From positions 3,713,371 to 3,777,370 of the forward strand of contig NC_135214.1 of NCBI RefSeq assembly GCF_052324685.1: a stretch of 64,000 nt of DNA, in the 5' to 3' direction. The number at the start of each line of letters is the position of its first letter. Position 1 is the stretch's first letter. The position numbers and the translations under genes were made by a program. Under the pieces are notes generated by a model. That model saw nothing but the letters and a program-made list of their open reading frames with translations, made no database searches and was not told the DNA's origin. This document shows positions 1-64,000 of this stretch, piece by piece. The DNA comes from Brachyhypopomus gauderio (lineage: Eukaryota > Chordata > Actinopteri > Gymnotiformes > Hypopomidae).

Positions 1-3000
1 CGGTGAAGAAGTACTTCCTTCCTGTTATTGAAATGGTTCCCCAGTTTCTAGAAAATCTCACAGATGAGGAATTAAAAAAAGAAGCGAAGAATGAAGCCAA
101 AAATGACGCTCTGTCTATGATAATCAAATCATTGAAGAACCTGGCCTCACGAGTCCCCGGCCAAGAGGAAACCGTGAAGAACATGGAGATTTTTAGGTTA
201 AAAATGATTCTTAGGTGAGAGATTAACAAATGTCCTTCAGCTCATTCAGACTTTTCAAGCTTGCGCAGTAGGGATTGAAAATGTGCTAACTTTTTTTTGT
301 TCCTTCCCCCTATCACAGGTTATTGCAAATTTCTTCTTTTAATGGCAAAATGAATGCACTAAATGAAGTAAATAAGGTGATATCAAGTGTCTCATACTAT
401 ACACATCGTCATGGCAACCCCGAGGAGCCAGAGTGGCTTACAGCTGAGCGCATGGCGGTAAGTTGTGCTTCTAGCGTCGGTCATGCTCGGAGGTCACGAC
501 CTTTGAGTACTTTAGTTATAAAACTGAATGGTTTCAACACCGCCTTTGTGGTGCGCTTGTTTTTTGTCCGGGTCAGATGTTGGAAAACGAATAGCCCATC
601 TTAACAGACGCGTTCGTTTTTGATTATAGTCTTTGTGTGGGCACATAAGTTGAACACGAGCGTTTTGTCCCGCAGGAATGGATTCAGCAGAACAATATTC
701 TCTCCATCGTCCTGCGGGACAGCCTCCATCAGCCACAGTATGTGGAGAAGCTGGAGAAGATCCTGCGGTTCGTCATCAAGGAGAAAGCCCTCACACTTCA
801 GGACCTGGACAACATCTGGGCCGCCCAGGTACACCCGAGCCTCCGCTGTCTCACTGCAATGAAATGGGGTTACGTAAACCCATTTACAGCTGGAAATGCT
901 GTATTATCAAACAGTGATCGTACCATGTTGAAATGGCAAAAAAAATGGTGAGGTGATGCTTAGTAACTTCTCTTAAGTTGAGTTTATTTTGTTTTTTCCC
1001 TCTGTCATCTCCAGGCTGGAAAACATGAAGCTATTGTTAAGAACGTTCATGATCTCCTAGCGAAGTTGGCATGGGACTTCTCACCTGAACAGTTAGACCA
1101 TCTCTTCGACTGTTTCAAAGTTAGTGTGTGTTTGTTTATTTTCCTGCAGTGTATGGAGATAATATGAACCAGTAGATAGCAGAGCCTGTGTATTTAAATG
1201 TAGTTATTAGGCATGTGATCTTGGTCAAAGACACAGCAACAATTTTGTACTCTGGAATGCTGACTGAAAGATGACAAAAGACAAAAAGGACCTGAAAATA
1301 TTCACAACCTTGGAGAAATGTTTGATCTTTGCATAATCGATAAAAGGGTCACTTGGCTTGGGGGATCTATAAACGGTTTAGGGCCCCCATACTCAAATAG
1401 CGGCCTATAGGGCTATCTCTTTCTGGCCCTCGAGCTGTTTTGAAAAGGTTTTTTTTTAGGAATCTTTCTTTTCAATCGCGCACCGCAATCTCAAGACGAT
1501 GCCGGGGATTGCCACCCCCTCCCCCCCCCCCCCGTAACCGGCTCCTTCAGTGATTGAAAAAATAAAATGTGGCCCGTCATCATTTCTATTTAAGTACCCC
1601 TGGTTTAGGGGGATCTATAAAAAACGGTGAAAACGACAACAGTGACAGTAAATCCGGTGAGTTCAACTGTAGTTTTGATTCTGACCCCAGTGGTTTCTGA
1701 ATGGTCTGCAGGAAAGCTGGACCAATGCGAGTAAGAAGCAGCGTGAGAAGCTGCTGGAGTTGATCCGCAGGCTGGCCGAGGACGACAAGGACGGGGTGAT
1801 GGCCCACAAGGTGCTCAATCTGCTGTGGAACCTGGCCCACAGTGATGATGTTCCTGTGGACATCATGGACCAGGCCCTCAGCGCCCATATCAAGATCCTG
1901 GACTACAGCTGCTCCCAGGTAGCGTCCACGCCGTCTTGGAGCATCTTCTGCCATCTTCTGCCATCTTCTGCATTGGAACATCTGTAACTGCACGGATATC
2001 TTTTTTTATTTTATTTTTTTACAAGAAGAATTGGCAGAAAATATTACAAAAAATAATAATTGACATGTATATATTGTTTTGTTAAATGTTCTTATTCTTT
2101 TTGTTTTTATTTTTTAGGATAGGGACACTCAGAAGATCCAGTGGATAGATCGTTTCATTGAAGAGTTGCGATCTAATGATAAGTGGGTAATTCCTGCACT
2201 AAAGCAAATTCGAGAGATCTGTAGTCTGTTTGGAGAGGCTCCTCAAAATCTCAGGTAAACATGCCGTGGTATTAACACGGCATCCATCCTTAATGGTAGT
2301 TAAATCCAAAGGTTCATTCAGGCATATGTGTTTTACTTGCTATGGGGCGTTCAGCTGTAGTTCAGTTGGAGTAATGCCCCTATTCTTGAACAGTTTGATA
2401 AACCATACAGTGGTCCTATGACACTTTCAAAGGTATTTAAATGTCAATAAATGTAAAGAAATGTAAAAGTAGCAAATACATCGTGCACATGCTGTTGTTT
2501 TTCAGAAAGAAAATACCTATTAACTTAAAGGGCTTAGGGTAAGTGTAAAGCTAATTTGGGATATAATATTTGATTATAAACTTTGCTGAACTATTTACTG
2601 AGATTCGCTGTAAATCTGTGATCCAGTTTTTCAGATTGTAACTAATCATAAACTAAACCTAAATCGGCTGAACTTCGCCCCAGTCTTAAACTAAACCTAA
2701 TCTGGGTCTGAAAAACTGGTCCAATAAATGACAACAGCTTCAGAATCAGCTTCAGCATAGCTCTGTTTGGGCTCCTAATCAAATTATCACCTGCTGGTCA
2801 TGATAGGTAGTGTGTGGGTTCAGTGTGAGACACTCATGTACTGCGCTTGCTCACGCCTCAAGGGTTGGTCTCTTCCTCCAGCTTCATGTGGGGAAATACA
2901 GATTCCTGATTCAAACTTGCCTTGGAGTGGGAGGGGCATGACCAAAGAGCGACCAATAGTCTTGCAGCGCTCACCGTTTTCTCCTCCTTTGATTACAGTC

Positions 3001-4582
3001 AAACCCAGAGGAGTCCACATGTTTTTTATCGGCATGACCTTATAAACCAGCTACAGCACAATCATGCACTGGTCACGCTGGTGGCCGAGAACCTGTCGGC
3101 GTACATGGAGAACATGAGGCAGTTCTCGAAAGGTTGGTTGACTCCGTCGATTAAAAGCTTCATAGGTTACGAAGTGACGGTTCGCACGTTTGTGGTATTC
3201 GTGTTATTTCACGGTGTCTGTGCTTCTCTGGGTTTTAGCAGAGCACACGGACTTCGACCCTCAGACGGTCAGGCCCGGAAGTCGATACAGTCACGTGCAG
3301 GAAGTCCAGGAACGTCTCAACTTTTTGAGGTATGAAGCTGAAAAGAATTTTCTTTCTATCATTTTTAATTCCTAAACATGCATGCATAGATTTCAAGGCG
3401 CATGTTTGTTGGGTCATTATTTTCGTTTCATTCATGTGTATTTTTTTTTGACATAGCTAATGCATGTTGCTGTATATATGAACCTCTAGGAACTCTTGGT
3501 CCAGTGCTTTTAAAACCAGAGTGTCCAGAACCATTCCAGTGTCTGCTAGGCTTAAGAACGGTTGTTCACTGGTTTCTGCTTTGGGTTCTGCCGCCAGGTT
3601 CCTGCTGAAGGACGGGCAGCTGTGGCTCTGTGCTCCTCAGGCCAAGCAGATCTGGAAGTGTCTGGCAGAGAACGCCGTGTTCCTGTGCGACCGCGAGGCC
3701 TGCTTCAAATGGTACTCCAAGCTCATGGGGGACGAGCCGGACCTCGACCCCGACATCAACAAGGACTTCTTCGAGAACAACGTCCTGCAGCTGGACCCGT
3801 CGCTGCTGACTGAGAACGGGATGAAGTGTTTCGAGCGCTTCTTCAAGGCGGTCAACTGCAGGGAGGGGAAGCTGGTGGCCAAGCGTCGGGTCTACATGAT
3901 GGACGACCTGGAGCTGATTGGTCTGGACTACCTGTGGAGGGTGGGTCCTGAGCACAGAGCGGAGGCGTCTGGCCACTCACAGAGTAGCGTGTGCTCTACG
4001 GGCCAGCTTTTACAACCAATCGAATGTTCACGTTTAGGGAAGAGTTTTGGAACAGTTTTTGAGGAGCTTTCAGGCCCATTGTAGGAGTTGCTTGTTCTCA
4101 GGGTCTGAGCGGAGTCGTGCATGTTGTTGGAGATTCGACATTTGATGAGATTAATTTCGATGTAGCACTGCTTCAGACCAGTGGAGCGCTGCAGCTCCAG
4201 TGACTATAGTGGTGACCAGATTGCGTTAAATCATTGTCACGAGAAGCTCTGAATTCCAGTACACGTGTGAGGCTGTGCATTGGTCCTGTCGGTCCTGTAA
4301 CAAGGAGTCATCACTTTTGTTACCTTAGCAACCGAATGGCAATCTACGTCCATATAAGCGCAACCCGTATATAGTGTCCAAAGAAGGTCCACGACCCAGT
4401 TAGCTAATGGTCTCTTTGTTAGAGAAAAATTTAAAGGTTTATAGCAATTGTTCCTGGATTTAAGTTGAGAACAGCAAGAACCTGTACATCATAACTAATT
4501 AGCCGTTTTTGTGTCTTAGCACCTTTTGCCTTCAAGTTGTCTTAAATTTCCGTTCTCGTTATAACATTACGTTGGAATAAGG

Positions 4583-4650
<68 letters not shown>

Positions 4651-4979
4651 GACTGCTTCAGTCTGGCTGAGCTCAGTTCTTGGAACAGTCTGCTACTTCT
4701 GAAGAGTATTCAGCTGTCTGTACATGTCTGTCTGTCATAGGTGGTGTGTCTGAGGTTTACTGTTGTTTATGGAGCTGGTAGCACGCTCCGGGCTGTGTCT
4801 TCACGCCCCTAAGGCTGGGTTAATGGGGATGCTCAGAGCTGGCTGAGAGAGCCCATAATAACCGTCAGCATTGTTTTTCTTAGGTTGTGATCCAAGGAAG
4901 TGATGACATTGCTAGCCGAGCTATCGATCTGCTTAAGGAGATTTACACAAACCTTGGACCAAAATTACAAGCCAATCAG
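1..4979 (+). CDS. usp9x: usp9x exons, N-terminal armadillo-like region
   Basis: Exons read from the sequence: 1-214, 319-457, 676-828, 1015-1119, 1712-1918, 2118-2254, 2999-3132, 3239-3329, 3598-3940 and 4884-4979. They encode the conserved helical region from [10 protein letters not shown] through the segment around [20 protein letters not shown] to [16 protein letters not shown]. By family knowledge this part forms an alpha-solenoid used for substrate and partner binding. There is one visible difference from the mammalian protein at the 1119/1712 junction, where Lys-Glu-Ser replaces Lys-Ala-Ser before WTNASKKQ. The acceptor of the 3598 exon follows a short pyrimidine stretch ending GCCGCCAG. 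Intron sequences hold a GT microsatellite (4,584-4,648) and an inverted-repeat element (2,623-2,719). Confidence 0.94.
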
Positions 4980-5991
4980 GTAAAGTCTTTCTCCACCAAT
5001 AAGGGGTTTCATTACATGAAATTGTGTAGAAGTCTGATAATGCAAATAAATGAGAGCAAGAATCTAGTTCCCAGCATACTGAAGCCCCCAGCATACTAAA
5101 CATGGCTAATATTGGATTGCAGGTGGAGATCCATGAGGATTTTATTCAGTCATGCTTTGACCGACTGAAGGCCTCCTACGACACGCTGTGTGTGCTGGAC
5201 GGGGACAAAGACAGCATTAATTGTGCCAGGCAGGAGGCCATCCGCATGGTGCGGGTGCTGACCGTGCTCAGGGAGTACATCACCGAGTGTGACAGCGAAT
5301 ACCACGAGGAGAGGACCATCCTGCCCATGTCCAGGTCTGGCCCCTCACGCCTCCGTCAGCACAGACGTCTTGGGAAGTGGTGCCCGGCCCGTGCCAGCGT
5401 CTTCACCGCTGTTCTCTTTCCTGCAGAGCGTTTCGGGGCAAACACATCACGCTGATCGTGCGTTTCCCCAACCAAGGACGGCAGGTGGACGACCTGGACA
5501 TCTGGTCGCACACCAACGACACGATCGGCTCCGTGCGGCGCTGCATTCTCAATCGGATAAAAGCCAACAGCGCGCACACGAAGATTGAGCTCTTCATCGG
5601 CGGCGACATCATAGACCCCGCCGACGACAGGAAGCTGATTGGGCAGCTTAATCTCAAAGACAAAACGGTAAGGAGCGCCCCCAACACGCTCGACGCCGTC
5701 CTGGTTTTCTAGTTATTGGAGTTGGCGCTGTATATGAACACAACTCTGAAATGTCCAAAAGTTAACGAGCAGCACAATCGTCCTCTTGTTCCTTTCCTTC
5801 TTTACACGACATCTTTCGTTTCTTCTTCAGCTCATTACAGCCAAGCTCACCCAGGTCAGCGCCAACATGCCTTCAAGCCCAGACAGCTCCTCAGACTCCT
5901 CCACGGGCTCGCCAGGCAACCATGGTAACCACTATAGCGACGGGCCAAACCCTGAAGTGGAAAGCTGTCTTCCTGGAGTGGTGAGCAACAT

Positions 5992-6070
<79 letters not shown>

Positions 6071-7834
6071 AGGCAATATGCTTTTGGCACCAATGGCATC
6101 AACACAGTTGCATCTCGTTCGCTTTTTAAATCCACGATGGTTTTGGAAACGGTCTCGGAACAGCCGTTTTGGCCTAGAAGCGAGACGTAAGGTCGGAGGT
6201 TCACGTTTGTGTTGTTGTTCCTCGTCGTCGTTCTCGTCCGTGTTTTGCAGATCATGTCGCTGCATTTGCGCTACAGCTCCTTCTTGTGGCAAGTAGCAGA
6301 TCTGGGCTGCAACCTCAACATGCCCCTCCTGCGAGACGGCGCCCGGGTGCTTATGAAGCTCATGCCTCCAGGTGCACCATTCCCTCCTGCACGCACGCTC
6401 CAACCGCACGCACGCTCCAACCGCACGCACGTTCCAACCGCTCGCCGCACCCCCTTTGCCTTCTCCGTTCACCCCGTCATCCTGTCGTTGACCTCCAGAT
6501 AACACTACGGTGGAAAACCTGCGAGCCATCTGCCTGGATCACGCCAAACTGGGAGAAACCAGCCTCAGCCCCACCCTGGACTCCCGGTTCTTCGGCCCGT
6601 CGCCTTCTCAAGTCCTGTACTTAATAGAGGTGTGTCTGGTGTGGCTTCGCCGAAGGTCCTCAGACGTGAAGGACGACTAGAATGTTCTGCGTAACTGGGT
6701 CAAGGGGGTCATGGGAAATACCGTTTTATAAATAAATGCGGTTCTGTCTGTGTGCTGGTGGCAGGTGGTCTATGCCTTGCTGATGCCAGCTAGCGGTACG
6801 CTAGGAGAGGACGCCAGTGACTTCCAGTACAACTTCCTGAAGAGCGGCGGTCTGCCGCTGGTGCTGAGCATGCTCACCCGAAATAACTTCCTCCCGAACG
6901 CCGACATGGAGACGCGGCGGGGGGCCTATCTGAACGCGCTAAAAATAGCCAAGCTCCTCCTCACCGCTGTGGGCTTCGGACACGTGAAGGCCGTCGCAGA
7001 AGCCTGCCAGCCGGCGGCAGAGGGCACCATCCCCGTGTCACCTGTAAGTGCCTTCCCTCCCACCCAACCCAGCTGAGTGGACACGGTAGAGTGTTCTGTA
7101 TTTTCCCTTTAGCGTTATATATTAAACACCTGGCTTAATTAAAAAAAGTTCTTCTTCTCATGATCATGTACCCCGAAGGAAGCACATGAGGGTGGTGTGT
7201 AGTGAAGGCCGGCAGCAGGCCGTATCGGGTGTAGTGCTGGGGAGCTGTCGGCCAACGTGACCTTTCCTCGGGCTTCGCCCCAGGACATTGGCAACATCCT
7301 GACGGTCTTTACCCAGCAAATGTCATTGGTATACGGTGTCTCGACAGGAAATGTGCTTAGACTACAGACAGACACTCTTACTTCTTAAAAATTCACTCTT
7401 CGGTTCTAAGCAGCACGTGATTGGAGAAAAGACCAAACACAAATTCGTTTCTGAGTCGCGTGTTCTCATGGGGAAGCCATTCTGTACGATGGTGCAAATG
7501 TGCATTTTTAAATGTGTGGTGCGTGTTCAGAGTTAACTATTTGTGATTTAACCTCTGTATCATGTACATAGCCAAGAAAAGTACATTGTGTTAGTTTCAG
7601 CAAAAATGTAGTCACTTCTCAGAGTTTTTGAGCCATATTTGGAACTGCCAACCTTTTATTTTTTTTTTATTTTTTTTATTTTTTTTTTTTTTTTTTTTTA
7701 TAAAGTCTTTAAATCTCCGTCAGATTGGCCTCTCATGAAAGAGATGAAAGCTCCATCTTTCCAGTCACTTCAAAACCCATTAACCTAATGGCGTGGAGAC
7801 TCTGACTGCACATTCATGCACATTTTCTTTCCCC

Positions 7835-7898
<64 letters not shown>

Positions 7899-9080
7899 TA
7901 AACCAGGCTACTCATGACCAGGCGCTGGTGCTCCAGAGTGCTCTGCAGAACATCCCCAACCCCACTGCTGAGTGCATGCTTCGCAATGTGGCCATCCGCC
8001 TGGCCCAGCAGATCTCTGACGAGGTACGTCTCCACGCTGCTCTCCTTGGTACTGTGGTACACGTAAGGCCGTATGAGTATACTGAAACAAAAATTCTGAA
8101 AACATTTGGAGTCAGCAGACAAAAAAATACATTATAAAAAGGGATGGGTTTTGTTTGTCATTTATGCAGTGGAACAGTGTCATTAGCATCTGCTGTTCAG
8201 ATGCAGGCATTTGCTATATTACATTTGTGTGTTTATAATTATAAATATCCTGTTTCTCTCTCAGAACTTTTTCCAGGCGTCCAAGTACATCCCAGACATC
8301 TGTGTCATCAGAGCCGTGCAGAAGATCGTCTGGGCCTCTGGCTGTGGCACCATCCAGCTCGTCTTTAGCTCCAACGACGAGATCAGCAAGATCTATGAGA
8401 AGGTAGCACAGCTGTGCACTTGGAGCAGAATGACGGATGGTGTACAGTTTTATGGTCACATGGGCTTTGTGAAGAAATTTCTAGTGTTTTCTAGAGGGAT
8501 TTTCTAGAAAACGCATACAGAATGTGATAATCTGTCATGTTCTTGTTAAACATTTACACTATTTTATGAAATTATATGGATTAAATATACAGTATATTTC
8601 AACGTGTGCTGTGAATGAATATTATAACTGTGTGTGTGTGTGTGTTCACTCTTCACTGTGGGGTTTTCCTCAGACTAACGCAGGGAACGAGGCGGATGCG
8701 GAGGACGAGCAGGTGTGCTGCGAGGCCCTGGAGGTCATGACCCTGTGTTTTGCCCTCACCCCCACTGCACTAGACGCACTTAGCAAGGAGAAGGCCTGGC
8801 AGACCTTCATCATCGACCTGCTCCTGCACTGCCAGAGCAAGTGAGTGTCATGTGATCGGTCAGCCCCGCCCACCCGCCACCGGGCCCTTGAAGGATGCTC
8901 GGCGTGGCAACTGCTGCCACGGGAACGTTTCTTTAAGTCGCTCTTTTTACTCCCAGGTCCGTTCGTCAGATGGCCCAAGAGCAGTTCTTTCTCATGGCCA
9001 CTAGGTGTTGTATGGGACACAGGCCTCTTCTGTTCTTCATCACCCTCCTCTTCACAGTTTTAGGTGTAAGTTAAGCATCT

Positions 9081-9120
<40 letters not shown>

Positions 9121-12100
9121 CTTGTTTTGTTTAATCGGAGAAATGGCTTATCGATGCTTGGAAGGCGTGGTTGTTGCTGATGAGATGTTATCCGTGTTTG
9201 TTCCAGAGCACTGCTAAAGAGCGTGCCAAGCACGCAGGGCATTACTTCACCCTCCTGAGGCACCTGCTGAACTACGCGTATAACAGCAACATCAACCTCC
9301 CCAACGCAGAAGTTCTTCTCAACAATGAGATTGATTGGTTGAAGAGAGTTAAGGTGCCGTGACCTTCAGCTGTTTCCATGCAGTTTTTGCCTCACGCTGG
9401 GCTTGTTTTATAATGCACGGTGTGTCCCCCGCAGGACGAGGTGAAGAGAACTGGGGAGACTGGTGTGGAAGAGACCATTTTAGAAGGCCACGTTGGCGTC
9501 ACAAAGGAGCTGCTGGCTTTCCAGACCCCAGAAAAGAAGTACTACATAGGCTGTGAAAAGGGAGGAGCCAATCTCATCAAAGTAAGCTGTAAAGCTCATC
9601 TACATGTAGCTCTGATAGGTCTACATTCTCAGGCTGTGCTCCTGAATCTGCCATTTTTAATTCTGTAGGGTGGGTGTGATACGAGGGTTTGTCGTCGTGC
9701 CCCCCCCCACCTCCCTTTCTGCTCACCCCTTTCCCATCACTGCTTGGTCTCCACCACGTTCTTTCTCCTCTCCTTGCAGGAGCTAATAGACGACTTCCTC
9801 TTCCCGGCCTCTAACGTGTACCTGCAGTATGTGAAGAGTGGAGATTTTCCTCCCGAGCAGGCCATCCCCGTCTGCAGCAGCCCCGCCACCATCACCGCCG
9901 GCTTCGAGCTCCTAGTTGCACTTGCTGTCGGATGTGTGCGCAATCTCAAACAGATTGTTGACACGCTAACTGACATGTACTACTCGGGTAGAGATATTTA
10001 TCTTTTTTATTTACTTAAGAATTTTCTCCTCATAATTGTAGATTATTGAAGATGCAATGTTTTGTTACAAAAATGTAGAATTAATCCCTCCCTTTAACTC
10101 CCTTTAATTCCCTTTCTTTTCAGGTTGTGAGGCACTTACAGAATGGGAGTATTTACCACCGGTTGGCCCGAGACCCAATAAGGGCTTCGTGGGTCTGAAG
10201 AATGCAGGTGCCACTTGCTACATGAACTCTGTGATCCAGCAGCTGTACATGATCCCGCCCATCAGAAACGGCATCCTAGCCATCGAGGGTACGGGCAACG
10301 ACGTGGACGACGACATGTCTGGAGATGAGAAACAAGATAATGAGGTACTGGCTTAACTTCTCCGTGTCTTGTATCGGACGCCGTCGGTTAAATTTGTAGT
10401 CGTGTCTGGTGGTTATTTTGGGAGCTTTTGATACGTTCCGACCTGTTAGAAATGCACTCGGCTGAACGTGTTTCTTGACCGCTTGTATCAGGTCTGTCTA
10501 ATTGCTAATGGAAAACCCTGTGCTGGTTTGCATGCATGTGAAAGTCCTCTCTGGCAAATGGACAAATAAAGCACTCCAAAGATCCGCTTTGTTAGATCTC
10601 CATCTTTGATTTATTTCAGATTGAATGTAGGTGAGACTATTGGCTCTTGTGAACTCTTGGTATCTGTTTAAAACAAACGCGTTCCTGTAGCACAGACTGT
10701 TGATATTCACTTAACTTCACTCCCTTTATTTTCTAAAAAACAACCTCCTTCACTACAGGTTAAAATGAAACTGTTGCCCAATGATGATGATGATCATCCT
10801 TTCTCAGTGTCATGTGACTGACAAAGTAGCCATCTCTAGAACGTGGTGCCACGTTGGCGCCGTCTGGAGCTGAGGGCACATGTGCTGGACCTGTTTAAAA
10901 AACACGGGTTTGTGTTCCACTGCTTGTTTTTCCCCCGTGATTTATTATGCATGCACTGTTGTTTTCGCAGAGCAATGTTGATCCACGGGACGAGGTCTTC
11001 AGCTATCACCATCAGTTTGATGACAAGCCCTCGCTCAATAAGTCCGAAGACAGGAAGGAGTACAACATCGGCGTTCTGCGCCACCTGCAGGTGATCTTTG
11101 GCCATCTCGCGTCTTCCAGACTGCAGTACTATGTTCCCAGGGGCTTCTGGAAACAGTTCAGGTTAATGTTCTTCTCTTTTTGTTGATTGTTATTGCGCCG
11201 GTTGTACCTGGACGCTTCAAATATCTACACGTTTCTCTACGACCCCGATAGATGAAGGCTTTGATTTGGGACTCTCTCTGTGCAGATTATGGGGTGAGCC
11301 AGTGAACCTGAGAGAACAGCACGATGCCCTGGAGTTCTTCAACTCGCTTGTAGATAGTTTAGACGAAGCTTTGAAAGCTCTGGGTCATCCCACCATGCTC
11401 AGTAAAGTGCTGGGAGGTTCCTTTGCTGACCAGAAGATCTGTCAAGGCTGTCCTCACAGGTACGCCTCTGGAAAGTGTCTTTGGGTGTTCATGAATGCGT
11501 CTGGTTACGATGTGGTACTTTTTAAAAATGTATTTAATGTGTGTCTGTTTCTAGGTATGAATGTGAGGAATCTTTTACAACATTGAATGTAGATATTAGG
11601 AACCACCAGAATCTCCTGGACTCCATGGAGCAGTATGTGAAGGGGGACTTGCTAGAGGGTGCTAATGCCTACCACTGTGAAAAATGCAACAAGAAGGTAC
11701 GCCGCGCACACGGAGGGTTCGTTCTGTGGCAACGTGCTGGTTTTGTGTAGGGTTGGATTAAACCTGCGCTACCATTCGTCTTACTGCAGGTGGACACGGT
11801 AAAGCGTTTACTCATTAAGAAACTGCCCCCGGTACTGGCCATCCAGCTGAAGCGTTTCGATTACGACTGGGAAAGGGAGTGCGCCATTAAGTTCAACGAC
11901 TACTTCGAGTTTCCCCGGGAGCTGGACATGGAGCCGTACACGGTAGCAGGCGTGGCCAAGCTGGAGGGCTCCGATGTTCACCCGGAGAATCAGGTACTGC
12001 CTCCAACACCTCAACTGTGATGGCCCACATGGCCTATTCTTATGAACTTCCACCTAGTCACCATGAAGACCTTTTCGGTCTGGTTTTAGGGATGGAAATC

Positions 12101-15100
12101 AGCTCAGTGTGTGTGTAGGGATGGCACACTTACTGGTTTTTAAGATGTAAAACCCAGCGATCATTACCATTTCAAATTTTAGTAACTGCAATAAACTTCC
12201 TGTATGTGTTTGGCAAATTTATATTTTTTTCTAGTTTTTTGTTTTTGGGTTTTTTTTTTTATGTAGTAAAAAATATGACCGGAAACCTTTCCGCTATTTC
12301 CACCTCATTTTCTCTCTGCTGCTGTATGTGTTTCAGCAGGTGATCCAGCAGAACGAAGTGTCGGAGGTGGAGGTGTCCTGCAGTTCCCGCTACAGACTGG
12401 TGGGGGTGCTGGTGCACTCGGGCCAGGCCAGCGGGGGTCACTACTACTCCTACATCATCCAGCGCAACGGCGGTGCCGGCCGCGGCGAGGGCGAACGCAA
12501 CCGCTGGTACAAGTTCGACGACGGCGACGTCACCGAGTGCAAGATGGACGACGACGAGGAGATGAAGAACCAGTGCTTCGGCGGCGAGTACATGGGCGAG
12601 GTGTTCGACCACATGATGAAGCGCATGTCGTACCGCAGACAGAAGCGCTGGTGGAACGCCTACATCCTGTTCTACGAGCGCATGGACTCGCCGGACAGGG
12701 AGGGCGAGCTGGTGAAGTGCATCTCCGAGCTGACGGTGAGCGGCAAGCCGCAGCAGGTGAAGATGCCGTCGGCCATCGAGTGCAGCGTGCGCAAGCAGAA
12801 CGTCCAGTTCATGCACAGCCGCATGCAGTACAGCCTGGAGTACTTCCAGTTCATCAAGAAGCTGCTCACCTGCAACAGCGTCTACCTGAGCCCACCGCCA
12901 GGTAAACGCACCTCGCGCAAATAAAGTGCCAAGTCCAGCGGCAGGTGTGAAAAATGCTTTCATCGAAGCCGGGATGTTCTGGGATATATGTCAGGATTAC
13001 ATTGGTTCTTTACGGTAGTCTTTGAGCAGAAATGTGTATTTTGATGTCGAGATACCATTTACAAGTGTCCTCGTTGAAATGAACTGCTTGCTTGCTTGAG
13101 GCACTGCAGTTTTATGATGGCCGCTGAAGTCTGAAGTACTTTCAGATCATTCATAGCTGTAAGCAGCTGCATAGCCCAAGTTATGTGTCTCCGAATTATT
13201 TAGCAGTCATACAACGTCCTGTTGGGAATATTGACCATTTTATGAGTGTGACGTAACCAGTTTAGGGACCATTTTGGATCATGCTGTGGTTGAATGTTTT
13301 GGGTGTATTTCCTTAGTTCATAACTTTACTAGCTGATGATGTGAGAGCTCTTCTATGCTGCCAGATCATTAGGTAGAATACAAATTTATTCGTTCTTTTA
13401 AAAACATGTTTAAAAACTTTTTTTCGTCTCATGACTTGAATTTTAATGAGGGTGTGTTTCGGGTGACATTTAATTACCCATCACTGAAACGCCGGTGTCT
13501 CTGAGGCATGCTTGTACATGAGTGATCTGAATTTCAGAAAGCAGTCTTTGATTTCTCTTGATTATTTATGGATTCATTAGGCCAAGACCACCTTTTGCCA
13601 GAAGCAGAAGAAATGGCTACGATTAGCATTCAGCTCGCTGCTCGCTTCCTCTTCAGCACTGGATTCCACACCAAGAAAGTCGTCCGTGGTCCCGCCAGTG
13701 ACTGGTACCTCCGTCTTCTTAAAAACACTGCTGCACTTTTCACCAGTGAAAAGACCGTCGTCATTCACATATCGATTTAACCTTTGATTCCTTTAAACAC
13801 GATCACGTCGAATCTTGTCCTAGGTATGATGCCCTTTGCGTCCTGCTCCGACACAGCAAGAATGTACGCTGCTGGTTTGCACAAAATGCCCTGTTTGCCT
13901 ACGCAAACCGCTTCTCGGAGTACCTTCTCGAGTGCCCCAGTGCAGAGGTGCGAGGAGCCTTCTCCAAGCTCATAGTATTTATTGCACATTTCTCCTTGCA
14001 AGATGGACCCTACCCATCACCAGTTGCCTCACCAGGACCGTCCAGTCAGGTGAGCTGGTAGATCCTTTACTGATGCCAGGTCATGAATTGTGATCATGAT
14101 GTCACTGCATTGGAATGTCGTGATACAAAGATTTTTGTTTCTTTATCAAGTTACGAGTTTGTGTATTTCCAACCAAAAGCTGAAACACTTTTTTGCTTCA
14201 TATCGAATTTGTTTTCATATATGTAAAATCAAATCACAAAGTTTTAGTACAGCAAGAAAATGTAAACAAAAATGTAACGCAGTGACATTCTAGGTAAATG
14301 ACTGTAACCTATTGTATGTTGTGACCTAATGTAATGTAGCATCATGTTCTCAACCTGTTACTTCCAGTCTGTCCTGAAATGTTTATCCTCCATTGACAAA
14401 ACTATCGTCATCTCAGTCGTTGAGTGTCATTTTAATTTCAAACTTTTCTTTGCCAACAGTCAAAATGTATTATAAGTTTTATAGCAGAGGGTCGGTTCAA
14501 GAGATAGTGTACTACAGAAAAAATGTTGCTGAGACTGATTATAAATATCATAATCATAGACTAGGCTAAGCTGTAGGGCTGTCTATAGTCCTGCTGTGTG
14601 TACAGGGGTCGATGTGAGGACTTTGTGGGCATGCCCCACTGAAGTCTCTGTGAAACCAGTTGTGTGGTATTTCTGCAATTTTGAGCCACCTCTGTTTAGT
14701 AGTGTTCTGTCTTTTCTGCTGTTGGGATCCTGGTTTTGACATGTATCCTCTTTGAGCTAAGGATGTTCTGTGTTTGTTTGCTCTGTGTACTTTGTAATTT
14801 GATTTTAAACCCACTTCAGGATTTTTCTGCCTCTCCTGGGCATAACAGGAGAGTGAACTAGCGAACTACCGCCTACTGATCTTTGAATTCATGAAAAGGT
14901 CGGGTTGTTTTTCCGACAGGTGTTTAGCTACGTTTGACGTGATTGGCCAGGTTTGGCGTGACGTCCCCCTTTGAGAGACACTTTAAGCAGCTCTTGCACG
15001 GGTCCTCTATTAAGACAAATTATCTGCATATTACACTTGGTTCTGCCCCGTGTCTGAGAGCTCAGTCCTCCTTCCCCTCTCCAGAGTAGTGCAGGTGCTG

Positions 15101-18100
15101 CTGTCTCTTCAAGTCCAGTGTCCTCCCAATGGAGACGCGGGACACTCTCCGTAACGCTGTCCACTCACTTCACGCTCGACGCGGCTAACTTTACAAACTC
15201 CGCCCACTAGCAATGTCTGTGCTGGCAACATTGTGCTGAATCACACATTCTTGTTAGCCAGATCAATTGAATTGTTGTGCTCCCACTACAATTTTCAGTA
15301 CTCTAGTACCACAGTACTAGTATACGGTGCAATACTAGTGCGAGCTTCAATGTTATAGCAGTTAATTGTACGTTTTCTTTTTTCTCCCGCCGTCTCTTAA
15401 ATTTCATGTGTTTCTCCTGGATTTTGTAATCCAGGGCTGTGATAATCCAAGACTAAAGAGACCACTTTTGTGTTTGTGCCAGGGCTGTGATAATCTGAGC
15501 CTCAGTGACCACTTGTTCCGTGCGGTGCTCAACCTGCTGCGGAGGGAGGTGTCCGAACACGGCCGCCACCTGCAGCAGTACTTCAACCTCTTTGTTATGT
15601 ACGCCAACCTGGGTGAGGAGCCACGTTCTTTATCTGACACTTAAAGGACATGACCGAAATTCTGGCATGAGGTAACCTCTACCCTCCGTCCTTCACCGCA
15701 GGCTTGGCTGAGAAGACACAGCTGTTGAAGCTCGGTGTGCCAGCCACCTTCATGCTGGTGGCTCTGGACGAGGGGCCGGGCCCACCCATCAAGTACCAGT
15801 ACGCCGAGCTGGGAAAGCTCTACACCGTGGTGTCTCAGTTGGTGCGCTGCTGTGACGTGGCATCCCGCATGCAGTCCTCCATCAATGGTGAGTTGCTTCT
15901 GCTTCCTCCCTCCACCACCCCCAGCTTTGCCCCCCCCCCCCGCCCTATGATGACTCCCATCCTTGCTCAGTGGCGCGTGACTGACAAATCCGCCATCTCC
16001 AGGCACTTTTGCCTCGTTGGCACGTCCTGGAGCTGAGGGCACGTGTGCCACAGCGGTAAACGTGCACGCGCCGCCGTCTCTCGTTATAAATCGACGTCTT
16101 TTTTTTGTCCTCCGTCCCGCGCAGGAAACCCTCCGCTCCCGAACCCGTACGGCGACCCCAGCCTCACGCAGCCCATCATGCCTCTGCAGCAGCTGGTGGC
16201 CGAGATCCTGTTTGTGCGAACCAGCTACGTGAAGAAGATCATCGAGGACTGCAGCAGCTCTGAGGAGACCATCAAGCTGCTGCGCTTCTGCTGCTGGGAG
16301 AACCCCCAGTTCTCCTCCACCGTGCTCAGCGAGCTCCTGTGGCAGGTAGGAAACATCACATTCACCTTTGGATAAAACCCACACATTTCTTTCTAACTTT
16401 GTTCACTTTTGAGATTCTATTTGATTTGATATTCTGTACAAAACCTCGGCTTCGCTTTGGACTTAATACTTGAATAGTTAGTGGCTAGACATAAGCTGTA
16501 ATCAAATCACATTTATTTATAAAGGGCTTTTTATGTGTTTATAACAATGCAGCTTTACAAATCTAGATTTGGGTCCTAATCCCTAATTGGGTCCAGATCC
16601 ATAACCCCAGAGCAAGACACTGGTGGACTAAGATTTGAGACCTGTCCTTCTAGGGCAGCCAAGCTAATACGCCGTGCTTTCTAATGTTCTAGTCCATGTA
16701 GCAAGTTCAGATTTGATGTGGGAGTCTCGTATAGTCCAGTGGGTCTACGGTGGCCAAGGCTTTTCTGCATCCATTGGAACTGTACTCCAGAGACATGGCT
16801 CTTGTAATATGAACTTCAGCCATCGTTTTTGATTTCCCTTAAAAGGTTGCGTACTCGTACACGTATGAGCTCAGACCTTACCTGGACCTGCTGCTACAGA
16901 TCCTGCTCATTGAGGACTCCTGGCAGACACACAGGTCAGCCCCGAGCTTGCAATTCTAGAAGACTGCAGACCACCGCTTGCTGATTTTCGTGTAGTTCCT
17001 CTGACATCTCCTTTATGGTCCACCAGGATCCACAATGTGCTGAAGGGCATCCCGGACGACCGCGATGGATTATTTGACACCATCCAGCGCTCTAAGAACC
17101 ACTACCAGAAGAGGGCGTACCAGTGCATCAAGTGCATGGTGGCTCTTTTCAGTAACTGCTCAGTGGCCTATCAGATCCTACAGGTACACACGACTCCGAT
17201 GGCAGGAGTTGGTCCGTTGATTTTATTTAAGATCGCATCCATAATTGTGCCCTCGTTAACACTTAGTACCTGCTGCTTGCGCTCATAGAGTAACGGGGAC
17301 CTGAAGAGGAAGTGGACGTGGGCCGTCGAATGGCTCGGCGATGAGTTGGAGCGTCGGCCCTACACTGGCAATGCCCAGTATACCTACAACAACTGGTCAC
17401 CTCCCGTCCAGAGTAATGAGACCTCCAACGGATACTTCCTTGAGCGTTCCCACAGTGCACGCATGACTCTGGCCAAGGCCTGTGAGCTGTGCCCGGAGGA
17501 GGTAGGGCAAAAACGCACCGCCCTCTCCACCACTGAGGCCATTAGCATGTTGGGGAGTAGACCAAATGCGAAAACAGCCTGCCAGATATATTGTTGACTG
17601 CTTATAAAAAGGGGGGGGGGGGGGCTTCCGAACATTTGGAAAATAGAAACGGTTTTCTGTGCGTTTTATTTGCAGTTGCTGTGTTTTTTTCCTGTAATTG
17701 AACTTACGCATATTATTAAAACTGCTGTCGAGGAGTTATCACCCTTCTGTAGATTTTAACGCTTCACCCCCTAGTGCCTACTATTTACAATCCACTTCAA
17801 ATCTGAATTGAAGTAGTTAGGTAGCATGCTATGCTGTAGAGAAAAAGCACAAAACTTTAGTGGCAGACACATCCTGGATGCTAAGTGTGAACCTAATGGG
17901 GTCTGTTTTTTTTTTTTTTTTATCGCATTTGCCCTTTATTTCATTTTTAACATTTATTGAAATGATGGCAAATTTCAAGTGGTGTATATAACTATAGATA
18001 GGGCTTTGAGTTTTCGACAAATTTAATTTCCAGATATTTATTTTGCAAGTCAAAATGTAAATGTTTTGCAGTTGGCGTTTATACAAATGAATACTGTTCC

Positions 18101-19755
18101 TATTTGCACCTTATTTCATTCTCTTTTCCATTGTTGTATTAAAGCTTTGTCTACTTAATTTGCTAAGCCAAGTAAGCTTGTGCCTGTTGAGTTGAACTAA
18201 ACCGAGGGCCATTTGACATTGTTGCATATTTCCAGCCGTAGATAAGTCCACGCTTGCATCGTTTTGACGCCTGTAATATACAGTATGCATTATTATTATT
18301 ACCTGCCATTTCAAACCAGTGTCACTTAACGAAGCACGAGGTGGTGTCTGAAGAGGACGCCAGCCGGAATCCGTCCTCGCCACAGCAGATTTTGCCTGGG
18401 GAAGTGACAGGCCAGCAGCAGCACACTGTAAGACTCGGATGCCCCTGGCACACTGGTGCCATCTGCGTAACTTTCTTGGTCTTCACAGGGCATGATGTAG
18501 CCAAGTCCATTATCCCCTCTCCCTCCCCCCTCCTTTCAAACCAGCCAACCAGACCAGAACTCTCTGGGTATCTGTTCTCTCGTGTCCTCATGTCACTGTG
18601 CTTTTGGACTCGGAACTGTTTGTGTCATAACACAAAGTGATCGAAAACTCTAAGCCTTGGCTATAGTGTACAGACGACCTCTGGAAAAACAAACAAACAA
18701 ACAACAAAATTCTGTGTTTTTGAGTGCTTTTTGTTGGAGTTTGTGTGGAGGTAGTATTCCGTCTATAAAAAATCTCACTCAGATTAGCTTGCATGACATT
18801 AATATGAGTGATGTAAACATTAGTGTTGGCGAGATATTACAACACGTTTTGTATGGCGAGGCTACAGTCCTGAGGGCCTTACATGACTTCTTTTGCATGC
18901 CGTAGAAGGCCGTGCTTGTTCTAGATGGAGTTTTTAACACCTTTTTTTGTTGTATTGCAATCTTACTTTTATCTTGAAAGTAGTACTTGAAATATTTTTA
19001 TTGCTTTTAAAATATTTTTCATCCAGAAGTTACTGTTTGTTATATATTTGTCTTTGTCTGCCATTAGGTTCCATTGTTATTTGTTGTCAGCTTGATTATA
19101 TGTAAAGTGTTTTTAATAGCCTAAGGTTGTCTTTAGGCAATATTTATATATTGTATTTAAATATTGAAGCCTACTCCACCAATAAGATCACTCATCTAAT
19201 TACTAAACCAAATGTAAACCAGGTCAGTGCTATGCAGGTTTAAGATAACTAAATCAGTTCTCCTTTGCCAGGATCCTGTTTTCCACATATATAAACATTT
19301 CCTATTAATGAGTTATATGGATTTATGATGGAGGACTCTTTGTCTTCATATTTGAATTCTCAAATGTTCAAAGCCTCTGAGTTTTTAATTGAGGTGATTG
19401 TTCTTTCAGGAGCAAGATGATCAAGAGGTCCCTGAAGATCAGGACTCTTCTCCACCTGAGGACACCTCTCTGTACCCCCACTCTCCTGGGACCCAGTATC
19501 AGCAGGTAACACGGAGGCTGCCTGATATCCAGCCCTGTGCTTGGACGCCGTAGCATTGACCACATGTGCAAAACCGGTCCTGAGATTTATTATTGATTTA
19601 TTTTTTGTTTTACCCAGCAGAACAACCTCCCGCACGGTCAGCCGTACACGGGCCCAGCGGCTCAGCACATGAACAATCCTCAGCACGCCGGCCCGCGAGC
19701 ACAAGAGAACTGGGAGCCCCCGGAAGAGGCTCCTCCCACCCAGCCGAAAGACTAG
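1..19755 (+). CDS. usp9x: usp9x, ubiquitin carboxyl-terminal hydrolase 9X (FAF-X), 5'-truncated by window, 39 exons
   Basis: This is a very large deubiquitinase that removes ubiquitin from substrates, by family knowledge including SMAD4, MCL1, beta-catenin-pathway and trafficking proteins. The exons translate to a protein colinear with vertebrate USP9X from about residue 290 of roughly 2,550 to the C-terminus. The order is armadillo-like helical region, ubiquitin-like domain, long helical region, USP catalytic domain with Cys box and His box, then a helical and proline/acid-rich tail ending PTQPKD-stop at 19,753-19,755. Every intron boundary I placed obeys GT-AG and keeps the frame with the known protein. 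The amino terminus and promoter lie left of the window. Exon lists are in the segment entries below. Fish usually carry one usp9 gene, so the X suffix follows mammalian naming. Introns contain several microsatellites but no broken coding exon was seen. Confidence 0.97.
2623..2719. repeat. Intronic inverted-repeat (MITE-like) element
   Basis: Perfect 13-bp inverted arms CCAGTTTTTCAGA (2,623-2,635) and its complement (2,707-2,719) bracket a 71-bp centre in a usp9x intron. The centre has internal repeats of the form AAACTAAACCTAA. This looks like a small non-autonomous DNA-transposon remnant or foldback element. No target duplication was established. Confidence 0.45.
4584..4648. repeat. (GT)n microsatellite in usp9x intron
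   Basis: About 65 bp of uninterrupted GT dinucleotides between the exons at 3,598-3,940 and 4,884-4,979. The intron (3,941-4,883) shows no other recognisable feature. Confidence 0.95.
5123..9987 (+). CDS. usp9x: usp9x exons, ubiquitin-like domain and middle region
   Basis: Exons: 5123-5334, 5427-5667, 5831-5980, 6251-6371, 6499-6629, 6765-7043, 7898-8023, 8277-8402, 8674-8840, 8957-9065, 9207-9353, 9435-9581 and 9780-9987. The 5427 exon encodes the ubiquitin-like fold, with beta-strand [16 protein letters not shown] and the segment [20 protein letters not shown]. The 5831 exon carries the serine-rich linker [20 protein letters not shown]. The following exons are helical repeats that precede the catalytic core. 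The final exon ends in phase 1 at TACTCGG, giving [12 protein letters not shown]; the short insert present in one mammalian isoform at this junction is absent. The 7898 exon has its acceptor inside a CA repeat, and the 8277 exon has an in-frame upstream alternative acceptor. Confidence 0.94.
5994..6067. repeat. (CT)n microsatellite just downstream of a usp9x donor site
   Basis: About 74 bp of CT repeats start 14 bases after the donor of the exon ending at 5,980. The transcript side is polypyrimidine, which could bind PTB-type splicing factors. That role is inference. Confidence 0.95.
7842..7897. repeat. (CA)n microsatellite forming a usp9x 3' splice site
   Basis: A CT-rich tract (about 7,828-7,841) is followed by roughly 55 bp of CA. 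The last CAG of this repeat is the acceptor of the exon that starts at 7,898 (ATA AAC CAG). The splice-site AG therefore sits at the end of the microsatellite, separated from the pyrimidine tract by the whole repeat. Confidence 0.9.
9086..9117. repeat. (TG)n microsatellite in usp9x intron
   Basis: About 32 bp of TG dinucleotides in the short intron between 9,065 and 9,207. A pure poly(T)/A-rich run at about 7,655-7,700 and a poly(G) run at about 17,611-17,624 are other simple tracts in introns of this gene. Confidence 0.9.
10124..12901 (+). CDS. usp9x: usp9x exons, USP (peptidase C19) catalytic domain
   Basis: Exons: 10124-10344, 10971-11161, 11286-11459, 11555-11696, 11790-11993 and 12337-12901. 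The Cys box is [19 protein letters not shown], with the catalytic cysteine codon TGC at 10,216-10,218. A zinc-binding knuckle is visible as CQGC (exon ending 11,459) and CEKC (exon ending 11,696). The [15 protein letters not shown] segment lies in the 11790 exon. The His box is [12 protein letters not shown], with the catalytic histidine codon CAC at 12,439-12,441, followed by [14 protein letters not shown] containing the acidic catalytic-site residue. All expected catalytic residues are present, so an active enzyme is expected. The 12337 exon (565 bp) is GC-rich at third positions. Its acceptor is a tandem TTTCAG/CAG, so one glutamine may be included or skipped. Confidence 0.96.
10812..10892 (+). 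repeat. Dispersed intronic repeat, copy A
   Basis: This segment (GTGACTGACAAAGTAGCC to CACATGTGC) is clearly similar to 15,975-16,049. Shared blocks include TGACTGACAAA, GCCATCTC, GTTGGC and CTGGAGCTGAGGGCAC. Both copies lie in usp9x introns, 75-80 bases upstream of the next exon. The repeat family was not recognised. Confidence 0.6.
13581..19755 (+). CDS. usp9x: usp9x exons, C-terminal helical region and tail
   Basis: Exons: 13581-13704, 13824-14049, 15483-15612, 15702-15887, 16125-16345, 16846-16934, 17027-17183, 17289-17501, 19410-19505 and 19621-19755. They encode the conserved region from [11 protein letters not shown] through the segment around [38 protein letters not shown] and [15 protein letters not shown] to the acidic/proline-rich tail ([19 protein letters not shown]) and a stop at 19,753. 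The last two introns flank divergent tail exons, where mammalian isoforms also differ. Both the 12337 and 19621 exons have CAGCAG-type acceptors. A duplicated copy of the 15483 exon start and its acceptor lies 51 bp upstream (see findings). Confidence 0.94.
15975..16049 (+). repeat. Dispersed intronic repeat, copy B
   Basis: Second copy of the repeat described at 10,812-10,892, with the same order of blocks (TGACTGACAAA, GCCATCTCCAG, CGTTGGCACGT, CTGGAGCTGAGGGCAC). It lies 75 bases before the exon at 16,125. Similarity is by eye and not quantified. Confidence 0.6.
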
Positions 19756-21485
19756 CACAGCGCTCGCGCCCGGTCCTCCACGCTCGCGCTCGGTCGAGCT
19801 GTTCGATCGAAGAGCGAGGCCAGGCCCCACCATGCAGCGTCACTCCAGAACCCGTGTCTCCAGAAACTTCCACTCCCGTGTCCTTCTAATCCTGGGGTGG
19901 AGTACTCACTGTCTGCCCTGCAGTATTAACACCTGCCTGCAGGGGGCTGCGTGTGGTGTTCTAATAAGCCAGGCCTGAAGCACTTGTCTCATGTGACGGC
20001 GGTGTACATATTACATTGTTTTGACTGTTTCCAACCAGCAGTACAACGTGCTGTTTGGGACACTTGCAGATTTATGAAAAACTAAATTCAAAACTACAAA
20101 AACATGAAGGGAGAGAGACAGAGAGAGAGAGAGAGAGAGGGAGCAAGGGAGGAATAAAAAAAAGAAAAAAACTTAAAACAAACAAAAAAAAAAAGCCCTG
20201 TTTTATCACCTGTGCGCAGTTGTGAGGTTTGGTCTGCCTTTCGGTCATACCATATGCCATTTTGGTCATACGGCTCGCGATCATTTTATCTACATCAACA
20301 CTTACTTAATCTAATCCCTCTCCGGAGCTAGAGATGGCTGTAGCGTAGGCATGATGGAATGGTTGGATGATCGTTATGATGCTAGGTTGATGTGAAAGTG
20401 GTTATGCAACATTGTTCTGGAAACTTTCATTGCCTTTCTTCTGTTCTGGTATTAATTCAATCATTTGAAAGCTCTAGTTGATGTGCTGTAACATTTTAGC
20501 ATGGCTTCACACTGGATTAGTGTAGCCAAAGGGAAAACTCTGTGATCATAACAGCTGTAGCTTTTAATCCATAGCTCTTTTTGACAAGGCATTTCTTCTC
20601 CCTTTTCTTCCCCCACCATTTCTCCAGTCGTTTCTTGAATCAGTGTAAGAAATAGGTGGCTTCTCAAATGCACACGTGTATCCTCAGCCCTGACATTTGG
20701 CACTCGGGTTCCTGGTGGGAATAAGTGGTTTTTTTGATTTATAGGAATTTTAGAAAGAGAAAATGTATATGCAACAATGTGCTATGGCGGGATGCCTGGA
20801 GCGTTAGTGGACGGTGATCAGTGTGCTCGTTTGTCTTTCCTTGGTTGAGCCTTGCGTTAGACAAACTAAAAAAACGATTGACATTGGCCACTAAAGTCGA
20901 CAGACTTCAGATGCTGTATGTTCACATTTGCTTATTCTACTTGAACACAGGCTGTCTGAGGACTCTTCATTGGAGCAGAATGGAATTAAAGCAGGGTTGT
21001 ACCGTAAAATAACTGCTGGTTAGTCATGTGGCAACTTAAGCTAGGTAAAGTAATATTCTCTAGGAGTAAAGGTAAACATCAGTAAATACTGTATTTAATT
21101 GGTAACTTGAATGCTTTTGTTCCTTTTTTTTGTCTAAAAATACCAAATACTCCTGCAAATGAAACTATTCTGCCCACCATATATTTAAATATTTTGCTGT
21201 TTTATTTTATAGAATTTATTTTGTTGTATTTCACTAAAAGAAAAAAATAGAATTTGATTTAAGAGGAACATTTTTGTCCTTGTGTTATTTTTAAAGATAT
21301 TGACTGTACAGAGTTCTTCGCCCTGTTTTTTTTTGCCGACTTTTGTTTTGGCCATGGTGTGACGTTGAATTCTGGAGCCACAGTCGCAATGTTAACTTTC
21401 ACTTTGTGAGGTTTTTTTTGTGCACAGAAATATTACAGACAGCATTGCGCCCTTCAAGAATAAAGACAAACTGAATCTTGAACAT
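19756..21485 (+). other. usp9x: usp9x 3' untranslated region with poly(A) signal
   Basis: After the stop codon the sequence becomes AT-rich and non-coding, with a GA-rich stretch (about 20,110-20,145) and several poly(T) runs. A canonical AATAAA lies at 21,459-21,464, followed within about 30 bases by GT-rich sequence, so cleavage near 21,480 is expected. The approximately 1.7-kb length is plausible for this gene. The exact cleavage site is inferred. Confidence 0.75.
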
Positions 21486-22337
21486 GTCTAGTGGTTTGCG
21501 TCTACACCTGAACATGGTCACTAGTTAAGGTTGCCTTGGACATGAACCACCCGAGAGCAAAATAGGCCCCCAATATACATGTGAGACATTCAGGTTTTTA
21601 GGAGCTTGGTTGAGGTGTTGGGACCCACTGGTGGATTTTGATGTTTGGATTAGAACCATTCGACTTCAGGTCAAGGAAGTACTTTACACCCCCTCTTATC
21701 CCTTATATGTGTGAAAATGGCCAACGCTTACGATCAGGCATGGGCGCAGATGTAAATTCTGAAGTGAGGGGGACCAAGCTGTACAATACATACGTTTATG
21801 CTTGTAGATGCTAGACTTCGCATGGGGCCAATATAAATCTGGAGGGGACATGTCGCCCCCCCCCCCCCCCCCCCCGTGCCATCTGTGCCCCTGCGATCAG
21901 GGGAATAATGGAGCCAGTAGTTGTAGCCATCTTGTTCCATTAGATGCAGCACAGTGAATCCAAAGAGGACAAACCTGTTTGAAGATTTCTGGCCTGGCAG
22001 CAGGGCCTTTTAACAACTAGTTTACTGGACATGGATTACTGACCACATGGGAATAAAGTGCAAGGCCTCTGGTGATTTTGCACAAGACGTTTTTTGAGAA
22101 CAGCTCAATTAATCTGAATCTTGTAAAGTGGTCCAGACTTTCGAATTACTTTTGTCCAGTTTTAGATTTTATTAGTATCTGAAAAGCAATTGCCATACTA
22201 GATTAACCAGGCTAAAGTCAACCCCCTGCCATTTAATATATGAAATTCTACCTTTAACATTAAGTGTTTATCTAACTGGCCAATCTTCTAAAGAAAAAAA
22301 AAGGTACTTCAGCCAAGCCATCTTTCTTGGGAAACAT
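21486..22337. other. Intergenic spacer between usp9x and rpl8 (tail-to-tail)
   Basis: Apart from a 20-bp poly(C) run (21,856-21,875), I see no gene or recognisable element here. The two genes converge, so this spacer holds only termination sequence for both. Confidence 0.7.
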
Positions 22338-22343
22338 TTTATT
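22338..22343 (-). terminator. rpl8: rpl8 poly(A) signal
   Basis: AATAAA on the minus strand, 13 bases after the stop codon. The very short 3' UTR is typical of ribosomal-protein genes. Confidence 0.8.
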
Positions 22344-22356
22344 ATGAAGAGACACT

Positions 22357-24306
<1,950 letters not shown>

Positions 24307-24864
24307 CGTGCCTTCTGGAGGGGGAGAAACACAGCCGTCACACACACGTCCACACACCACCGGCATGGCCAGAGTTTCACACTCTCACGGCACTAAATAC
24401 AAACAGCGTGACCACTAAATAAATAACTTTAACGACCCACAACAGATAAAAACGTTACGACTGCTGGAGCAGCATCACCAGTACAACATCAAGAAGCTAA
24501 CTAGCTTAGCTAGAAACAGGTAGCTAAACTATAAAGTGCTGGGAAATGCAAGTTAATTAAAAGCTGTTGACTCAAAACTCCAAAGGCCAGACGATAATTC
24601 AGTGTTAACTGGATTAGTCACTGTAGTACCACACACACACGAGCGTTTAGAAGACACCGACGCCGGCGACAGACACGTCTAGGCCGTAACAACTTTAATG
24701 TCAAATTTCGCGTATAAATGTACTATCCCGTAAACATAAAGTCATGTAAAATTTGACACAAACTTCATATGTGTGTTTGTTAGTTGATTTTAAAAGTGGA
24801 TGGTTACAATTACATAGAGATTTAATGTCGATGTAACAGAGAGAACGTAATTCAACTCTCATAC

Positions 24865-24925
24865 CTAATCTCCGCTGAGGGAAAAAGGAAGTGTAAGGGT
24901 GACGGGACGATTTTCTTCCGGAGAA
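24865..24925 (-). promoter_or_regulatory. rpl8: rpl8 promoter, 5'TOP leader and non-coding first exon
   Basis: Reading the minus strand, a pyrimidine run CTTCCTTTTTCCC starts at about 24,891 and continues CAGCGGAGATTAG to a donor GTATGAG (exon end 24,865). This is a typical terminal oligopyrimidine start, which makes translation respond to mTOR/LARP1. About 25-30 bases upstream is CCGGAAG (24,915-24,921), an ETS/GABP site common in TATA-less ribosomal-protein promoters. The first exon is non-coding, about 27 nt, and splices to 24,314. Confidence 0.75.
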
Positions 24926-24946
24926 ATAGACGGAATGGGAGGAAAC

Positions 24947-24961
24947 GGCGCCCCCTATCGG
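24947..24961 (-). promoter_or_regulatory. Candidate CTCF motif, minus orientation
   Basis: GGCGCCCCCTATCGG on the plus strand; the reverse complement contains TAGGGGGCGCC, matching the CTCF core (YAGRGGGCGC) with mismatches upstream. It lies just upstream of the rpl8 start. Motif call by eye only. Confidence 0.4.
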
Positions 24962-25483
24962 TCCATTTATTATTTTCGCGTGATCAGTATGATTTCAGGG
25001 CGTGTCAAAACATTTCCAGAGCAAAATATTCTTCCCTTTTAAATACTATTATGTTTAATTTCAGCATTTATAAATTACAATCTATAATAGCATAAGACTG
25101 CCAAATATGCAGAGACGTTTAGAGTTAAAGCCTGTGTATCATCAATAATAGTCATGTCATGAGATGACTAACCACACATATACAATTAAAGAAAGGTGTA
25201 CATACAATGATGTGTTATTCCACGTGTTATTAAAATGTGTAATTATATTGTAATTAGTTATAGTAACAATGTTGCGATTACAAGGGTGCTGTATTGAAAA
25301 GGCAACGTTAATACAACTGTAAAACAGTCAGTGCCTCCTCTAGTTTGACCATTCAAACGTCGCCTAAACTGAACAACCCTCTCCAGCCCAGCACTTTAAA
25401 CAGTCTAACAACACCTCAGCAGCGTTCACTGCCGACCAGGCGATAAAGAAGCTGAAGGAACTCAGGAAGATGCCAAAGACTCG

Positions 25484-25498
25484 ACACTAGATGGCGCT
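25484..25498 (+). promoter_or_regulatory. Candidate CTCF motif, plus orientation
   Basis: ACACTAGATGGCGCT matches the vertebrate CTCF consensus CCACYAGRKGGCGC at all but the first position. It lies in the spacer between rpl8 and gja8. Binding is not shown. Confidence 0.5.
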
Positions 25499-26242
25499 CA
25501 GCCACACGTACTGAACATCTGTGCTGACTACTGTACGTTTTGGGGTTTGAGAAAGGCGATATATAAATGTGATATATGACAACAATAATGAAAAAATTAA
25601 CAATAATAATATTATTAACAATAATGGTTCTATCATCAATGTGTAAATCAATGATGTGAATTTTTATTCATAGGTTAAAACATAAAAACGTGTGTAATGC
25701 AAACCATTACAGGACTTAGTTTTTTTGCCCCTTGCGTTGTTTTGTGCAATGACTCAAAATATAAGCATGTGACATGTTTGTAGTACAGTACGTGACTTGT
25801 AGTACAGTACAGACTATGATAATATGATTGGTAGGGGCTGGATTAAGTCTGAAATTAGGGTTAAAACTAAACTCACCAGATAGCAGATTATGAGGACCAG
25901 ACTTGGGTATTGCTCATAATTTAATTTATTCATATGCAGACAATTAATTCAATGGATAGTAATGTTGTTTGACTTGATGTATAATTTACCATAAAATCCT
26001 CTTCTGGTTCAACAGTCAATTTACAGCTATAGGCTCATACCATGTTGTGGCGTTCTGTTAGTCATCGATAAATCATCCAAAATCAGAAAATACATCAGGT
26101 AAACACGTTTCTTTTTATTAGTGACATGGTTAATCTGATGTAGGGTACTGTGTATATAAATAATAAACAAACAAACACATAAAAAAGTTCGATTGTTTTT
26201 ACTAGTCCTACTTGAACCTTATTAGCATGTGAATGTTTTCTG

Positions 26243-26258
26243 GCCACTAGAGGCCGCT
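26243..26258 (+). promoter_or_regulatory. Candidate CTCF motif, plus orientation, weaker
   Basis: GCCACTAGAGGCCGCT matches the CTCF consensus well through CCACTAGAGG, with one change at the following G. Same orientation as the 25,484 motif. Low certainty without a scored matrix. Confidence 0.35.
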
Positions 26259-26800
26259 CGTATGACACGTTAGGATTCATTGTATGTGCAGAAATGAAGG
26301 ATACAATTACCAGAAAATCAGATACGTAGGTTTTCTTACTATACAAATTAATATTTAGTGAAGGATATTTGGTAATGACACAAAGAATATTAAAACAAAC
26401 AAACCCAAGATATGAAAACCCATTTGTAGTCACGGCTTATGCAAAAGAGATGGATGAAGGATGGATGAAGGTACTGAATGTACTGATAGTAAACAAAAGC
26501 GCCGAGTCTGGTTACTTGATTACATGGCAATAGACACAAAGCCCTGATGATTTCATTTGCAAGTGACTCTGGGTAGAGACTGTACTTAAAAAAATTACCT
26601 AACGACTCAAAGGTTAACAAGTGGCATTAACAAACAGCATTTACAATTGTTGAGTTCAGATGTTGCTTCTAGTTATGAATATGAATAAATGAAAACTTTC
26701 TTTACAAATACAAAATACTTGCTTAATAGAAACTGGAAACTGAAATAGGTATTTAAAATTTATTTTAAGGTTGCCAAGTAAATTCTGCAAAATAACATTT

Positions 26801-27284
26801 TAACTATGTATAGTATGCGGTTGTTCAGTGGTGAGAGAGGAATGTTTATTGTCTGCAGAGGAACAATCCCTGTGCTGACAGGACATTATCTTTATCGTCA
26901 TGGCAGCTTTGTTTACACTAGCAGAAAGTGGCGGTTTCGTCTGGATATACTGGCAGCACAATTTCGGGGGGAAAGAATAAAATAATAACTTAGTGAATGT
27001 CCAAGCCAAGAACATCAAGCAATAAAAACCAGCTCCGTGTGTTCTTTTCATAAGGGAAATAAAAACAAAAGACAAAATGTAAACACAATTTAATGAGAGT
27101 TGTGTGTGTACGCATAGTGTGTGATTTTCCTCTTTACACGAACTGCTTTTCTCTTCATTTCAACAGATAAAGATAGTAGAATGACTATTTTAATTGCGGT
27201 TTCAGAAATTTGTAGCGCTACAAAGAACTGCATGTAATACTCTTTTTTCTATTTTCCTTGCTTGATGTCATTGGCTATTTGTAC
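26801..27284 (-). other. gja8: gja8 3' untranslated region (inferred)
   Basis: The sequence after the stop codon is AT-rich and non-coding. A minus-strand AATAAA at 26,845-26,850 is a plausible poly(A) signal, giving a 3' UTR of about 440 bases. Other AT-rich hexamers exist further on, so the end is uncertain. Confidence 0.4.
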
Positions 27285-29072
27285 TTATACTGTGAGATCG
27301 TTTGACCTGGCTCTGCTGCCTCCTTTACTAAGGCAACTCGGACATCTTGTTTCTTCCTGCATCTCTTTCGCCTCCTGTTTCAATGGTAACAGTGGTACTA
27401 CGGTTACCTCCTGAACTTCTAGCTTCTCCACACTAGCCTCAAGTTCTGCACTTTCCTCCAGTATTGCACTTGCAGCCTTTTCTGAACCATCTAACCCATC
27501 AGAACCGTCGACGTACTCTGGATTAACCTTGCTGAATGCATTTTCCTCCTGCATAGTCACATTATCAGCTAAAACGTCCAGCTCTCCTGTACACACCACA
27601 GTTTCTGTGTCTTCACCTTGTAGTATTTCTGACCCCTGGAGCTCCTCATCTGCACCCTCCTCCTCCTCTCTGTGTTCTACCTCCAGTACAGGTTCCTTCT
27701 TCCCTGATTGTTCTACCTCGCTTCCAAGTTCCTCTTCTTCCAAAGCTGCAGCGTTTGTCTTCTTCTCCACCATGTGAGGCAAGGCCCATACTTCTCCTGT
27801 CCCTTCGGCCTCTAATGTAAGCTCCTCGGCCTCAAAAAGCTCCTCGGTTACTGACTTTTCCACCGAAGACTCTTCAGATTTATCCTCCTCAGATGATCTA
27901 CGCTGCCTTGACCCAATCTCGGTATCAGAATTTTCATACATCACTGACTCTATCATCATGATCTTAAAACTGTCCACTTCATCTCTCCCTCTATGCCTCT
28001 CGTCCTGTGGCACATCACACATCTGCGAGACCTCAATGACAGAAGGCAACACCTCTTTACAGATGACCACCTCCTCCGCAGGGGGCGCTGTGGCCAACGC
28101 TGCATCCCGCACCAGTGTCTCCTGCACTCTTTTCTGCCCCACCTCCATCTGAGAAGGTGTGGGCAGCTGGGCTTCCTCCAAATCCGCCTCGGCCAGTGGG
28201 TAGACGTGTGCCACCTCTTCCATCTTCATGTCCTCCTCCAGGGACCTGTAACCTTTGGCCTTCTGGAGGGGAGGAGTGAGGAGAAATGGCAGGCTCCTTG
28301 CGACAGGACAGTGGGCCTCAGCCAAAGCTGGAACAGGCTTGCAGAACGTGAAGCGCGTCCTCCTCAAGCCGAGGTGGGCGATCTCCACGAAGTTGAGGAA
28401 GAGCGAGACACAGGCCACGGCCAGCATGAAGACGATGAAGACGGTCTTCTCCGTGGGCCGTGATACGAAGCAGTCCACCGTGTTGGGACATGGCCAACGG
28501 CTGCACTTGTACAACGGGAGGAGGTGAAAGCCATACAGATAATAGTGTCCCACCATGAAGCCCACCTCGAACACCACCTTGAAGAGGACGTGGCAGACGT
28601 AGGTGCGTAGCAGAGCGCCCTCGAGGCGGAACTTTTTGATCCTCTTGGTGCTGATCTCCTTCCGATGCTGGACAGAAACCTGGTCCACTGCCCCAGTGAG
28701 CTGGTCCCCGTTCGGTTTCTGGCTGAGGTTAAGCTCCGCCTCCTGGCGCTCTTTGCCCTTCTCCTCCATGTGGATGCGGTGGACAGCGTGGCCGACGTAA
28801 ACCAGCGAGGGCGTGGAGACAAAGATGATCTGCAGCACCCACAGACGGACGTGTGAGATGGGGAAGGCCTCGTCATAGCACACGTTCTCACAGCCGGGCT
28901 GTTTGGTGTTACACACGTAATCAGCCTGCTCATCGCCCCACACGAACTCGGCAGCTGTGCCCAGAATCAAGATGCGAAAGATGAACAGCACCGTGAGCCA
29001 AACACGGCCAATCACAGTCGAGTGTTCATTCACCTCCTCTAAAATGTTACCCAAGAGGCTCCAGTCACCCAT
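27285..29072 (-). CDS. gja8: gja8, gap junction alpha-8 (Cx50-type lens connexin)
   Basis: Connexin hemichannel subunit; the family forms lens fibre gap junctions. The frame is 595 codons from ATG 29,072-29,070. The longer upstream reading is intronic: an acceptor ...GATGCAG ends at 29,088, 15 bases before the ATG, giving the usual connexin coding exon. Features: N-terminal helix [20 protein letters not shown]1 about 21-41; E1 with C54-x6-C61-x3-C65; M2 about 76-97; basic cytoplasmic loop; M3 about 155-180; E2 with C190-x4-C195-x5-C201 ([12 protein letters not shown]); M4 about 209-232. The tail keeps the Cx50 marker [12 protein letters not shown] and ends [10 protein letters not shown], like Cx50 SRARSDDLTI. 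The tail is about 355 residues and very acidic, so the protein is much longer than human Cx50 (433). Confidence 0.95.
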
Positions 29073-29091
29073 GGCTGGCTCCAAGCCCTGC

Positions 29092-30580
29092 ATCAGGACA
29101 ACGAGAAAATCAAAGCTATGACAAGAGCTAGTGAAGACTGTAACAGATGTGTGGTTACATATCATAGTAATATGTTATAAACACATGCAATAATACTATA
29201 AATAAAAATTGTCAATCCCCAGATTTGTCCTTTCTCCACACTTTCTGTCAATGTGTCAGTTGTCATCATGTAACAACATCATTTCCGCACGTAACACTGT
29301 CAGGCTGTCCTGATCTACACGTGCTGAGGCTTTGACCCACCAGCAACGGCACAAAACTTTCTGATCCATCTCATAGCTGACCGTGAAACACTTGAGCACA
29401 AAAGCCACGATTGCCTACCTAACTGACCGTGACACCTCAGAGGTGGGATTGGTGGACACCTGGGTGTGGTGGCGGCTGTGGTGAGGTTCTGCACCGTCTC
29501 TCCTTCAGCTTCTCCACGCTGCCAAGGGCACAGAGGGAACCGCGCCTGTCCCGGTCACCCAGCCTAAAGTCGGAGTACTTATCGCCCCACTGAGCAGACG
29601 TGAGTGGATTGGCTCTGATGGCTGCTTTTCAGCTATCCCTAACCATAAGCTTCCAGCCAGACATCCTTTATGCACTAGACCATGTGAGGTGACGCAGGTC
29701 ACAATAGGCTGGACAGAACCACGGACCTGTTAGCCCACAGGGCTGAGCCCATGGGTCAGATTAACTAGTTCCAGCAGGAAGAGCTACTTCATTATTGTGA
29801 ATTTGAAGATCAAGTGTTCACTTCAAAATGCAAATGCATTGTGCACCATGCTGATATATGTATAGAAAATGAATGGTGATTGTCTGACTGACTGACTTAC
29901 TGATGAATTGATTGTCTGATGGATTTATTAATTGACTCATTCATTCATTCGGACCAAAATATCACTTAGTCTTACTAAAGGCTACCTTCAAATCCAAAGG
30001 CCTGGTAGCAAAAATTTGCAAGTAATAATGTAGTTAGACACTCGCCCACAGGAAAGCAGGGTGTTAGAGGTGAAGTTAATGGCGAGCTGATAAAGAAGGA
30101 AGTGTGGCATATTTATGACATGTGAAAGGAAGTTCAGGCATAGAACTACACAAGACACACACACACACACAAGTTCTAGCATTATCCTGTGCTGGGAATC
30201 TTGTATTTTTAAAATAATTTAGGCAGGCACACACTAACACTCAGAAGGAAAGTGTACACAGTGAAATCCTCACCCAGTCTGAAACCAGAAATTACAAGCA
30301 GTGCAGTACATGGGGTACCATAGCCTGCAGAGAAGACTAGAAACCGTAGAGTTAGGGTTAAGGTTTGAATTATCTCATTTATTTGGTCTTTTTAGTCTCA
30401 TTTCTCCCTTCACAGACATTTGTACTCCAGTTGTCAGTAAAACAGATAAACTGAACACTGATTCTGGCACTGGTGTTCTGCCAAAAGAACACATGGATTC
30501 ACTTTCACACAACAGTGAAGAAAATCAGAGTGAATTTAGATTCAGTGGGAACTGCTGACAGCCTAATGCTGAATTCATTT
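29092..30580. other. Upstream region/intron of gja8, no coding feature seen
   Basis: This holds the intron and presumably the non-coding first exon and promoter of gja8, but I could not fix them. It includes a short CA run (about 30,157-30,170). No supported coding sequence. Confidence 0.5.
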
Positions 30581-30623
30581 ACCAATCACACTAACCCTAG
30601 CCTTTACCAATCACACTAACCAC
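30581..30623 (+). repeat. Telomere-related repeat unit, left outlier
   Basis: Two units of the form CCTTTACCAATCACACTAAC joined by CCTAG. The same unit recurs at 35,228-35,360, on the far side of the Penelope-like element and the CCCTAA-rich block. Confidence 0.6.
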
Positions 30624-30869
30624 TGTGCCACATGGGCTCTTAAATTATGCATAGTGCTCTCAACTTGCTTTTAGGCTTCATTCACTCAAGCACATTTTTA
30701 GATTACAACACTCTCTTCTGATCCAATCAGACAGAGACACATCTCAAGATAATCATCCAATCAGGACTCTTTCCTGATTAACAGCCTACACATCCAATCA
30801 GTATTGGGTCTACCTCCTTCCCATCAGCCCCCAGCCCTATTTCAGGGAGGGAAACACTCCACGCAGTAA

Positions 30870-30905
30870 CACTCTTCTGAAGAAGCAGTTGCACTGTGAA
30901 ATGTC
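30870..30905 (+). ncRNA. Hammerhead-ribozyme-like core upstream of the Penelope-like element
   Basis: CTGAAGA (30,877-30,883) is followed by AGCAGTTGCACTGT, which can form a short stem (CAGT/ACTG, with an outer A-T pair), and then GAAA (30,898-30,901). CUGANGA-stem-GAAA is the hammerhead core, and position 7 is variable in that core. Penelope-like elements are known to carry minimal hammerhead motifs in their terminal repeats. Stems I and III are not convincingly closed here, so this may be decayed or coincidental. Confidence 0.3.
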
Positions 30906-31139
30906 AGGACTTCAATACTATTCCAAGATTAACTCTATACAGCAAAACATTTGCTCCTTGGATCAAGAAAAACCTCTCTTCTCTGAGAGAAGAACCTTTT
31001 TACAGGATCTGTTTTTAACCTTTTTTAAAAAGAAAATCAATTAAGTTTTGGGGGGTTGGACCTCAAAAACCTCAGCTTTTACTATTCCACAGGATTACCA
31101 AACTTAAAAAGGATTTAAATCCAGCGTGGGAAACTGCCT

Positions 31140-33370
31140 TAAAGCTCATCCAGGAACACGGGATCAAAAGGACACCAGTTGGTAAACAGTAAGTGAGAGG
31201 CTTTTTGGGTACTTACACCCTTGAGATGGCCACCTGGCAAAATAGGATTTGCTGTTTTAGAGACTCTGGACTCTAAGGAGGTAGACCCCACACCTGCTCA
31301 TGCTTCACACACGGCACAACCCCACATCTTACAGATCAACAGGAGCTCCTGGGCAAAGGCCTCACCTTTATTCCAACCCCACAGAGGATGTGGCACTGGG
31401 GCAACTCTGGGAGGACATCTATGCTTAACAGACGACTCAAATTACTAGACTACTTCGATTACACACAGAACACAAACTTTACTCAGTTCACTAATAAATC
31501 TAGATGGACACCACAGGATCACCATTTCCTCACCAATCAAAATTCATCCGCAAGAACTATTGGATGGGGAGGCTGGACTTGCACATCACAACAGTTACAG
31601 ATCATCTTACACAACCACAGAGGGGGGCCTTACAGCAGCTTAGACAAAATTCAGAAATCATAATCAAACCAGCAGACAAAGGCTCCTCAATAGTTATTAT
31701 GGACAAACCGTATCTGTTTGAAGCTAACCGGCAATTAAATAAGACCTACAGGAACAAGGCTACATTAATCATTCACAAAAGCTATTTCTAATTGGTCCTA
31801 ACCCACCCAGAACACGCCGCTTCGATTTACTGCCTAAAATTCATAAAGACCCAAAAGCATGGATGATACCTTTTGAGATAACCCAGGGCCGCCCCATTGT
31901 TTCAGACTGTGGGAGTGAGTCCCATGACAGCGGGTTTGGAAAATTGTCTATGTATGCCGCGGTACCTCAAGTACACCCGAGCTACCTTAGGGATACATAT
32001 GACCGTGGGGGGGAAAAATACAAAACCTCTTTTCCACACAAAGCATTTTTATTTACAGCAGATATTGAATCTTCATATACTAACATTGATACACAATTGG
32101 GTCTGGAGGCGGTTAGATAACTATTTCTGACGCACCCAGACGCGACCGCATGGAGGGATCTTGAGCCTTTTGGAGATCAGTCTAACAAGGAATGACTTTG
32201 AATTTAACTCACAATTTTTATCTACAAATACAAAGGGACAGCCATGGGCAAAAAATTTGCACCAGCTTATGCTAATATTTATATGGCTAATTGGGAACAA
32301 ACCCTCCAAAAACTCAAACAAGATGTTTATTTCAGATATCTCAATGACATTTTTGGGGTCTGGTCCCATGGTCAGGAAATGTTCAACCACTTCATCAGCA
32401 CAGCCAATAATCACCACAGTACAATAAATCTCAAGGCCCAGCTACACACCGAACAGATAGATTTTTTTTTTTTTATACGACAGTTTTCTTTACAGCCACA
32501 CAACTTTACAATAGAATCTTGAATACAAAAGTATTCTATAAGCCAACAGACACTCATTGCCTATTACACAAACGTAGCTTTCATCCCAAACACACCTTTA
32601 GGGGACTGATTAAATCACAACTTATCAGGTTCCATAGACTTTGTTCTTTACCTCAACACAGGGAGGAAGCAACAACTACATTATTTAGAGCTCTCCAACA
32701 CAGAGGCTACTCAAAACGGTTCCTTCGTTATATAAAATCCCAAACTCTCCAATAAATCCACGCCGCCCAACCTACTGTGGGAACAGACCCCCAGGTGATC
32801 CTGCCATTTATCACAACTTACAATAACATGTCGCTTTCCTTGAATAGAGCTGCGAGACGAGATTTCCAGAAGGCTCAGGACCTCCATCCACCGCTGAGAG
32901 CAACACAGTTGGTTTCGGCCTACCGCAAGAATAAAAACCTTAAAGATATGCTGGTTCGCTCAAAGGTACAGACAGATCCTCCAGGAGCTCCGGACCCCGT
33001 ATACGGTCATTTCAGTCAAGAACGAGTCCTCTGGACCGGATCCCAGGATCATCTCCTACCTGACATCACAATCAACACCAGGAACATAGTACATCTTATT
33101 ATAGGCACACATTGTAATAAGAAATGTGGGAGAAACACAACACACTTTGCATACACGACTCAAACACCTTTATAGTATTAGGGAGAACATAAAGCTCTCA
33201 CCATTAAACACAACATTTAGTTTTGGTAGACATGGTTCACCTACAGATAATGGGGTTAGGGAGCAATTTGATTTGGTCCAAGGGGCAGAGGAGGGCTAGG
33301 GAGAGATACTGGATAGAGAAGTTGGACACATACACTCATGGGGATTCAATTTAAGGACACCATCCCATTA
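31140..33370 (+). pseudogene. Decayed Penelope-like retroelement (reverse transcriptase plus GIY-YIG)
   Basis: Frames broken by stops and frameshifts together read as a Penelope-like polyprotein. In order: IIKPADKGSSIVIMDKPYL (31,660-31,720), LLPKIHKDPKAW and GRPIVSDCGSES (about 31,830-31,925), FTADIESSYTNIDTQLGLEA (RT motif A, about 32,050-32,110), MGKKFAPAYANIYMANWE (motif B, about 32,244-32,300), and YFRYLNDIFGVW (motif C, about 32,330-32,365). In motif C the first catalytic aspartate of YxDD is replaced by Asn. A GIY-YIG-type tail follows: NIVHLIIGTHCNKKCG (about 33,085-33,130) and a C-terminal HSWGFNLR (about 33,330-33,355). The copy is inactive: no frame spans the domains and a catalytic residue is changed. 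The 5' boundary is approximate. Confidence 0.75.
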
Positions 33371-33392
33371 GATAGGTTGATGGGTGAAGCAC

Positions 33393-34075
33393 TGTAACCA
33401 CCGCGTGAATAACCCAAGTGCCGGCTCGAACTGGCGCAATAAGCCGTGATGCAAGTAGTGAGGGCAAGATTAAAAGCACGCGCACAGTGGCAAAAACACC
33501 AACACAAAATGACGCGGAAAACTCAACGCGCAAAATGAAACTAAACCGTGAACGCTCGGTAGAAAATAGAAACAAAAACAACGCGGAAGACTCAACGCGT
33601 AAACTGAAACTCAACTGCAGACACTCGGGAGAAAATAGAAACAAAAATGATGCGGAAAACTCACGCATGAAAAGCAAAAGTCATCCGTAGCGAGAGGAGA
33701 GAAAAAATAACAAAGGCAACTCAAAAGACGCGGAAAAAACTCGTCGCGTAAAAACGAAACCTTCCCAAAATAAATGAATAACAGATAGGAAGAGAAACAG
33801 ATGGAGGAAAACTTGAGATAGGCCAGGTAGCGGCGCAGGAGATAGTAACTCGAATAAGTGACAGGATTAGCAAGAGAAACGAGAGAGAGAGGAAGGTGGC
33901 GAGACACCTCACAACACAGCATAACGGCAGAGAAAGCATAGAAGGGCTGAAGTCGCACCGGCATGACCAAAACAGCAGGTGAAACGGATCACTGCTGATT
34001 GCGTCGATTCAGTCTAGGGGTGAATCGGGTGCCTCTTGTGGAGGTAGAAGGCGTAGCATCCGAGCCAGCCCTGAC
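33393..34075. other. Possible LTR-like segment containing the 69-bp repeats
   Basis: The segment starts TGTAACCACC and ends CCCTGACA, so it has TG...CA termini, and it lies between the Penelope-like remnant and a TACC-rich run. Flanking bases (AGCAC and CTACC) do not match as a target duplication. The call is weak. Confidence 0.2.
33500..33700 (+). repeat. 69-bp tandem repeat
   Basis: About three units of period 69, each starting near ACGCGGAAnACTCAACGCG and containing GAAAATAGAAACAAAAA. Since 69 is a multiple of three, a plus frame reads 23-residue units (NDAENSTRKMKLNRERSVEN and relatives). There is no sign that it is a gene. Confidence 0.6.
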
Positions 34076-34224
34076 ACTACCTACCTATCTACCTACCTTT
34101 TTTTGTGTTTACAATTTTTATTACTGATTGTATCATTTGGTGATTTGTCTTTGAGTTTGAGCACTTACAACTTTGGCACTTAAGAGTCCACCGGGATTCC
34201 TTATCTGTCTATCCCATGTTCCCT

Positions 34225-34440
34225 GGGATCACCAGGGGGTTTGTCCTGACCTGAGGGAGAAAAGGGAGGGAGGGTTTGTGTGTACAGGTGTGTGTGTGTG
34301 TGTGTGTGTTACTTACCTTCACTGGGGGTGAAATAAGGGGTCCTCCACTGGGGGACTTGAACCGTTGACCTTCAGCCCAGGGATCTGAGTGGTGTCCCAA
34401 CACTCTATCTGGTGGCCTATCTAGGGACCGATGTAGTCTA
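34225..34440 (-). mobile_element. Probable tRNA-derived SINE fragment
   Basis: On the minus strand, CGGTTCAAGTCCCCC (about 34,350-34,364) fits an RNA polymerase III B box (GGTTCRANNCC). It is preceded by an A-box-like segment near CAGATAGAGTGTTGGG (about 34,396-34,411). A (GT)n run lies within it on the plus strand (34,288-34,310). The cloverleaf is poorly kept, so this reads as a SINE head rather than a tRNA gene. Confidence 0.4.
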
Positions 34441-34639
34441 GTAGTCTAGCCTTTTTTCCCCTTCCCTTCGGTCTAGAACCGGACTCCAGCAAGTCTTCAA
34501 CCCAGAAAGTGTTCTACATATCCACATATAGAGATCCATATCTAATCCGAACCACTACAAACCAACCCCCCCCCCCAACCTTAACCCTATCTCCACCCCT
34601 ACCCCAAACATAACCGTTTGCATCTTGGACCCCCCAAAC

Positions 34640-34880
34640 CATGGTCCCCTTTCCCTGCATTACTAACCTTAACCCTAACCATACCCTAAACCTAACCCCT
34701 GTGGCCCGGGCCCTTCGACTCCATCTGTTGGGGCCCAAGGCCCCAAAACCCTAACCGCCTTTATCCCTGTCCCCTAACCCTAACCTTAACCCTAATCCTA
34801 AGCATAACCGCCCTTATCCCTGTCCCCTAACCCTAACCGTAACCCTAAACCTAACCAAGGTCCCCTCTTCCTTTCTATTG
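34640..34880 (+). repeat. Telomere-like CCCTAA-rich block
   Basis: Many CCCTAACC steps, interrupted, with a longer unit repeated twice (CTTATCCCTGTCCCCTAACC, at about 34,760 and 34,812; period near 52-54). It resembles degenerate interstitial telomeric repeat rather than a pure TTAGGG array. Confidence 0.6.
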
Positions 34881-35217
34881 GAGCTTTTATTTTTACTCCA
34901 CCCTAATACTAACCATCTCTCCCAACCCACCTTCTCCTGGGCCCCAATGTATACGACCAACACCAGCTATTGATTCTCTTTATCTTATCATCTTTTTACA
35001 TAGTCCAAAAACCTAACCTCAACCCCTATAGCCTACAGACCCCTACCTTACCCTAACCTATTTGTCACTGATAGGCCCTCATAGTCAGTGCTTAAACACA
35101 GTCATAGAGCTCCACTCCCAGGAACCCATAATTCAATGGCTTCCTTTCCTTAAGCATTTTTAACAGATTAGTGAGCCTGTGCATGTATGGTTATTACACC
35201 AAATTTTAAACCTTTAC

Positions 35218-35360
35218 TTTTAATCCTAACCTTTACCAGTCACACTAACCCTAGGCTTTACCAATCACACTAACCCTAACCCTAGCCTTTACCAGTCACA
35301 TTAACCCTAACATTTACCAGTCACATTAACCCTAACCCTAGCCTTTACCAGTCACACTGA
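35218..35360 (+). repeat. Telomere-related tandem repeat, main copy
   Basis: Five units of CTTTACCAGTCACACTAACC type, joined by CCCTAACCCTAG. Same unit as at 30,581-30,623. The surrounding 34,890-36,300 has no gene that I can support. A GAGA-rich stretch lies at 35,566-35,612. Confidence 0.65.
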
Positions 35361-36303
35361 GTGGGTGAACCTTCTTGAATACAGAATCTTCAATCAGATT
35401 TCAAGAAGAAACAAATAATTGATCAGTGAAATTATCTCTTCTCCTTCACACTTTCAGCACTTAACAATAAAAATAACGTTTCTACATTTTTCAACATTAT
35501 TTAATATGAAATAGTATATTTTTAGAACAAGGACACGGTGAGGCATTTTGAACACATACATGCTCAGAAAGAGAGGAAGAGAGAAAGAGAGAGAGAGGAA
35601 GAGAGAAAGAGACCTAGCGGTTGTCTATTATTTGTGAAGACTTTCCATTTGGCATCCAGCTCTCCTTCAGCTGAGACATAAAACACACAACTACTGGCAG
35701 AAGCCTTTCAGACACGGCCATGGTTTATTTGAAGAAAGGCATTGTTTAACTAGTATCTAAACTCCAACGACACTGCTTGTGAAACAATGTTGTTGGGGAA
35801 AACCTTGTTGTGAATTTAGACAAGAAGGAAAAAGGAAAAAAAAACCCTTCAATTTGTCTGGCAGTCGATGGGCAACATTTAACACAGACAGAACGTTTAC
35901 ACTGAGCTACACAATTAATTTCCCCTCTGAACAGCACCACCCTGTACACACCAAGAGACCACTCCGTACATCAGCACCAAGCATCACTGTACAAGCAACA
36001 GCACAACAGGCTGCAAACATCTCAGAACAATGTGCCCTGGCAAGGATGTGGGGCTCCTGGGTACAGGGTCACCAGACCTGAGGGCAAAAGGCCTCTGCTT
36101 GGACAACAAGTCTCAATCTTTGCCATCTTCTATTAGGACCACGTGCTGTTGAGCTTTCGGTCATTATGGAGCAAGTGAGCCCTGCCCATGCACTACACAC
36201 TTTACACTGAAGGCCCAGTAGCTAAAATCAAATTAGCCACTGAATGACAAATAAATGTATGGTAATAGGCATTTATTTAAACAAGTAAATAACTGTACTA
36301 AAC

Positions 36304-36600
36304 TGTGACGGGCAGGTGTGAGCAACAAAAAGGAAGCGATCACGCCAAGTCTCAGGGAAAAAGGGTGGTTTAATATAAAGTGTGCAAACCTAAAACCCAT
36401 GCAATAGATCCGAATTAAGGATATAATGACCAGCGGTCAACTGGTACAAAGACAAGACATATATAGACAGACAAACGACCATCAGGTGGGAACGGATCAC
36501 GGGCTCCGCCCACCTGAGGGGCGTACACGACGTCACAAAACAACAACAACACAGCCGCTGTGGACGGAGGCGGCCGGTAGGGGGCCGCCTCACCGTGACA
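36304..36600 (-). repeat. LTR copy 1
   Basis: 297 bp. It diverges more from the other two copies than they do from each other (for example CGACGTCA where they have the CRE palindrome TGACGTCA). A 9-bp terminal hairpin GAGGCGGCC/GGCCGCCTC lies near the right end. Confidence 0.85.
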
Positions 36601-37664
36601 GACCCCCCCACCAAGCCGCACTCCCCTCCACAGGGTGTGTGGCACACAGCGGCTGCACAACAACACGAAGGGGCAGGAAGGCAAGGACAGGCAGGGACAC
36701 ACCTCCTGCAGTCCACGAGCTGAAACACAAAACACATAAAACATTACTCAGCTCACCTCCCCGGGCGGGACCCTGGACCGACCGGGCCGTTAACAACACA
36801 TAACCACGCCCCAGTCGGTCACAGGGCCCTCACGCCCTAACCGGCGTTTAGCCAGAGAGCCCCAAGGGTGTGCAGACGAGGAGCTACGACTCCTTTGTCG
36901 TCCTTAGTGTGTGCGTGTGTGCAGGTTACCTCCCCGAGGCGTGGCTACTTCACCTCCTGGACCTACCTCCTCCCAGAGCTGACCCCTGCCTTCTGCTAGG
37001 GGTCACCCCAGCCTCCTGGGGGAGCCAACCCCTCCCGGGGTCCCTCATCACAAGGTGGACTCCTCCACCCAACCCAGGAGCGCCAGAGACCGAGGCCCAG
37101 AGCGCCCCCGACGCGGGCTAGGGAGCAGCCCCAAGGGCCTCCTGGTCACCCCGGGCAGGAGGGAGGATCTCCATCCCCAGCAGGAGCTTTTCAGACCGGA
37201 GCCCCATGGTCCCCAAACATCCGGGGGCCCCAGCCCTCTAGGGAGGGGCTCTTCACGACCGGGCTCCGGTCACCCCACAACACAAGGGGGCTCCTGCCAG
37301 GTGGAGACCCCCACAAGGTCCAGGAACACCACGACACCGCCAAGGGGAAGCACCTGCACAGAAACAGCACTCACACACACACACACACACACACCCCAAC
37401 ACCAACATAGAACACAAACGCGCCCTACCCTATTCAGGGCCTCCCTCGGGAGAGACGCCCTCCGTGCCACACCCCATGGCACGGGACCACAGCCGGTCCC
37501 CCCCCAAACACACATTTAAGGGGAGGAGCATGTGTGGAATTACATTTAACAGTTGACATCACGCTAGGACAAAACACACACGCAAATACTAGACAAACAA
37601 AAAACGGTGTACAAACAGACAGACGGAACCCATTACATGCGCGCTCTGCTTACACACACACACA

Positions 37665-37758
37665 GTGACGCGCGCCGCTCAGAGCCGCAGTCGCTCCCCA
37701 CATTAAACACACGACACACGGGGAGCGAGGCGACAGTGACGAGCGGCAACCGCGTCAC
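37665..37758. ncRNA. Long branched hairpin, internal region 1
   Basis: Three nested stems: GTGACGC/GCGTCAC (37665-37671 with 37752-37758), CCGCTC/GAGCGG (37675-37680 with 37741-37746) and TCGCTCCCC/GGGGAGCGA (37691-37699 with 37720-37728). Position, order and stems recur in internal region 2. Confidence 0.5.
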
Positions 37759-37844
37759 ACATAAAACATTCAACATAGAACAGAACGAGCACGCACACTG
37801 GTCCACACGTCCGTCACCCGTACACACATACAAAACACACACGA

Positions 37845-37909
37845 GAGTCCACCAGGCAGACACCCTGGTGTTCGCCGTGCCACATACACACAAGCGCACG
37901 GCGAAACTC
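37845..37909. ncRNA. Three-way junction, copy 1
   Basis: Outer stem GAGT/ACTC (37845-37848 with 37906-37909) encloses hairpin A, ACCAGG/CCTGGT (37851-37856 with 37864-37869), and hairpin B, TTCGCCGTGC/GCACGGCGAA (37871-37880 with 37896-37905). Confidence 0.5.
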
Positions 37910-37929
37910 CCGCAACATACAACGGACAC

Positions 37930-38018
37930 GAAGAGCTGTCTCAGGGCAGACTGCCCTGGTCCTCGCCGTGCTACACACACACACACACACAAAACACAAA
38001 AGCACGGCGGAGCTCTTC
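37930..38018. ncRNA. Three-way junction, copy 2
   Basis: Outer stem GAAGAGCT/AGCTCTTC (37930-37937 with 38011-38018), hairpin A CAGGGCAG/CTGCCCTG (37942-37949 with 37951-37958) and hairpin B CGCCGTGCT/AGCACGGCG (37964-37972 with 38001-38009) with a CA-rich loop. Confidence 0.55.
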
Positions 38019-38120
38019 AAACAAAACACCACGCAGACAAACACTTACCACGAGACATGACCACGAACGAAGGAGAAAGAAAAAGAGACTCGGCGGCTTC
38101 CGAAGGGTGGCTGGTCATTC

Positions 38121-38417
38121 TGTGACGGGCAGGTGTGAGCAACAAAAAGGAAGCGATCACGCCAAGTCTCAGGGAAAAAGGGTGGTTTAATATAAAGTGT
38201 GCAAACCTAAAACCTGTGCAATAGATCCAAATTAAGGATATAATGACCAGCGGTCAACTGGTACAAAGACAAGACATATATAGGCAAACAAATGACCCTC
38301 AGGTGAGACGGATCACGGGCTCCGCCCACCTGAGGGACGCACATGACGTCACCAGACAACAACAACAACAGCCGCTGTGGACGGAGGCGGCCGGTAGGGG
38401 GCCGCCTCACCGTGACA
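38121..38417 (-). repeat. LTR copy 2 (shared by both internal regions)
   Basis: 297 bp, differing from copy 3 at only a handful of positions. Minus-strand order: TGACGTCA (CRE), GGGCGGAGCC (GC box), CTATATATG (TATA-like). A 10-bp inverted repeat CCCTCAGGTG/CACCTGAGGG lies around the GC box. Confidence 0.85.
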
Positions 38418-39444
38418 GACCCCCCCACCAAGCCGCACTCCCCTCCACTGGGTGTGTGGCACACAGCGGCTGCACACAAAACATGAAGGGGCAGGAAGGC
38501 AGAGACAGGCAGGAACACAAAACGTCCGGGAGCTGAAACATAAAACACAAAACATTAGGCAGCTCACCTCCCCGGGCGGGACCCTGGACCGACCGGGCCG
38601 TTAACAACACAAAACCACGCCCCAGTCGGTCACAAGGCCCTCACGCCCTAACCGGCATTCAGCCGGTAAGCCCCACGGGTGTGAGGGCGAGGGGCTACGG
38701 CTCCTCTCTCGTCCCTCAAGTGTGTGTGGGTGTGCAGGCTACCTCTCCAAGGCGTGGCTACTTCACCTCCTGGACCTACCTCCTCCCAGAGCTGACCCCT
38801 GCCTTCTGCTAGGGGTCACCCCAGCCTCCTGGGGAGCCAACCCCTCCCGGGGCCTCTCATCTCAAGGTGGACTCCTCCACCCAACCCAGGAGCGCCAGAG
38901 ACCGAGGCCCAGAGCACCCCCGACGCGGGCTAGGGAGCAGCCCCAAGGGCCTCCTGGTCACCCCGGGCAGGAGGGAGGATCTCCATCCCCAGCAGGAGCT
39001 TTTCAGACCGGAGCCCCATGGTCCCCAAACATCCGGGGGCCCCAGCCCTCTAGGGAGGGGCTCTTCACGACCGGGCTCCGGTCACCCCACAACACAAGGG
39101 GACTCCTGCCAGGTGGAGACCCCCACAAGGTCCAGGAACACTGCCAAGGAGAAGCACCTGCACAAAGAACACACCCTCACACACACACACACACAAACGC
39201 GCCTTACCCTATTCAGGGCCTCCCTTGGGAGAGACGCCCTCCGTGCCACACCCCATGGCACGGGACCACAGCCGGTCCCCCCCCAAACACACATTCAGGG
39301 GGAGGAGCATGCGTGGAATTACACGCAAACATTAGACAACACGCTAGGACACAACACACACGCAAAGACTAGACAAACAAATCAAAAAACGGCGTACACA
39401 CAAACAGATGGGACCCACAAACGTGCGCTCTACATAAACAGACA

Positions 39445-39537
39445 GTGACGCGCCGCTCACGTTCGCAGTCGCTCCCCACATGAAACACAAGACAACACGG
39501 GGAGCGAGGTGACTGTGAGGAGTGGCACCAGCGTCAC
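39445..39537. ncRNA. Long branched hairpin, internal region 2
   Basis: Same three stems as the copy at 37,665: 39445-39451 with 39531-39537, 39453-39458 with 39520-39525 (CCGCTC/GAGTGG, one G-T wobble in the plus sense), and 39469-39477 with 39499-39507. Loops differ by many bases while the stems are kept. Confidence 0.5.
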
Positions 39538-39619
39538 ACACAGAACATGTAACATAACACAACGAGCGCGCATACCGATCGACACGTCCGTTCACGCATA
39601 CACACATTCACAACAACAC

Positions 39620-39696
39620 GAAGAGTTATCGCCAGGAAGACATTCCTGGTCTTCGCCGTGCCACGGACACAACACGAAAACACGGCGGAACTCTTC
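39620..39696. ncRNA. Three-way junction, copy 3
   Basis: Outer stem GAAGAGTT/AACTCTTC (39620-39627 with 39689-39696), hairpin A CCAGGAA/TTCCTGG (39632-39638 with 39643-39649) and hairpin B CGCCGTG/CACGGCG (39654-39660 with 39681-39687). The C-G to T-A change in the outer stem and the G-C to A-T change in hairpin A relative to copies 2 and 4 are both compensated. Confidence 0.55.
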
Positions 39697-39717
39697 ACAC
39701 ACACTGACAACAGACCC

Positions 39718-39802
39718 GAAGAGCTTTCTCAGGGCAGACTGCCCTGGTCCTCGCCGTGCTACACACACACACACAAAACACAAAAGCACGGCGGAGCTCT
39801 TC
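39718..39802. ncRNA. Three-way junction, copy 4
   Basis: Outer stem GAAGAGCT/AGCTCTTC (39718-39725 with 39795-39802), hairpin A CAGGGCAG/CTGCCCTG (39730-39737 with 39739-39746) and hairpin B CGCCGTGCT/AGCACGGCG (39752-39760 with 39785-39793). It is the orthologous counterpart of copy 2 in the second internal region. Confidence 0.55.
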
Positions 39803-39904
39803 AAACAAAACACTACGCAGACAAACACTTACCACGAGACATGACCACGAACGAAGGAGAAAGAAAAAGAGACTCGGCGGCTTCCGAAGGGTGGCTGGTC
39901 ATTC

Positions 39905-40201
39905 TGTGACGGGCAGGTGTGAGCAACAAAAAGGAAGTGATCGCGCCAAGTCTCAGGGAAAAAGGATGGTTTAATATAAAGTGTGCAAACCTAAAACCCG
40001 TGCAATAGATCCAAATTAAGGATATAATGACCAGCGGTCAACTGGTACAAAGACAAGACATATATAGGCAAACAAACGACCCTCAGGTGAGACGGATCAC
40101 GGGCTCCGCCCACCTGAGGGACGCACATGACGTCACCAGACAACAACAACAACAGCCGCTGTGGACGGAGGCGGCCGGTAGGGGGCCGCCTCACCGTGAC
40201 A
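39905..40201 (-). repeat. LTR copy 3
   Basis: 297 bp, nearly identical to copy 2, ending CCGTGACA at 40,201 where unique sequence resumes. In the inferred orientation this is the upstream LTR of the array. Confidence 0.85.
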
Positions 40202-40881
40202 CTCACATTAATCAAATATTTTTACTGGGGTTTTTCAGCTGATTAATAGGAATGCTAATGCTAATTATCAGCAAAATAAAAAAATAAATTTATGAAAATA
40301 AACTGACCTTTGTGAATAATAAATATACTAAATATAGTAATACATCCATCCAACAGGTGTCAAACTCTAGACCTGAAGAGTTCCTGAAATGCACAGTCAA
40401 AGTGAATCTGGTAAGAGCAGGCCAACCCTGAACCACGCCATAGATCTACAGGACAAGACGATGCCATCGCTGTCTCCGCTGCTGAATTCACAGCACGGAC
40501 CCTGGTAGGTCGTGACATACAGGATGCTAGCATGTTAACACATCAAGCACTTCCGCAGGATTGGCTGCCCAAACGCATGATGTCATGGTGGAGTGTGGCA
40601 GGCCTACCGAGCGTGTGCACTGAGCCGGGAGTGTGTGGCTCATACCAGGGCAACAGGGCTCTGATTCAGCTCTGATGAAACCTTAACACGCTTATCCCAT
40701 ATTAATGTGCACCTTAACCAGTACCTGAAGAGAGTAAACAATGCTCCCAGCACAGCACTCCCCTTACTCTCAGGTTGGCATGTGTATCGGCAGGTATCAG
40801 CAAACCATTTAATATTCCATTTAGAATTCTACAGTGGATTAAAGATACTAGGAGAGATCACTGATTTTCATAAATTTATTA

Positions 40882-40883
40882 TT

Positions 40884-40916
<33 letters not shown>

Positions 40917-40942
40917 TATTATTATTATTATTATTATTAATA
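40882..40942. repeat. Self-complementary (AAT)n(ATT)n microsatellite
   Basis: A run of AAT triplets passes directly into ATT triplets, forming a perfect palindrome of about 60 bp able to extrude as a cruciform. Confidence 0.85.
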
Positions 40943-41009
40943 TTAATATTATACAGAGAGGACAGCAAAGGGTACAGAGAGCAATAAAAATCTTTGAAAT
41001 CAGTTGAAA

Positions 41010-41267
<258 letters not shown>

Positions 41268-41309
41268 TATTACATTAATATAATTATATTATATTATATA
41301 TAATACACT

Positions 41310-43862
41310 TGGCATGTAATTTTGAAAATGTTTGAACCCTTTGCGGATCCCTTGTCATGGTAGTTGAGCACAGGTTATGGACATCACCCGAAATGGCTCA
41401 TGTAAACCCTGCAGCGGTAGGACGTCTTCACTCCAGGGTGATTAAAGCATCTGAATGGAAGGACAACAGTGACACCAGCGGCAGTCACTGCCATGAGCAC
41501 AGATAGGTCAAAGGTCAAGAGCACCCCGGATAAATGAACACGTGTATGAAAAAGGCATGATAGAAAACGAAACAACAGACTGTAGAACTATCACAGTGGC
41601 TGCAGGGAGCTGGGATGTGCAGTGGAGGTCTGTTGGCAGTCTGGCAGTCTTGAAAGACCTTCTGAAGATGGCAGGTCTGCATGATGAGGCACACACACTA
41701 CTGACATGTTCATGACAATATTAAGAAGACAGCAGATTCCACTTCCTTAGCTTGTGACCGCTTTCATGTGCAGTATCCCTGCAGTGTAAATACATGTGTT
41801 TTTATTTTTATGCATTTTAACCCTGTCCACAGTATCCACAGACCCGTTCATAAACCTAGTATAAGGAGTGACGTTATTCCATCACTCCCTATTGTACCTT
41901 CCTCTGTGAATGTAACTTTTTCCACTTTCCAGTGCTTTTTTAAATGATTTTAGTTTTCTAATAATTATTTAATGATTTTAACAGAAAAACATTCTACTTC
42001 CTGCCATGCACAATTCAAAGCAAACAGGCACGGGCTGTTAATACAGCACTCCCACACGTTTTCATGCGCTGTGACAGCCCAGCCAACCCAAACTCCTGAT
42101 AAGTGAGCCGATCGTGTTTGTGTGACCGCAGAGGGTCGTGCGGTTCAAAGCACGGTCGAGTCCTTCGAGGGCAGGGAGCCGTCGGCCCCACCGTGCCAGC
42201 CCGACGGCTGAGGATGTCTGAAGGTCTGATCGGGCCCGAGGCATGGCATCGCCCAGATGGCATTGTGTGGGCACAGAGCAGAAATGTTGATTTTGGACGG
42301 TGGCAAAAGAGGTGGTGTTTCCTCTGGCGTCGGCCTGCATTGCCTCACCACTGTTGTCCTGAAGGTTCTGTCCTGCCAGCCCTGCAGGAGACAGTCATAT
42401 TGGAGATAGCAAACGTGAGGATTGCATTCGACGCAACTGATGCCTCTATTTTACAAGGCTAATGATCTTTACGCGATCTCAATTTGTTAGTGGAAATTAC
42501 CGCAAATATACATTTTGCATTTTGTAACCACAATATATATATTCCATGAGAAATATGAAGGTCATAGTAGACGACTGACGATGATGCTGTGAGCAACCAT
42601 TACTGGTTCCTCGCATGCTGAATGAGTTCTGCTATTGACTTGCACTAATGTCCTTTTCCTGCTCAGACTGGGAACCGAGAGGTTTTCACATCATTCTGTT
42701 TTAGGCAGCATCTCATAAAAGTGCCCAAGCCGAATGACACATCCAACTGGAAGCACATGCTTCATTCCACTGACTCTTGGTCTTCTACAAGAGCAGGAGA
42801 ACAGGAGGCCAGGAACCTGAGCAGCTTCCAGCATGCAGACCCGGCAGACACGAGTTTCCTTTTCCTCCCTTTCCTCATATTGAAACATGAACCTTCTAAT
42901 GATCATTCAGTCACTTCCTGCGGCAGACAGTGACACAAAGACATCAAAGGCCTGTTGCGGGCCACGCAGGGTGTGAGATAATTGAAAGATTTACGGCTGG
43001 ACTGAAGGAACTGGGCTTTTGTTCAGTGCGTCATTAACCAGTAGGGACCAGTAGCGGTAAACGTCTGCTAGTCAGTGAGAGTGAGTGAGTCAGGCCTACA
43101 AGCATGTCCTTGGGAACTGCTCTCGTGAAAGTTCTCTCGTGAAAGTTCCCTGGAGAAAGTGATTCATTAACTGACGTCTCCTGTGCTGTCTTAGCATGAA
43201 GGGTCACGCAAACTAAAACTTCATACAAACGCGGATGGAAAAATCGAGAGGACTGGCAGTTCTTCAGTGGTTTCCTAACTCCCCAGAGGTTCTGTACAGC
43301 GGGCTGGTGACCATACAGGCAATCCAGCCAGTTGGTGGCCCTAAAAACACCAACGTGACAAGGGAAAAAGGAAGACCTCTCATCTACGACAGCCACACTA
43401 TATTCAGCGTACACATCCACTGAACCACATAACCTTACACATACTATAAATGGAGTGAAAGAGAGTGTTTGTTGTACAGTAGATACCAGAGCTTTGAGAT
43501 GAAGATCAACTGGCCTAAAATGACGCTAGATTTATGCTGCATGACACAGTCCTTCTGAATATATTACATCACTGGGTAGATGCTTATCCAGAATGAATTA
43601 CATATTTATCAGTATGACAGGATGGATGTTCACAGGGAATTTAACCCATTACCTTGGGTTTATAAGTGCTTTGCTCTATCTAGTTTACTATGTTTTGATA
43701 TTCAGGACCACTCAACCCAGTCAATTTTTGCTTTCATAAATTCTTCTTTAAACTCATCTTTTGGCATCATTACAACAAACCGTTGTTGTAACTACTAGCA
43801 CTGACATACACACTCTCTTTAAAACATTACAAAGGAGCAGAGAATGGGGTTGATCGACTGTG
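41310..43862. other. Intergenic DNA, no supported gene
   Basis: Short open frames here have no recognisable family. A GC-richer stretch (about 42,050-42,420) stands out from its AT-rich surroundings and could be a regulatory element, but nothing in the sequence identifies it. Confidence 0.4.
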
Positions 43863-43867
43863 GCAAC

Positions 43868-44190
43868 TGTGACAGTTGCAAGAAAACAGGAAGCCGAGCA
43901 CAGAGCGTCTTTCAACACGGAACGTTTATTAACGACACTACGTTAAACAAGACAAACGTACGGGACCGAAGTTGGACTGACGGAGAACGTAGACGACGAC
44001 GCCCACCTAAATACACAGATGACAGCAAGACACGAATGTAACACGTAACAATAACGAGACAAAAAACAGGTCCTACGAACAACACAAACACACACTCTAA
44101 GAAACACACACAGATGTAAGCACACATAGATATAGGCAAACGTATACACAAACACCAACAAGTCCGAGGCAGTCAGGGCGGACCGTGACA
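43868..44190 (-). mobile_element. Solo LTR with 5-bp target-site duplication
   Basis: 323 bp with TG...CA ends (TGTGACAGTTGC ... GGACCGTGACA), flanked on both sides by GCAAC (43863-43867 and 44191-44195). On the minus strand there is a TATA-like CCTATATCTATG (about 44,125-44,136) and, 200 bases downstream, AATAAA (43,925-43,930), the order expected within an LTR. The termini and the TTTGCCTATAT segment resemble the LTRs of the array at 36,304-40,201, so it is probably a related family. No internal region remains. Confidence 0.75.
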
Positions 44191-44279
44191 GCAACCTAAC
44201 AGGAAGTGGAAGTTGACCTTCCTGTTGGCAAAACGCTGGGTGCCGTGGTGAGGCAATGCTGAAGTGATGCTGAAACAAT

Positions 44280-44368
44280 GAAGAAAGAGAGAGAGGGAGA
44301 ATGAGAAAGAGAGAGAGAGAGAGAGAGAGAGAAATAGAAAGAGACAGAGAGAGAGTGAAAGAGAGACA

Positions 44369-44402
<34 letters not shown>
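44280..44402. repeat. GA-rich simple repeat
   Basis: Purine-only GAGA/GAAA stretch of about 120 bp, immediately right of the solo LTR. Confidence 0.85.
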
Positions 44403-44405
<3 letters not shown>

Positions 44406-45775
44406 AATGGATGTGTCCCAACACCCTAAAAATAGAGAAAACACAGTAGGCTATATGAACAAACTAAATGTGTGGGAAAGAAAGGTGCAGAATTAACACT
44501 TATGAGGCAACACTGAATATCATTAGGGCAAAAAGTGCAAATGCCTACAGTAAACAGACATTAGTCATTGTTTTGACAGTGTGACGAAATATATCAGAAC
44601 AGTCATTGATTTTGCTAGGTATTAAATGGAATCTGATGGAAGCACAATGACAATTAAGCTACGTGGGGCCTGTTAAATCACTCCCAGTTAACTGTGGAAC
44701 AAGATTTTCCCCATATAACCAGGAAGGAAAAGAATACCATTAACTGTACAGTGTATATTCAGTGTACACATCCACTGCATGATTTAACCTTAAAAAAACT
44801 AGAAATGGAGTGAGGCTTTTCATCTAATCTTAACTAGTTTACCCGACTCGTTCTCTTGCTACTAGTCGCAAATTTTGTATGTCATGGCATGGCTTGGTGT
44901 GTTTTTCCTTACCATCAAAATAAAGAATGTGAATGAAAAGAGGTTGAATACTGTACAGAGGTCAAGGGTCAAAGGTGAAGCCTCGAGTGGAGGAGGAAGA
45001 GGACTGGATCGTTCGATGCTGAGCTTGAAAATATCATTTCACCCTGCGACTCTGTGGATGGGGAACACAATGTTATCGGAGGATATGAGAAAGTAATTTC
45101 TGGAAATGCACATGTCTTCTGCTTCCTGTTCTGGAACGGTGATGGTTGTAAGTGTAGTGTGACAAGAACATCAATCTTTAGTCCGTAGCTACGGATCAGC
45201 CCAGGGCCAGAGTGCCTCCAGGTATTTGTTCCACCCATGCATCACAATGCCTGTTTTTTTTAATTCCATTTCCGAGCGTGTTATCGGGAGAGCGCCCTGG
45301 CGAGCGCAGGTGGCTGCCGGGCTGATTAAAGGGTAAGTGTTCTGCTTCATGTTGACGCTACACTTCAAACTTTAATCAGTGGAATGCCTCCAAAACTCCA
45401 AACTTCCATAAACATAACTGTGGAAATGATAACGTATCATTCATCTGAGCACCACTGGACCTGTTTAATATAGCCAGACAAAACAAGCATGTGATGTTTC
45501 AAGATGTTTCAACGTTTATATCAGTTTTGAGATGTTCGTACCAGTGCTCTGTGGGCAGTTGGACCGACGGACTGAAGGACCGACGGACCAACGGACCGAC
45601 GGACTAGGAAGGGTCACACTATGTCTGCTCAAATTCAAATTCCAGGTGCTGGTTGTGAGGCACTACATACTCTCATATTCACATACCCACATTTCCTTAA
45701 GTGGCACCCTGACAGAGTTGATGCTGGGTCTCTCCCAATATCTTCTATCTTTTGTGCAGGACTGAAGTTGCATTA

Positions 45776-45847
<72 letters not shown>

Positions 45848-47242
45848 TCAAGACCTGAACACATGCACATAATTAAAACCTCTCAGATCCAAACCTAAAA
45901 CCACTCAGATGGTTATTTCTTTCATACAGTGAGCTATAATTGTTCATAGTACACTGAAGAGGGACCCTGATTAGCCCTTGGCCTGCAGTAACCGATGACA
46001 GATATTTCAAAGGCGATTTCTTTCAGGTCAGGCCCTTTTGCTCTCTCCTCTAGAGAGACCACACACTTGGGGAAACACTTACAATGACGCCCAGACCTCA
46101 CTTAAACAGACACTCACCGTCTTGTTGATCTCCGCCGTGGCCACTGAGGTCTGACATGCCTCTTCCTGTGTTTGTCCGAGATGCTGCGTCTGCTCTCAGG
46201 GACGCCATTTCGGCTCCGTGGTTCCGTCTCTGTCGTGGCTCTGCAGTGGAGCAGCACAGAGTTTCACCCTCCGGTTTCCTCTCTCCTCATCGACAGGGAC
46301 AGCAGCCGCCCTCCTTTTGCATTTCACAAGGATGGATGTGTCCTTTAGGAGTCTGGGGGAAACCCTGCTGGGTTTGCTTCTATATACTCTGTGCTGTACA
46401 TGACTGGGAGTGGAAAACTGTCACTAGGGAAACTTATACTATAATTAGTGTACTGCAATATACATAATTGTTCTTAGTACACTGTTCTTAGTTCTTAGTA
46501 ATTCTAAAAAACAAGTGTATAGGATTAGAGGCATAACAGGAAAATATTATATTTTATACTATATAATATGCTATAACATAAAATATACTGTATACTATAT
46601 TAAAACATTTAATTAATGGGTTATATTATGAAATATATGTAATTGAAAAAAGATATTATGTATATATTGAGATGGTTGTGATTTTTTATAAATTCTGCAC
46701 ATCTTGCTAAAAATCTTGCTAAACATTTAGTTTTCGTAATGTGCAGCCATGCTGTAATATCCCAGAGGATCTGTCTAAACCACACCACTCAAACATAAGT
46801 TACTTGTCAGGTAGACCCACGATAGCCACGCGACAACATTGTATGAGTGGGATCATGGGAAGACACAACCGCTGGTCCTCTGGTCCTCTGGTCCTCTGGT
46901 CTTCAGTTTTGGACAGACAAGGACAAGCAAGGGGACTATGGTGTTGATTCGTTCATTTCACATGATGTGAACATGTCCTCTTTCCACTCTACTGCACTAG
47001 TGCTTGCTCCTCTTCACTGGCTGCAAGTCCAATACAGGACACAGTTTTTATTTGTTTTATAACTCTAAATGGTTTCAGCCCTTCTAATGTCATACATATT
47101 GACCTTTTACTCTGCCTTTTTTCTGTGATCTATTTCCTGTTTTCATTTTATCTTTCTTATGCATTTTAATAGAATTTGTTGTTTTCCTGTTAGCATTTTC
47201 TTATGAAAAAAGAAAAGACTGTTTTATAAAAAATGTACACAC
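44403..47242. other. Intergenic DNA, no supported gene
   Basis: Contains a (CA)n run at 45,783-45,841, a short GGACCGAC-type tandem at about 45,560-45,605, and an eight-base TCCTCTGG-type tandem at about 46,873-46,900. Nothing coding was recognised. Confidence 0.5.
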
Positions 47243-47327
47243 TCACTCACACACACACACACTCACTCACTCACTCACTCACTCACTCACTCACTCACTC
47301 ACTCACTCACTCACTCACTCACTCACT
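47243..47327. repeat. (ACTC)n microsatellite
   Basis: ACTC tetramers over about 85 bp, interrupted early by a short CA run. Confidence 0.9.
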
Positions 47328-47695
47328 CCTCTGCTGCATGAAGCTGTTTCTGTCCAATACATCCATCTCATAACCTACAAAGTTTTGTGGAGGTGTTTAC
47401 TTGTCTGCATCATGTTCCTCCAGCCTGGTTCAGTGGGGCAGTGTGTTCTGAGCTCAGCACCCTCACAGGACTTGATAAAACATGGATCCATGTATGTACA
47501 TCAAACATGCAGATCCCCCCAACCAACAGGTTACTGCTCTACTCTGCAGAGATGTCAGCCCTCCCTCCCTCAACACTTCATTTAGGTTTACAGCATAAAC
47601 AAAACTAATCTGCTGCTGGCCAAGGCCGCAGGCACCAGACACACTGACCAATTGCTTAATGATTATATGGCCTTCCAATTCACCACTGACTCTTC

Positions 47696-48762
47696 ACCTC
47701 CCCTCTCCTCATCTCTCCTCATCTCTGCTCTCCTCACCTGACCTCTCCTACCTTCTCCTCACCTCACCTCTCCTCACCTCACCTCACCTCACCTCACCTC
47801 TCCTCATCTCTACTCACCTCACCTCTCCTCTCCTCACCTCTACTCACCTCACATCACCTCACCTCTCCTCTCCTCATCTATACTCACCTCACCTCACCTC
47901 TCCTCATCTCTACTCACCTCATCTCACCTCACCTCACCTCTCCTCATCTCTACTCACCTCACATCACCTCACCTCTCCTCTCCTCATCTATACTCACCTC
48001 ACCTCACCTCTCCTCATCTCTACTCACCTCATCTCACCTCACCTCTCCTCATCTCTACTCACCTCATCTCACCTCACCTCACCTCTCCTCACATCACCTC
48101 ACCTCACCTCTCCTCACATCACCTCATCTCACCTCACCTCTCCTCACCTCACCTCTCCTCACATCACCTCACCTCTCCTCACCTCACCTCACCTCTCCTC
48201 ACCTCACCTCTCCTCACCTCTCCTCACCTCACCTCTCCTCACATCACCTCACCTCTCCTCACCTCACCTCTCCTCACCTCATCTCACCTCACCTCTCCTC
48301 ACCTCACCTCTCCTCACCTCACCTCACCTCTCCTCACCTCTCCTCACATCACCTCACCTCTCCTCACCTCACCTCTCCTCACCTCACCTCACCTCTCCTC
48401 ACATCACCTCATCTCACCTCACCTCACCTCTCCTCACCTCACCTCACCTCACCTCTCCTCACATCACCTCATCTCACCTCACCTCACCTCTCCTCACCTC
48501 TCCTCACCTCACCTCTCCTCTCCTCACCTCACCTCACCTCTCCTCACATCACCTCACCTCACCTCACCTCTCCTCACATCACCTCATCTCACCTCACCTC
48601 ACCTCTCCTCTCCTCACCTCACCTCACCTCACCTCTCCTCACATCACCTCACCTCACCTCACCTCACCTCTCCTCACATCACCTCACCTCACCTCACCTC
48701 ACCTCTCCTCAGCTCTCCTCAGCTCTCCTCACCTCACCTCTCCTCAACTCTGCTCTCCTCTC
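47696..48762. repeat. 1-kb pentamer satellite (CCTCA/CCTCT)n, nearly free of G
   Basis: Period-5 array built from CTCAC, CTCTC, CATCA and CTACT pentamers. From about 47,757 to 48,709 the plus strand has essentially no G. A higher-order period of 110 bp (22 pentamers) is visible: the block TACTCACCTCACATCACCTC occurs at 47,841 and 47,951. A plus frame stays open only because the repeat lacks stop codons. I do not call it a gene. Confidence 0.95.
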
Positions 48763-48906
48763 CTTATTTGGGAGGGGGGTGGGGTTTCCTGAGAGAGAGT
48801 AAATGTGGTCAATGTCACTACTACTGGCCTTATCACCTCTGCTATCAGCTACTAAATCAACACGGTGACTGCCTTTGTGCTCAGGCACACCCTATAGCAA
48901 GAACCC

Positions 48907-48908
<2 letters not shown>

Positions 48909-48982
<74 letters not shown>

Positions 48983-49036
48983 TACACACACACACACACA
49001 CACACACGCATGCATACGCACACACACGCACACACA

Positions 49037-49092
<56 letters not shown>

Positions 49093-49093
49093 T

Positions 49094-49124
<31 letters not shown>

Positions 49125-49142
49125 CATGCATACGCACACACA

Positions 49143-49203
<61 letters not shown>

Positions 49204-49210
49204 GCACACT
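48909..49210. repeat. Long compound (CA)n microsatellite
   Basis: About 300 bp of CA repeats broken by ACGCATAC-type interruptions that themselves recur three times. Two copies of CAGGCCTTGCAGCAAGGAGG follow (49,210 and 49,271), separated by a small CA run. Confidence 0.95.
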
Positions 49211-49811
49211 CAGGCCTTGCAGCAAGGAGGAATTAAATGTAAGAGATGTCCATCAAACCATCACACACACACAGGCCTTGCAGCAAGGAGGATTCAAGCC
49301 CGTGACCTGTGCGAAGTAATGGAGTGTGTACACCAAATCCAGTTTAGGTAGCCATATTTAAAGGAATAGATATTTCCTTAGTTATATACTGTACATGAAT
49401 TAATTTCTGATTTTCCTTAAATCCTTCAGGTTTTTAACTATTTATTAATTTTATCTATTTTTGTAAATGTTTTTCTTATTGGGCTCAATGTGCCCATAGC
49501 AATTCCCTATTATCACAGGTACATTTGGTCCCCACAATGAGCTAAAGAGATGCCCACACACACACATACACACACTCACACACAGAAACATGAAGGTGTA
49601 AATACGTGCATACGTGCTGTATCCTCTCGCAGACGTCTAAGCGCAGGCACACTCTCAGGAGAACCTAAACACTTCCCATTACATACGTCATATATCTGCA
49701 GGCTGCTGACCAACAGGGGGCTGCACCAGTGCCTGCGTGTGTAGAGGAGCCGTGAGATGAAGACAAAGCAGAATAGTGGACCAACCAGAGGAGAGAAGTG
49801 TGTGGGATGCA

Positions 49812-50282
49812 GCTAGAGCGGCTAGAGCAGTCAGAGCAGCTGGAACAGTCAGGGCAGCCAGAACAGTCAGGGCAGCCAGAGCGGCTAGAGCAAGAGCAGC
49901 TAGAACAAGAGCAGCTAGATCAGTCAGAGCAGCTATAGCAGCTAGAGCAAGAGCAGCTAAAGCGGCTAGAGCAAGAGCAGCCAGGGCAGCTAGAGCAAGA
50001 GCAGCTAGAACAGTCAGGGCAGCTAGAGCAGCTAGAGCAAGAGCAGCTAGAGCAGTCAAGGCAGCTAAAGCAGCTAGAAAAATCAGAGCAGCCAGAACAG
50101 TCAGGGCAGCCAGAGCGGCTAGAGCAAGAGCAGCTAGAACAAGAGCAGCTAGATCAGTCAGAGCAGCTCTAGCAGCTAGAGCAAGAGCAGCTAAAGCGGC
50201 TAGAGCAAGAGCAGCCAGGGCAGCTAGAGCAAGAGCAGCTAGAGCAGTCAGGGCAGCTATAGCAGCTAGAGCAGCTGCTCCC
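49812..50282. repeat. 15-bp-period minisatellite with an internal 234-bp duplication
   Basis: Units of AGCAGCTAGAGCAAG type. A long block beginning GCCAGAACAGTCAGG at 49,857 recurs at 50,091 (offset 234 bp). Because both periods are multiples of three, the array is open on both strands: plus frame 49776-50441 gives Arg/Ala-rich units, and minus frame 50299-49688 gives Ala/Leu-rich units. There is no similarity to a known protein and no splice context. Confidence 0.85.
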
Positions 50283-50615
50283 ACTACAGCTGATTGCAAA
50301 ACATCCCATCACTCTCTAGCCCTTCATCCAAGGAAGGAGATGACAGACCAAGGCAGGGGAGACCTGGAGAAAGAGCAGCTAGAGCAACACTCAACACTCA
50401 ACACGTCATGTGATCAGGTACAACACCTTCTCCTGTCTTGATACTGATTATGTGCCGACACTCAACACTAGTTCATCAGACTAATTCAGAGTCAGGCATA
50501 ATCACTTACGTGTATATCACACACATACTGTATGCTCAGCTGTAACTGAACACAAGGACCAGGCTTAGGACAGTGGTACATTTACACACACATCCTAACC
50601 AGAAACTTAAACTCT

Positions 50616-50633
50616 CACACACACACACACACA

Positions 50634-50718
<85 letters not shown>
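50616..50718. repeat. (CA)n microsatellite
   Basis: About 100 bp of CA with one GCGC interruption. Confidence 0.95.
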
Positions 50719-50720
<2 letters not shown>

Positions 50721-51386
50721 CGCTAAGCACCTTGTACATTAGTGTGGATTGTAAGCACTAAAACTCGACCTGAGCAGCACACCCATTGTGTTCTAATACA
50801 ATCTCACTTCCTTTTCTTACGCGATGGTATTCTTCTCACCAAAATGGAGAGGCAGCAAGTGAAGGGGGTGGCAGGGGGCAGAGGAAAGGGGGAGGGGGAG
50901 GGGGAGATGGGGGTGGGGTAATAAGAAACACCTCCAGAGATGGACCATGTTTGCCCCACCATAGTGCTCTCATTTCCACAGCAGGACGACCACGGAGGGC
51001 CTGCTCTGTGAGAGATTCTGGGGGGTCAGGAGCAGGTCATCATCTCCTGGGACACACACACACACATGTCCCGAAAGCTCAGGACGTAAAGACCGGCCCC
51101 GCACTCCCCAGCCGCCACACCGCTACCACCAGTGGACTGAAACCAAGGAGCTGCTTCCCTAACTCCACAACACGGGACCATAGAGGCTGATTTACTCTGT
51201 CACACACACACGCGTGTGTCGGAGGGGACAACAGCGTGGCAGGTAACTATCATTCCTTCTTCTGCAGGCATATGTCAAAGATCCTTGTGTCTGAAGACAT
51301 GACAGATGCTGTAGCTCAAGAACAAGCAATTGGATAAAGTAACAGTCGTAGAGCTTGAAGGTTTTTAAAAAAGTGTCTGTCGATCA

Positions 51387-51451
<65 letters not shown>

Positions 51452-54400
51452 TTATATTATATGTCATGTTTCCATAAAGTGGAATACCATTAAGCTTTTA
51501 AAAATTATGTATGAAATGTACTTGTATTCAACAACTTAAATAAGTCTCACCATATACCTAAAAATCTAAAAGTCTATGGTGTCGTCACTCGGGCAACATC
51601 TGTAACAGAGTGTTTGTGGCTTTTCAGACGTACTGCACAGGATTTGATGAGCATTTAGCTTCAACTCTTTTGTTCAAAACTACAACAAATAAAATGCAGC
51701 TTAATTGGTTATGCCAACCAGCTGATTGGTTATACCGGCTGCTAATCTCTTAGTTATACTGATATGAGCCTGTTGGATATTATGCATCACTTTTAAAAAT
51801 CTTCAGTTTACTTCCAGGAGATTACAGGATGAATTAAATAGTGCATATAATGAACAGTATGAATTTAGCACACAAACCTATGAAAACAATACATTTAAAA
51901 AACGTAGCTATTCAGTTAACGAGTTAAACATTCATACACTTAAAACTTTCCTTTATTTAAATTTAAATAGAACAGCCTGAATTCTGGCCTATATTTTTGT
52001 TATGTTAAAATACCATTCGGCCGGTGTAGATTCGGCCGAACCTCTCGGTTGATATCCAGATCAGTGCTAACCTTCACCCTTTCTGTGTCGTTTGCTATCT
52101 GTTGTCATCAACAAAAAACGGAAGGAATGTTTATATGCATGACACCAGGGCAGTAACCATAGGCCAGGGTTAGTTACGGAGAAAGGGCGCACACGCCTGC
52201 TGTCTCTCTGTTTGGATTCAGGGCCGATTCTCCCACAGAGGAGTGTACACGGTGGATTACCGAAGTTTGCTTTTTGTGTACAAGAACTATAAACCACTTC
52301 CCATCGCACTTCAGCAGTAATATTCACAGTCTGTCTTATTAGTTTATGCAACTTTAATCCATTTGTGTTTTTTTTTTCCACTGCCTCTAATGGCAGGACC
52401 AGTGATGACTCTGACACAGTCAGGCATTAAGAGGCACACAAAGACAAATGGCCAAACTCTGTGTATTCACCTGTATAATTACACTAAAGTCAGCTTCCCA
52501 TTAAACATACAAGTGACAATAAAAAAATATATATTGCAGAGATATGAAATATCATCTTTTTGTAATATAGCTTCATCATAAAAGATAAACAATAGTACAG
52601 ACATTAATTAATTACAGATGCTTTACGTGTGCCACCTGTAAAAAAATTCGTCATTCTCAGAGAAAGAGAAAGGGACAGTGTTCCAAAGGCATTGAGACTG
52701 GTGGCGTGTGTCTGTTTGTTGTTGTTGTTGTTTGGGGGAGTTCGGGTGATGATTTATCCCAGTCTCCCTCTGGCTTGAACAGCTAAACTCGGCTCTTCAC
52801 CCTAGACCCAATCATTACCTGAAGTGGCCAGGCCAGTTTAATTCATCCCAGATGTGCAGACTTTAACAACTGCTCTCTCTTAAGTTACACACTGCTCTTG
52901 CCCCCAGTAAGCGCATGTCCAAGTTTAACGCCTACCTCACGTATGATTTAAGCTCTAACTGGAATCGATGCTCTTCTCAAACCAGTAACAAGGAGCTATT
53001 TGGGGATGAACAACTGACGTTAACCTTAATCGAATTCCAACAATCTTATGCAGTGTGACCACAGTCTGTGGTGTGACGCTGGTTATGGTAGTCCCCGCAA
53101 TCTGGTTCGGGGGAAAATGAACTTAAGTAAATATTTACTCCAGGGTAGGGGGTGGGACTCATGTGTGAAGCCTACAAAGCCTCTTATGGTGTGGGCATCG
53201 TTGTACCCACTACAGCAGCACGACTGTGAAGAAAACCAGCACGGCTGTGTCTGCCAGCACATCCTGGCACTTTCACAGAGCACGACCAGAATGCTTCAGC
53301 CTACCGCGGTCACGTTCTCACTGGACCCCGGGAGCATTCAGGGCTGGGCCTTCTTCCTGGGTTTATTTTTGTTTGGCTTCAGAGTATAACAGAGTGACAT
53401 AAATTGTATAAAAGTATAACACGCATTGCACTGCACTTCATTAAAAGAGGCAGTTAAAACAGGAGGTTATTAATAAAGGTCCACAGATATATTATGGGGA
53501 GACTGAACTATTTACATTTTCACAAGAGCCACTGTCCACCTGTGAGATGCGGAGCAATAGCCTTATATTAACATGACATGATCACCTGCTGTTAACTAAG
53601 AACCTTGAAGCATTTTTTTAGTCAACAGACACTACTCTGATATGCTTAAGTAATCAAGATGTTAGCTGCAAATTTAAACAGGTGTATTACAAAGTTTCAT
53701 ATTTTGGGTAATATATAATGCAGATAGTGTGAAGCATAAAATAAAATTGCCACAGCACAACACATAGCAAACATAACTAACAATAGATGGTATAATGGCA
53801 TCACTTATAAATATAAAAGCATATAAATAGCATATTTTACACATCTTGTCATCAGTGTTGAGAGCTTTAAAAGGCTGAATACATCTCATCATCGTTTACC
53901 ATCACACTCAACACAGATATGTTATTTACATTTATATATACACCCATACACTAACACATACACACTATCATTTTACAAATGTGTTTGCTGTGCAGTTGTC
54001 TCAATGCCTCACTGTGTTCGCGTGCGTGAGTGTGTGTGTGTGTGTGTGTGTGCGTGTGCGCGCACTCACATGTGTTTTGCACCTTTCTTCTACATCCTCA
54101 CATACAGGAGAGAGATTGTTGCCTTTGTCTCTGTCTCATAAATGTCTCATGATAAGGCTCAGCTGTCTGGTGTATTGTCTCAGCATGCTGAAATATGACT
54201 AGGGCAAGTGACCCTCTATGCCCCCTTCACAACCTCTCTCTCTCTCTCTCTCTGGGAAAGAAAACTCTCACACTGTGATTCCTGTGAAGGCTGCTTCCTT
54301 TAAAGTAGCCAGTCTGGAGGAAATCATATTGTTTAAGATTACTTCCTAAGAGAAGAAAAAAGGAAGATGAATGAAGGACAGAACGGAGAGAGAGAGCGAA

Positions 54401-54469
54401 GGGCGAGACTGACTTCCGTCACACTGCTGTTTTCGATGCGTCTTATATTCCGTTCCCACCAAGGCTGCT

Positions 54470-54508
<39 letters not shown>

Positions 54509-56438
54509 CACACACTCCAACCGAGCAATGGGGAGGAATCTACTTTGTACCCATAAATATCAAACGGTCTGTTCAGACTCTTCAGTAAGATGGTGGGCTT
54601 GTGTGGGCCAGGAATGAGGAATCATGAAATTGTATATTATTGATTAGAAAAGATTAATGTACTACTTTAGTATTATTTCTAGCTTCTGAGTAGCATGTGG
54701 GTTTAATTTATATACCAAACCTTTAAACCCCAGATTAACTCACCAGTGTAGCCACACTTCTATACTAGTGGTGACTACACACGTTATAAACTCATTTCAG
54801 TGTAGCTGTTAACTATATCAGAATTCAGTAATATGCTTTCTTTTGAATGTACATTAAACCATGAGCCTGGCCCCTAAGAGGTAGAGTGTATTGTTACTTT
54901 TAAACAGTGAAACCATGTGATTTGTATAATCTTCAGTACCTGGGATTAATGTTTTTGTAACACTTGAAGCACTGTGTTCTGTTATGCTTTTCTATGAATT
55001 GCTTCATCATCATATATCTCAATTTTCCTATAATACTGTGTAGCACACAGTATTTTTTAAACTACAGAAAACTCATGTCTGGTAATGTCAATGTCATGGA
55101 AGTGTTTTTTTAGGACTAGACAATATACTGGCTTTAATGTTCTGTAGTGAGTGTAAGAATCTTATATTAAGGAGCCTGTCTGGCAGTATAATAAATAGTT
55201 GCAAAAGCACTTTAACCTATGCTGTTAAAGGTGTTATATAAATGGTTAAATAAAGTTGTACATCTAATAATAATAATATTAATTATTATTATTATTATTG
55301 TATATTATTATTATTATTATTATTATTACTGATTTGGGGTTTTGCTCTATGGCTCAAAGGAAGGATTATGTATGGGCAGAACACACTGATGTTATTTCTG
55401 GAAACAGACCACTACTGGTCAGTGGTCCAGTTGACCTCATAGCTTCCAGTTAATCTATGAGTATCAAAGTAACACTGACGACATCTGGGCAACAGGAGCA
55501 TTACTATATTTAGTAAAAAATATAAGGTCTATGATGTTAGTATTTATTGGCAATCCGTGTGAACAAACCACCAGGCACACGTCAGTGCGTAAACCCCAAG
55601 ATTCACCCTTACTGTCTTGTGTACATTCATATAAACATCACTGCATGAAGAATGCTAAAATACTGTAAAACATCTGTAGTGCATAATCTGTATCAAAATA
55701 GTGAGCTCATATTTTCTGGAGACCAAGAGGTTTCTCAGACATTATGAAAATCCAGTTTAAAAAATTTTTTTTCCTTTTTGTTTTTTATGTGGCGAGTCAC
55801 TGAATAGAGATATGGTCCTTGTTATTTCAACTTAATCAAAACAAATATTTACAAATGCGCAGACAGGCAAATGTCGCTGGGTACCGGGGCAGCTGCACGG
55901 TGGTCTAAAGCAGCTCTCTGTCTGGGTGGGAGGGTCATGGGGCAGCTCCCCAGCAGGCTCCACCCACACTCAGCAGCCACAACCACCACCCACCCTGAAA
56001 CGAGGCAGCGTCGTACCAGGATCACAATCGCTCACCCGTGTGTGCATGTTGTGCAGTCTCGCCGCTCATAAATACAATTTAGCTAGCATGCACTAAACAT
56101 TCAGCATGACCTCAGGTGCTCAGACATGCAGAGCCAAATATAGCTAACACAGTGCTCAGGGTGGATGAGGAGGATAATGTAACTGATCTGGCATTGTTCT
56201 CCTCTGAAACAGGAGAGTGAAAATCCAGAACAAGGCAGAGCAGGAGAGTATTAGTGCCACCTGCAGCACAAACATAACACCATTTATAGAAGAACTAGCA
56301 AGGTACAGATCACACGTCCCCTTACAGATGTCCAATACCACGTCCCTGTCTCCAAAATGCAACCTATTCATGACAAAAAGCGGCAAAGAATAGCGCTTGC
56401 ATGGGTGACAACTCATGCCCTCCGTGTTTCTCCCACAG
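50719..56438. other. Upstream region of gja5, no coding feature seen
   Basis: AT-rich DNA holding scattered simple repeats: GT at about 54,029-54,052, CT at about 54,236-54,253, CA at 54,471-54,515, and an ATT-rich self-complementary stretch at 55,264-55,327. The non-coding first exon and promoter of gja5 are expected somewhere here but could not be placed. Confidence 0.5.
51391..51443. repeat. (TA)n microsatellite
   Basis: About 53 bp of TA dinucleotides in AT-rich DNA. Confidence 0.9.
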
Positions 56439-56476
56439 GCCAGCGGAGGGGTCAGGTGTCCAGGCCGTAAGGAGCC

Positions 56477-57733
56477 ATGGGCGACTGGAGCCTCCTGGGG
56501 AACTTCTTGGAGGAGGTGCAGGAGCACTCCACCTCGGTGGGGAAGGTGTGGCTGACCGTGCTCTTCATCTTCCGCATCCTGGTGCTGGGCACGGCGGCCG
56601 AGTCCTCGTGGGGCGACGAGCAGTCGGACTTCATGTGCGACACGCAGCAGCCCGGCTGCACCAACGTGTGCTACGACCGCGCCTTCCCCATCGCCCACAT
56701 CCGCTACTGGGTGCTGCAGATCGTGTTCGTGTCCACGCCCTCGCTCATCTACATGGGCCACGCCATGCACACGGTCCGGGCGGAGGAGAAGAGGAGACGG
56801 AGGGAGCAGGAGGGGTGCCAGGCCGAGCCTGGGCGAGGAGAGGAGGGGGCCGGGGGAAGCGAGAAGGCGTACCTTGAGCAGAGGGAGAAGATGTCTGAGG
56901 CACCAGCCAAGATCCGCCTGAAGGGGGCGCTTCTACAAACGTATGTGCTCAGCATCATGATCCGTCTGTTCATGGAAGTGACCTTCATCGTGATTCAGTA
57001 CATGATGTATGGCATCTTCCTGAACGCCATGTACCACTGCAACACCTCACCCTGCCCCAACCCGGTCAACTGCTACATGTCGCGGCCGACAGAGAAGAAC
57101 GTCTTCATTGTCTTCATGCTGGTGGTGGCGGCCGTCTCTCTCTTCCTCAGCGTACTGGAACTCTACCACCTTGGCTGGAAGAAGTGGAAAAGTTACTTTA
57201 GAAGGTACAGGGAGAGTCGCACCGCTGACAGCAATATTCGCACCCATGACAAAAGTGGAAAGACTGTCTCCACAGCGACTGCGGTCATGGCAACCAACGG
57301 AATGGAGCTTCCGAGCACCCCACAGTCGCAACCTTCTCAATCGCACACGCCGCCTCCGGATTTCGATCAGTGTCTGGCTTTGGCAGGGCCCACATCGCCC
57401 GCGCATCTTCATCACCATCATCTTCATCCTCTGCACTCGAATTACCAGCCCTTCTCCAACCACTTGGCTCAGCAGCAGAATTCAGTCAACCTGGCCACCG
57501 AGCGGCACCGCTGCAGCCGTGACGAGCCCGGGGCGGGCGAGGATTTCCTGCGGATGAGCTACGGGCACCCGGCAGCCGTGGCAGGACCCTGCCGCTACGG
57601 CCAATCAGAAATGTCGCCCAGCTCTCCCTCCACGCCCAGGTCTGATGGCACCTCCGTCAGAGACAAGCGCCGCTTCAGCAAAACCAGCGGGTCCAGCAGT
57701 AGCAGAGTCCGGCCTGACGACCTCGCTGTGTGA
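56477..57733 (+). CDS. gja5: gja5, gap junction alpha-5 (Cx40/Cx41.8-type connexin)
   Basis: Connexin subunit. The family acts in heart and vascular coupling, and the zebrafish orthologue cx41.8 controls pigment stripes. The single coding exon opens at acceptor TCTCCCACAG (exon from 56,439); the ATG is 38 bases in, and the protein is 418 residues. Features: [19 protein letters not shown], with an ExxxE motif at 12-16; M1 about 21-41; E1 C54-x6-C61-x3-C65; M2 about 76-97; M3 about 152-176; E2 C188-x4-C193-x5-C199 ([12 protein letters not shown]); M4 about 207-230. Cx40-specific tail marks are [23 protein letters not shown] and a closing [11 protein letters not shown]. Human Cx40 is 358 residues, so the tail is longer. 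All connexin cysteines are present. Confidence 0.95.
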
Positions 57734-57797
57734 GACAAAGAGGACTGTAAGCTCGGCGGTTAGAGGAGACAGGCAAAATGCTAGTGTCTGGTGGCAT

Positions 57798-57968
<171 letters not shown>

Positions 57969-60900
57969 CATTGAGTTGTTGGTACTAGCAGGGGACAAAA
58001 ATGTTATATGGCCAGCTTCATTCTAGTCTCATACTGAGCATCTTAAAGTTGCTGTAAGCAACGTTCAGAGTTTTTGCTCTTTCATCCCATGGTTTCTATC
58101 CAAATGATAATCTAAAGTCCCTCATTTCAAAGACACATTGCATTAATGTTTAGTTGCTGGATACAGAATCCAGGACATTTTAGAGCATATTTTTAGTGAT
58201 GGTTCAAGGACTTTATAAAATGACTTATATCTGCTTTAAATGCCAGTGGACATAATGTAGAGAAGAATAAAGTGAATTGAGGAGGAAGGAGCGGGAAAAG
58301 AATCTGTATCAGAGCATCTAATCTGGTTTCATTGAAACTATTGTGTAGAGTGGGGAGGTGAATTATGAAGGATTAGAAATAAGAAGTAAAATAAGCTTAA
58401 TTATATATGGACAATGCGTGGATGGACAGCTTGATGAATGAATGGTTGTATTTGTGAGATCAAGTTATTAAAACAACTGACCCCCATTCACAGTTTGGAG
58501 GGCATGGATGAAATAACTGATTCTAATTAGAGAAACAATAGCTTTAGATTTTACACTGTTCAAATAAACGTATGGGCAGGAAAAAGACACTGGTGCACAA
58601 TGCGACTTTATCCTCAGAGAAAGGTCAAGAGTGAGAACAACTGTATCATTAACCTTCTGTTCACTATACACAGCCTCTTATTATCCTCAAAAACCATACA
58701 GCAAACACAGCAGTCAAGCCAAAACCAGCCTACTGTACTGTACAAATGTTTCAAGACTGCATATGAACATATCAGCCAAAGAGCTCCATCCCAATATGTT
58801 AGTGACACTTTAATGGAGTCGACACTGTGAATTAAAGTTCTCAAACCCATGTGTGTGAGTGACAAGTAATGGTTTAGTTTCATAGCCACTGCAGCGCTAC
58901 TGTGAATGTTTTTCCTGCGGACGACGAATAATCTCAAACATTACTGGGAGAGTTCACTCGGCATGGTGGGACAGACTCGACAAGCTGGCAGACATTTTAG
59001 AAATCAAAGGTAAAAAGGACAAGGTGCTGAAAGCCAAGCAGGCATGAATGCCCCGTCCTATATGTCCTTATGCTCCAACGAGCACAACACACAGGAATAC
59101 ATACTGAACTCAAATACACCTGCTTCCATGCCCTCCCAATCAAACCCACCATAATCAAATGGATGTCAGCGTATGACATCTACTCAGAAGTGTGCAATAT
59201 TTATGGTCCCATGTTTGCTGTTAGAAGGCTAATTCCAACCCAGCTAAATTCCCTGTGCACAAGTGCCTTTGGGAAGTGTAACCCCTCCTTCAGTTTTACC
59301 ACCACAGGTTTTGCATTGCCTGTAGCATTTCAGGAGTCATGAAGAACAAAGCATCCTTACTAGCATTGGGAGAGACAGCTACAAACCTGACAACTGATGC
59401 ACATATATAAACAATGAGCATTAACCAGAAAGCATGATAGCACTTTGACCAATGTCATAAACACATCCGATTTTCAGCAGCACAACCCCATTAAATAACA
59501 TTAGACTACAGTGGCTGCTACATGGTATAATTTTTTTTGCTAGATTAAACTTTGTGGAAACCAGGGTTTTGATATATTTTTAAGTATTTCATTTTAGTAA
59601 CTAAATGTGTGAATGAATGTGTATATAAAATGGGCTTTATGCCAGATAAAATGTCATAATGAACACACTATTGCAGGAAAATTAAGGATATGAAACCTGA
59701 TTTGTTGTTTTAAAAATGTGTGAGGGGGAGATTACTGGCAATGTAATTTATCATCCTATTATGTGTATGTAGGATTATGTGTTAATTAGTTTTGCTTCTC
59801 AGACATTGCAATATTTTGCAATATTCAGCCAATATTTACACATTACAACAGTTTTTGTTTCCCTTCAAAAATATACTAATATTTCAATCCCTAATAAAAC
59901 AATTTTGGCACTTTCCACTTTCTCCTTGATCCAGTGGTCCAAGCACCTGTTTACCTCATATAGATGTGGGTTCTAGTCCTGGGTAGGGTGGTTGCCTTCA
60001 GCCTTAGCTATAGGCCTACAGAACTCTAAATACACCATTGTCACAGATACAAAAGCAGACATAGGTCTTACATTTAAGACCTATGTAAATGTAAGACAAC
60101 ACATGCATCTAATTCTGTTTTAGGGCATAGGGGGCCTTTCAGAAAATGGGCCACACCGATCGCATAAACCCAGAAAATTCATAGAATATTCGTAAATATG
60201 TATTTTCGTAATAATTATCAACTGGCACCAGGACACCAGCATCGACCCCAAGCTGCACCATCTTCGTCACTGCGCATGTGAGGGAGCAGGACTTCGTGGT
60301 GGAGGTGTTGTTTTTGTGCGCGCAAATTTGATTATTTTTTTAGCAGGACTGCTGGACTAAACTGCTTTGAGAATAAATGTGTGCTTTGTCATGCTTAACT
60401 GGTGTCTATCGTAAAACACCCTAATTAAATATACATTTTAAAAATAAACGGCCATCATATAATAGAGGATATACGGTAATTACACATTTTTGGGATCTGT
60501 AGTTTTTTTCTTGCTCATAACATATCGCGATACATTATATGACAGCGCCAGATAATACTACATATTCCAGCAATCATTTCTCATTTAGCACGCTAATACG
60601 TTTCAAAAGACCGAAAGTTTGCCGAACAGGAATGAATGTAGGATAGCTAATTCAGGAGACACCTCTGCAACAACCAGTCATACATGTGAGTAACAGTGTT
60701 CAACGGTTGTGTGTCATTACCTCTGGGTTTGACCAGGGGCTTTAATCGCAAACCTACGTGCGAACTCACTGGGAGGATATTTGAGAAGACGGAGATAGCT
60801 GGCAACTTCAGCCTCCTTTGGCAGCCAAAGTCTTTGCCATGAAGACCCGCATACAGTGACGTTAAAGTAACAGTTATATGTGTAGCTTAAGTGAAATAGC

Positions 60901-61506
60901 CCGTGATGACCGATTTTTACTATAATGTTTTGGATTTGGTGACATTATAAAACGTTTTTTTTATAACGTTTTTTATATATATTTATATAGTTCAACGCTT
61001 AAGGTGCAACATAGAAATGGTCTGATTCTTGAACGTATTACTCGCCATCAGTTCTTCCTACTACCCACAGGTGAAGCTGTATTATTATAAGAAGTAGTAA
61101 TATTTACGTAAAAACGTAACGGGGTTAAAAAAGCGTAAATAGCGTAAATGTTTTTTTTCTTAGAATACATGTTCATTATTATTAAATTACTATTAATTAA
61201 ATTTGTTGTTCATGTGTCACTGTTCAGTACATTAAGCGACGTTAAGCGTGTGGGCCCCATGAAAAGATACCACATCAGGTACCAATAAAACAATGAACCC
61301 AATGCTCTCTATCTCATACCTTTACAATTGGCCTAACTTTATCCCCCAATACAGTGTGCCTGGATAGGGCATTTCTTGAAGAGGCATTTTTAAATGTATA
61401 TTTTAAATGTTCTTTACATATTGATGCAAATGAAACAGAGTTACCTTGACAGCTCCAGTACTGTAAAAATGTGGTTTACCTGTGTGTGGCATCACTCTCT
61501 TAACAG
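57969..61506. other. gja5 3' region and acp6 upstream region
   Basis: No coding sequence recognised. A possible tRNA-like SINE remnant lies at about 59,930-59,990 (B-box-like GGGTTCTAGTCC). The acp6 promoter and any non-coding first exon must lie here, since the first coding exon begins at a splice acceptor at 61,507. Confidence 0.45.
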
Positions 61507-61516
61507 ATTCATTGTC

Positions 61517-63612
61517 ATGAGGACGTTGTGGGCTCGTGTGGGCTCAGTGGGTACTGTGGTTCTTGGGTCAATCTTCTGGTCTCAGAAGAAGGCTGAGGTT
61601 GTTCGGAAAGATGTGGAGACAGACAACATTTCTTCCAGTTCTGACCAGTACTCATCTCCATATGAGCTAAAACTTGTTCAAGTCTTGTTCAGACATGGAG
61701 CGAGAACACCGCTGAAATGTATACCAGATATTTTGGAGGTACAGCTTGCTAAAAACGTAGTGTAAATGATTGTGGTTCATTGCAAAGAGAACTGTATACA
61801 GTGCTTTATTGGGACATGTCCTTAAAATCGGGCCAATGTTTTCTTGTCTTTTGAAGGCAAAGTGGGTTCCCGATCTGCTGGAGGTTCCTGATCACACCAA
61901 AATTGATTATGTGGTTACAGACCTAAATGGAGGCCCTAGACCATCTTCCCCTGTGGAGGAGAGCTACAGGGCCAACGCACTCACAGTCTGTGCAGTCATA
62001 CATTTGTGTTTTTGTGCAATTTGATTTTATATGAAGTATTTCACTGGAATAAGTCAGACCTGTTAGGCAACAAACTTGCAGTGGGGTATGAAAGTTTTAG
62101 AAGTTTGTGAACTCTTTTCTGCATGAATTTGACATAAACCTCGAGAGTGTCACAAATATCTAAAAGTAGATGAAGAACCAAACACATGAGGCTATTATAA
62201 AAGTTATATATTACAAATATTAGACTATTATCCAGTATTGCATATCAGTGGGTGGCAAAAGAATGTGATTTGTACAAAGAACTAAATTTTTCTACATATT
62301 CAGGAATAATTACATAATTGCTCTTGTCCTGGTTCTTTGTTGGTAACAATGATCTTGAATTTTCGTCATTTGTATAGCCTGAATGACTTTGGGTTGGTGG
62401 AGTCCAAACTATTAAGAGATGGTTTTGTAATATATTCCAGCACAAAGAGCTCTTTTTCTGAGGTCCATAGAGCTCTCCTTAGTTCATGTCATGATACACT
62501 TTCACAGACATGATCGGGTCCTGCTAGATCCAAGTTCTTTAAATCAAATGGTGCCCACTCACACCTCATTGTCAGCCCATTGGTTGACAACACCTGAGTA
62601 AAATTTCATCTTCAAATGATCTGCTAATCCCAAATGTTGAGAGACTTTTCCACTCATAGATATTTAATACCGGATCATTTTATTCTATAAACAAATGAGA
62701 GTTTAATATTTTTTTGTCTGAATTGTTTGATTTGGTTCTCATCTACTTTTAGGACACCTGTGACAATCTGATAAATTTGTGCAGAGATATATAGATTTCT
62801 AAAATGTTTACAAACTTTCAATCCTCACTGTAGTTCCAGTAGAGCAGAACTATCTATACAATCTTCAACTTTAATACATATTGTTTGACCAAAAGTACAA
62901 TACTGTCACAAAGACGATGAACGTACTGATCAGTAGATAAAGTGTTTTCAAGATTATTCTTGCTTAGCTTCTTGCATATACTGTTAATTACCTTTAATGT
63001 AAGTTTTCTGGGCTGGAAGTGACATTCAGTAAGAGCTGATGTGTCTGTGGCTGTCTGCAGAGTCCTAGCAGCTAGTTTCTTCAACAATGGCGTTGACCTC
63101 TGCTCCCCTGTTAGGGTGGCACGTTTCCAGGTCAGCTGACCACATTGGGCATGCAACAGCTCTATGACCTTGGGCTCAGACTGAGGAGACAGTACATCCA
63201 GGACGTTGAGTTCCTCAACCCTTCCTTTAGCCACAAGGAGGTGTAGTAAGTCACCTGCAGGACACTTGATCACCTTCCTCTGACACAAACCGTTTGCTAA
63301 CATCACCCGGTCTTACGAGTCTGTTCCTCCTCAGCATTCGCTCGACCAACATCGTCCGCACCATCGAGTCTGCGAAGTGTCTGGTGGCGGGGCTGTTCCA
63401 GCAGCAACAGACGGGTAAAGCAGCCTGGGTGTGTGTGTGTCGGCCGGGGTGTAGGCAGGGCATTAACGTGGCATTAACCTCGGCTTGTGCTACTTCTGTC
63501 CTTTATTCCCCTAATTCTTTCCAGATACCGTGCCTATCTACACAGACAAGGCAGAGAGGGAGATCCTCTACCCAAACTTCCATGGATGCAAACTACTCAA
63601 ACTGCTTAGTGG
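61517..63612 (+). CDS. acp6: acp6, lysophosphatidic acid phosphatase type 6, 3'-truncated by window
   Basis: Histidine acid phosphatase that hydrolyses lysophosphatidic acid to monoacylglycerol, mitochondrial by family knowledge. Coding exons: 61517-61738 (exon starts at acceptor 61,507), 61857-61985, 63115-63245, 63335-63414 and 63525-63612, all GT-AG and in phase. The catalytic motif FRHGARTPLK is at residues 58-67, with the nucleophilic histidine in RHG. Later segments LLEVPDHTKIDYVVTDLNGG, TFPGQLTTLGMQQLYDLG, IRSTNIVRTIES and LVAGLFQQQQT match the ACP6 order. The N-terminus is hydrophobic (VGTVVLGSIFW), as in ACP6. The initiator is taken as ATG 61,517, because upstream in-frame ATGs lie before the acceptor. 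The remaining exons, including the second catalytic HD motif, are beyond 64,000. Confidence 0.92.
61986..63114 (+). other. acp6: acp6 intron, no feature seen
   Basis: Intron of 1,129 bp between the exons ending in ALT and starting GGTFPG. AT-rich, with no recognisable nested gene. The final 388 bases of the window (63,613-64,000) are also acp6 intron. Confidence 0.7.
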
Positions 63613-64000
63613 GTAAGCTCTGTACGCAAAGACTAAAAATAAAGCAATGGCTGTAAAAATATAAAAAAATAATGAATGAATAATAAAATAATTGGCATGT
63701 GTACTACCCGTTTTGATTGTATTCTTATTTTATTGCGATTTTAATGGCATATATATAATACGTAGCCAGCATTTGTAGTATATGACTTGCGTCAGCACAG
63801 TGTGACTGCACAAAGCTTACGTGGCCTTACACAGGCGCCAATCTGTGAATAAAGTGGTTCCTTAAACAATTCCACATCTATTCTGTGACTCATCCTACAA
63901 TGCATGATGGATAGTGACGCTCTGAGTAGGTGTATCAAATTAAGTCTAAAAAAATAAAACAGGTCATTGTTCTAGATGAGATGAGCCTATTATCCAGTTG

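What the first reader, a model, noticed from the sequence alone, without database searches (positions are those of the whole stretch)
37845..39802. Four copies of a three-way-junction fold with compensated stem changes in a non-coding LTR element
Each copy has an outer stem (GAAGAGCT/AGCTCTTC, GAAGAGTT/AACTCTTC or shorter) enclosing two hairpins: A (CAGG...CCTG type) and B (CGCCGTG...CACGGCG). Between copies the outer stem changes C-G to T-A on both sides, and hairpin A changes G-C to A-T on both sides, while loops vary freely. Two copies occur per internal region in tandem (37,845; 37,930 and 39,620; 39,718). Conservation of pairing rather than sequence points to selection on a folded RNA (or DNA). 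In the inferred minus-strand transcript they sit just downstream of the 5' LTR, where retroelement packaging/dimerisation signals lie. The short palindromic hairpin A could act in kissing or dimer contacts. The fold is seen directly; the role is inference.
Basis: partly seen in the sequence, partly recalled or inferred. Interest (0 to 1): 0.82.

Follow-up and report, generated by a model that had tools for sequence, protein, structure and literature searches.

The report
Paired RNA folds in retrotransposon leader
A highly copied LTR retrotransposon without recognisable protein genes, in a vertebrate (probably fish) genome, carries near its start a folded RNA shape, usually twice, that keeps its base pairing while its letters change; the simplest reading is a tag by which a helper element's proteins recognise its RNA.

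Summary
The four folds are real and lie where stated, in two apparently non-coding internal regions of an LTR-int-LTR-int-LTR array on the minus strand. In the host genome, a search with primer-site DNA that excludes the fold scored the 40 best of 2007 candidate places: the fold model matches all 40, twice in 36 (one second copy is degenerate) and once in 4. Pairing beats shuffles and slid partners, and pairs in all three helices change on both sides; one measure, further pair types, does not beat shuffles. Copy 1's outer stem is not shorter: in minus-strand RNA it is full length with G·U pairs. Fold types shared by two or more loci hold 13 G·U and 0 A·C cells on the minus strand, favouring the LTR transcript; a coarser two-copy test is neutral (5 to 5 in the leader). 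The element is Ty3-like (7 of 7 five-base target duplications) with a probable Tf1/sushi-type self-primer. The folds lie downstream of a donor-like GTAAGT. Best reading: a duplicated recognition/packaging module of a non-autonomous element. Kissing through hairpin A loops is not supported. Function is untested, all copies come from one genome, no helper was found, and one lineage has a single altered fold.

The parts
36304..36600 (-). LTR (left copy, 3' LTR of the array)
   Evidence: TG..CA ends, shared boundaries; the same ends are flanked by 5-base duplications in 7 of 7 single insertions elsewhere
38121..38417 (-). LTR (middle copy)
39905..40201 (-). LTR (right copy, 5' LTR of the array) with TGACGTCA and TATATAT upstream of the putative start
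40026..40035 (-). putative RNA start and self-primer GCTGGTCATT (also at 38242-38251 and 36425-36434)
   Evidence: 31 nt after the start of TATATAT; exact 10-nt complement of the PBS; 1.7e-4 matches expected in R-U5 from its composition. Start site not mapped
39894..39903 (-). putative self-priming PBS AATGACCAGC, one base after the LTR (right internal)
38110..38119 (-). putative self-priming PBS (left internal)
39826..39842 (-). ATGTCTCGTG followed by donor-like GTAAGTG (GT at 39832; left internal GT at 38048)
   Evidence: GTAAGT in 31 of 32 leaders L089-L120. Splicing not shown
39717..39803 (-). three-way junction c4: outer 39795-39803/39717-39725, hairpin B 39752-39793, hairpin A 39730-39746
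39619..39697 (-). three-way junction c3: outer 39689-39697/39619-39627, B 39654-39687, A 39632-39649
37929..38019 (-). three-way junction c2: outer 38011-38019/37929-37937, B 37964-38009, A 37942-37958
37841..37913 (-). three-way junction c1: outer 37905-37913/37841-37849, B 37873-37903, A 37850-37870
39444..39539 (-). second structured module S2 (long hairpin with internal loop), right internal; here its middle stem has an A-C mismatch on the minus strand
   Evidence: minus z -2.45, plus z -5.27; span found in 34 of 34 leaders examined, 21 distinct
37661..37759 (-). S2, left internal
   Evidence: minus z -5.6, plus z -7.12
38420..38429 (-). polypurine-tract-like GGTGGGGGGG two bases before the middle LTR (also 36603-36612)
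   Evidence: sequence

Best explanation
A multi-copy, non-autonomous Ty3-type LTR retrotransposon. Its transcript runs on the minus strand, probably starts at GCUGGUCAUU, and would prime its own reverse transcription by pairing those 10 nt with the PBS (Tf1/sushi manner; inferred). Downstream of a donor-like GTAAGT the RNA carries, in most copies examined, two three-way junctions followed by the hairpin S2. Each junction shows a stem-borne loop (hairpin A, usually with GUC) beside a conserved hairpin B with a free UG-rich loop. Pairing, not arm sequence, is kept. I take the module to be the cis signal by which proteins of a helper element bind and package only the unspliced RNA. Shown: folds, covariation, position, recurrence in many insertions. 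Inferred: start site, splicing, strand of action, helper, packaging.
For: Structure. Covariation: structure-fitted alignment A3, 35 distinct rows: 91.8% of 708 cells paired (shuffles 88.4+-0.5, 0/500), 27 cells changed on both sides (7.9+-2.8, 0/500), slid partners at most 55.9% and 9 cells. Sequence-only alignment A4, 22 rows, outer and B only: 91.4% of 361 cells, 12 both-sided cells against 4.0+-2.2 (0/500), slides at most 53.4% and 6 cells. Outer stem c3 to c1, hand register, with 3+3 changes keeps all 8 pairs in 1.0-1.3% of simulations. Sense strand: 13 G-U, 0 A-C and 13 other non-standard cells in the 12 types shared by two or more loci; new changes in single copies 3 G-U to 3 A-C; Fisher one-sided 0.02. 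Recurrence without selecting for the fold: 40 of the 40 places scored. Mobile element. Self-primer. No Pfam match at E 0.1 in 9 of the 17 listed internal frames of 80 codons or more, 3 of 3 on the sense strand. Donor kept.
Confidence: 0.47

Rival explanations
1. The junctions act in nuclear export or splicing control of the unspliced RNA (as a CTE-like element or by affecting the donor just upstream), not in packaging.
For: They lie about 30-215 nt downstream of a donor-like GTAAGT kept in 31 of 32 leaders; duplicated structured sites fit a dimeric export adaptor (recalled from the type-D retrovirus CTE, no call).
Against: Splicing is not demonstrated; no Rfam family reached its gathering score in the window.
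Confidence: 0.23
2. They assist the start of reverse transcription, or translation control, as part of the fold around the PBS.
For: The PBS is about 90 nt upstream of the first junction.
Against: The constrained self-primed leader fold is slightly less stable than the free one (-45.9 against -47.1, and -52.8 against -53.9) and the flanking pretzel duplexes are equivocal; no protein domain was found to translate.
Confidence: 0.12
3. No selection on RNA: inverted repeats kept alike by hairpin-templated mutation, recombination between lineages and CpG decay.
For: Leaders are mosaic (L047, L050, L053, L058; L102, L107); L056's double change in hairpin B and L113's in S2 are of CpG type; the strand test is neutral in the coarser two-copy comparison of the leader (5 to 5).
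Against: Templated correction should yield arms perfect on both strands, but shared types keep G-U on the minus strand (13 to 0 A-C); the outer-stem changes G-C/C-G and A-U/G-C (c1 types) and C-G/U-A at pair 7 are not CpG decay by their context; hairpin A keeps 5-7 pairs in different registers and sequences in the parsed types.
Confidence: 0.15

Closest known systems
Tf1/sushi group (self-primed chromoviruses)
   Same: LTR ending in CA, PPT, and a PBS right after the 5' LTR that is complementary to the RNA 5' end (PMC10085805 and PMC4600332, passages read; here the RNA end is inferred)
   Different: No gag-pol found here, complement of 10 nt (11 in Tf1, recalled), pretzel duplexes not clear, tandem junctions not described in the passages read
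HIV-1 core packaging signal (tandem three-way junction)
   Same: Three-way-junction leader RNA at the major splice donor, so that only unspliced RNA qualifies (PMC5192399, passages read)
   Different: There one compact fold that takes in the donor; here two separate homologous junctions downstream of a donor-like site, in an element without recognised proteins, and with visible covariation, whose lack in HIV that paper discusses
Ty1 TIPIRT leader domain
   Same: LTR-retrotransposon leader RNA fold tested on a mini element with a helper in trans (PMC5454406, abstract read)
   Different: Ty1 uses a pseudoknot and complementary kissing loops; none of the three window hairpin A loops is self-complementary
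TRIM and other non-autonomous LTR elements
   Same: LTRs, PBS and PPT around a short internal domain without genes (PMC6934838, passages read)
   Different: About 2.1 kb for one element, above the 1 kb given there for TRIMs; self-primer-like PBS; structured leader

Membership tests
Ty3-type LTR retrotransposon | direct LTRs TG..CA with short target duplications | tested here: met
   LTR-int-LTR in 8 of 8 copies given as loci; 5-base duplications in 7 of 7 single insertions among them; the window array itself has none (TAAAC against CTCAC)
Ty3-type LTR retrotransposon | gag-pol coding capacity | tested here: not met
   no Pfam match at E 0.1 in 9 of 17 listed internal frames, 3 of 3 on the sense strand; so non-autonomous at most
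Tf1/sushi group | PBS complementary to the 5' end of the RNA | tested here: inconclusive
   exact 10-nt complement 31 nt after the TATA start, 1.7e-4 expected; RNA start not mapped
Tf1/sushi group | pretzel: two further PBS-flanking duplexes with the LTR | tested here: inconclusive
   duplexes of -9.2 to -16.8 kcal/mol, irregular and not the same in both internals
Tf1/sushi group | chromodomain integrase and RT phylogeny | not testable with these tools
   no coding part here; helper not searched for by protein, since the genome search was mostly busy
TRIM | less than 1000 bp in total | tested here: not met
   LTR 297 + internal about 1.5 kb + LTR 297
retroviral-type packaging signal | cis RNA required for Gag binding and encapsidation | not testable with these tools
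   no protein or particle data
retroviral-type packaging signal | conserved leader RNA fold near a donor | tested here: met
   fold; donor-like site: (use as a donor not shown)
any Rfam family | gathering score | tested here: not met
   0 matches in the window

The most novel reading that the evidence does not exclude
A duplicated three-way-junction module with a conserved GUC loop is a stand-alone helper-recognition tag that lets a protein-less, self-primed vertebrate element multiply, arrived at independently of the retroviral tandem three-way-junction packaging signal, and exchanged between lineages by recombination as a cassette.
Probability: 0.32. Interest if true: 0.78.

Novelty: new variant of a known kind. 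Interest (0 to 1): 0.62.

Why it matters
How non-autonomous LTR elements are recognised by helpers, and what packages Ty3-like RNA in vertebrates, is to my knowledge poorly known; the capped lists of the searches show no title on it, and one search found no paper holding all its terms. A repeated fold with natural covarying variants in one genome offers ready-made test RNAs, and a second case to set beside the debated retroviral three-way junction, where sequence conservation was said to be too high for a conclusive covariation test (PMC5192399, passage read).

Tried and rejected
Rfam and tRNA scans of the window: nothing. Phage collection: no match. Exact patterns in viral contigs: 0 and 0; a looser 16-base pattern gave 34 places; the 30 alignment rows shown against them are 15-21 nt, most at the pattern itself, best E 0.016, taken as chance. 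One genome-contig scan: 0. Coding reading of the internals: no domain in the frames tested. Kissing loops in hairpin A: no self-complementary window loop. Whole-leader folds with long span mix arms of neighbouring copies and were not used for the verdict; there the both-sided kept pairs were 1 and 4 and the one-sided breaks 21 and 20 on the minus strand (4 and 3, 15 and 20 on the plus). Union of local pair predictions: G·U 57 to A·C 30, biased by folding on one strand; the fairer both-strand set gave 14 to 8, and 5 to 5 in the leader. RNAalifold on four copies misaligned c1 and hairpin A and found 2 both-sided pairs, covariation term +0.5.

Full report
What it is. The window comes from a vertebrate genome, probably a teleost: two long connexin reading frames (the fish assignment is my inference). 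The genome is held (796.5 Mb, window = C4:3713371-3777370). The finding lies in a head-to-tail array LTR-int-LTR-int-LTR on the minus strand. The LTRs are 297 nt with TG..CA ends. Middle and right LTR differ by 5 substitutions; the left one differs from them by 13 and 14 plus 2 gap columns. The array has no target duplication (TAAAC against CTCAC), as expected if it formed by recombination (inference). Elsewhere 8 of 8 copies given as loci are LTR-int-LTR; 7 of 7 single insertions have perfect 5-base duplications, and the eighth is another tandem. So it is a genuine Ty3-type mobile element. Of 17 listed internal frames of 80 codons or more, 9 were tested, including 3 of 3 on the sense strand; none matched Pfam at E 0.1.

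Self-priming. On the minus strand TATATAT is followed, 31 nt after its start, by GCTGGTCATT, and the internal begins, one base after the LTR, with AATGACCAGC, its exact complement. This holds in 3 of 3 LTRs and 2 of 2 internals; 1.7e-4 matches are expected in R-U5 from its composition. That is the arrangement of Tf1/sushi elements (PMC10085805 and PMC4600332, passages read). The additional 'pretzel' duplexes are not clear. The RNA start is inferred from the TATA distance only.

The fold. Downstream of the PBS come ATGTCTCGTG and a donor-like GTAAGTG, then two three-way junctions, then a long hairpin S2. All four window copies fold alone into an outer stem closing hairpins B and A. On the minus strand 71 of 72 outer and B cells are standard pairs, 8 of them G·U, none A·C (hand register). 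Across the array, 12 of 77 windows of 100 nt reach z -3 or lower on the minus strand and 16 of 77 on the plus, against 3 of 150 control windows.

Larger set. One search searched with the fold itself: 902 first-look candidates, 40 scored, 98-100% alike, useful for insertion anatomy but not for covariation. One search searched with the U5-PBS-donor stretch, which excludes the fold: 2007 first-look candidates, 40 scored. Of these 40, 32 were fetched as leaders L089-L120 and 8 were already held (2 in the window; L060, L062, L063, L064, L066, L067). A model built from the four window copies matches at least one junction in 40 of 40 and two in 36 of 40 (worst E 2.5e-05; L105's second copy is degenerate; the two window places match by construction). 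The four with one copy are L094, L097, L099 and L101. The 40 are the best of 2007 by primer-site similarity, so not a random sample.

Covariation. One search gave 78 matches in 40 sources (window; five loci of the first set, L056, L059, L068, L070 and L071, picked because their junctions differed; and L089-L122), 35 distinct. On that structure-fitted alignment 91.8% of 708 cells pair (shuffles 88.4±0.5; 0/500), 27 cells are changed on both sides (7.9±2.8; 0/500), 7 pairs have a both-sided change (3.7±1.2; 1/500), and the covariation score is 0.186 (0.146±0.007; 0/500); slid partners reach 38.7-55.9% and 0-9 cells. 'Further pair types' is not above shuffles (451/500). On a sequence-only alignment of 22 representatives, outer and B only, 91.4% of 361 cells pair (89.1±0.6; 0/500), 12 cells are both-sided (4.0±2.2; 0/500), 4 pairs (1.8±0.9; 22/500), score 0.161 (3/500), further types 494/500; slides reach 35.5-53.4% and 0-6 cells, but the slide by -2 also has 4 both-sided pairs. 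Only the slides keep relatedness.

Simulations. From c3, 3+3 random changes in the outer arms keep all 8 pairs in 2081 and 2644 of 200000 trials under two base compositions; 1+1 changes (c3 to c2) in 28839 and 33050. With 14, 19 or 23 random substitutions in all of c3, 379, 204 and 143 of 4000 still have all helices of at least 7 pairs, and 123, 62 and 49 reach -34 kcal/mol (all).

Lineage view. Parsing 77 of 78 rows by position (L105's second copy failed) gives 22 types; outer and B cells are 321 Watson-Crick, 29 G·U, 3 A·C and 21 other of 374. The 12 types found at two or more loci, i.e. those likely to have been copied, hold 178 Watson-Crick, 13 G·U, 0 A·C and 13 other cells. New changes in single copies relative to a shared type are 3 G·U (L105, L092, L056), 3 A·C (L059, L068, L070) and 1 other (L089); both L103 types and L094 were left out of that count as separate types. 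Fisher one-sided is 0.02. I devised this test after seeing the table, and the cells are not all independent. The other mismatches of shared types lie at the junction end of the helices (outer 7-8, B 9) or in the L097 type. The both-sided outer changes G-C/C-G and A-U/G-C (c1 types) and C-G/U-A (pair 7) do not fit CpG decay; those of L056 (hairpin B) and L113 (S2) do.

Hairpin A. Every parsed type folds 5-7 pairs at this place, with different letters and registers. The A segment holds GUC in 18 of 22 types; the exceptions are UCUC loops in the L090-type first copies (2 types) and the unrelated hairpin of L094/L097 (2 types). Random changes of c2's segment to the same distance give equal stability in 15 (first copy of L103), 43 (c1), 63 (L090 first copy), 126 (c3), 157 (L112 second copy), 227 (L103 second copy), 403 (L093 second copy) and 775 (L090 second copy) of 3000 trials: rare for some lineages, common for others. 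Window A loops hold no self-complementary stretch.

S2 and the donor. S2 spans, sought by their outer arms, were found in 34 of 34 leaders (32 plus the two of the window), 21 distinct; each folds into one long stem structure, with an altered middle stem in L100 and the window's right internal, the latter with an A·C mismatch. GTAAGT is present in 31 of 32 leaders, GTTAGT in L092.

Interpretation. A protein-less element must be recognised by proteins made elsewhere, and its RNA is all it has. A duplicated, covarying fold downstream of a conserved donor-like site, present in all 40 scored places, is best read as a recognition/packaging signal (0.47), with export/splicing control, priming aid and no selection as rivals.

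Literature. The lists returned by searches (capped at 8 to 15 titles each) show no title describing such a tandem fold in an LTR retrotransposon; one search found no paper holding all four of its terms. Only passages of PMC10085805, PMC4600332, PMC3601003, PMC6934838 and PMC5192399 and the abstract of PMC5454406 were read, and subscription journals are mostly not held.

Noticed in passing
38550-38649 and 36750-36849: A strong hairpin region in the 3' part of both internals (minus z -5.25 and -5.17), not analysed further.
   Followed up: no
40050-40149 (and 38250-38349, 36450-36549): U3 holds an inverted repeat CCTCAGGTG/CACCTGAGG around a GC-box-like stretch, near TGACGTCA (minus z -4.82, -3.07, -3.61); the left LTR copy of the repeat is imperfect.
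   Followed up: no
genome C1:794156-803388 and C2:861611-863537: Primer sites spaced about 1.8 and 3.6 kb suggest further head-to-tail arrays like the window's; the four C1 leaders (L117-L120) carry the same two junction types.
   Followed up: partly
37019-37318 against 38831-39130, and the leaders: Internals are mosaic: blocks about 98% alike alternate with blocks of about 80-90%; other insertions combine leader types.
   Followed up: partly
L061:4526-4821: What looks like a solo LTR, 86% like the middle LTR, with GTCTC on both sides.
   Followed up: partly
47659-48792: A 377-codon frame with a sub-threshold Extensin match (31.4 bits, cut-off 105), beside a strongly C-skewed stretch (48001-50000, GC skew -0.53).
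   Followed up: no
40870-40952: A long TAA/TTA inverted repeat just right of the array (88-97% complementary arms).
   Followed up: no
38567 and 38470 (minus strand), with equivalents at 36756 and 36653: Further donor-like GAG/GTGAGC and acceptor-like GTGCAG sites near the 3' end of both internals; splicing untested.
   Followed up: no
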